Source of the DNA: Amnibacterium sp.
GTDB lineage: Bacteria > Actinomycetota > Actinomycetes > Actinomycetales > Microbacteriaceae
NCBI GenBank assembly: GCA_025936735.1
Contig: JAICSU010000009.1
Coordinates: 1 to 34,916 of the forward strand
Reading direction: 5' to 3'
DNA length: 34,916 nucleotides
Shown piece after piece: positions 1-34,916 of this stretch (the first letter of the stretch is position 1; each line of letters begins with the position of its first letter). Under the pieces are notes generated by a model that was not told the DNA's origin, ran no database searches, and saw nothing but the letters and a program-made list of their open reading frames with translations. The position numbers and the translations under genes were made by a program.

Positions 1-1166
1 AACGACCGGACGTTGGTCGAGGTGAGGATCGACGCGACCGGCTTGTAGGTGTCCGGGAGTGCGCTCGGGTCCTTCGTGCCGACGGGGTAGCCGACGCCGG
101 TCGAGACGATCTTCTGCCCGGCGGGGCTCGCGATGTAGGCCAGGAACTGCTGGACGAGCTTGGGGCTCTTCGTCTTCGCGCTCGCGGCGATCACCTGGTC
201 GGAGCTGACCGAGGCGTACGTCGTGCCGGACGGCGAGGGCATCGGGAGCACCGTGAGGTGCACGTGCCCACCCGAGGCGGCGTTCACGCTCGCGGCCGCG
301 CCGCCGGGGGCGAAGAAGCCGAAGAACTTGCCGGAGCTCGAGCCGTTGGTCAGCGCGTCGAAGCCGGCGCCCGTGGCACCCGGCTGGAAGCAGCCCGACT
401 TGTACATCGTCTCGATGGCCTGCAGCGCCTGCGTCCAGCCCGGCGTGGTGGCGAACTTGACCTTGCCGGCCGCCCGCTCGGTGTTCCAGTTCTGGTCGGG
501 CCCGTAGACGGTGGACGTCGCGAGGATCTGGGCGAGGATGCCCGGGTTCGGCGGCACGGCGCCGGCGAGACCGAAGAGGCTCTTGCCCTTCGACTTGGCG
601 GTCGCGCAGGCCGTCAGCACGTCGGAGAAGCTGGAGGAGTCCGTGAGGGTGATGCCGATCGCCTTGGCGGCGTCGGCGTTCCAGATGATGCCGTTCAGGC
701 CGCTGCCGCGGGAGACCGCGTAGATCTTGCCGCCGTACTCGAACTGGCTGAGACCCGCCGGCTCGAGCGCCGTCTTGATGGACGGGTCGGTGAGCGGCAG
801 CAGCAGCCCGGCCTTGGCCCAGGGCTGGATCGCGTTCACCTGGCCGATGCCGGACTCCGCGGCGAACACGTCGGGGGCGTTGCCGCCCTGAACCCGCGTC
901 GCGATGGCCTGCGCCACGCTCTCCGCGGGCAGCTTCTGGATCGTGATCTTCACGCCCTTGTGGAGCTTCTCGAACGCGGTGGCGACCTCCTCGTTCGAGG
1001 TGTCCTTCGCGTTCGACTCCGAGAACGCGAACGTGATCGTCTGCGGCTCCTTGCCGCTGGACCCGGCGCCGCCGCCGCTGGAGCACGCGGCGAGGGAGAC
1101 GCCGAGCGCTGCGACAGCAGCGATCGCTGCTGCGCGGCGGATCCGCGTCGTCGTGGACTGTGACAT
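1..1166 (-). CDS. Sugar ABC transporter substrate-binding lipoprotein (partial, 3' end outside window)
   Basis: The reading frame is open from an ATG at 1166 to the left edge, about 388 codons, and the stop lies outside the window. The N-terminus has an Arg-rich start, a hydrophobic stretch and a lipobox LAAC with the lipidated Cys at residue 28, followed by a Ser/Gly linker. The rest reads as a family-1 extracellular solute-binding protein (UgpB/MalE-like), with phrases such as GGNAPDVFAAESG and a C-terminal FLAYIASPAGQKI helix typical of the family. It would be tethered to the outer face of the membrane and deliver a sugar or glycoside to permeases presumably encoded to the left. GGAAGG lies about ten bases before the ATG. 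Substrate cannot be read from sequence; the neighbouring glycoside-cleaving genes suggest a plant glycoside or its sugar (inference). Confidence 0.93.
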   Translation of the reverse strand, partial: MSQSTTTRIRRAAAIAAVAALGVSLAACSSGGGAGSSGKEPQTITFAFSESNAKDTSNEEVATAFEKLHKGVKITIQKLPAESVAQAIATRVQGGNAPDVFAAESGIGQVNAIQPWAKAGLLLPLTDPSIKTALEPAGLSQFEYGGKIYAVSRGSGLNGIIWNADAAKAIGITLTDSSSFSDVLTACATAKSKGKSLFGLAGAVPPNPGILAQILATSTVYGPDQNWNTERAAGKVKFATTPGWTQALQAIETMYKSGCFQPGATGAGFDALTNGSSSGKFFGFFAPGGAAASVNAASGGHVHLTVLPMPSPSGTTYASVSSDQVIAASAKTKSPKLVQQFLAYIASPAGQKIVSTGVGYPVGTKDPSALPDTYKPVASILTSTNVRS

Positions 1167-1256
1167 GGCCAGCCTTCCGTGAGACCTCTTCGTCTGACCG
1201 GCCACCGCAGGACTGGCGGCCGATTCCTCTTGCAGGACGGCGGCCAGCCTCGCAGA

Positions 1257-1281
1257 GGTTTCGCTCGAAATCAACATAATA
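1257..1281 (-). promoter_or_regulatory. Candidate promoter and operator of the binding-protein gene
   Basis: On the minus strand a TATTAT hexamer (1281-1276) is followed at once by GTTGATTTCG (1275-1266). The same ten bases occur between the ROK regulator gene and the MFS gene at 12005-12014. No good -35 hexamer is visible. The placement just after the -10 suits a repressor site. Two or more shared copies are suggestive, not proof. Confidence 0.4.
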
Positions 1282-1350
1282 GTTGTCGATCCTCGGCATA
1301 AGCGGAACCACTGACGCCGACGGGCCCCCGACGCGGATGTCTGTGCGGAT

Positions 1351-1369
1351 CCGCGCCGGCTCGGCGCGG
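1351..1369 (-). terminator. GC-rich hairpin after the SnoaL-like gene
   Basis: CCGCGCCG and CGGCGCGG form a perfect 8-bp stem with a 3-base loop, 18 bases beyond the stop of the minus-strand gene at 1387. There is no T-run, so it may be a weak or factor-dependent terminator. Confidence 0.35.
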
Positions 1370-1386
1370 GGCGCCCATGGGACGCA

Positions 1387-1755
1387 TTAGAACATCGGAT
1401 GGGCGTTAGCGGAGGAGGCCGGCACCGCCTGCAGCACGTCCCAGTGCTCGACGATCCGACCGTCCTCGATCCGGTAGAAGTCGGCGACAGCGGTGTCCGG
1501 TGCGCCCGGCCGCGACGCCTTCACGTGCACGACCGCGAGGTCGCCGTCGACGAGGATCCGCTGGATCTCGAACCGCGCGCCCTCCGCCCGGAACTTCGGT
1601 TCGAGTCCGTCGACCGCCGCCTCCGGACCGTCCGGGAGGCCCGGGTTGTGCTGGATGTAGCCCGGCGCCACGTAGCGGGCGAAGGCGCCTCGCGGATCGC
1701 GCTCCGTGTAGAAGATGCGCGCGAAATCCGTCATCAGCTCGCGGTTGTCCGCCAT
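1387..1755 (-). CDS. SnoaL-like / NTF2-fold protein
   Basis: The protein has 122 residues. The start ATG at 1755 is preceded by a purine-rich GGGGCGGAG; a longer open frame upstream is low-complexity and unlikely to be translated. The body has the SnoaL pattern: an N-terminal helix with YTERDP, then YIQHNPGLPDG (residues 33-43), and a C-terminal sheet with DFYRIEDGRIVEHWDVLQ. This resembles the predicted aldol-condensation SnoaL-like group (COG4922). Members are cytosolic alpha+beta cones with a hydrophobic pocket; most have no proven reaction. It is transcribed divergently from the deglycosidase-like train, and a second NTF2-fold gene lies inside that train at 8315, so a role on the released aglycone or keto-sugar is possible but unproven. 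Confidence 0.8.
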   Translation of the reverse strand: MADNRELMTDFARIFYTERDPRGAFARYVAPGYIQHNPGLPDGPEAAVDGLEPKFRAEGARFEIQRILVDGDLAVVHVKASRPGAPDTAVADFYRIEDGRIVEHWDVLQAVPASSANAHPMF

Positions 1756-1935
1756 CGCTCCGCCCCTCGCCCCGCCGGCCGCCTCGCTGCGGTCGTCGCT
1801 GCCGCGGGAGCGTACCCGGTCCGGGCGTCCGGCGCGCGCCCGGCTGCCCCTTGCGCACGGACGGCTCGCCAGGACTACAGTCCGTTCCGCTGGTTCCGAG
1901 CAGATTGGGCTGCCGATGACGCGATGGAGCGGACG

Positions 1936-2343
1936 ATGACCCTCACCGAGCACGCGCTCCGCGGGGCGGTGCTCGCCGCCGGTGAGACGTGCCGGTTGGC
2001 CGTCGGCCTGCCCTGGTATCGGAGCATGCCCGTCTCGGCGGTCCTCGGGATCGACCTGACCATCGACGGCGAGGCCGTGCCCGACCTCCACCTCCGGCTC
2101 GAGAGCCGCTCCGTGCCTGTTGATGAGCTCGACCGCGTCGAGGACCTGGCGTGGTTCCTGCAGGACCGGGCCACGCTCGAGTGGCGCGCTCCTGCGCCGT
2201 CCGATGCCGTCGCCGACGTCGTCCTCCGTGTGCGGCTGCAGCTGCCGAACCTCGTCGTGCCCGGCGGCACCGCGGTGCAGGTGCTGCAGGAGGTCCGTGG
2301 CGCGGTGCCGGTGGAGACCGTGCCCGTGGGGACCGTGCCATGA
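1936..2343 (+). CDS. C-glycoside deglycosidase beta-subunit-like protein (DUF6379 family), copy 1
   Basis: The protein has 135 residues. An in-frame ATG also exists at 1924, but GGAGCGGA between the two makes 1936 the better start. The mark of the family is LPWYRSM at residues 25-31, followed by a TIDGEAVP turn; the same [LI]PWYR[SA] block recurs in the genes at 3430, 5748 and 9106. In characterised C-glycoside deglycosidases the small beta-sandwich subunit pairs with a TIM-barrel alpha subunit and helps shape the active site. This copy lacks the YMQIAP-like C-terminal segment of its relatives and has LPNLVVPGG instead, so it is a diverged member. Its stop overlaps the ATG of the next gene (ATGA), which encodes an equally diverged alpha-like protein, so the two probably form a pair. 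Confidence 0.8.
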   Translation: MTLTEHALRGAVLAAGETCRLAVGLPWYRSMPVSAVLGIDLTIDGEAVPDLHLRLESRSVPVDELDRVEDLAWFLQDRATLEWRAPAPSDAVADVVLRVRLQLPNLVVPGGTAVQVLQEVRGAVPVETVPVGTVP

Positions 2344-3368
2344 GCACGCGAGCGCGGCTCGCCGTGACCCTGTTCTCCTTCACGAACGAGCTGCTCGCGG
2401 CGGAGCGCTCGCCCGACGCGCTGCTCGGGGAGCTGCTGCGCGCCGAGCCCGGCGTCGCGGTCGAGATCGACGGCGCCCAGCACTTCCGCTCGTTCCCGCT
2501 GCTCGACCTGGACGAGGTCCGCCGGACCGCGGGCGTCATCGAGGCGGCCGGCGAGCGGGTCTCGCTGCTCGGCGGGGGCGCCGACGTGGCGCCGGCGCCC
2601 GGCCGGTTCCTCGACGCGGGGGAGCAGCTCGCGCAGGTGCGATCGCAGCTCGCCGCGGCCGCGATCCTGTCGGCCGAGGCGGTCCGGATCCCGTTCGGCG
2701 TGCTCCCGTGGGACGTGCTCGCGCGGGCCGCGGACGACGCCCGGGCCGCGGGGCTCCTGCTCGTCGAGGAGGTGCAGGGGCCGGCGGATCCGGCGGGCGA
2801 GCCGATCCGGAACCGCATCGCCGACCTCGAGCGCACGGGGGAGACGGCGGTCCGGCTGCTGCTCGACACGAGCGCCCTGATGTCCGGCCTGCCCGAGACC
2901 TATGTGGCCGCGCTCCGCGCCGAGGGCGTGCCGGACGCGCTGGTCGGCCGCCTCGGCGAGGCCTTGGCGTCGGGTCGGGTCGCGCCGCTCGTGCTGCCCG
3001 CGCTCGCCGATCCGGCCTTGTCGCCGGCGGCGAGAGGGCTGCTCATCACTGCGATGACGCGTTTCGGTGCGTCGCGTGCGGCCTCGTGGCTGCCGCTCGC
3101 GCGCTGGATCGCGGCGGTGCACGTGAAGTGGTGGGACCTGGACTCGGCCGCAGCGGACCTCGCGGCCGAGACCGGCGCCGTGATCGACGGGCTGCTCGCC
3201 TCCGGCTTCGACGGCACGGTCTGCAGCGAGTGGGGCGGCCACGAGTGGCAGGGCCTCGAGTGGCAGGGGCTCGAGGTCGCCGCCTCCCGCCAGGTCGCCG
3301 CGCATCTCGACCTGCTCCGGGCGAGGTTCGGCCAACCGTCGACCGACTTCAGTACAAAAACGACATAA
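2340..3368 (+). CDS. Diverged TIM-barrel protein related to C-glycoside deglycosidase alpha subunit
   Basis: The protein has 342 residues and starts at the ATG overlapping the previous stop. It can be aligned by eye to the alpha-like proteins at 3430, 6155 and 7266 although similarity is low. Metal-ligand positions of the xylose-isomerase-like barrel appear kept: E144, D176 (LLLDTSAL), H261 (HVKWWDLD) and E297 (CSEWGGHEWQG). The E-x-H motif of the paralogues (YEIHAP) reads EEVQGP here, so a conserved His is replaced by Gln146. The GRR[KR]DRDMTPDEE segment of the paralogues is also missing. It may have another reaction, another substrate or a structural role. A short tandem EWQGL repeat lies near residues 302-311. 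The last codons overlap a candidate operator for the next gene. Confidence 0.75.
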   Translation: MSTRARLAVTLFSFTNELLAAERSPDALLGELLRAEPGVAVEIDGAQHFRSFPLLDLDEVRRTAGVIEAAGERVSLLGGGADVAPAPGRFLDAGEQLAQVRSQLAAAAILSAEAVRIPFGVLPWDVLARAADDARAAGLLLVEEVQGPADPAGEPIRNRIADLERTGETAVRLLLDTSALMSGLPETYVAALRAEGVPDALVGRLGEALASGRVAPLVLPALADPALSPAARGLLITAMTRFGASRAASWLPLARWIAAVHVKWWDLDSAAADLAAETGAVIDGLLASGFDGTVCSEWGGHEWQGLEWQGLEVAASRQVAAHLDLLRARFGQPSTDFSTKTT

Positions 3369-3381
3369 AGACTGCTAGTCT
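3346..3381 (+). promoter_or_regulatory. Candidate internal promoter and operator before the fused beta-alpha gene
   Basis: ACTTCAGTACAAAAACGAC (3346-3364) matches 14 of 19 positions of ACTTCTGTCCGAAATCAAC, the complement of the 12005-12023 element near the ROK gene. It is AT-rich against its surroundings, overlaps the end of the preceding gene and is followed by TAGTCT (3376-3381), a possible -10 with TACAAA 17 bases upstream. The matches were made by eye; an internal start of transcription is inference. Confidence 0.35.
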
Positions 3382-3429
3382 CCGACCACACCGGCGACGA
3401 CGCCGCCCGATCTGGAACAGGGGACTCCC

Positions 3430-4908
3430 ATGCCGAACGGACTGATCGACGACGCGAGCCTCCGGACCCATCCGGACGGGCTCGCGCTGTCCCTGACGAT
3501 CCCCTGGTACCGGAGCCTCTGGCTCTCCTCGGTCGGCACCCTGCAGCTCACGATCGACGGCGAGCCGGTCCCCGAGCAGGACCTGGCCTTCGAGCTGGAC
3601 GGCGTCCGGTACGCCGTCCCCGACCTGCCCGAGCAGAGCGACGTGCTCTGGTACCTCCAGTCGCATCCGCTCCTGATCGTGCGCCGACCGGCCCCGGTCG
3701 CGCTCGGCGAGTCCCACGACGTCGTCCTCCACGGCGAGCTGCGCCTGCCCTACATGCAGATCGCCCCCGGAGCGGACGGCGGGCCGGGTCTGTACGTGCC
3801 GAACGTCGTCCACCAGGCGCTGACGCTCACGGTCACCGACCGGGATGCCCCCGCGCCGGCCCTCGAGGCCGCCGCCGCCCCGCCACCCCCCGCATCGGAG
3901 AGCGACCCGTTCAAGCTCGGGCTCACGCTGTACTCCGCGAGCGCCGAGTTCCGCGCCGGCTGGTTCGACTTCGACGGGCTGCTCGACCGGGTCGCCGCGC
4001 TCGGCATCGGGCCCGGCATCGAGATCGTCGCCTCCCAGGTCCTGCCGACCTACCCCATCGTGTCGGACGAGTTCGTCGCGCAGTGGCGAGCGGCCTTCGA
4101 CCGGCACGGGTTCGACGAGTCCTCCTTCGGGGCGAACCTCGACATGGGCCGCCGGCGTGACCGCGACATGACTCCGGACGAGGAGTTCGAGTTCAGCGAG
4201 GCGCTGTTCCAGGGCGCGAAGAAGCTCGGCTTCCCGCTCGTGCGCATCCAGAGCGCGAAGCCCGAGCTGCTGCGCCGCCTGCTGCCGATCGCCGAGGACC
4301 TCGAGCTGAAGCTCGCCTACGAGATCCACGCCCCCATGGGACCCAACGATCCGACGATCCTGAAGGTGCGCGACACCTACGCGGAGCTCGACTCCCCCCT
4401 GCTCGGCTTCGTCGCCGACTTCTCGGCGACCATGCGCGCGATGTCGCCGACCCTGCTGCGCGCCGTCCGCCGCGCGGGCCTCGACGACGAGGCGGTGGAC
4501 CGCCTGCAGGAGATCTGGGCGACCGACGCCTCCATGCGCGACCGTCAGCAGGAGTTCATCGGCTACCTGCGTGGCCGCGACTTCGACCCGGGCCGCCTCG
4601 GCTCCTTCGCCCACCTGGCCTTCAACATGCACGGCCACGTCGACCCGCACGAGTGGGCCGACATCATGCCGCAGATCCTGCACGTGCACGCGAAGTTCTA
4701 CGACATCGACGAGGACGGCGACGAGCCGGCGATCGACTACCCGGAGCTCGTGCGCGTGTTCGTGGAGGGCGGGTACCGCGGCTACTGGTCGAGCGAGTGG
4801 GAGGGGCACGCCTTCGCCGAGCTCGGCGAGGTGGACCCGCTCGTCCTCGTGCGTCGCCAGCACGACCTCATCCGGCGCAGCATGCGCGCCGCGCTCACCA
4901 CCGCCTGA
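3430..4908 (+). CDS. Fused beta-alpha C-glycoside deglycosidase-like protein
   Basis: The protein has 492 residues in two parts. Residues 1-138 form a complete beta-type domain with IPWYRSL (24-30) and RLPYMQIAP. Residues 139-158 are an Ala/Pro linker. Residues 160-490 are a complete alpha-type TIM barrel closely similar to the protein at 7266. Likely metal ligands are E298 (YEIHAP), D330 (FVADFS), H420 (HVHAKFYDID) and E456 (SSEWEGH); the neighbouring His300 is kept. Known C-glycoside deglycosidases are complexes of separate alpha and beta chains that eliminate the aglycone from a 3-oxo-C-glycoside with a divalent metal. A covalent fusion would lock the two subunits at 1:1. It is followed 17 bases later by an isomerase-like gene with AGGAGG before its start, so they are co-transcribed. 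The substrate is unknown. Confidence 0.85.
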   Translation: MPNGLIDDASLRTHPDGLALSLTIPWYRSLWLSSVGTLQLTIDGEPVPEQDLAFELDGVRYAVPDLPEQSDVLWYLQSHPLLIVRRPAPVALGESHDVVLHGELRLPYMQIAPGADGGPGLYVPNVVHQALTLTVTDRDAPAPALEAAAAPPPPASESDPFKLGLTLYSASAEFRAGWFDFDGLLDRVAALGIGPGIEIVASQVLPTYPIVSDEFVAQWRAAFDRHGFDESSFGANLDMGRRRDRDMTPDEEFEFSEALFQGAKKLGFPLVRIQSAKPELLRRLLPIAEDLELKLAYEIHAPMGPNDPTILKVRDTYAELDSPLLGFVADFSATMRAMSPTLLRAVRRAGLDDEAVDRLQEIWATDASMRDRQQEFIGYLRGRDFDPGRLGSFAHLAFNMHGHVDPHEWADIMPQILHVHAKFYDIDEDGDEPAIDYPELVRVFVEGGYRGYWSSEWEGHAFAELGEVDPLVLVRRQHDLIRRSMRAALTTA

Positions 4909-4925
4909 CCAGGAGGACGACCGAC

Positions 4926-5720
4926 ATGTACCGACTCGCACCGAACATCGAGCTGCTCTTCACCGAAGCGGGGGACTACCAGGACCGCGTCCGCGCGGCA
5001 GCCGCCGCCGGCTTCGACGCCGTCGAGATGTGGGGGCCGACCGGGGTCGACGCCCCGGCCACCCCCAAGGACATCCCGGCGCTGAAGGCCGCCCTGGAGG
5101 AGACCGGCACGAGCCTCACCGCGCAGCTCGCCGAGCCGCGCACCCAGTTCATGATCCCGCCGTGGGACCACTCCGAGTTCTACCGGAAGCTCGACGAGGG
5201 CGTGGGCATCGCGCAGGAGCTCGGCTGCCCGCGCATCGTCGTCGGCAGCGGCACGGGTTTCGGCGGCTGGAAGCGCCAGGTCCAGCTCGACAAGCTGGTG
5301 GAGATCTACCAGAAGGCGGTCGCGCAGATCGAGGGATCCGGGGTCACGCTCGTGCTCGAGGCCGTGAACGTCCGGGTCGACCACCCCGGCTCGCTGCTCG
5401 ATCGCACGGCCGAGTCGGCCTACGTCGCCCGCGGCGTCGACTCCCCGTTCTTCGGCATCCTCTACGACCTGTACCACTCGACGGTCGAGGGCGAGGACGT
5501 CGCCGCCGAGCTGGCGGGCGCCGGCGACCTCGTGAAGTACGTCCAGATCGCGGATGCGCCCGGCCGCGGGGAGCCCGGCACCGGCGCCATCGACTGGCCG
5601 GCCGCGCTCGGCGTCCTGCGTTCCTCCGGCTACGACGGCCCGATCGGGCTCGAGTACTACCCGACCACCGAGTCGGCCGCCTCCACCGCCCGCATCCGCG
5701 ACCTCGCGGCGCAGGTCTGA
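4926..5720 (+). CDS. Hydroxypyruvate isomerase-like sugar isomerase/epimerase
   Basis: The protein has 264 residues, with AGGAGG nine bases before the ATG at 4926. It is a single TIM barrel of the xylose-isomerase-like superfamily, at the length usual for hydroxypyruvate isomerases (about 260). The stretch IADAPGRGEPGTGAIDW (208-224) is the Hyi signature. Probable metal ligands are E145, D181, H184 and E243. Hyi proteins interconvert hydroxypyruvate and tartronate semialdehyde, but relatives act on other keto-sugars. Set among genes that would release a keto-sugar, a ketose/aldose or keto-position isomerase for that product is the likely role (inference). It is cytosolic, without a signal peptide, and sits in the same operon as the deglycosidase-like genes. 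Confidence 0.85.
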   Translation: MYRLAPNIELLFTEAGDYQDRVRAAAAAGFDAVEMWGPTGVDAPATPKDIPALKAALEETGTSLTAQLAEPRTQFMIPPWDHSEFYRKLDEGVGIAQELGCPRIVVGSGTGFGGWKRQVQLDKLVEIYQKAVAQIEGSGVTLVLEAVNVRVDHPGSLLDRTAESAYVARGVDSPFFGILYDLYHSTVEGEDVAAELAGAGDLVKYVQIADAPGRGEPGTGAIDWPAALGVLRSSGYDGPIGLEYYPTTESAASTARIRDLAAQV

Positions 5721-5747
5721 CCCTTCGACGAGGAAGGAGCCCCCTTC

Positions 5748-6158
5748 GTGATCCCCGACCGCATCATCGAGCAGGGCACGCTCACCACCGACGGCGGCCG
5801 CGCCGCCGTCGAGGTGCGCATCCCCTGGTACCGCGCCCTGCCCGCGTCCTGCATCTCCGAGGTGGCGCTCGCCGTCGACGGCGTGCAGGCGCCCGCCGAG
5901 TCGCTCACCTGGACCATGAACGGCGAGACCCACCGCATCGCCGAGCTCGCATCCCGCCCCGACGACTGGTGGTTCCCGCTCGACTCGGCCGTCGTCTCCG
6001 GCGAGGTGCCGGTCGAGGGCGGCGGCGAGCACCGTGTCGACGTGGAGCTGAAGCTCTACATCCCCTACATCATCATCGGCGACGGCGAGGTGCTCCGGAT
6101 CGAGGAGCACGACACGAAGACGATGGCGGCCACGAGCGCGAAGGAGGCCGTCGCGTGA
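5748..6158 (+). CDS. C-glycoside deglycosidase beta-subunit-like protein (DUF6379 family), copy 2
   Basis: The protein has 136 residues from a GTG start at 5748, supported by AGGAAGGAG ending nine bases upstream. It carries IPWYRAL (25-31) and a C-terminal LYIPYIIIGDGEV strand pair that corresponds to the YMQIAP region of the other copies. Its stop overlaps the GTG of the following alpha-like gene by four bases, a classic arrangement for subunits of one complex. I therefore pair it with the protein at 6155. The C-terminal tail (TKTMAATSAKEAVA) is probably disordered. As with the other copies, a beta subunit alone is not expected to be an enzyme. Confidence 0.85.
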   Translation: MIPDRIIEQGTLTTDGGRAAVEVRIPWYRALPASCISEVALAVDGVQAPAESLTWTMNGETHRIAELASRPDDWWFPLDSAVVSGEVPVEGGGEHRVDVELKLYIPYIIIGDGEVLRIEEHDTKTMAATSAKEAVA

Positions 6159-7255
6159 CCACGCTCGGCTCGCCCATCCAGGGCGTCACCCTCTACAGCT
6201 TCACCCGCGCCTTCCACGGCCGGGAGTACGACCTCGAGGGCCTCATCCGCAAGGTGGCGGCGGAGGGCTACGGCCCGGGGCTCGAGATCATCGGGTTCTC
6301 GAGCTTCCGCGGCTTCCCTGAGATCGACGACGCGTTCGCGGGCTGGTTCCGCGACCTCGTCGCCGAGGTCGGCCTCGTGACCACCTCGCTCGCGATCAAC
6401 GCCGACATCGGCATCCACCGGGACCGCCTGCTGAACCAGGACGAGCTGATCGAGTACATGCGCCGCCAGATCGAGGCCGCCGCGAAGCTCGGCTTCCCGA
6501 TCGCCCGCGTGCAGATCTCGATCGAGCCGGACTCCATGGAGCGGCTCGCTCCGATCGCCGAGCAGCACGGCGTGACGCTCGCCCTCGAGGTGCACGCCGA
6601 CCAGTACGCCTCGCACCCGCGCATCCTCGCGCTGCGCGACCGGTACGAGCAGGTCGGTTCGCCCTACCTCGGCTTCACCGCCGACTGGGGCGCGACCACC
6701 GTCGGCTTCGCCCCATCGCTGATCGAGGCGTACCGCCGGCGGGGTGCCTCGGAGGAGCTGCTCGCCGAGGTCGTCGACCTCTGGAACGAGTTCTACGAGG
6801 CCGGACCGCCTGCGGACCAGGCCGACCACGGGCAGCGCTTCGGTCGCTTCATCGCCCTCGGCGCGCAGAACGGCCGCCCCGACCTCGGCGTCGACTTCGG
6901 CATCAACGGCACCGGCCTCTTCGGCCCGGCCCGGGTGGACGACTGGCTCGAGATCATGCCGTGGATCCGGCACGTGCACGGCAAGTTCTTCGGCATCGAC
7001 GAGCGCGGCGAGGAGCCGTCCGTGCCGGTGCGCGACCTCATCCGCCTGCTCGTCGAGCAGGGCTACACCGGTGCGATCTCGACCGAGTACGAGGGGTGGC
7101 ACTGGAACTACTGGCAGAGCCCCTTCGAGATCGTCGCGGGGGAGCAGGCCGTGCAGCGCTCGGCCGCCGAGGCCGCCGGCTCCCGCATGATCACCGATCC
7201 CGCCGAGGCGCGGGCGCAGCTCGCCGCGCACCTCGCCCAGCCCGTCCACTCCTGA
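6155..7255 (+). CDS. C-glycoside deglycosidase alpha-subunit-like TIM barrel, copy 2
   Basis: The protein has 366 residues, from a GTG overlapping the upstream stop. It is an AP-endonuclease-2/xylose-isomerase-like barrel. The blocks GPGLEI (40-45), ALEVHAD (143-149), GFTADWG (173-179), HVHGKFFGID (273-282) and STEYEGWHW (309-317) give probable metal ligands E145, D177, H275 and E311, with the nearby His147 kept. It differs from the copies at 3430 and 7266 by INADIGIHRDR in place of NLDMGRR and by a longer C-terminus (from residue 318, WNYWQSPFEIV). That suggests a distinct substrate or step, for instance hydration of an enone rather than elimination; this is speculative. It is co-expressed with beta copy 2. 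Confidence 0.85.
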   Translation: MTTLGSPIQGVTLYSFTRAFHGREYDLEGLIRKVAAEGYGPGLEIIGFSSFRGFPEIDDAFAGWFRDLVAEVGLVTTSLAINADIGIHRDRLLNQDELIEYMRRQIEAAAKLGFPIARVQISIEPDSMERLAPIAEQHGVTLALEVHADQYASHPRILALRDRYEQVGSPYLGFTADWGATTVGFAPSLIEAYRRRGASEELLAEVVDLWNEFYEAGPPADQADHGQRFGRFIALGAQNGRPDLGVDFGINGTGLFGPARVDDWLEIMPWIRHVHGKFFGIDERGEEPSVPVRDLIRLLVEQGYTGAISTEYEGWHWNYWQSPFEIVAGEQAVQRSAAEAAGSRMITDPAEARAQLAAHLAQPVHS

Positions 7256-7265
7256 GAGGAACCCC

Positions 7266-8303
7266 ATGACGGACGACACCGGCATCGCCGGCACCGGCAT
7301 CAAGCTCGGCATCACGCTGTACTCGCTGACCAGCGAGTTCGCCGCCGGGCTCTACACGCCCGAGACCCTGATCAAGGCCGTCGCCGACGAGGGCTTGGGC
7401 CCGGGGATCGAGTTCAACATCGCGCAGCTGCTGCGCACCTACCCCGACGTCGATGACGAGTTCGTGCGGCTCTGGCGCGACTCGATCGAGCGGTACGGCC
7501 TCGAGCCGTCGGCCGTGGGCACGAACCTCGACATGGGCCGCCGCAAGGACCGCGACATGACGCCGGACGAGGAGTACGACTTCCTCGCCCGCCAGCTCGC
7601 GACCGCGCACACGCTCGGCTTCCCGCGCGTCGTCATCCGCTCGGCCGGCAAGGAGCTGCTCCGCCGCCTGCTGCCGCTTGCGGAACGGTACGACCAGCGG
7701 CTCGGCTACGAGATCCACGCGCCGTCGGGTCCCAACGACCCCGTCGTACTGGGCATCCGCGAGGTCTACGAGGAGCTCGGCAGCGACCGGCTCGGCTTCA
7801 CGGCCGACTTCTCCTCGACGATGCACTCGCTCTCGCCCACCCTGCTCAGCCAGCTGTCGCGGATGGGGCTCGAGGATCGCCACTTCCCGGTGATGGACGA
7901 GATCTGGCACGAGCCGACGCCGATGCACGTGCGGAACCAGAAGTTCGAGGACTACCTCCGCGGCGAGGGCGTCGACCCGACGGGCTTCGGCCCCTTCACC
8001 CGGCTCGCGTTCAACATGCACGGCCTCGTGCCGCCGGAGGAGTGGCTCGACATCATGCCGCAGATCTTCCATGTGCATGCGAAGTTCTATGACATCGCGG
8101 CGGACGGTGAGGAGCCGGCGATGGACATCTCGCGCATCGTGCGGCAGTTCGTCCAGGGCGGCTACCAGGGGTACCTCTCGAGCGAGTGGGAGGGCCACGC
8201 CTTCCAGGACCTCGGCGAAGCCGACCCCATCGACCTCGTCAAGCGCCAGCACGACCTCATGCGGCGCGCCATCGAGGACACCGTCGCGGCCGTCCCGGCC
8301 TGA
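7266..8303 (+). CDS. C-glycoside deglycosidase alpha-subunit-like TIM barrel, copy 3
   Basis: The protein has 345 residues, with GAGAGGA a few bases before the ATG. It is the closest relative of the barrel half of the fused protein at 3430, sharing NLDMGRR.DRDMTPDEE, YEIHAP, HVHAKFYDI and SSEWEGHAF. Probable metal ligands are E149, D181, H271 and E307, with His151 kept. No beta gene is directly attached; the nearest unpaired one is at 9106, separated by the NTF2-fold gene at 8315. Those three probably form one functional group. In studied systems the alpha subunit with its metal abstracts the C2 proton of a 3-oxo-C-glycoside so that the C1-aglycone bond breaks. The actual aglycone cannot be predicted here. 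Confidence 0.87.
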   Translation: MTDDTGIAGTGIKLGITLYSLTSEFAAGLYTPETLIKAVADEGLGPGIEFNIAQLLRTYPDVDDEFVRLWRDSIERYGLEPSAVGTNLDMGRRKDRDMTPDEEYDFLARQLATAHTLGFPRVVIRSAGKELLRRLLPLAERYDQRLGYEIHAPSGPNDPVVLGIREVYEELGSDRLGFTADFSSTMHSLSPTLLSQLSRMGLEDRHFPVMDEIWHEPTPMHVRNQKFEDYLRGEGVDPTGFGPFTRLAFNMHGLVPPEEWLDIMPQIFHVHAKFYDIAADGEEPAMDISRIVRQFVQGGYQGYLSSEWEGHAFQDLGEADPIDLVKRQHDLMRRAIEDTVAAVPA

Positions 8304-8314
8304 AGGAGGAGCAC

Positions 8315-9097
8315 ATGACCGCCATCGAGACCGACGCGGGCGCCGAGCTGCGGGCCGAGGTCGCGCGGCTCCGCGAGGAGCTCGCCAGCACGACGCTGCT
8401 CGCCCGCCGCGCCGCGGACCGCGGCGAGGTGGAGAACCTCTTCAACCGCTACATGTTCTTCCACAACGCGTTCCAGGACGAGCGGATCATCCCGCTCTGG
8501 GTCGCGCCCGGCACGCCCGGCATCCGGGCGCAGTACACGAACGCGGGCGTCTACACGACGTGGGAGAGCGTCACGCGCTACCACCGGGGGCGCCCGTCGC
8601 CCGTCGGGAAGCTGATCCTGCACGCGACGACCACCCCGGTGATCGAGGTGTCGGGTGACGGCGAGACCGCCAGGGGCGTGTGGATCATGGCGGGCACCGA
8701 GTCCGGGCTGACCGATCCGGAGCAGGCCGCGACCATGCCGTCCGACATGTACTCGCCCGGCGAGGTGCAGGGGAAGAAGGTCTGGGCGCACTGGGTCTGG
8801 TGCAAGTACGCCATCGACTTCCTGAAGCAGGACGGGCAGTGGCGCATCTGGCGGTTCCGCTGCTACGAGCTCGCCCGCGCCCCGTTCGAGGAGAACTGGG
8901 TCAGCTTCGGCGAGAAGAACCAGGCCGCGTTCGACCTCGACCTCATGTACTTCGGCGACGACGGCAAGCCCGTCTTCATGCCGCCCGCGGACGAGCCCGT
9001 CCGCGACACCAACCACCCGTACAGCCCGGCGACCGTGCAGCAGCTGCAGCCCGAGCCGCCTGAGCCGTACACCACCATCTCCGAGATCGACGAGTAG
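8315..9097 (+). CDS. NTF2-fold (SnoaL_4-like) protein with N-terminal helix
   Basis: The protein has 260 residues, with AAGGAGGA placed well before the ATG at 8315. Residues 8-30 (AELRAEVARLREELAS) look like an amphipathic or coiled-coil helix. From about residue 35 a SnoaL_4-type cone follows, with EVENLFNRYMFFHNA at its first helix and many aromatic residues (VWAHWVWCKYAIDF, WRIWRFRCYE) lining what would be a pocket. The last 40 residues are Pro-rich. Relatives include scytalone-dehydratase-like enzymes and ring-hydroxylase small subunits, but I cannot name a reaction. It lies between alpha copy 3 and beta copy 3, so a step on the same substrate, such as dehydration, hydration or aglycone binding, is a reasonable inference. 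Confidence 0.75.
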   Translation: MTAIETDAGAELRAEVARLREELASTTLLARRAADRGEVENLFNRYMFFHNAFQDERIIPLWVAPGTPGIRAQYTNAGVYTTWESVTRYHRGRPSPVGKLILHATTTPVIEVSGDGETARGVWIMAGTESGLTDPEQAATMPSDMYSPGEVQGKKVWAHWVWCKYAIDFLKQDGQWRIWRFRCYELARAPFEENWVSFGEKNQAAFDLDLMYFGDDGKPVFMPPADEPVRDTNHPYSPATVQQLQPEPPEPYTTISEIDE

Positions 9098-9105
9098 GCG
9101 AAGCG

Positions 9106-9504
9106 ATGGCCACCCACAACTCCCTCTTCCAGGCCGAGGACGTCCGCCGGCGAGCGGACGGCATCGCCGTCTCCGTGCAGCTGCCCTGGTACCGCAGCCT
9201 CTGGCTGTCGGCCGTCGACGACGTCGAGATGACCGTGAACGGCGTCCCGGTGCCGAAGGACCGGCTCCGGTTCGAGCTCCAGGGCCGGTCCTACCGCATC
9301 GAGGAGCTTCCCGAGCAGTCGGAGACGCTCTGGTTCGTCGCGGACCGGCCGGACGTCGTCGCCCACCTCGACGAGGTGCCGGCGCCCGGCGAGTCGATCA
9401 CCGTCGAGGTCGTGCTCACGATGCGCCTGCTCTACATGCAGATCGCGCCGCAGCGCTACGTCACCAACCGGGTGCCGGTCGAGCGCGAGGTGGTGCTGGC
9501 ATGA
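9106..9504 (+). CDS. C-glycoside deglycosidase beta-subunit-like protein (DUF6379 family), copy 3
   Basis: The protein has 132 residues. It carries LPWYRSL (26-32), the MTVNGVPVP turn and RLLYMQIAPQRYV near the C-terminus, and is the separate copy most like the N-terminal domain of the fused protein at 3430. Its TGA overlaps the ATG of the oxidoreductase gene, so both are translated together. It is the likely partner of alpha copy 3 at 7266, in line with the parallel between that pair and the two halves of the fusion protein. The start is chosen for the beginning of family similarity; only a weak purine stretch (GGCGAAGCG) precedes it. Confidence 0.85.
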   Translation: MATHNSLFQAEDVRRRADGIAVSVQLPWYRSLWLSAVDDVEMTVNGVPVPKDRLRFELQGRSYRIEELPEQSETLWFVADRPDVVAHLDEVPAPGESITVEVVLTMRLLYMQIAPQRYVTNRVPVEREVVLA

Positions 9505-10670
9505 CCCTGCGCGTCGCCATGATCGGCTACGGCTTCATGGGTGCGGCGCACTCCGTCGGCTGGCGGCAGGCGCCCCGCGTCTTCGACCTGCCAGAGCAGG
9601 TCGAGACCGCCGTCGTGGTGGGCCGGAACGCCGCGGCCGTCGAGCAGGCCGCCCGCCACTGGGGCTGGGCGGAGGCGGCGACCGATTGGCGCGAGGTGAT
9701 CGCCCGGAACGACATCGACGTCGTCGACGTGGTGACCCCGGGAGACTCGCACGCCGAGATCGCGATCGCCGCGCTCGAGGCCGGCAAGCACGTGCTCTGC
9801 GAGAAGCCGCTCGCGAACTCGGTCGAGCAGGCCGAGGCGATGGCCGCGGCCGCCGACCGCGCCCGTGCCCGCGGTGCGCGCGCGATGGTCGGCTTCACCT
9901 ACCGCCGCGTGCCGGCCGTCACCCTGCTCCGCGACCTGATCGCGGAAGGACGGATCGGCCGGGTGCAGCAGGTTCGCGCCGCCTACCGGCAGGACTGGCT
10001 GGTGGATCCGTCGGTGCCGCTCGGCTGGCGGCTGCAGAAGGAGCACGCCGGCTCCGGCGCGCTCGGCGACATCGGCGCCCACATCGTGGACATGACCCAG
10101 TTCCTGACCGGCCAGGCCGTCCGTGCGGTGTCCGGCTCGATCGAGACCGTCGTGACGGAGCGCCCGGTCGTGGGGGAGCGGGTCGGCTTCACCGGCACCG
10201 CGACGGGGGAGACCGGGCCCGTGACCGTCGACGACCTCGCGATCTTCACCGGCAGGCTCGACGGCGGGGCGCTCGTCTCCTTCGAGGCGACCCGCTTCGC
10301 CACGGGGCGGAAGAACGCCCTCACGATCGAGGTGTCGGGCGACCGGGGCGCGCTCGCGTTCGACCTCGAGCGGCTGAACGAGCTGCGCTTCTACGACCGC
10401 ACGGCCCCCGGACCGCTGCAGGGCTTCACGACCATCCTCGTCACCGAGCCGGAGCATCCGTACGTCGCCGCATGGTGGCCGGCCGGCCACATGCTCGGCT
10501 ACGAGCACGGTTTCACCCACCAGGTCGTCGACCTCGTGCAGGCCATCCACGACGGGACGGACCCGCATCCGACCTTCGCCGAGGGCCTGTCGGTGCAGCG
10601 GGTGCTCGCCGCCGTCGAGGCGAGCGCCGCCGACCGCTCGGCCTGGACGACCGTCCCGGCGGAGCGCTAG
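9501..10670 (+). CDS. Gfo/Idh/MocA-family oxidoreductase
   Basis: The protein has 389 residues. A Rossmann fold opens with GYGFMG (9-14), EKPL (101-104) supplies the conserved Lys, and GALGDIGAHIVD (186-197) supplies the family's Asp and His of the catalytic region. Members oxidise or reduce sugar hydroxyls with NAD(P). In the gut puerarin pathway a Gfo/Idh/MocA protein carries out the C3 oxidation that precedes C-glycoside cleavage, so this enzyme could either start the pathway or reduce the keto-sugar at its end. It is translationally coupled to beta copy 3 and is the last gene of the train. No export signal is seen, so it is cytosolic. Confidence 0.92.
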   Translation: MTLRVAMIGYGFMGAAHSVGWRQAPRVFDLPEQVETAVVVGRNAAAVEQAARHWGWAEAATDWREVIARNDIDVVDVVTPGDSHAEIAIAALEAGKHVLCEKPLANSVEQAEAMAAAADRARARGARAMVGFTYRRVPAVTLLRDLIAEGRIGRVQQVRAAYRQDWLVDPSVPLGWRLQKEHAGSGALGDIGAHIVDMTQFLTGQAVRAVSGSIETVVTERPVVGERVGFTGTATGETGPVTVDDLAIFTGRLDGGALVSFEATRFATGRKNALTIEVSGDRGALAFDLERLNELRFYDRTAPGPLQGFTTILVTEPEHPYVAAWWPAGHMLGYEHGFTHQVVDLVQAIHDGTDPHPTFAEGLSVQRVLAAVEASAADRSAWTTVPAER

Positions 10671-10694
10671 GGCAACCGCCCGGCCCGTTCGGGG

Positions 10695-11948
10695 TCAGGC
10701 GACCTGGGCGACCCGATCGATGCTCGGGCGGCCCGCGGCGAACCAGCGCGGGAAGGTCGCCTCGAACAGCTGCTCGATCGCCAGGGCCGCACCGCCGCGG
10801 AGCGGCTCGTCGGCGTCTCCGTGCGAGCGCACGATCGTGAGGTCGCGTGTGGCGAGGGGGAGCGAGAACTCGTAGACCCTCTGGCGCACCTGAGCGAGGA
10901 ACGTCTCGCCCGCCGCCGAGACCGCACCGCCGACGACGATGACGCTCGGGTTGAACATGTTGACGAGCGCCGCGAGCGATTCGCCGACGTGCTGCGCGGA
11001 GTGCTCGACGAGGGAGATGGCGAGGGCGTCTCCATTCATGGCCGCTACCGCGACCGCCCCCGGCGTCAGCGGTTCGACGCCTGACAGCAGCCCCTGGGCG
11101 CCCTCGGCCACCGCGCGCTCCGCGTCCCGCACGATGGCCCATCCGCCCGCCTCCGCCTCGAGGCACCCGCGCTTGCCGCAGCGGCAGCGCACGGACGAGC
11201 CGGGGAGGCGCACGTGCCCGACGTCGCCGGCCGCCCCGTTCGCGCCCCGGTGGATGCGGCCCTGGGTGAGCAGGCCCGCGCCGATCCCGGTGCCGATCTT
11301 GCAGTAGATGAGGTCGATCGCGTCGTCGCCGCGGCGGGTCCGCTCCGCGAGCGCCAGCAGGTTCACGTCGTTGTCCACCCAGACCGGAGCGCCGAAGCGC
11401 TCGGTGAACCGGCCCCGTACGTCGAACCCGTTCCAGCCCGGCATGATCGGGGGCGCGACCGGCGTCCCGTGCTCGAAGTCGACGGGTCCGGGGACGCCGA
11501 CCGCGACGGCCCAGACGTCCGGACCGCCGGCGGCGTCGAGGAGCCCGTCGAGCATCCCGAACGTGGCGTCGAGGGTCTCCACCGGTCCACGCCCGATGTC
11601 CCAGGGGCGGTGATCGGCGGCGACGATCGTGCCGTCGAGTCGCGCCAGACCCACCCGGATGTGGAGCGCTCCCAGAGCGCACACGACGATGGTGCCCCGC
11701 TCCGCGCGGAAGCGCAGTGTGCGGGGGGCCCGGCCGCCGGAGGAGGGCCCGAACTCGCCGTCCTCGAGGAAGCCCATCTCGATCGCGGCGTCCACGCGCT
11801 GGGTCACCACACCCCGGCCGAGGCCGGTGAGCCGCCCGATCTCGGGGCGCGTCGACGCCTCACCCGTGCGGACGAGGTTCACGATCCGGAGCAGGCTCAC
11901 GACCTCGTCCGTCTGGGCGCCGAAGCGGAGGGCTGATTCGTGAGTCAC
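10695..11948 (-). CDS. ROK-family transcriptional regulator
   Basis: The protein has 417 residues from a GTG at 11948. A winged helix-turn-helix covers about residues 15-65 (RPEIGRLTGLGRGVVTQRVDAA). The sugar-kinase-like body follows, with VDNDVN (191-196), GTGIGAG (219-225), His245 and the ROK zinc motif CRCGKRGCLE (255-264). All ROK hallmarks are present, so it may bind a sugar and could keep kinase activity. ROK repressors release DNA on binding a sugar or sugar phosphate. It sits between the two catabolic gene blocks and is divergent from the MFS gene; a dyad right at its own start (11957-11984) suggests autoregulation. Effector unknown; the sugar released from the glycoside is the obvious guess. 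Confidence 0.93.
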   Translation of the reverse strand: MTHESALRFGAQTDEVVSLLRIVNLVRTGEASTRPEIGRLTGLGRGVVTQRVDAAIEMGFLEDGEFGPSSGGRAPRTLRFRAERGTIVVCALGALHIRVGLARLDGTIVAADHRPWDIGRGPVETLDATFGMLDGLLDAAGGPDVWAVAVGVPGPVDFEHGTPVAPPIMPGWNGFDVRGRFTERFGAPVWVDNDVNLLALAERTRRGDDAIDLIYCKIGTGIGAGLLTQGRIHRGANGAAGDVGHVRLPGSSVRCRCGKRGCLEAEAGGWAIVRDAERAVAEGAQGLLSGVEPLTPGAVAVAAMNGDALAISLVEHSAQHVGESLAALVNMFNPSVIVVGGAVSAAGETFLAQVRQRVYEFSLPLATRDLTIVRSHGDADEPLRGGAALAIEQLFEATFPRWFAAGRPSIDRVAQVA

Positions 11949-12033
11949 GCTTGATTCTGACAGAAGTACGGCTACTTCGAACAGATCGACGGGCCATCCG
12001 TTTCGTTGATTTCGGACAGAAGTGAGGTATGCT
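11949..12033. promoter_or_regulatory. Divergent promoter/operator region between the ROK and MFS genes
   Basis: A dyad is centred at 11970: GAAGTA (11963-11968), four bases, TACTTC (11973-11978), with outer CTG (11957-11959) and CAG (11982-11984) also complementary. A related half site GACAGAAGT recurs in GTTGATTTCGGACAGAAGT (12005-12023). That element overlaps a rightward promoter, TTGATT (12006-12011), 16 bases, TATGCT (12028-12033). The arrangement fits a repressor that shuts off both directions. Binding by the ROK protein is inference. Confidence 0.55.
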
Positions 12034-12134
12034 GAGGGAGACGTCGGGGCCCACGGGCCCGTACCTCGCCGGAACCGGCGGCGGGGTCACAGTCGGTCGC
12101 GTCGACTGCCCGATCGATCGGGTGCCATCGCGCC

Positions 12135-13622
12135 ATGCTCCTCTCCCCCGCCCGATTCCGCGTCCTGCTCGTCGCCCTGCTCGCCGTGTCGTTCATGGGC
12201 GCCCTCGACAACACCGTGGTCGCGACGTCGCTCGCCACGGTCGCGGGGCAGCTCGGTGCCCTCGAGCACATGAGCTGGATCGTCGTCGGCTACACGCTCG
12301 CGAGCACGGTTCTCCTGCCGGTGCTCGGCCGGCTCGGCGACACGATCGGCCCCCGGTCCGTGTTCCTCGCCTCCTTGGCCGTGTTCGTGCTCGCGTCACT
12401 CGCCTGCGGCTTCGCCCACGACATCGTGTGGCTGATCACGGCCCGGGTGGTGCAGGGGATGAGCTCGGCCGGCCTGCAGCTCATGTCGCAGACGATCACC
12501 GCGCGCACCACGACTCCCCGGCAGCGGCCGAAGTACATGGCGATCATCGGTGCGGCGTTCCCCGTCGCGATCCTCATCGGTCCGGTGCTCGGCGGCCTCA
12601 TCACCGACTACTGGGGCTGGCCCTGGGTGTTCTGGGTGAACGTGCCCGTCGGCCTCGTCGCCTTCGTCCTCGCCCTCGTCGCGGTACCGCACCTGCCGGG
12701 CGGGGAGGAGCGCGTGCGGTTCGACGTGGCGGGCGCCGTCACCATGACGGTCGGGCTCGCGGGGCTCGTGATGGCGGCGACGTGGGCCGGGGACGCCGCG
12801 CTCCGTCCCGCCGCCGTGCTCGCCGGGGGGATCGCGGTCGTGGCGCTCGCCGCCTTCGCGCTGGCCGAGTCGCGGGCGGAGGCGCCCATCCTCCCGCTGC
12901 ACCTCTTCGCGCACCGGACGGTCACGGTCGGCACGGCCGTCTCCGCGATCGTCGGCATCGGGCTCTTCTCGATCACCTCCTACCTGCCGACCTACTTCCA
13001 GATGGCCTATCGGACCAGCGCGACGGTCTCGGGGCTCGTCCCCATCGCGACCGTGTTCGGCATGCTCGTCAGCAACCTGCTGTCCGGCTGGCTGGTGAGC
13101 CGCACGGGGCACTACCGGGCCTTCCCCCTCGTCGGCACGGTGCTCGGCGCGGCGGGCCTCGCCGTCATGGCGGCGCTCCCGGTGGGGCTGCCGCTCGCGG
13201 TGCCCATGGCGGTGATGGCCGTCGTCGGCCTGGGGACCGGAGCGTTCATGAGCCTGATCGTGGCCGTCGTGCAGAGCGCCGCGCCGCCACGCGACATCGG
13301 GTCCGTCACCGCCGCCGTGAACCTCGTCCGCTCGGTCGGGTCCACCGTCGCCACGGCGGTCATCGGCGGCGTCATCGGGTTCGGCGTCGCCGCGCTGCTG
13401 CCGGCGGGTCTCGACGCCGCCGCGCTCACCCCCGCCGCCGTGCACGCCGCTCCGGCCGCTCTGCAATCGCAGGTCGCGGCGACCTACCGTGGGGTGTTCG
13501 CGCCGATCTTCCTCGCGCTGTCCGTCACCTACGCCCTCGGCATCGTCGCCTCGGCCCTGCTGCCGGCCGGCCGGCTGCCCGACGTGCACGTCGAACCCGT
13601 CCCCGAGACCTCGCTCGCCTGA
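12135..13622 (+). CDS. MFS transporter, DHA2 (14-helix) type
   Basis: The protein has 495 residues and about 14 predicted hydrophobic helices. LDNTVV (24-29) in helix 1 is the DHA2 mark, GRLGDTIGPR (65-74) is motif A, and a GPVLGG stretch marks helix 5. DHA2 members are usually proton-driven drug exporters, yet here the gene starts the block holding the pyranose-oxidase-like and ThuA-like genes and is divergent from the ROK regulator, so it may import the glycoside or expel the toxic aglycone. The ribosome site before the ATG is weak. Only 23 bases separate it from the next gene, so the three genes 12135-16101 look like one operon. Confidence 0.9.
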   Translation: MLLSPARFRVLLVALLAVSFMGALDNTVVATSLATVAGQLGALEHMSWIVVGYTLASTVLLPVLGRLGDTIGPRSVFLASLAVFVLASLACGFAHDIVWLITARVVQGMSSAGLQLMSQTITARTTTPRQRPKYMAIIGAAFPVAILIGPVLGGLITDYWGWPWVFWVNVPVGLVAFVLALVAVPHLPGGEERVRFDVAGAVTMTVGLAGLVMAATWAGDAALRPAAVLAGGIAVVALAAFALAESRAEAPILPLHLFAHRTVTVGTAVSAIVGIGLFSITSYLPTYFQMAYRTSATVSGLVPIATVFGMLVSNLLSGWLVSRTGHYRAFPLVGTVLGAAGLAVMAALPVGLPLAVPMAVMAVVGLGTGAFMSLIVAVVQSAAPPRDIGSVTAAVNLVRSVGSTVATAVIGGVIGFGVAALLPAGLDAAALTPAAVHAAPAALQSQVAATYRGVFAPIFLALSVTYALGIVASALLPAGRLPDVHVEPVPETSLA

Positions 13623-13645
13623 TTCCCTGCCGTGAAGGAGCAGCC

Positions 13646-15235
13646 ATGACCCTCAGCCCCACCATCGCGGTGGTCGGCAGCGGCCCGATCGGGTCCGCCT
13701 ACGCCCGGATCCTGCTCGAGTCCCTGCCCGACGCCCGCGTGATCCTCTTCGAGGCCGGCCCTCGGCTCACCGACGTGCCCGGCGAGAGCGTGCGGAACAT
13801 CCCCGATCCCGAGGCGAAGGAGCAGGCGCGCGAGCGCTCCCAGGGCCCGCAGGCAGGGGCGCACCGCGCCTCGCTGGGGATCCCCGAGTCCGCCGTGGTC
13901 GAGGGGATGTTCACCGCCCGCGGGGGCACGCACCTGCTCGACTTCGGCGGCCCGGGCTCCGCGCACGCGCCCACGTTCCCCGCCGGCGCCGCCTCGACGA
14001 ACGTCGGCGGCATGGGCGCGCACTGGACGTGCGCGACGCCTGCGCCGTCCTTCAGCGAGCGGCTCCCGTTCCTCCCCGACGACGAGTGGGAGGGGCTCAT
14101 CGAGGAGGCCGGACGGCTGCTGCACGTGCAGAACGAGGCGTTCGCGGACTCCGGTGTCGGCGCGGCCATCCGCTCGCTGCTCGAGGAGGAGTTCGGCCCG
14201 GAGCTCCCCGAGGGCTACGGCCCGAGCACGCTGCCGGTCGCCGGCGACCCGCAGCCCGACGGCTCGATGCGGTGGGCGGGCGCCGACGTCGTGCTCGGCC
14301 CGCTGGTCGAGCGGGGGAACCCGCTCGCCCAGCGCTTCGAGCTCCGCGACCTCACCCTCGTGCGCCGCATCGAGCACGAGGACGGCCATGCGACCGGCGT
14401 GACCGTCGAGGACCTGCGGACGGGGGAGCGCTCCTTCGTTCCGGCGGACCTCGTGGTCGTCGCCGCCGACGCGTTCCGCTCGCCGCAGCTGCTCTGGGCG
14501 TCCGGCATCCGGCCGACCGCCCTCGGGCACTACCTCACCGAGCACCCGGTCGTCATCTCGACCGTCGCGCTCGACGAGCAGCGGATGCGGCGCTTCGCCA
14601 CCGAGGAGGACCTCGCCGGCGAGCTCGCGCGGCGCGCGACGAACCCGGCCGATCCCGTCGCCGCGGTGAACCGCATCCCCTTCTCCGAGCCGAACCACCC
14701 GTTCTCGCTGCAGGTGATGTACGCGGAGAACCCGCCCTTCCAGCTCGACCCCGAGCATCCTGCCGCGGGCAACCGGTGGGGTTACGTGAACATGGGCTAC
14801 GGCATGCGCAAGCAGCCGCGGTTCGAGGACGGCGTCACGTTCGACGACGACGAGCTCGACTACCGCGGCTTCCCGAACATGACGATCCGGTACGAGCTCA
14901 CCGACGCGGAGCAGGCCGAGATCGCCGACGGCACGGAGCACCTGCGCCGCGCCGGGAATGCGCTCGGCGTCTTCATCGCCGAGCCGCGGCTGCTGCCGAA
15001 CGGCTCGAGCCTCCACTACCAGGGCACGATGCGGATGGGGGAGCACGACGACGGCACCTCGGTCGCCGACCCCGACTCGCGCGTCTGGGGCTTCGACAAC
15101 CTCGTCGTCGGCGGCAACGCCCTCATCCCCACCGCGACCACCATGAACCCGACGCTGATGAGCGTCGCCATCGCCGTGCGCGGGGCCCGTGCCGCCGCCG
15201 CTCGGCTCACCGAGAACGCGGAGGCGGTGCGATGA
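13646..15235 (+). CDS. GMC flavoprotein oxidoreductase related to pyranose oxidase / FAD-dependent C-glycoside 3-oxidase
   Basis: The protein has 529 residues, with GAAGGAG before the ATG. GSGPIGSAYA (11-20) is the FAD-binding Rossmann start. TNVGGMGAHWTCATP (118-132) matches the pyranose-oxidase block in which a His is covalently joined to FAD; that His is 126 here. LHYQGTMRMG (456-465) and MNPTLMS (500-506) supply the catalytic pair, His457 and Asn501. Pyranose oxidases oxidise sugar C2 or C3, and actinobacterial relatives (CarA type) oxidise C3 of C-glycosides as the first step before the CGD complex acts. Given several CGD-like units 4-12 kb away, that role is likely. There is no signal peptide, so oxidation would occur in the cytosol. 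Confidence 0.88.
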   Translation: MTLSPTIAVVGSGPIGSAYARILLESLPDARVILFEAGPRLTDVPGESVRNIPDPEAKEQARERSQGPQAGAHRASLGIPESAVVEGMFTARGGTHLLDFGGPGSAHAPTFPAGAASTNVGGMGAHWTCATPAPSFSERLPFLPDDEWEGLIEEAGRLLHVQNEAFADSGVGAAIRSLLEEEFGPELPEGYGPSTLPVAGDPQPDGSMRWAGADVVLGPLVERGNPLAQRFELRDLTLVRRIEHEDGHATGVTVEDLRTGERSFVPADLVVVAADAFRSPQLLWASGIRPTALGHYLTEHPVVISTVALDEQRMRRFATEEDLAGELARRATNPADPVAAVNRIPFSEPNHPFSLQVMYAENPPFQLDPEHPAAGNRWGYVNMGYGMRKQPRFEDGVTFDDDELDYRGFPNMTIRYELTDAEQAEIADGTEHLRRAGNALGVFIAEPRLLPNGSSLHYQGTMRMGEHDDGTSVADPDSRVWGFDNLVVGGNALIPTATTMNPTLMSVAIAVRGARAAAARLTENAEAVR

Positions 15236-16101
15236 CCGACCAGCTGGACGTCCTGATCCTGTCGGGACACATGACCCGGGAGCACGACAACGAGCACCGG
15301 AGCTTCCGGCAGCACAACCAGTGGCTGACGACGGTGCTCGAGGACACCGGCCGCTTCCGCGTCCGGGTCGTCGAGGATCCGCGCGGCCTCGGGGCCGAGA
15401 TCATCGACAAGTACGACGTCGTGCTCGTCGTCTTCGAGGGTCGCGACGGCTACTTCGACAAGGGCGTCGGCTTCGGCCGGGAGACCGACGCGGCGCTGCT
15501 CCGGTTCGTCCACGACCACGGCAAGGGGATGGTCTGGTTCCACGGCTCCGCCGCGCAGGAGGACGACTGGGGCTACCCCGAGGAGTACAACGTCATGCGC
15601 GGGGCGAAGCTCAGCGTGCCGACCGGGCTCCGCCCTCGACCCTGGGGGGAGGCGCAGCTCGACACCGTCGACCCGCGCCATCCGATCACCGAGGGCATCA
15701 GTGCGCGGTGGACGGTGACGGGCGACGACATCCTCACGGGCGTCGAGCTGTACGAGGGCACCGAGGTGCTGCTCACGACCTTCGACGACCTCGAGGCCTA
15801 CGAGAACGCGCCCGTCTGGCCGATGTCGCATTACCCGGTCGCGATCCCGCCGGACGGCATCGCCGCGCTGCCCGGGATGAACACCGACCAGCCGATCGCC
15901 TGGATCAACGAGTACGGCGCCGGCCGCTGCTTCACCATCACGATCGGCCACGACATCGACACGTTCCGGCGGATCGAGTTCCTCCGCATGTTCCCGCGCG
16001 GCGTCGAGTGGGCGGCGACCGGCGAGGTGACGCTGCAGGGCCCCGACCGCCGCGGTGAACGCCGGTTCCTGCCCTGGCCGTACTACAACCGCGAGGGCTG
16101 A
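15232..16101 (+). CDS. ThuA-like domain protein
   Basis: The protein has 289 residues; its ATG overlaps the stop of the GMC gene. It has the flavodoxin-like ThuA fold: an opening strand LDVLILSGHMTREHDNEHR, the central GKGMVWFHGSA (97-107) and a terminal GAGRCFTITIGHDIDTFRR. ThuA-like proteins are glutamine-amidotransferase-like in fold but lack its catalytic triad; they are linked to metabolism of trehalose and other sugars through 3-keto intermediates. Coupling to a sugar 3-oxidase candidate fits that pattern. Exact reaction unknown; an isomerase, hydrolase or hydratase of keto-sugars are all possible. Length is within the family range, and the Asp/His-rich N-terminus might hold a metal (inference). 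Confidence 0.85.
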   Translation: MTDQLDVLILSGHMTREHDNEHRSFRQHNQWLTTVLEDTGRFRVRVVEDPRGLGAEIIDKYDVVLVVFEGRDGYFDKGVGFGRETDAALLRFVHDHGKGMVWFHGSAAQEDDWGYPEEYNVMRGAKLSVPTGLRPRPWGEAQLDTVDPRHPITEGISARWTVTGDDILTGVELYEGTEVLLTTFDDLEAYENAPVWPMSHYPVAIPPDGIAALPGMNTDQPIAWINEYGAGRCFTITIGHDIDTFRRIEFLRMFPRGVEWAATGEVTLQGPDRRGERRFLPWPYYNREG

Positions 16102-16120
16102 CGGCCGCACGGCGGAGCGG

Positions 16121-16738
16121 TCAGCGCTGCGTGGGATCCGACGGGTGCGCCACCAGCAGGTCCACGGCGTGCCGGACGAGGGCGCGCCGTCGTCGGTCCG
16201 TCGTCGCCGCATCCGGTCCCTCCGGGCGGAACGGTCGGGTCTGGAAGGCCTCGCAGAGCCCGAAGACCAGCACGACGAGGTCGTGCGGATCCCACTGCGC
16301 CGGCACGAGCCCCTCACGCTGCCATCGCGCCACCGTCTCCTCGGGCCGGGGGAGACCCGCCAGCCGCTCGTCGGTCTCATCGGACGGCGCATCGGACTCG
16401 AGGTTCGACCAGCGCAGCAGCCGCAGCGTGTCGGGGTGAGCGGCCATGAAGTCGAAGAGGCGCTCCGCCCAGCCGCTCAGCCCGCCGGGGCCGGCGACGA
16501 CGACCGTCCCGAGCTCCTCCACGGCCGACGCGACCGCGGCGGCGAAGAGGGAGCGCTTGTCCCCGAAGTAGGCGTAGATGCGCTCCTTGTTGATGGCGGC
16601 GCGTGCCGCGATCCGCTCGACGCGGCCGCCCCCGAAGCCCGATGTGGCGAACTCGGCCCGCGCGGCCTCGAGGATGCGCGCGCGGCTGCGGCTCGCGCGA
16701 TCGGCCTCTCCCGCGGCGACCTGTGCGGACTCGGACAT
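16121..16738 (-). CDS. TetR-family regulator of the rhamnosidase gene
   Basis: The protein has 205 residues. I chose the ATG at 16738 because GTGGAGG lies just before it; a GTG 12 bases upstream is the alternative. The TetR helix-turn-helix covers about residues 18-68, with VERIAARAAINKERIYAYFGDK as the recognition region. The C-terminal half is all-helical and holds the ligand pocket; it resembles the subgroup with a WSNLE segment and a PxxWDPHDL turn. It is divergent from the alpha-L-rhamnosidase gene, and a perfect palindrome lies between them, so it most likely represses that gene and perhaps itself. The ligand may be rhamnose, a rhamnoside or an aglycone such as a flavonoid (inference). 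Confidence 0.9.
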   Translation of the reverse strand: MSESAQVAAGEADRASRSRARILEAARAEFATSGFGGGRVERIAARAAINKERIYAYFGDKRSLFAAAVASAVEELGTVVVAGPGGLSGWAERLFDFMAAHPDTLRLLRWSNLESDAPSDETDERLAGLPRPEETVARWQREGLVPAQWDPHDLVVLVFGLCEAFQTRPFRPEGPDAATTDRRRRALVRHAVDLLVAHPSDPTQR

Positions 16739-16755
16739 TCGGGCCTCCACTTTCG

Positions 16756-16784
16756 TTGACGGTGCCCCTGACCGGGGTTAGCCT
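16756..16784 (+). promoter_or_regulatory. Sigma-70-type promoter of the rhamnosidase gene
   Basis: TTGACG (16756-16761) and TAGCCT (16779-16784) are separated by 17 bases. The predicted start point falls at the adjacent palindrome, about 40 bases before the rhamnosidase ATG. Confidence 0.6.
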
Positions 16785-16791
16785 AGCCGCC

Positions 16792-16807
16792 AACCAACCG
16801 GTTGGTT
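16792..16807. promoter_or_regulatory. Perfect 16-bp palindrome, probable TetR operator
   Basis: AACCAACCGGTTGGTT is perfectly self-complementary and lies directly after the -10 hexamer, where a bound repressor would block initiation. Size and position are typical of TetR operators. The divergent TetR gene starts 53 bases away. Confidence 0.7.
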
Positions 16808-16828
16808 ACCTCCTGGAAGGAGAGCCGG

Positions 16829-19645
16829 ATGCCTGCAGCGCCCCGCGTCACGATCACGAAGCTGGAGCATCGCGCCGACTCGCCCTTCGTGCCGACCGCC
16901 GTGCCGCGGCTCAGCTGGGTGACGGAGACCCAGGCGATCGAATGGCGCCAGGCCTGGGCGGAGGTCGAGCTCGATGGGCGGCCGGCGCGCATCGACGGCG
17001 ACGCGTCGGTGCTCGTGGCGTGGCCCTTCGCCCCGCTCCTCCCGGGGGAGGAGCGCAGGCTCCGCGTCCGCGTCGGCGGGACCGACGGCAGCGCCTCCGA
17101 CTGGAGCGAGCCTTGCACGGTCTCCGCCGGTCTCCTGGCACCCGGCGAGTGGATCGCGTCCCTGCTGGCGCTGCCCCACCCTGAGAGGCAGGGGCAGCCG
17201 GGCCTGCTGCGAGCGGAGTTCGACATCGTCGGCCCGGTGGTCCACGCGACCCTGCACGCGACCGCGCACGGGGTCTACCAGGTCGAGGTCAACGGCGAGG
17301 CAGTGGACGACGAGACGCTGAAGCCGGGCTGGACGGCCTACCAGTGGCGGGTGATCCAGGACACGACGGACGTCACCGCCTTGCTGCGGCCCGGCCGGAA
17401 CGCGATCGGAATCCAGCTCACGGCGGGCTGGTTCGCTGAGCGGTACGGCTTCGGCGCCGATGCGAAGCCGTTCTACGGGCCGCAGCCGAGCGCCGCCCTC
17501 CAGCTGGTCGTCCGCTACGCCGACGGCCGCACCGAGACGATCGCGACGGGCCCCGGTTGGAAGGCCCTCGCCGGCGGCCCGGTGATCTCGGCCGGCATCT
17601 ACGGCGGCCAGCACGAGGACGCCACCCGCTCGCTGCCGGGGTGGTCGGAGCCCGGCTTCGACGACGGCGGGTGGCAGGCGGCGGAGGTGGGCGAGACGGT
17701 CGTCCCGGTTCCGCGCTCGGCGCCGCCGGTGCGGGCGATCGCGGAGCTTCCGGTGGTCGCCACGTGGGTCGCGCCGTCCGGGGTCACGGTCCTCGACTTC
17801 GGCCAGAACCTCGCCGGGCGCGTGCGGATCGAGGCGTCTCTGCCTGCCGGCACGACGATCACGCTCCGGCACGCGGAGGTCGTGCACGAGGGCGAGCTGG
17901 ACCGGAGCTCGCAGCGCGGTGCGGCCGCCACCGACGTGTTCACGGCACCCGGCGGTTCCTTCGTCTGGGAGCCGCGATTCACCTTCCACGGCTTCCGCTA
18001 CGCGAGCGTCGAGGGCTGGCCCGGTGCGGTCCCGGCGGAGGCGTTCACCGCCGTCGCGCTCTCGAGCGATCTCGAGCGCACCGGCTCGTTCCGCTCGTCG
18101 CATCCGCTCGTGAACCGGCTCCACGACGCCGTCGTCTGGAGCACGCGCAGCAACTTCGTGTCGCTGCCGACGGACTGCCCGCAGCGCGACGAGCGGCTCG
18201 GCTGGACGGGGGACATCAGCATGTTCGCGCCGACGGCCACCGCGCTGCTCGACGTCGACGGGTTCCTCGCTTCGTGGCTCGCGGACCTCGCGCTCGAGCA
18301 GCGGGCCATCGACGGCACGGTGCCGTTCGTCGTGCCCAACGTGTCCGGCGTGTTCGTCACCCCGACCGCGGCCTGGGGCGACGCGGCCACGATCGTGCCC
18401 TGGACCCTCTACGAGCGGTACGGGGACGTGGGAGTGCTCGAGGCTCAGTACGGGAGCATGACGACCTGGGTCGACCTCGTCGCCGGTATCGCGGGGGAGA
18501 ACCACCTCTGGGAGGGCGGGTTCCAGTTCGCCGACTGGCTCGACCCGACCGCCCCCGCGGACTTCCCGACCGACGCGAAGGCCGACAAGGAGGTCGTCGC
18601 CACCGCGTTCCTGTTCCGGTCCGCCGACATCGTGGCGCAGGCCGCAGCGGTCCTCGGCCGCGAGGACGACGCCGACCGCTACCGGCGCCTCGCCGACGAG
18701 GTGCGGGCGGCCTTCCTCCGCGAGTACGTGTCCGCCTCCGGGCGCATCGTCTCGGACGCGCAGACCTCCTACGCGCTCGCCATCGTGTTCGGGCTGGTAC
18801 CCGACGAGGAGCGCCGCCTCGCCATGGGACGGCGGCTCGCGAAGCTCGTCCGCGTCAACGGCTACCGCATCGGCACCGGCTTCGTCGGCACGCCGTTCGT
18901 GCTCGAGGCGCTCGCCGTCACCGGCGAGTGGGCCGCCGCGGCCCGGCTCCTCACCGCGACCGAATGCCCCTCCTGGCTCTACCCGATCACGATGGGCGCG
19001 ACCACCACCTGGGAGGCCTGGGACGCGCTCCTGCCCGACGGCACCCCGAGCCCCGCGAGCACGTCGTTCAACCACTACGCCTTCGGCGCGGTCGCCGACT
19101 GGCTTCACCGCGGCCTCGCGGGCCTGGCCGCGGCCGAGCCCGGCTACCGGGTCCTCCGCATCGCCCCCGTGCCGCTGCCCGGGTTCGACTCCGCGGAAGC
19201 GAGCCTGCGCACCCCGTACGGCCGGGCGGTCAGCGGATGGCGCCGGCACGGCGACCTCCTGCACGTCCACGCGGTGGTGCCGGCGAACACCCGCGCGACG
19301 GTGTCGCTGCCCGACGGCTCCCGGCCGTTCGAGGTCGGCAGCGGTGAGCACGACTGGACGGTCCGGATCCCGCTGCCCGCGCCGCGACCCCGGCAGAAGC
19401 TCTCCCTCGAGACCCCGCTCGGCGAGATCATCGACGACCCGGTGGCCTATGCCAGCGTGCTCGAGGTCTTCGACCGTCATGCGCCGCAGGCCGCGCGGAC
19501 CCTGCGGACCCACACGCGATGGGAGGACGGGCTGCCGCTCTCCGTCGAGTTCTTCATCCTGCCGAAGGCGGTGCAGCGCGCCATCGACGCCGACCTGGCC
19601 GCCGCGACCGCGGCGGCGCCGGCGCCGCAGGGCCTCCCCGCCTGA
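16829..19645 (+). CDS. Alpha-L-rhamnosidase, GH78
   Basis: The protein has 938 residues. The ATG at 16829 follows GGAAGGAG; an in-frame TTG at 16802 falls inside the operator and is rejected. N-terminal beta domains include VEVNGEAVDDETLKPGW, the usual Bac_rhamnosid_N phrase. The (alpha/alpha)6 barrel holds LPTDCPQRDERLGWTGD, where E455 is the probable general acid, and TTTWEAWD, where E729 is the probable base. A C-terminal beta-sandwich ends the fold. It hydrolyses terminal alpha-L-rhamnose from plant glycosides such as flavonoid rhamnosides or from pectin fragments. There is no signal peptide, so the substrate must be imported first, which fits the transporters in this window. It is probably repressed by the divergent TetR protein. 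Confidence 0.94.
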   Translation: MPAAPRVTITKLEHRADSPFVPTAVPRLSWVTETQAIEWRQAWAEVELDGRPARIDGDASVLVAWPFAPLLPGEERRLRVRVGGTDGSASDWSEPCTVSAGLLAPGEWIASLLALPHPERQGQPGLLRAEFDIVGPVVHATLHATAHGVYQVEVNGEAVDDETLKPGWTAYQWRVIQDTTDVTALLRPGRNAIGIQLTAGWFAERYGFGADAKPFYGPQPSAALQLVVRYADGRTETIATGPGWKALAGGPVISAGIYGGQHEDATRSLPGWSEPGFDDGGWQAAEVGETVVPVPRSAPPVRAIAELPVVATWVAPSGVTVLDFGQNLAGRVRIEASLPAGTTITLRHAEVVHEGELDRSSQRGAAATDVFTAPGGSFVWEPRFTFHGFRYASVEGWPGAVPAEAFTAVALSSDLERTGSFRSSHPLVNRLHDAVVWSTRSNFVSLPTDCPQRDERLGWTGDISMFAPTATALLDVDGFLASWLADLALEQRAIDGTVPFVVPNVSGVFVTPTAAWGDAATIVPWTLYERYGDVGVLEAQYGSMTTWVDLVAGIAGENHLWEGGFQFADWLDPTAPADFPTDAKADKEVVATAFLFRSADIVAQAAAVLGREDDADRYRRLADEVRAAFLREYVSASGRIVSDAQTSYALAIVFGLVPDEERRLAMGRRLAKLVRVNGYRIGTGFVGTPFVLEALAVTGEWAAAARLLTATECPSWLYPITMGATTTWEAWDALLPDGTPSPASTSFNHYAFGAVADWLHRGLAGLAAAEPGYRVLRIAPVPLPGFDSAEASLRTPYGRAVSGWRRHGDLLHVHAVVPANTRATVSLPDGSRPFEVGSGEHDWTVRIPLPAPRPRQKLSLETPLGEIIDDPVAYASVLEVFDRHAPQAARTLRTHTRWEDGLPLSVEFFILPKAVQRAIDADLAAATAAAPAPQGLPA

Positions 19646-19659
19646 CCCACCGGCCGGAG

Positions 19660-19690
19660 TTGACCTCAAGCGCTTGAGGGGTGGTGTGGT
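19660..19690 (+). promoter_or_regulatory. MerR-type promoter with SoxR-like palindrome
   Basis: TTGACC (19660-19665) is followed by CCTCAAGCGCTTGAGG (19664-19679), a perfect palindrome of the SoxR-box kind lying in the promoter spacer. TGTGGT (19685-19690) is a weak candidate -10 at 19-base spacing, the long spacing MerR proteins correct. Transcription would start at or next to the ATG at 19697. Confidence 0.65.
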
Positions 19691-19696
19691 TGGGAC

Positions 19697-20137
19697 ATGA
19701 GCATGGTGACGATCCAGGTTGCGGCTCGGCGGAGCGGTTTGAGCGAGCCGACACTGCGGTACTACGAGGAGGTCGGTCTGATCGGACCGGTGCCTCGCGA
19801 TCCGAGCAGCGGGCATCGCCGGTACGGCGAGGACGATGTCGACACGCTGCAGGCGCTCGCGTGTCTTCGGGCGATGGGAGTGGGCATCGATGACATGCGC
19901 ACCTATCAGGTCAACCGGGCGGAGGGTGCGGCGAAGGCGGGGGAGCAGCGTGATCTGCTGACCCGGCATGCGCGGCGGATCGAGGCGGAGATCGAGGTGC
20001 TCCGCGTCCATCTCCGCTACCTCGATGCGAAGGCCGCGCTCTGGGACGCGAGAGCGAACGGCGATCCCGACGCGGAGGCGGAGGCCCGCCGACGGGTCGA
20101 CGAGATGCTTCCCGCACTCGCAGGATCCCTGCGATGA
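19697..20137 (+). CDS. MerR-family transcriptional regulator
   Basis: The protein has 146 residues. The winged helix covers residues 4-75 (VTIQVAARRSGLSEPTLRYY, then GHRRYGEDDVDTLQAL), followed by a long dimerisation helix to about 125. There is no metal-binding Cys cluster, which points to the aldehyde/oxidant or small-molecule group rather than metal sensors. No ribosome site is visible and the promoter ends only six bases before the ATG, so the mRNA may be leaderless; a second ATG at 19703 is possible. Its stop overlaps the start of the reductase gene, so the two form an operon that the regulator probably controls itself. Confidence 0.9.
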   Translation: MSMVTIQVAARRSGLSEPTLRYYEEVGLIGPVPRDPSSGHRRYGEDDVDTLQALACLRAMGVGIDDMRTYQVNRAEGAAKAGEQRDLLTRHARRIEAEIEVLRVHLRYLDAKAALWDARANGDPDAEAEARRRVDEMLPALAGSLR

Positions 20138-21093
20138 CGGCGCTCGTGACCGGCGCGTCCGGCTACCTCGGCACACGGTTGGTGGCGGACCTGCTCGCGC
20201 AGCGTGTGGGCGTGCGTGCCGCGGTCCGTTCGCCGGAGGGTGCCGGCGCCCTACGCGCAGCCGTGCGGCGCGCCGGGGTGGACGATGAGCCGCTGCAGGT
20301 CGTCACGGTGAGCCTGCTGGCCGACGACGGCTGGAGGGAGGCGATGCGGGGGGTCGAGGAGGTCCACCACCTCGCGTCGCCCATGGTTCAGACCACGGAT
20401 CCGGACGAGACCGTCGTGCCGGCCCGGGACGGCACGCTGCGTGTGCTGAGGACCGCGGTCGCGGCAGGTGTTCGGCGGGTCGTGATGACGTCGTCGTTCG
20501 CCGCGGTCGGCTACTCGCCGAAGCCGACCCGCGAGTACAGCGAGGACGACTGGACGGACCCCGCCACACCCGGTCTTCCCGCCTATCCGCTGTCGAAGGT
20601 CGTGGCGGAGCGGGCGGCATGGGAGTTCATGGCGGACCAGTCGGGAACCGAGCTGGTCGTGCTCGATCCGACGTGGATCGCCGGCCCGACGCTGACCGAT
20701 CGCGCACGGTCGTCGCTGCAGCTGTTCGTCGCGATGCTCACCGGGGCGCTCCCGGCGGTGCCCCGGCAGCGGTTCGGGATCGCGGACGTCCGCGACGTGT
20801 CCGGGCTGCACATCGCCGCCATGGGCGCGCCGGAGGCCGCCGGCAAGCGCTACCTCGTCCTCGCCGCCGGGCCGACTCGAACGTTCCTCGACGTCGCGAA
20901 CCTCCTCCGCGAGCGGCTCGGGTCGTTCGCGTCCAGGGTGCCGACGCAGGAGGTCCCCGGGGAGGAGCCGCCCCCGCTGGTGATCCACAACGAGCGCGCC
21001 AAGCGCGAGCTCGGATTCCGGCCCCGGCCCTGGGACGAGACCGTGATCGAGACCGCCGAGAGCCTCCGCGATCTCGGGCTGGTCGCCGAGTGA
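20134..21093 (+). CDS. NAD(P)-dependent epimerase/dehydratase-type reductase (extended SDR)
   Basis: The protein has 319 residues. GASGYLG (7-13) is the nucleotide-binding loop, MTSSFAAVGY (118-127) gives the catalytic Ser, and YPLSK gives Tyr151 and Lys155. Overall layout matches dihydroflavonol-4-reductase-like aldehyde reductases, with a DPTWIAGP block after the active site. Such enzymes reduce aldehydes or ketones in the cytosol. Translational coupling to a MerR regulator is common for stress-induced carbonyl reductases; a role on flavonoid carbonyls is an attractive alternative given the neighbouring glycoside genes, but nothing in the sequence decides this. The next genes are on the other strand. 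Confidence 0.9.
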   Translation: MTALVTGASGYLGTRLVADLLAQRVGVRAAVRSPEGAGALRAAVRRAGVDDEPLQVVTVSLLADDGWREAMRGVEEVHHLASPMVQTTDPDETVVPARDGTLRVLRTAVAAGVRRVVMTSSFAAVGYSPKPTREYSEDDWTDPATPGLPAYPLSKVVAERAAWEFMADQSGTELVVLDPTWIAGPTLTDRARSSLQLFVAMLTGALPAVPRQRFGIADVRDVSGLHIAAMGAPEAAGKRYLVLAAGPTRTFLDVANLLRERLGSFASRVPTQEVPGEEPPPLVIHNERAKRELGFRPRPWDETVIETAESLRDLGLVAE

Positions 21094-21207
21094 AAGCGAC
21101 GTCTTCCCCGCATTCGGATCGTCGTCCCGAATAAGAAGGAGGAACGGCGCCCGGCTGCGGTGCAGAGCCTGCAGCGTCTCGCCGCGTGATGGAGCAAGGA
21201 GGACGGG

Positions 21208-21348
21208 GTGGACGTCATCCTGAGGGATTTGGCGACGTCGCAGGGGGCCGGCAACCCAGGGTGCTCACTTCCCGCTGGGGGAGGGTGTTGCTCATGCAGT
21301 CGTTCGAGCATGGCGGGCGGCCGTCGGCTCACGATCGCTGCGGAGTGA
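21208..21348 (+). CDS. Possible small Cys/Ser/Gly-rich peptide
   Basis: A GTG at 21208 is preceded by AAGGAGGA at good spacing, one of the strongest ribosome-site matches here, and opens a 46-codon frame. The peptide begins MDVILRDLATSQG and has the middle segment GGGCCSCSRSS. It overlaps the 3' end of the opposite-strand gene at 21292. The acidic leader followed by a Cys/Ser-rich segment resembles a peptide precursor, but no modifying enzyme lies nearby and chance is a fair explanation. Confidence 0.25.
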   Translation: MDVILRDLATSQGAGNPGCSLPAGGGCCSCSRSSMAGGRRLTIAAE

Positions 21349-22674
21349 CCCGCCCCTGTCGCGGACGCGCCCAAGAAATGCACAGGCAAGAAGCGCGGGA
21401 CGCGTGATTGCCCGGCGTAACGCCTCCAGGAGCCTGCGCCGTTCGTGCGGCGCAGGCTCGTCTGCCGGTCCGAGCCGAAACGCGCGCGCGGTGCGCCTAG
21501 AGGGCCCCGTCGGACGGACACCGCTGCGTAGGGCTGTTGTCCAAAGGTGTTCCTCGACGTGGCCTGCGATCTCCCACAGGTGGATCAGATCGAGGATTCG
21601 GACCTCTCGAGGGTGCTCGTCGTAGATGCATAGAGCACCAACCCGGTAGCCGTCCCACGTGTGGATGGGATAGGCGGCGTAGAAGCGGGTGGGTTGGTCG
21701 GGCCCGAGAAGCGCTGCGACCCGGGGGTCCCGGTGAGCGTCGCTGATCACGGTCGGCCTGTCCGATCGGATCGTGATGTTGGAGTAGGCGGCCGTGCGAG
21801 GGAGAGTCGGGGGCGGGGTGCCTACCGCGGCGTGGGCTCGCACGTGCTCGTCGTCCACGATCATCAGCGCTGCGCCGGCGCATGCGAAGGCCACCCGGGC
21901 TTGCCGGAGCAACGACATCAGTGGCTGGTCCAGCTCACCGGTCGACAGTCGGAGCGTCTGGAGCGCCTTTTGGCGCATCGTCTCCTCCTCCGTGTCGTCC
22001 GCTTTGCGGTCAGGACCAGTTCTGGGCGTGGCGTTCAGCTCGGCGATATCGAGATCCAGGCGTCTGATGATCAGCTCCCCCCAGCTCTCGTACGTGACCG
22101 GGGAGAAGGGTGGGGCGGGGCCGAGAACTGCCGGTTGCGGCGGGAGCTCACGGAAGCGCACCCTGCTGGTGCCGGCGAGGGAATCGTTCTCCACCGGTGC
22201 TTGAGTCTCGGGGGCCGGGCCGCGGTCCGTGGCGGCGGAATCCCGGGGCGAGTCGTAGATGAATGCGGCCGAGTGCTCAGCGCACTCTTCTGCGAGCAGC
22301 ACTTGCAGTTCTTGAATGACCTGGGTGCGCCGCGCACGGGAGATCCTCGCGGTCGGGGCCGGAAGGATGACGATCACGGCGTCGAATCGGTGCAGTCGCA
22401 GGCCCCGGAGGCCGGTGAGGGCTCGCTTGCTGATCGGGTCGGGGTCGACGATCACGGTGATGTCGACGCCCCGCCGTGACCCCTGGGCCAAGGCGTCTGC
22501 GATCGCTCCGGGGAGGCCGAGATCGTGGTCCGCGAGCCCTTCGCCGGTGAGGACTCCGCTGCCGAAGACCAGTAGTCGGCGAGGTATGAGCCCGGGACGT
22601 CGGATCGAGGCGATCGCTTCCGGGCGAATGGGGGACAGCGGTTCGGGCTGCGGGACGACTGGTTGCGGGCTCAA
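21292..22674 (-). CDS. Degenerate SGNH-hydrolase-fold plus GAF protein, copy 2
   Basis: The protein has 460 residues from a TTG at 22674, chosen because GAAGGAAG precedes it and it lies 31 bases after the previous stop; no ATG fits. Residues 31-140 mirror the SGNH-like half of the upstream paralogue (PRRLLVFGSGVLTGEGLADHDLGLPGAIADALA). The GDS nucleophile motif reads GSG and the GxND block is absent, so hydrolase activity is unlikely. Residues 235-380 form a GAF domain (RFYAAYPIHTWDGYRVGALCIYD). The last 80 residues are Arg-rich and contain a strong DNA hairpin. It is probably a soluble signalling protein that binds a small ligand through GAF, co-transcribed with copy 1 under the c-di-GMP riboswitch. 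Confidence 0.7.
   Translation of the reverse strand: MSPQPVVPQPEPLSPIRPEAIASIRRPGLIPRRLLVFGSGVLTGEGLADHDLGLPGAIADALAQGSRRGVDITVIVDPDPISKRALTGLRGLRLHRFDAVIVILPAPTARISRARRTQVIQELQVLLAEECAEHSAAFIYDSPRDSAATDRGPAPETQAPVENDSLAGTSRVRFRELPPQPAVLGPAPPFSPVTYESWGELIIRRLDLDIAELNATPRTGPDRKADDTEEETMRQKALQTLRLSTGELDQPLMSLLRQARVAFACAGAALMIVDDEHVRAHAAVGTPPPTLPRTAAYSNITIRSDRPTVISDAHRDPRVAALLGPDQPTRFYAAYPIHTWDGYRVGALCIYDEHPREVRILDLIHLWEIAGHVEEHLWTTALRSGVRPTGPSRRTARAFRLGPADEPAPHERRRLLEALRRAITRPALLACAFLGRVRDRGGSLRSDREPTAARHARTTA
21430..21459. repeat. 12-bp perfect hairpin inside the 3' end of the SGNH-GAF copy 2 gene
   Basis: GAGCCTGCGCCG and CGGCGCAGGCTC flank a six-base loop. Strength suits a terminator, yet the minus-strand frame runs through it for another 46 codons. 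There is no T-run. It may end transcripts from the plus strand or slow the end of the minus-strand message. Confidence 0.5.
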
Positions 22675-22705
22675 GGACGGGGCTTCCTTCGTTCCATTGG
22701 GGCGT

Positions 22706-24043
22706 CTACCGCCACTGGTCGTCCGGGATGGACGAGGGTTCGCCGCCACGCGACCGCGGCGAACGGTCAAACGTTCGCCTGCTGGTCCCTCGCCGTCCTT
22801 CCTGATCGGTGTCTGCCTCGCCCGCCGGCGGAGGTCTGACAGCTGAAGCCTGCTGGGCGTGAAGCCGAGACGACCGGGAGACCATCTCCTGGATGAGCAG
22901 GGCATGGTCGCGGAGAACCGCCATCTCGAGAGGGGAGAAGGTTCGCGGCTGGGGGTCGAAGATGGCGAGCACCGCTATGGCCTGGCCGCTCGCGCCATAG
23001 ATCGGATGAGCGGCATAGAAGCTGATGCCGTGTCGCCGCACCCACGAGCTGTTCTGGAATCGGGCGTCTCCCCGAAGATTCGCGATCGCGAGGCCGCCGG
23101 CGTTCGCTGCGGCCGCGGCTGGTGAATGGGCTTCGGTGGAGCTTTCCTCGTTACGTCCTTCGACCGAGGCCACGGGGGAGGCCTCCGTCCCCGGCAGCTC
23201 GGTGACGACGGCTCCTTCCACACCGAATGCGGCCTGGGCGCGGGCGACGATGCGCGCGACCGCGGTGCGGGGACTTTGGTCGAGGAGCCCGAGGCTCGCG
23301 AGGGAGAGGTGCCCCGACGACGTGTCGGTGCTGGGACGCGGGCGGGAGGGGGTGCTGGGCCGCGCGAGCCGGTGCGCGAGGTGCGCTGCGACCGTTCGTG
23401 CGATGCGCTCGTAGTCGTGGGCGGAGTACTGGGTGGTCGGCGCGGAGACCTTGTCGAGCGGGGCGAGGTAGCTGGTGCACGGGAGGGACCAGCACAGCTC
23501 GCGGCAGACCTGGTTGTAGTCGACCAATCGCCGCGCGGCCATCCGGGTGAGGTGTGGGTGGAGGTAGGGCGCCCAGGATGACGGGTGCGCGCCGAGTGCG
23601 AGGATCTGCGTATCGCCGCGGGTCTTGTTCAGCAGGGCGGTGAGGAGCAGTTCGAAGCGCTCACTCCATTGGGGTGTCGGGAGCGCGGCGAGGGCGTCGG
23701 CCGTGCCGAGCGTCAAGACGACCGCGTCGTAGCCGATCGATTCGCGCCGGTCGATCTCCGTTCTCGCCTCCATGAGGGTCATCCCCAGGCGTGCCGTGAC
23801 CTCCATCTCGACCCCTCTGCCAGTGATCGAAGCCAGGTGCCGGGCAAGATGCCCAGGCAGCGCGCGGTCGTGCCGGGACACGCCGAGACCCGCGGCGACT
23901 CCTCCGCCGAGCAGCAGCAGCCGACGAGGAAGGGGACCCTCTGCATGGGTGATCGGGGTGTCCCGGGGGCGAATAGCGCAGTCCACCGACCCGGTGAGCA
24001 GAGAGAGCCAGGCCCGGCGAAAAGTGTCCTGAACCGGGTTCAT
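22706..24043 (-). CDS. Degenerate SGNH-hydrolase-fold plus GAF protein, copy 1
   Basis: The protein has 445 residues from an ATG at 24043. Residues 40-228 follow the SGNH fold: RRLLLLGGGVAAGLGV (block I, with GGG where GDS is expected), VLTLGTADAL (block III, GTAD for GxND) and YSAHDYERIARTVAAHL (block V). The Ser nucleophile is gone, so this half probably binds rather than hydrolyses. Residues 256-390 form a GAF domain with HGISFYAAHPIYG and IAVLAIFD. An Arg/Pro-rich tail ends the chain. A c-di-GMP-I riboswitch lies 133 bases upstream and a small frame (24040-24165) overlaps the start, so synthesis is tied to c-di-GMP. No membrane segment is visible. A sensor or scaffold role is inference. 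Confidence 0.78.
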   Translation of the reverse strand: MNPVQDTFRRAWLSLLTGSVDCAIRPRDTPITHAEGPLPRRLLLLGGGVAAGLGVSRHDRALPGHLARHLASITGRGVEMEVTARLGMTLMEARTEIDRRESIGYDAVVLTLGTADALAALPTPQWSERFELLLTALLNKTRGDTQILALGAHPSSWAPYLHPHLTRMAARRLVDYNQVCRELCWSLPCTSYLAPLDKVSAPTTQYSAHDYERIARTVAAHLAHRLARPSTPSRPRPSTDTSSGHLSLASLGLLDQSPRTAVARIVARAQAAFGVEGAVVTELPGTEASPVASVEGRNEESSTEAHSPAAAAANAGGLAIANLRGDARFQNSSWVRRHGISFYAAHPIYGASGQAIAVLAIFDPQPRTFSPLEMAVLRDHALLIQEMVSRSSRLHAQQASAVRPPPAGEADTDQEGRRGTSRRTFDRSPRSRGGEPSSIPDDQWR

Positions 24044-24165
24044 TCCGAGCCCGCGCCGTTCCGGAACTGGCGGCGCAGGCGGTGCCCGGTGATGACCGGT
24101 TCAGCGGATCTCCGGGCTCGGGCGCTCGAGAGGAGGGGGTGGAGGCAAGCGGGGCGGACGTCCAA
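24040..24165 (-). CDS. Possible 41-codon leader frame between riboswitch and SGNH-GAF gene
   Basis: A TTG at 24165, 11 bases after the riboswitch, opens a frame of 41 codons (starting MDVRPACLHPLLSS) whose TGA overlaps the ATG of the gene at 24043. That ATG has only a weak ribosome site, so coupling through this frame could explain how the riboswitch controls it. The plus-strand riboswitch is likewise followed by a TTG-started frame. Low confidence, because AGGG sits too close to the TTG to be a good ribosome site. Confidence 0.3.
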   Translation of the reverse strand: MDVRPACLHPLLSSARARRSAEPVITGHRLRRQFRNGAGSE

Positions 24166-24175
24166 GGCCCTGGTC

Positions 24176-24254
24176 TTTCGTTCGGTAGCCCGGCTGACCT
24201 CGAGGGTCCCGTGGCTTTGCGTCGCCAACTCGCGCTGGTTTTGCCGTTTCGGGA
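24176..24254 (-). promoter_or_regulatory. c-di-GMP-I (GEMM) riboswitch controlling the SGNH-GAF genes
   Basis: Read on the minus strand, the aptamer hallmarks appear in order: AAACGGCAAAACC, a stem capped by a GCGA tetraloop, the invariant GACGCAAAGCCACGGG, then the second stem and GCCGGGCTACCG. This is the class-I c-di-GMP aptamer (Rfam RF01051 type). The plus-strand copy at 28782 shares the same blocks. The expression platform between 24175 and 24044 was not resolved. Confidence 0.9.
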
Positions 24255-24299
24255 AATGTGTCCAGGCATGCCGTGGATCGCTGCACACCTGCCGCAACC

Positions 24300-24317
24300 G
24301 ACCTCTGCCTGGAGGTC
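24300..24317 (-). terminator. Short hairpin after the LOV-GGDEF-EAL gene
   Basis: GACCTC and GAGGTC pair around a six-base loop, 63 bases beyond the stop of the gene at 24380 and 45 bases before the riboswitch. It could end the upstream message. No T-run follows. Confidence 0.3.
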
Positions 24318-24379
24318 AGGGTATGAGCGACGCATTCACGCGGTCGGCGCCACGCCGACGGGTGGCAGCTGAGCGCGGC

Positions 24380-26587
24380 TTACGAAGGCGCCGCGATGAG
24401 TTGGAGGAACTCGTCGTGCGGCAGTGGCGGGCCGATGGCGTAACCCTGGGCGCGGTCGCAGCCGATCGTTCGCAGGTGGGCGAGTTGGGCGGACGTTTCG
24501 ACACCCTCGGCCACCACGCTCAGGTGGAGCTCGTGGGCCAAGGCGATGATGCCGGCGACGAGATCGCGCCCGGGCGTCGGGGCCCTCTGGACGAATGCGC
24601 GGTCGATCTTCAATTCGGTGATGGGGATGTTCTGCAGCAGGGGTATCGAGGTGTAGCCAGCACCGAAGTCGTCCACCGCGATCCGCGTGCCGTAGTCGCG
24701 CAGGGCGTGGGCTTGCTCTCGCAGGAGCTCCGGATCGCTGGCGAGGTGCGATTCGGTGATCTCCAGGGTGAGTGCTGACGCCGGGAGCCCGCAGCGAGCG
24801 AGAATGTCGTCGAGGGTCCTCGCGTACGCGGGGGAGGCGAGCTCGCGCCGGGAGACGTTCACCGACATCGTCAGTTCGGGAAGGCTGCGCCGTGCTTCGA
24901 TGACCGCTCGGCAGGCGGTCTGCAGCATGTGGCGCCCGATGTCGTGGATGAGGCCGCTCGCTTCGGCGAGCGGGATGAACTGGCCAGGATCCAGGATCCC
25001 GAGTTCCGGATGGTTCCACCGGGCGAGGGCCTCGACGGCGACGACCCGGCCGGTTCGAAGGTCGAGCTGGGGCTGATAGTGGGCGACGATCTGCCGACGC
25101 TGGACAGCCGTGGCGAGGGCGGACTGAAGGAGCTCCTGATCCGGGCGGGGCGCGAGCGGGCGCGGCGTCTGTCGTCCGTTCTTGCGCTGATACATGTCGG
25201 CGTCGGCCGCCTGGATCAGCGCTGCAGCAGTGGGTCGAGGCGACTGTGCGCGGTGGTGGGCGACACCGGTGGACAGACGGGCGCGGACGGTCACATCGCC
25301 TGCCTGAACGGGGGCGTCGAGCGCATGGCGAAGACGGCGGAGGACGGCGTTGATCTCGGATTCGCTCTGGACGGGGGTGAGGAGGATGACGAATTCGTCG
25401 CCCCCGACGCGGGCGACGAGGTCTCCGACACGGAGGACGGCCGTGAGACGAGCTGCGATCTCCTGCAGGACTCGGTCGCCCACGGCGTGGCCGTAGGAGT
25501 CGTTGGTGCGTTTGAATCCGTCGAGGTCGCAGAAGATGACCGCCAGACCGGCCTGGGAAGGGATCTGGGTGAGCGCCTCCGAGAGCTCCGTCTCGAGCAG
25601 CTCCCGGTTGGCCAGACCCGTGAGCGGGTCATGGGTCGCGCTCCAGCTGACCTGGTCGATGAGCCCGGCGGTCCGGATAGCGGTCGCGGTGATCCCGGCG
25701 AGTCCGGCGAGGCGAGCGCGCAGGTCGGGCTCGAGGCGCGGCGGCCCGGGGGTCTCCGCCCAGTTGGCGATCAGGACGCCGATCAGGGTGTTGCCGGTCT
25801 CCACGGGAACGGCGGCGAACGAGGTGATCTGGTAATCCTCGAGGATGGCCTTGCCCCAGTCGGACGAGCTGGAGCGGGTGACCAGGACCGGCTCCCGCAT
25901 GGCGACGATGCCGGCCAGCTCCGGACTGTCGCTCGGCGAGAGGGTGAACGCCCGGATCTTGTCGTCCAGCGGCCCGTGCCATCCGGCGACCTCGACCATC
26001 GACAGTCGTTCCGCTGCCGAATCCCACATGGCGATGGAGGACCGGTCCGCTTTGCAGAGGGCGATAATCGCCTCTGCGACCGCACGCAGCACGGTGCTCG
26101 TGCTGGTCTGCCCTGCCAGAGTTCGAGTGATGCTGAGCAGGGCGCTCAGGGTCTCCCGCTGCGCTTCGGCGTCGGCCAAGAGGTCCCGGGTCCGTGATTC
26201 AGCCCGAACCGACGCCGTCACATCGCGTTGCACGCTGATGTACGCCGTGACCGAGCCCTCGTCGTCCGTGAGGGGAGCGATCGACAACTCGTTCCAGAAC
26301 GCTTCTCCGCTTTTACGGTAGTTCAGCAGGACACCGGAGAAGGCGTCCCCCGCCGTGAGGGCTTCGCGGATCGCCTGCACGGTGTCCTCGTCGCTGCCCG
26401 GCCCTTGGAGGAACCGGCAGTTCCGGCCGACCACCTCATCCGCCGCATACCCGGTGGTGTCCGTGAAGGCGCTGTTGGCGAAGACGATCACCTGCGCGGC
26501 GTCGGTGACGAGGCATGCCTCGGGCAGAGCAGCCAGAGCGGCGGTCTCGCGCGGACCGAGGACCGTCCCCCGTCGGTCGACATCCAC
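24380..26587 (-). CDS. LOV-GAF-GGDEF-EAL protein: probable blue-light-responsive c-di-GMP cyclase/phosphodiesterase
   Basis: The protein has 735 residues from a GTG at 26587. Residues 18-125 are a LOV-type PAS domain: GRNCRFLQ (54-61) contains the photoactive Cys57, and N56, N89, N99 and Q120 match flavin-contact positions. A GAF domain spans about 145-305. The cyclase domain has GGDEF (395-399) intact, with an RVGD inhibitory site (386-389) five residues before it. The phosphodiesterase domain has EAL (519-521), NVSRREL, EITESHL, DDFG (639-642) and EGVET. Both halves thus look catalytically able, and net activity may be switched by light. No membrane helix is seen, so it is cytosolic. Directly downstream on the same strand is a c-di-GMP riboswitch, so its product probably acts on its neighbours. 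Confidence 0.93.
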   Translation of the reverse strand: MDVDRRGTVLGPRETAALAALPEACLVTDAAQVIVFANSAFTDTTGYAADEVVGRNCRFLQGPGSDEDTVQAIREALTAGDAFSGVLLNYRKSGEAFWNELSIAPLTDDEGSVTAYISVQRDVTASVRAESRTRDLLADAEAQRETLSALLSITRTLAGQTSTSTVLRAVAEAIIALCKADRSSIAMWDSAAERLSMVEVAGWHGPLDDKIRAFTLSPSDSPELAGIVAMREPVLVTRSSSSDWGKAILEDYQITSFAAVPVETGNTLIGVLIANWAETPGPPRLEPDLRARLAGLAGITATAIRTAGLIDQVSWSATHDPLTGLANRELLETELSEALTQIPSQAGLAVIFCDLDGFKRTNDSYGHAVGDRVLQEIAARLTAVLRVGDLVARVGGDEFVILLTPVQSESEINAVLRRLRHALDAPVQAGDVTVRARLSTGVAHHRAQSPRPTAAALIQAADADMYQRKNGRQTPRPLAPRPDQELLQSALATAVQRRQIVAHYQPQLDLRTGRVVAVEALARWNHPELGILDPGQFIPLAEASGLIHDIGRHMLQTACRAVIEARRSLPELTMSVNVSRRELASPAYARTLDDILARCGLPASALTLEITESHLASDPELLREQAHALRDYGTRIAVDDFGAGYTSIPLLQNIPITELKIDRAFVQRAPTPGRDLVAGIIALAHELHLSVVAEGVETSAQLAHLRTIGCDRAQGYAIGPPLPHDEFLQLIAAPS

Positions 26588-26712
26588 AGTTTCAGGCTAC
26601 CGGGGGCCACCCGACGCAGGTCCACCGAACGGCGGACGAGGCGGGGTACAGGGCGAACGACCTGAGCGCAATGTCCTGGCTGTTCGCCCCAATACTGGGC
26701 TCACCAGGCCAT

Positions 26713-26740
26713 TTGACCGCGGATCGGCGCCGCATAACGT
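26713..26740 (+). promoter_or_regulatory. Promoter of the WxL surface-protein operon
   Basis: TTGACC (26713-26718), 16 bases, TAACGT (26735-26740). This would leave an untranslated leader of about 90 bases before the ATG at 26838. No c-di-GMP aptamer hallmark was found in that leader. Confidence 0.5.
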
Positions 26741-26837
26741 GCGTTCGGGGGAAATTCCGCGTCTCACCGCCATCGGTGCCTTCGCGCCGTCGCTGAGCGG
26801 CCCCACAGGAACGACAACGATTGGCAAGGCATCACTG

Positions 26838-27425
26838 ATGAAGAAGACGATGAAGGGCGCCCTGGTCGCTCTGAGCACGTGCATCGTGCTGGCGGTGGCG
26901 GCGACGCCCGCCGTGGCGGACGGCAACTCGGTCGATTCCACCGTGTCAGGGGGCGCCCTGACCGAATCGACCTCGGGCGCGACGCTGTCGGGCGTAACCC
27001 TGGACGGCTCGAGCACGCAGACGGCGACCGGGACGGCATCCAGCCAGTGGAGCATCACGGATGCTCGAGGCACGGGCGCCGCATGGACCCTGTCGGTCTC
27101 AGCAACGGACTTCACCAGCAGTGCCGGAACCGTGGAGACCACCGCGCGGATCCTGCCGGCGACCGCCCTGACCATCACCCCGGGCACCGTCACCGCCGCC
27201 ACCGGCGCGGACCCCGCGTCGAACATCACCGCCGACCCGCTGTCCGCGTCGACGGCCGCGCAGGCGCTGGTCGCCGCGGCCGGCCCGGACAAGGGCACCT
27301 ACACGCTCACCCCGACCTTCTCGTTGGCGATCCCGGCCAACGCCTACAGATCGAACTATTCCGGCGCCGTCGGATCGAGCGCCCTCAACCCCTACACCTC
27401 GACGCTGACCTACACGATCGGCTGA
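26838..27425 (+). CDS. Secreted WxL-domain-like cell-surface protein
   Basis: The protein has 195 residues. The ATG at 26838 starts a signal peptide (MKKTMKGALVALSTCIVLAV, then AATPAVA at 21-27, cleavage after AVA). The mature part is Ser/Thr/Gly/Ala-rich beta structure with WTLSVSATDF (W83-T-L85) and the second family element GTYTLTPTFSLAIPANAY (153-170), ending TSTLTYTIG. This is the WxL pattern, where the domain binds peptidoglycan non-covalently. It has no other domain, so it resembles the small WxL proteins. The next gene encodes the usual DUF916 partner. WxL systems are best known in Firmicutes. A role in adhesion or envelope structure is inference. Confidence 0.8.
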   Translation: MKKTMKGALVALSTCIVLAVAATPAVADGNSVDSTVSGGALTESTSGATLSGVTLDGSSTQTATGTASSQWSITDARGTGAAWTLSVSATDFTSSAGTVETTARILPATALTITPGTVTAATGADPASNITADPLSASTAAQALVAAAGPDKGTYTLTPTFSLAIPANAYRSNYSGAVGSSALNPYTSTLTYTIG

Positions 27426-27433
27426 CACAGACC

Positions 27434-27468
27434 GCTGCCGCCCCGCCTGCCCCCGGCGGGGCGGCAGC
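27434..27468 (+). terminator. 14-bp intercistronic hairpin between WxL and DUF916 genes
   Basis: GCTGCCGCCCCGCC and its exact complement flank a seven-base loop, nine bases beyond the WxL stop. There is no T-run, so it may act as a partial terminator or a 3' stabiliser, giving more WxL protein than its membrane partner. Confidence 0.65.
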
Positions 27469-27528
27469 AACATCCCCGCCCCATCCTCGACCTCTGGCCC
27501 ATGTGGGCCGCCTGCTGAAGGACCCCTC

Positions 27529-28545
27529 GTGTTCGCCGTTTCCGCTTCCCGCTCTCGACCCCCTCGTCGCGGCTCGATGTTCGCCGTCCTGCTCTTCACG
27601 GCGCTCGCCACGGTCCTCGCCCCACTGCCGGCCCATGCCGTCGATACCGGGAGTCTCGGGATCCGGCCTGCGCACGAATCCGCCTTCTTCCACCTGAGCG
27701 CGTATCCCGGCGAGACGGTCCACAACACCGCGATCGTCTCCAACCACACCGACCGGTCCGTCACCTTGTTGGACTATCCGGTCGACGCGCACGACTCCGC
27801 CACCGGAACGTTCGCGATGGCGTCGCAGACGGACCGGCGCTCCACAGTGGGTGCCTGGGTCCGCCTCGCCACCGACTCGATCAACGTGCCGGCGCGGGCC
27901 GACCGGCCGCTGGCCTTCCAGCTCACCGTGCCGACCGGCACGGCGCCAGGTGATTACGCCGGGGCGCTGATCATCCAAGCCCCACCCGTCATCGGGAAGA
28001 CCGCCGTCCACAACGGAACCGCGGTACGACTCAACATCGTCCAACGCCAAGGACTGCGCATCTACCTGCATGTCCAAGGCACCGCCACCCGAGCCCTGAG
28101 CGTCGGGAGCCTCCGCTGGACGGACAACGGCGATGGGGCGGATTTCACGATCCCGATACAGAACACCGGCAACACCACGCTGCATCCGAAGGGCGCCCTG
28201 TCCATCGTCAGCAGCGTGGGCGTGAACACCCGCCTGCGATTCACCGAAGTGGAGAGCATCCTGCCCGGCGACGAGCTCACCCTCCACGCCCATCTCCCGC
28301 GGGCAGCCCTGATCCAGCTCGGTACGGCGACCGCCACCATCGACAGCGAGGCAGGGCCTCGCACCTCGGCTGCCGACTACACCGACCTGCCCTGGACTCC
28401 GATCGCCGTCACTCTGGCGTCGCTGCTTGCAGCAGCGCTCGTCATCGGCTGGATCCGCTCCCGCCGCCCGGGCAGGGTGCGGCGTGCCGCACCCTCCCGG
28501 CCGCACCCTCTGGGAGCGCGACATCGAGCGCAGCCTGCGCGGTGA
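27529..28545 (+). CDS. DUF916 / WxL-interacting membrane-anchored protein
   Basis: The protein has 338 residues from a GTG at 27529 with GAAGGA upstream. The signal peptide has an Arg-rich n-region (SRSRPPRRGS) and a hydrophobic core, with cleavage after AHA (35-37). The first mature domain (GSLGIRPAHESAFFHLSAYPGETVHNTAIVSNHT) is the WxL-protein peptidoglycan-binding domain; a second beta-sandwich follows (about 150-280). One transmembrane helix lies at about 291-310, with a basic cytosolic tail rich in Arg. This is the layout of DUF916 proteins, which hold WxL proteins at the wall and are always encoded beside them. A short in-frame ATG at 27577 is rejected because it lacks a ribosome site and would cut the signal's n-region. 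Confidence 0.85.
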   Translation: MFAVSASRSRPPRRGSMFAVLLFTALATVLAPLPAHAVDTGSLGIRPAHESAFFHLSAYPGETVHNTAIVSNHTDRSVTLLDYPVDAHDSATGTFAMASQTDRRSTVGAWVRLATDSINVPARADRPLAFQLTVPTGTAPGDYAGALIIQAPPVIGKTAVHNGTAVRLNIVQRQGLRIYLHVQGTATRALSVGSLRWTDNGDGADFTIPIQNTGNTTLHPKGALSIVSSVGVNTRLRFTEVESILPGDELTLHAHLPRAALIQLGTATATIDSEAGPRTSAADYTDLPWTPIAVTLASLLAAALVIGWIRSRRPGRVRRAAPSRPHPLGARHRAQPAR

Positions 28546-28781
28546 GCCGTCCCCCTGGCCGCTCCCGGTCTGAGTACCGGTATGGCGCCAGGTCACTCCT
28601 CCGTCATGGTGGCCCTGCGGGACACCGAACGCGTGGTGGGCCGGATGAGAGCCGAGGGCCGAGGGCCGAGGGCCGCTGCCGCGGCGCGAGGCGCAGGCGG
28701 CGTGGCAGGGAATGACGGAGATCGTCGGCCCATAGTGTCCGGTAGCGGACGGGAAGAACCCGTCCGAACAGCACTCTTCAC
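28546..28781. other. Gene-free leader region before the c-di-GMP riboswitch
   Basis: Contains three tandem copies of GAGGGCC (28654-28674) and a perfect 8-bp hairpin, CGGACGGG and CCCGTCCG with a five-base loop (28746-28766), 15 bases before the aptamer. The hairpin could end the WxL/DUF916 message or be part of the riboswitch leader. I see no clear promoter hexamers and no convincing gene. Confidence 0.5.
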
Positions 28782-28860
28782 GATAAACGGCAAACCCGGC
28801 GCGAGCCGGCGACGCAAAGCCACGGGGCCCACGAGGCCAGCCGGGCTACCGAACGAAGGA
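28782..28860 (+). promoter_or_regulatory. c-di-GMP-I (GEMM) riboswitch before the 266-residue hypothetical gene
   Basis: Hallmarks in order: GATAAACGGCAAACC, the stem with a GCGA tetraloop, GACGCAAAGCCACGGGGCC, then GGCCAGCCGGGCTACCG. The aptamer runs into GAACGAAGGA (28851-28860), which is itself the ribosome site of the next gene. Ligand binding could therefore open or close translation directly. This is a close sequence relative of the minus-strand copy at 24176. Confidence 0.92.
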
Positions 28861-28864
28861 TCCG

Positions 28865-29665
28865 TTGTTGCCTCTTCAGCGACTCGCGCTTCACGCCCCA
28901 CTCGCCGTGCCCAGGGGATCGGCGGACCCGCTCCCCGCCGTCTCGACCGGCGGTCCGAACGCGGGGTCCGTCCTCGCCCCACCGTCTTCCGTTCTCCTAG
29001 CACCTCCGGGCGACGACGAGGGGTTCCCGTCACACCATCTCCCTTACCTTGCTGCGTGGGTCGCGGCCGACGACCCCGCCCGTCCTTGGGACCCGACCCC
29101 TGCTGCAGTGCGGTGGTTGTTGCAGCAGGCTGAGCGGCTGAACCTCAAATTGGCGCTCGTGAGTGATGGGCCGCTCACCGGACCGCTGCCGCCGGCACTC
29201 CGGTACTTCCAGTTACGGGCGGACCTCGGGTCCAGGCGCCCCGCCGCGGGGCGGGCTGTTCTGGCCTACCTGCCTTCCCTGAAGACCGCTGCACGTGCCT
29301 TTCGACTAGCGGGCGGCGGCGCCGTTGCGGTGATCGAAGGTCCGGCGCTGCCCCTGACCGGGTGGGCCGCGGAGGCCCGTGCGATCGACCTGCTCACCAG
29401 CCGCCACCAGGGACCGATCCCGACTGAGACTTCTGCTCGCTTGCGGCAACTGCTGCAGTCGCTCGACGACGCGGCACAGGGCTCTGACCGGGCGGAAGCC
29501 GTCCTCGCTGCGTTGAGGGTGGGCGGGAGAGCAGGGCTGACTGCCGACGACATCGCGGGCTGCCTGCTTGCCTACGGCTGCAGCCCCAGAGGCATCCGTC
29601 GACTTCTCAAGCTCGCACCTCAGGCCTCGGCCGCCGGCTCTCGAGCCGGCCGCCAGGACATGTGA
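28865..29665 (+). CDS. Hypothetical protein under c-di-GMP riboswitch control
   Basis: The protein has 266 residues and I do not recognise the family. It starts at tandem TTG codons (28865 or 28868) right after the riboswitch; GAAGGA spacing favours the second. The first 60 residues are Pro/Ala/Ser-rich. Then come a TPAAVRWLLQQAERLNLKLALVSDGPL alpha/beta segment, an AYLPSLKTAARAF helix and AVAVIEGPALPLTGWAAEAR, which read as a folded, mainly helical cytosolic domain. The C-terminal third has a helix-turn-helix-like piece (LTADDIAGCLLAYGCSPRGIRRLLK, about 227-251), so DNA binding is possible. No signal peptide or membrane helix. Position under the riboswitch makes it a candidate output of the local c-di-GMP circuit. 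Confidence 0.6.
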   Translation: MLPLQRLALHAPLAVPRGSADPLPAVSTGGPNAGSVLAPPSSVLLAPPGDDEGFPSHHLPYLAAWVAADDPARPWDPTPAAVRWLLQQAERLNLKLALVSDGPLTGPLPPALRYFQLRADLGSRRPAAGRAVLAYLPSLKTAARAFRLAGGGAVAVIEGPALPLTGWAAEARAIDLLTSRHQGPIPTETSARLRQLLQSLDDAAQGSDRAEAVLAALRVGGRAGLTADDIAGCLLAYGCSPRGIRRLLKLAPQASAAGSRAGRQDM

Positions 29666-29778
29666 CCCGGCGGTCGCCGGCGCTAGATGTGACGCCCCGA
29701 CACGCGCAGGAGCCCGACCCTCCGCGCGTCCTGGCACGTAGAGGCCGGCCGCGGCGGCCCCGAATCGAGGAGGCAGCG

Positions 29779-30405
29779 TCAGTGAGCCCCGATGGTCTCC
29801 TTCTCGATCTGCGCCAGGGCCATGTCGAGCGCGATCTCCATCGGCCGGACGTCCTTGGCCGTCTGACTGAGGAGATAGCCGCCCTGCAGGGCCGCCAGCA
29901 GGCCGGTGGCGAGCGCTCTGGGGTCCGCGTCCGACCTGAGTGTCCCGGCGTCCTGCATGCGCTGAAGCCCCTCGGCGATGAGCGCTTCCCACCGGGAGAA
30001 CGTCTCGGCCAGGATCAGCCGCGCCTCCTCGTTGGTGTCGGCGAGCTCATTGGCGAGGGAGCCGATCGCGCATCCGTTCGCGCCCCCACGGGCCGCGTTG
30101 AGCGCGACCAGCGAGTTGCGCCAGCGCTGTAGACCGCTGAAGGAGTTCAGGCGGCGCAGTGACTGCTCCTCTCTGGCGAGCACCCGTTCGGAGCGAAGCC
30201 GAGCGACCTCCTCCACCAGAGCGTTCTTGTCCGGGAAGTGCTGATAGAGCTGCGACTTGGACGTGTTGCTGGCGGCGCGGACGTCGTCCAGCGTCGTTGC
30301 TGCCACACCCTGCGTCCGCATCAGCTCGTTGGCCGCCTCCAGGATCCGCGATCGCGTCGCTGCTCCGCGCGCTGTCAGGCGGGGCGGCGTTCGCTCGTCG
30401 ACCAC
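29779..30405 (-). CDS. TetR-family regulator (LmrA/YxaF-like)
   Basis: The protein has 208 residues from a GTG at 30405 with a weak ribosome site. The helix-turn-helix lies at about residues 15-62 (TTLDDVRAASNTSKSQLYQHFPDK). The C-terminal half carries GCAIGSLANELAD and ALATGLLAALQGGYLLSQ, the pattern of the LmrA/YxaF subgroup, which control exporters and quinone or flavonoid-related genes. The MDR oxidoreductase (31490) and the divergent MFS gene (32807) are natural targets, but the EAL gene lies between and no palindrome was identified. Regulation is therefore inference. Confidence 0.9.
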   Translation of the reverse strand: MVDERTPPRLTARGAATRSRILEAANELMRTQGVAATTLDDVRAASNTSKSQLYQHFPDKNALVEEVARLRSERVLAREEQSLRRLNSFSGLQRWRNSLVALNAARGGANGCAIGSLANELADTNEEARLILAETFSRWEALIAEGLQRMQDAGTLRSDADPRALATGLLAALQGGYLLSQTAKDVRPMEIALDMALAQIEKETIGAH

Positions 30406-30493
30406 GGCGCAAGAGTAGCCGTGGGGCCCAGCGCCGCCGTGCGGATGGACGGTCGGTCAAGGGCGATCCATCAGCGCTGGATGAGCATCTCGG

Positions 30494-31309
30494 TCACGGG
30501 TCGGCGGAGATCAGAGCCTCAAGCTGCTCGATGGGGAGCGGAGGGCTGATCGCGTACCCCTGGGCTCGGTCGCACCCGATCGCGCAGAGGTGATCGAGCT
30601 GGGCGCGCGTCTCGACACCCTCCGCTACGACGGTGAGGCCGAGCTCGTGGGCGAGGGCGATGATGCCGGCGACGAGGTCCATGCCCGGGGCCGGCACCTG
30701 CGCGATGAACGCGCGGTCGATCTTGAGTTCGGTGATCGGGATGTTCTGGAGCTGTGCGATCGAGGTGTAGCCGGTGCCGAAGTCGTCGAGTGCGATGCGA
30801 ATGCCCTGAGCCCGCAAGGCGCGGGCCTGTTCGCGCAGGAGAGCCGGATCGCTGGCCAGGTGGGTCTCCGTGATCTCGAGGGTGAGTGCGGCGGCGGGGA
30901 GCTCGTGTCGGGTGCGGGTCTGGTGCAGGGCCTGAGCGTAGGAATTGGACACGAGTTCTCGTCGTGACACGTTCACCGACATGGTGAGTCGGGCACATCG
31001 TCGACGCAGTTCGGCCGCAGCCCGACAGGCGATCTCGAGTACGTGGCGGCCCACGTCCGCGATGAGCCCGTTCGATTCCGCCATCGGGATGAAGCGGTCC
31101 GGTCGGAGCGTGCCAAGTTCTGGATGGTCCCAGCGGGCGAGGGCCTCGAACGCGGCGATACGGCCGGACCGCAGGTCGAGCTGTGGCTGGTACACGGCGC
31201 GGATCTGGCCGAGGCGTAGGGCTGACGGGAGGTCGGTCTCGAGTCGCTCCTGATTGTCAGCGCCTGGCGTCGTCAATTCGGGTGGCTCCGTCTGGGTTGA
31301 ATGCTCCAT
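30494..31309 (-). CDS. Stand-alone EAL-domain c-di-GMP phosphodiesterase
   Basis: The protein has 271 residues, almost all EAL domain. The catalytic set is visible: E55-A-L57, N113 (NVSRREL), E146 (EITETH), D175-D176 (DDFGTG), K196 (KIDRAF) and E230 (EGVET), so it should hydrolyse c-di-GMP. By eye it is a close paralogue of the C-terminal domain of the LOV protein at 24380, sharing long identical stretches such as LQNIPITELKIDRAF and VAGIIALAHEL, which points to a local duplication. There is no sensor domain; the first 25 residues are polar and probably disordered. No ribosome site is visible, and the start codon lies in a 14-bp inverted repeat, so translation may be controlled through RNA structure. 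Confidence 0.92.
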   Translation of the reverse strand: MEHSTQTEPPELTTPGADNQERLETDLPSALRLGQIRAVYQPQLDLRSGRIAAFEALARWDHPELGTLRPDRFIPMAESNGLIADVGRHVLEIACRAAAELRRRCARLTMSVNVSRRELVSNSYAQALHQTRTRHELPAAALTLEITETHLASDPALLREQARALRAQGIRIALDDFGTGYTSIAQLQNIPITELKIDRAFIAQVPAPGMDLVAGIIALAHELGLTVVAEGVETRAQLDHLCAIGCDRAQGYAISPPLPIEQLEALISADP

Positions 31310-31332
31310 GCCGCCGTCGGCGGCATGGAGCA
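31302..31332. repeat. 14-bp inverted repeat enclosing the EAL start codon
   Basis: TGCTCCATGCCGCC and GGCGGCATGGAGCA flank a three-base loop. On the minus strand one arm contains the ATG of the EAL gene (31309) and the other a second ATG (31327) that opens a 17-codon frame. In mRNA this would bury the start codon in a very stable hairpin. Confidence 0.75.
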
Positions 31333-31489
31333 GCGCGGCGGCGGCGATTGGAAGCGATGGAGGGCGGTGGGGCGCGCCGAGAACGGCGGCCTGTGTTGGC
31401 CGCGGCTCGAGGAGGTCCGGTCGTCGGGCCGCGGCCTGACGAGGCCTTCTTGTGGTCGATCGCGCTGTGGGGAGAAGGAGGTCTCGTCG

Positions 31490-32407
31490 CTATCCGCGAA
31501 CGCGGATGACCGTCTTTCCCGCACGCCGCCCAGCCGGGAAGAGCGTTTCCACGGCGTCGTCGAGAGCGGCCACGTCGCCGATGTTCGCCCGGAGCCGGCC
31601 CTCTCGCACCCGCCGGGCGATCTCGGCCAGTTGAGCGGTGTCGGACTCGACCACGAAGTCGACTGCTCCACCCTCCAGGGGTCGCTCTTCGAGTGTCCCG
31701 GTGATGCTCACCAGGGTGCCCCCGGGGCGGATCAACTTGGCGGATCGCTTCTGGATGTCGCCACCGATGACATCGAAGACCAGGTCGACCCCGCCGACGT
31801 CCTCGAGGGCGTCATGCTCGAGATCGACGAACTCGTGGGAACCGAAATCAAGCGCCTTCTGGCGGTCGGGCGCCCGTCCGGTACCGATCACGTAGGCGCC
31901 GGTTTCACGAGCGAGCTGGGTGACCATCGTGCCGACTGCGCCCGCCGCCCCGTGCGCGAGGACGGTCTGTCCTGCCCGGACCCGGCCGTGCGTGAACAGC
32001 CCTTGCCAGGCCGTGAGCGCCGAGATCGGCAGGCTCGCACCCACTGTGAAGTCGAGGTCGGCGGGGAGCGGCGCGAGGTTGCGGGACTCGACCGCGATGT
32101 ATTCGGCCAGGCTGCCGTCCCGATGCCAGTCGGAGATCCCGAACACGCGCTGCCCCAGCGACAAGCCCGTGGTGCCGTAGCCGAGCGACGTGACCACCCC
32201 GGCCAGTTCGTGCCCGAGGACGGACGGCGTCCGGTCGCGTCCCGCCCGGTCGGTCCAGGTCGACGGCCATTCCAGCTCCGTGGGCACGAAGCCGGACGCG
32301 TGCACCTCGACGATGACGTCGTTGATCGCTGCTGCCGGGTCGGGACGCTCCACGAGCCTCACCCCGGCGGCCCCTGCAGTTCGGTCCGTACCGACGATTG
32401 CCTTCAT
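31490..32407 (-). CDS. MDR-family NADP-dependent oxidoreductase (quinone-oxidoreductase-like)
   Basis: The protein has 305 residues. The ATG at 32407 follows AGGGAGAG and begins the family (MKAIVGT); longer in-frame extensions are low-complexity. The GroES-like half contains SVLGHELAGVV (62-72). AHGAAGAVGTMVTQLA (151-166) is the nucleotide-binding loop with the AxxGxxG pattern of NADP-preferring quinone oxidoreductases. The Cys cluster of zinc-binding alcohol dehydrogenases is absent, so it is a zinc-free MDR reductase. The substrate is likely a quinone or an enone. The next gene (EAL) is on the same strand 180 bases on, too far for certain co-transcription; the MFS gene is divergent. Confidence 0.92.
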   Translation of the reverse strand: MKAIVGTDRTAGAAGVRLVERPDPAAAINDVIVEVHASGFVPTELEWPSTWTDRAGRDRTPSVLGHELAGVVTSLGYGTTGLSLGQRVFGISDWHRDGSLAEYIAVESRNLAPLPADLDFTVGASLPISALTAWQGLFTHGRVRAGQTVLAHGAAGAVGTMVTQLARETGAYVIGTGRAPDRQKALDFGSHEFVDLEHDALEDVGGVDLVFDVIGGDIQKRSAKLIRPGGTLVSITGTLEERPLEGGAVDFVVESDTAQLAEIARRVREGRLRANIGDVAALDDAVETLFPAGRRAGKTVIRVRG

Positions 32408-32806
32408 TCCGGCTCTCCCTGAATCGAGTGTCTTCTCCGAGCGGTGCGGTGTCCAGGCGAACCGCGTCACGCCGGCGCCTCGGCTGTCGTGATCGCGACG
32501 TGGCCGTCGGGACACCAGGAGAGTCTAAGCCGGGAACGGGACCGGATGGTCCAACTGACCTCGCCTGCGACGGTGTAGGCCGGCGCCTGCCAGAAGTCCG
32601 ACTACCCGTTGGCTGCGCATCTGCGCCCGGCACGATTGCGCTCCGATCCCAGGCCGGTCCGGACGCGCCTCGCCTGGCAGACTGCCGGGCGGCTGAAGGG
32701 ATGGGACTAAATCGTCCTGTTTGATGGTTGGATGCCCCGACGCCTCCACCGAGGCGAGCCAGCCGCCCATGGAGGGGCGATACCCGAGGACAGGAAGGCT
32801 TAAGTG
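32408..32806. other. Divergent intergenic region, no gene recognised
   Basis: Must hold the promoters of the MDR gene (left) and the MFS gene (right). I could not find convincing hexamer pairs. In the leader of the MFS gene, CCTCCA (32743-32748) and TGGAGG (32770-32775) enclose an inner GGCG/CGCC pairing, a possible stem-loop. Open frames here look like antisense or low-complexity shadows. Confidence 0.5.
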
Positions 32807-34102
32807 ATGCAAGAGACGGCATCGGCCCATGTCGCCAGCAACACGACGATCGAGGCGCAGAGGAGAGTGCCCCTCCGCTCGGCTTTCATCCCTGCAGTCG
32901 TGGGGCTGCTCGCGGTCTTCGCGACGGTGGGCGCCACGATCCCGCTGTTCAACATCTACCGTGCGGAGGAAGGGTTCACCACCGCCGACATCTCCTTGAG
33001 CGTCGTCACGTATTCGGCGGCGACCCTGCTCACGCTCCTGACCTTCGGGCGGTTGTCGCATCACGTCGGCCGCAAACCCATTGCGATCGCCAGCCTTCTG
33101 GTCCTCCTGGCAGGTGCGCTCGTCCTGCTCGACGTGCACCACCCCGGTGTTCTGATCGCCGGACGAACGCTGATGGGCCTCGGTGCTGGACTCGCGAGCA
33201 GCGGCCTCACCGCGTTCATCGTTGATTCCGCACCACCCCGGCCGGCATGGCTCGCCTCGGTGGCGTCTAGCCAGACGGTGATGCTCGGACTCGCGATCGG
33301 CGCCGTCGCGTCCGGTGCGCTCGTCGAGTTCGCGCCCTGGCCGCGCGACCTCATCTTCGTGGTCCTGATCGCGGTGCTGCTGCTGTCGGCGGCATGGATA
33401 TGGGCAAGCCCGGAGACGGCGGCGCGCACGTCAGGCGCACTCCGGTCTCTGCGACCTCGGGTCTCCGTCCCGGTGCGCGTCCGTCACCTCGTTCCGGTCG
33501 CTGCGGCCGTGATTCTCGCCACCTGGGCGGTCGGGTCCTTCTACCAGGCATTCGTCCCTACCCTCATCGAGGGTCAGCTGCACACGAGGAGCCCGCTGGT
33601 CCTCGGTCTCGTGTTCGCTTCCTACATGGCGTCGAGCGCCCTGGGAGCGCCCCTGAGTGGGCGCTTCAGTCCCGCCTTGGCTCAAAGGCTTGGCATGGCT
33701 GGCTTCCTCGTCGGAATAGCCGGCCTCGTGACAGCGATCTCCACCGCCGCGCTCGCCCTCTTCGTCGCCTCGACGATCGTCGCGGGCGCGAGCCAGGGCG
33801 TCGCCATCAGTGCGGCGACACGAGGCCTGCTATACGGCAGCGCCCTCGAGCACCGCGCCCCGATCTTCAGCGCGATCTATCTGCTCTCTTACGCGGGCGC
33901 GACCATCCCGGCCCTCGTCGCCGGTCAACTGGCGGGGATCTTCTCCCTGTCGGAGATCTCGCTGGGCTATGGCGTGCTCGCCCTTGTGTCGACCGCGATC
34001 ACGGTGCTTGCGGCGCGCGATCCCGTTGCTGCTGAACGTGGCGCCCAGCCCCGCCCCCGAACGGAACCAAGGAGCCGCAGGGCACGAGGGCAATCGTCTT
34101 GA
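32807..34102 (+). CDS. MFS transporter, DHA1-like
   Basis: The protein has 431 residues. The ATG at 32807 follows GGAAGG; a GTG three bases earlier is an alternative. Around 12 hydrophobic helices are visible. GRLSHHVGRKP (81-91) is MFS motif A between helices 2 and 3, and RTLMGLGAGL follows in helix 4. The N-terminal 20 residues are polar and the C-terminal 30 are Arg/Pro-rich, both cytosolic. Drug or small-molecule export is the usual role; the substrate is unknown. The divergent MDR oxidoreductase and the TetR gene at 29779 suggest a small detoxification module. Confidence 0.9.
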   Translation: MQETASAHVASNTTIEAQRRVPLRSAFIPAVVGLLAVFATVGATIPLFNIYRAEEGFTTADISLSVVTYSAATLLTLLTFGRLSHHVGRKPIAIASLLVLLAGALVLLDVHHPGVLIAGRTLMGLGAGLASSGLTAFIVDSAPPRPAWLASVASSQTVMLGLAIGAVASGALVEFAPWPRDLIFVVLIAVLLLSAAWIWASPETAARTSGALRSLRPRVSVPVRVRHLVPVAAAVILATWAVGSFYQAFVPTLIEGQLHTRSPLVLGLVFASYMASSALGAPLSGRFSPALAQRLGMAGFLVGIAGLVTAISTAALALFVASTIVAGASQGVAISAATRGLLYGSALEHRAPIFSAIYLLSYAGATIPALVAGQLAGIFSLSEISLGYGVLALVSTAITVLAARDPVAAERGAQPRPRTEPRSRRARGQSS

Positions 34103-34214
34103 CCGACCACGCTGCAGGATCTGCAGGCATGGGGCTCGTCGAGCGACCAGGGGTGGAACCGTCGGCGAACGATGCCCCCGTCGAGGTGCACGTCGATCAG
34201 CGAAAGGAAATCCA

Positions 34215-34652
34215 GTGAATCCGTCGTACGGCGAGGTGCACAACGAACTCGCACTCCGGCTCCCGGCGGCGCCTCCCGCGGCGGGGCTCGCGAACGACCG
34301 AGTTGGCAGCGGGGCTGTCGAGCCCGTCGACGTCGTGGTGATAAACGAACAGAGCGAGCAGCTGTACGCCGCCGTCGTCGATGGTCGCGAAGTCGCAGGC
34401 CTCCCGTACATCGCCGCATCCAAGGACCGGCTCGTCCTGCTCGCCACCTCCGTGATCTCCGAATACCGTGGCCGTGGGATCGCTACCGAGCTCATTCGCC
34501 GCACTCTCGACGACATTCGCAGCACCGGTAGGACCATCACTGTTCTCTGCCCCGTTGTGCGCGCATTCATCGACAAGAACCCTGGGTACGCCGACCTCGT
34601 CGACACCGACCACCCCGGCCTCCGAGGCAGACGAAGTGCCACGAACCGATGA
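34215..34652 (+). CDS. Small GNAT-fold N-acetyltransferase (YjdJ/Acetyltransf_CG-like)
   Basis: The protein has 145 residues from a GTG at 34215 with AAAGGAAA upstream. The first 35 residues are Ala/Pro-rich. From about 43 the compact GNAT domain runs: EQLYAAVVDGREVAGLPY, then TSVISEYRGRGIATELI, where RGRGIATEL (85-93) is the acetyl-CoA pyrophosphate loop, and ITVLCPVVRAFIDKNPGYADLV at the end. This is the minimal one-domain group whose substrates are mostly unknown. It lies 112 bases beyond the MFS gene; I see no clear promoter between, so read-through is possible. Confidence 0.88.
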   Translation: MNPSYGEVHNELALRLPAAPPAAGLANDRVGSGAVEPVDVVVINEQSEQLYAAVVDGREVAGLPYIAASKDRLVLLATSVISEYRGRGIATELIRRTLDDIRSTGRTITVLCPVVRAFIDKNPGYADLVDTDHPGLRGRRSATNR

Positions 34653-34784
34653 CCTCGACGCGGTCGCAACACGCCTCAATGAGGCTGGGCCCGCTGCAGA
34701 TGTGCCCAGATGTGTCCACCCTCGGCCGGCGATGACCTTGACGAGGAGTGTGGGGAAGAGAAAACGCTCGGAAAACCGGGCCTG

Positions 34785-34858
34785 TAGCGGGGGCGGGACT
34801 TGAACCCGCGACACCACGATTATGAGCCGTGTGCTCTAACCACCTGAGCTACCCCGCC
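34785..34858 (-). tRNA. tRNA-Met (CAU), elongator
   Basis: The 74-base minus-strand cloverleaf has acceptor GGCGGGG paired with CCCCGCT (G-U at the first pair), anticodon loop CTCATAA between CACGG and TCGTG, T-arm GCGGGTTCAAGTCCCGC, and discriminator A. No CCA is encoded. The initiator marks (unpaired first position, three G-C pairs next to the loop) are absent, so it is the elongator form. The lysidine-modified Ile tRNA is less likely on overall sequence. Confidence 0.93.
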
Positions 34859-34916
34859 GCGGGACTCCCGTGCCGAGACGGCGAGGAGTCCGAGCCCCGA
34901 AAGAGGATTGAACTCT

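Follow-up and report, generated by a model that had tools for sequence, protein, structure and literature searches.

A putative single-chain C-glycoside deglycosidase of Amnibacterium and the fused beta-alpha genes related to it

The C-glycoside deglycosidases (CGDs) assayed by Mori et al. (PMC8563793) consist of two separate chains, alpha and beta. We wondered what to make of a gene in which these two subunits appear to be joined and which lies in a cluster that also encodes them separately. The gene belongs to a stretch of 34,916 nucleotides of Amnibacterium sp. DNA (contig JAICSU010000009.1), the whole of which is called the window here. Is the joined frame genuine, what might its product do, and how did such fusions arise?

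A single open frame and its spread among relatives

Positions 3430-4908 of the forward strand form a single frame of 492 amino acids with an ATG start and a TGA stop, as seen in the open reading frame listing and a codon check. The frame begins with a beta (CGDB/DUF6379) domain including its C-terminal strand (residues 1-134; 3430-3831), which was delimited by PF19906, by phmmer matches to 7dnm_B and 7bvr_B and by DSSP of a structure model. PF19906 itself covers residues 15-108 with 48.5 bits against a cut-off of 27.6 (E 8.6e-13), so that the domain expected of a CGD beta is present. The frame ends with an alpha domain, a xylose-isomerase-like TIM barrel (residues 161-492; 3910-4905) that is recognised by PF01261 (AP_endonuc_2; residues 187-466, 31.6 bits against a cut-off of 31.1, E 1.7e-7) and lies close to solved CGD alphas, with a gapless phmmer match to 7dnm_A of 432 bits. 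Between the two, the 79-row alignment and the secondary structure of the model place an Ala/Pro-rich linker (residues about 135-160; 3832-3909), and DSSP of the AF2 model assigns neither helix nor strand between residues 137 and 161. In-frame ATG and TTG are missing from codons 115-215 of the gene and GTG occurs only at codons 123 and 211; the alpha domain, which begins at about residue 161, thus has no usual start of its own near the linker, and we rejected an internal start there because ATG, GTG and TTG are all missing in frame between codons 123 and 211. In homologues, GTG and ATG at the end of the beta domain encode conserved residues.

The original prediction took the frame for a complete beta and a complete alpha domain in one natural chain, and its description and coordinates proved right. 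It also named a frameshift artefact as a pitfall and other genomes as the place to seek the same domain order. Used as the query against 84,980 species genomes, the 492-residue protein gave 110 stretches encoding relatives. We kept the best 80 of these 110 loci, by name mostly from Microbacterium, Agromyces, Leifsonia, Subtercola, Naasia, Arthrobacter and Pseudarthrobacter. One open frame ran from before query residue 30 to beyond residue 430 in 78 of the best 80 loci, and L110 is also fused but runs off the contig end, which brings the fusion, in the same domain order, to 79 of the best 80. The sole exception is L108 (4333-4359), in which about 122 nt of the linker region are gone and beta and alpha stand in different frames; this is an assembly error or a broken gene. 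Among the 79 aligned rows (78 loci and the window), the stretch corresponding to query residues 133-161 measures 29 residues in 73 and 28-32 in the remaining six.

A sequencing or assembly error could join two genes that are separate in the cell, and the window genome is indeed a draft of 322 contigs with 84% completeness; the different frames of L108 show that one of the best 80 relatives departs from the rule. Yet the fusion is shared by 79 of these species-level loci with the frame open in each and the linker length almost constant. We accordingly rejected the artefact reading and regard a joining error as extremely improbable.

The fusion is patchy in its distribution yet stable where present, and it is shared by many bacteria of the soil. 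A full-length fused match was found in 6 of the 99 genomes of a sample of relatives (own genome counted), and PF19906 at E <= 0.001 in 26 of 398 genomes of the family, 5 of 396 of the phylum (own genome counted) and 0 of 14 control genomes. An Arthrobacter plasmid (H1) carries a fusion of the same class as the window gene that is 80% identical. Large Novosphingobium plasmids (H2-H7) encode beta and alpha CGD relatives as two pieces with 32-35% identity.

The gene cluster, the active site and the domain arrangement

Fused chains occur in three CGD classes, of which the window gene represents class I. Its surroundings, all on the forward strand, hold further CGD genes. Upstream stands an unfused class III pair: a beta gene (1936-2343; start inferred, with an ATG at 1924 also possible) that scores 27.6 bits with PF19906, equal to the cut-off, and matches our beta HMM at 1966-2256, and an alpha gene (2340-3368) whose ATG overlaps the beta stop by 4 nt (ATGA) and which matches our alpha HMM at 2355-3329 and no Pfam family. 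Downstream of the fused gene follow a hydroxypyruvate-isomerase-like TIM barrel protein (4926-5720; PF01261 at 1.2e-38) and a second separate pair, composed of a beta gene (5748-6158; PF19906) and an alpha gene (6155-7255; PF01261, tree and codons) whose GTG overlaps the beta stop by 4 nt. The next alpha gene (7266-8303; PF01261, tree) matches 7dnm_A with 639 bits over residues 5-340 without gaps, and the beta gene at 9106-9504 matches all 132 residues of 7dnm_B (residues 1-132) with 209 bits. By these matches the two are the orthologues of AgCGD2 alpha and beta, here with the beta downstream of its alpha and a SnoaL-like protein between them (8303-9097, start approximate; PF13577). In total, the window genome has three other complete beta/alpha pairs in the cluster and one elsewhere. 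An apparent second fusion in this genome, open frame 466 at C192, was rejected since its beta and alpha are separate neighbours.

Putative genes for the oxidation step, a glycoside 3-oxidase or dehydrogenase, also lie downstream in the cluster. A Gfo/Idh/MocA oxidoreductase resembling levoglucosan dehydrogenase (9501-10670) was recognised by Pfam and an MFS transporter (12135-13622) by PF07690 (3.3e-54); a GMC oxidoreductase resembling pyranose oxidase or C-glycoside 3-oxidase (13640-15235, start approximate) matches GMC_oxred, and an alpha-L-rhamnosidase (16802-19645) contains five rhamnosidase Pfam domains. The NCBIfam matches of the cluster neighbours all remain below their cut-offs: TIGR03234 for the hydroxypyruvate-isomerase-like protein (157.6 bits, cut-off 353), NF052479 for the Gfo/Idh/MocA protein (352 bits, cut-off 650) and TIGR02462 for the GMC protein (163 bits, cut-off 545). 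The window also holds MFS transporters and a ROK-family regulator or kinase. A frame of 1068 residues at 12029-15235 was rejected as one protein since the MFS transporter occupies 12135-13622 in another frame; the GMC oxidase match is confined to the last part of the long frame.

We then compared the fused chain with AgCGD2. The alpha halves align without gaps in phmmer (query 161-489 with 7dnm_A 10-338), so that window numbers equal AgCGD2 numbers plus 151. The Mn2+ site of AgCGD2 is formed by E147, D179, H269, K271 and E305, with H149 and E307 as catalytic residues (Mori et al., PMC8563793); these map to E298, D330, H420, K422 and E456 and to the pair H300/E458 of the window protein. All seven are identical in 19 of 19 class I and 22 of 22 AgCGD2-type rows, and are invariant across 30 class I proteins. 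For the beta domain of PuCGE, Tyr39 was reported as essential for cleavage of C-glycosides and nearly dispensable for that of O-glycosides, its loss costing 2.4-fold on an O-glycoside and about 12,000-fold on C-glycosides (Bitter et al., PMC10628242). The tyrosine expected of a CGD beta is present as Tyr27 of the window protein, which aligns by phmmer with Tyr at position 39 of DgpB with no gap before it and is invariant in 30 of 30 class I proteins.

The aglycone side differs. Arg123 of AgCGD2 meets the aglycone in a docking model (PMC8563793); at its position (Gln274 in the window protein) all 19 class I rows have Gln and all 22 AgCGD2-type rows have Arg. At the position of Pro241 (Ser392), class I has Ser (14 rows) or Ala (5). 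The window protein, whose chain starts two residues later than the AgCGD2 beta, has no equivalent of Thr3, a residue of that beta in contact with the aglycone. Gln is not peculiar to fused chains, since the separate pair at 5748-7255 also has it at the Arg123 position (18 of 18 rows). With Thr3 missing and Arg123 replaced, the substrate range of AgCGD2 is not transferable to class I. From these alignments, class I probably combines an intact catalyst with an aglycone preference that is changed relative to AgCGD2.

We consider it likely that 3430-4908 encodes a working single-chain C-glycoside deglycosidase, that is, a 3-keto-C-glycoside beta-eliminase. We infer the activity, the metal and the order of reactions from AgCGD2, PuCGD and PuCGE, and likewise the docking within the chain and the benefit of the fusion. 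The FAD oxidase or the Gfo/Idh/MocA dehydrogenase of the cluster would first oxidise a plant C-glycoside at C3 of its sugar. The alpha domain would then bind a divalent metal (Mn2+) through its five ligands, H300 and E458 would drive an acid-base beta-elimination, and the beta domain would close the aglycone pocket, with Tyr27 (Tyr39 in PuCGE and DgpB) activating the aglycone. Recovery of the sugar after elimination would complete a pathway that is expected by analogy.

We also compared models of the whole chains. AF2 folded the window protein from 49 rows with a pLDDT of 89.6 and a pTM of 0.89, and the alpha half of the model superposes on 7dnm_A with Z 42.8 and 2.1 Å over 336 residues. When the whole class I model was compared with 8QRZ, the sole solved fused chain, Foldseek paired both domains in 511 columns, with an rmsd of 17.5 Å. 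As a control, a class II protein folded without templates fits 8QRZ over its full length (TM 0.95, 2.2 Å; Z 51.1, 1.9 Å over 429 residues), which shows that for this protein both domains are positioned correctly by the method. From the last beta strand to the first alpha strand there are 27 residues in class I versus 9 in class II. As modelled, the domain arrangement of class I differs from that of 8QRZ. Class I may pack like the AgCGD2 heterodimer within one chain, although docking within the chain rests on an AF2 monomer model, which cannot reveal oligomers, and class II would pack otherwise, perhaps between chains. The beta domain alone matches nothing beyond CGD betas in the Foldseek and VIA lists.

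The large deviation of class I from 8QRZ next to the close fit of class II, and the short class II linker, might suggest that in fused CGDs the beta domain docks on the alpha of a neighbouring chain, in a swapped dimer or tetramer. Among solved alphas that are separate chains, the one nearest to class II belongs to EuCGD, an alpha4beta4 enzyme (PMC8563793). AgCGD2, in contrast, is the nearest relative of class I and a single alpha-beta heterodimer (PMC8563793), and the class I linker is three times that of class II, enough to fold back, which argues that a swap is unlikely. We regard it as very unlikely that the chain is made whole and then cut in the linker to give an AgCGD2-like heterodimer: conservation is lowest in the Ala/Pro linker (mean majority share 0.69 versus 0.90 for the alpha domain), which is without helix or strand in the model, but its length and its closing PF are conserved among relatives and the solved sister 8QRZ/8UN2 was deposited as one chain of 433-435 residues.

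The substrate could also be of another kind. PuCGE cleaves a 3-keto-O-glucoside as well, and about 1.4% of this activity remains with the alpha chain by itself (PMC10628242), which would suit a 3-keto eliminase or hydratase acting on O-glycosides instead of C-glycosides. Nevertheless, the conservation of the beta tyrosine in all 30 class I proteins and AgCGD2 as the closest characterised relative point to a C-glycoside enzyme, and we find the O-glycoside reading quite unlikely.

Probable repeated fusion in beta-alpha order

In 25 other genomes, 40 stretches surrounding PF19906 matches were examined and their alpha and beta domains sorted with HMMs built here; one stretch (L189, genome G523) gave no domain by the HMMs used. 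The counts of fused and separate genes cover these 25 genomes and so only part of those with a match, with G213, G117, G230 and G749 and some places in G273, G402 and G411 outside them. Fusions were found in three CGD classes, every time with beta before alpha. The class I clade of the alpha tree has 19 rows, every one of them fused. Class II, which has a shorter alpha, has 13 fused alphas and 10 separate ones with the beta just upstream. In class III, 3 of 11 alphas are fused, namely at L165:12102-13493 (minus strand), L167:8925-10316 (minus strand) and L156:1767-3119 (plus strand) in three genomes, and the others, including the window pair at 1936-3368, are unfused; this class is highly diverged and PF19906 barely recognises its beta. 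Of the best 80 loci, 73 carry class II, in 67 of them as a fusion. Five of the six loci without a class II fusion have a separate beta just upstream, and in the sixth, L063, the contig begins inside the gene. Class I and class II fusions occur together in 66 of the best 80 loci. A distant actinomycete (L190; G607:C1:675000-684000) has an unbroken run of CGD genes, four encoding beta and three alpha, with no fusion among them.

The trees were built by a quick method with SH-aLRT support only, and the beta tree rests on few columns. The fused label changes 4 times on the 103-row alpha tree and 5 times on the beta tree, where 3 changes are forced by well-supported branches. The alpha count fell from 5 to 4 when L156_2, an edge-cut copy of the fused gene in L157, was dropped. 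Alphas matching fewer than 250 HMM positions were left out of the tree, which leaves 36 fused rows in the beta tree and 35 in the alpha tree; among those left out is L187, a class II beta-alpha frame with its alpha broken into two frames. Change counts by themselves do not separate gain from loss. As the fused sets lie among separate ones, independent gains per class are the simplest reading, and on these trees three or more origins of the fusion are most likely, each as beta-alpha.

The original prediction held that the fusion shows which orientation is tolerated. Indeed, beta-alpha is the sole order in the three fused classes, and alpha-then-beta fusions were found neither in the 42 sources sorted by HMM nor in the best 80 loci. 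What this order means is less certain: of the 18 unfused alphas in classes II and III, 16 have the beta just upstream, so the order of the fusions may mirror gene order rather than structural tolerance.

Gene order also informs the descent of class I. The alpha tree joins class I (19 rows, SH-aLRT 97) and the AgCGD2-type clade (22 rows, 99) as sisters, with a support of 100 for the two together; 7DNM is not itself a row of the trees and was placed by the matches of the window orthologues. In the beta tree, class I and AgCGD2-type betas share one 40-row clade (98), within which class I is not one clade but falls into 2 and 17 rows in an open fork. By the alpha tree, class I lies next to, and outside, the AgCGD2 orthologue group, and Arg123 and Pro241 of that group are not kept. 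AgCGD2-type alphas have the beta downstream in 20 of 22 cases; none was found within the distance searched in the other two, one of which is cut by the end of the stretch. The nearest unfused relatives outside both clades, L183 and L184 (fork at 90), have the beta 87-104 nt upstream of the alpha. Since the beta lies upstream in these and downstream in the AgCGD2 type, a beta-alpha pair is likely to have been ancestral; after it was duplicated, one copy would have become fused and the other would have changed its gene order. Adjoining beta and alpha genes, in that order, would have been joined through an Ala/Pro linker of 26-27 residues in the lineage next to AgCGD2.

We speculated that, where a cell produces several paralogous alpha and beta chains, the fusion would secure the right partner for each half. 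The betas of PuCGD and EuCGD do not pair with a foreign alpha (PMC8563793), which makes a pairing benefit plausible. This benefit is a hypothesis and the argument for it is weak, because the other pairs of the cluster stay separate and the failure to exchange concerns two distant enzymes. A broader picture is possible, and we put it forward tentatively, as one we would not bet on: in the C-glycoside clusters of Micrococcales, one heterodimeric enzyme may have become a single chain on three or more separate occasions, with two of the products, encoded side by side, taking an 8QRZ-like architecture with a short linker (class II) and an AgCGD2-like one with a long linker and a changed aglycone pocket (class I), and fusion would be a repeated answer to cognate pairing among the many paralogous subunits of one cell. 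The occurrence of unlike fused CGDs side by side and of unfused relatives in the same cells offers a natural test of what fusion gains. A CGD made from one gene as one chain, with its two halves locked at 1:1, should be simpler to produce, engineer and apply than a two-chain enzyme, be it for C-deglycosylation or for the reverse reaction, aryl-C-glycosylation, which has been reported (PMC13273386).

Comparison with solved and described CGDs

The original prediction knew of no characterised fused CGD, a view that is overturned at the level of structure. PDB entries 8QRZ (crystal) and 8UN2 (cryo-EM), released on 2025-04-23 under the title 'Microbacterium testaceum C-glucosyl deglycosidase (CGD)', contain one beta-alpha chain. 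Over 433 residues, the chain of 8QRZ and the product of a class II gene in M. testaceum NS220 (L051:2691-3992) have the same sequence. Only 8 bases separate the end of this gene from a class I fused gene (from 4001) that is 83% identical to the window's. Like the window protein, the solved chain is a natural single chain with beta before alpha and a CGD by title; unlike it, it belongs to another lineage with an EuCGD-like alpha, shares about 28% identity and, by the models, has its domains arranged differently. The window protein falls outside class II in both trees, in other alpha and beta clades, and by these trees class II was most simply fused independently of class I. The two-chain habit of assayed CGDs, absent from the window protein, is an unfair bar for membership, as 8QRZ is also one chain. 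The solved sister, and a stoichiometry already known to be 1:1, make the window protein less novel; interest now lies in the repeated fusion in the same order in three classes and in the two adjoining fused enzymes of apparently different architecture.

A J Mol Biol paper of 2024 reportedly deals with a Deinococcus aerius cluster, and it, or a later one in a subscription journal, may describe the fused enzyme. In the open-licence literature, to which most subscription journals do not belong, we found neither a paper or assay for 8QRZ/8UN2 nor a paper on any fused CGD, and this literature and the PDB matches gave no assay or structure of class I. Fused genes are nonetheless carried by strains used in published studies. 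For Pseudarthrobacter siccitolerans 4J27, a C-glycoside cluster with two B and two C genes (PsCGD_B1/B2 and PsCGD_C1/C2) was described (PMC10646112), and the same strain has class I and class II fusions (L092). Arthrobacter globiformis NBRC 12137 (L095), a strain used in PMC8563793, likewise has both. The words fused and fusion are missing from the main text of PMC10646112, and the word fused from PMC8563793.

AgCGD2 (AgCarB2-C2 of A. globiformis, 7DNM/7DNN) is the closest relative of both window domains, with all catalytic residues in common and 57-58% identity in the alpha and 36-37% in the beta domain by structure alignment. In contrast to the window protein it consists of two chains, its orthologues in the window are ordered alpha then beta, and it has Arg123, Pro241 and beta Thr3 where the window protein has Gln274, Ser392 (Ser or Ala in the class) and no Thr3. 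The enzymes of gut bacteria, DgpB-DgpC/PuCGD (PuCGE) and DfgA-DfgB/EuCGD, have the same two domains, metal site and proposed acid-base beta-elimination, but they are made of separate chains in alpha4beta4 complexes and their alphas are about 23-28% identical to the window protein. A 1:1 pairing of beta and alpha, which the original prediction derived from the fusion, is correct and had already been shown by the AgCGD2 alpha-beta heterodimer and the alpha4beta4 assemblies of PuCGD and EuCGD (PMC8563793).
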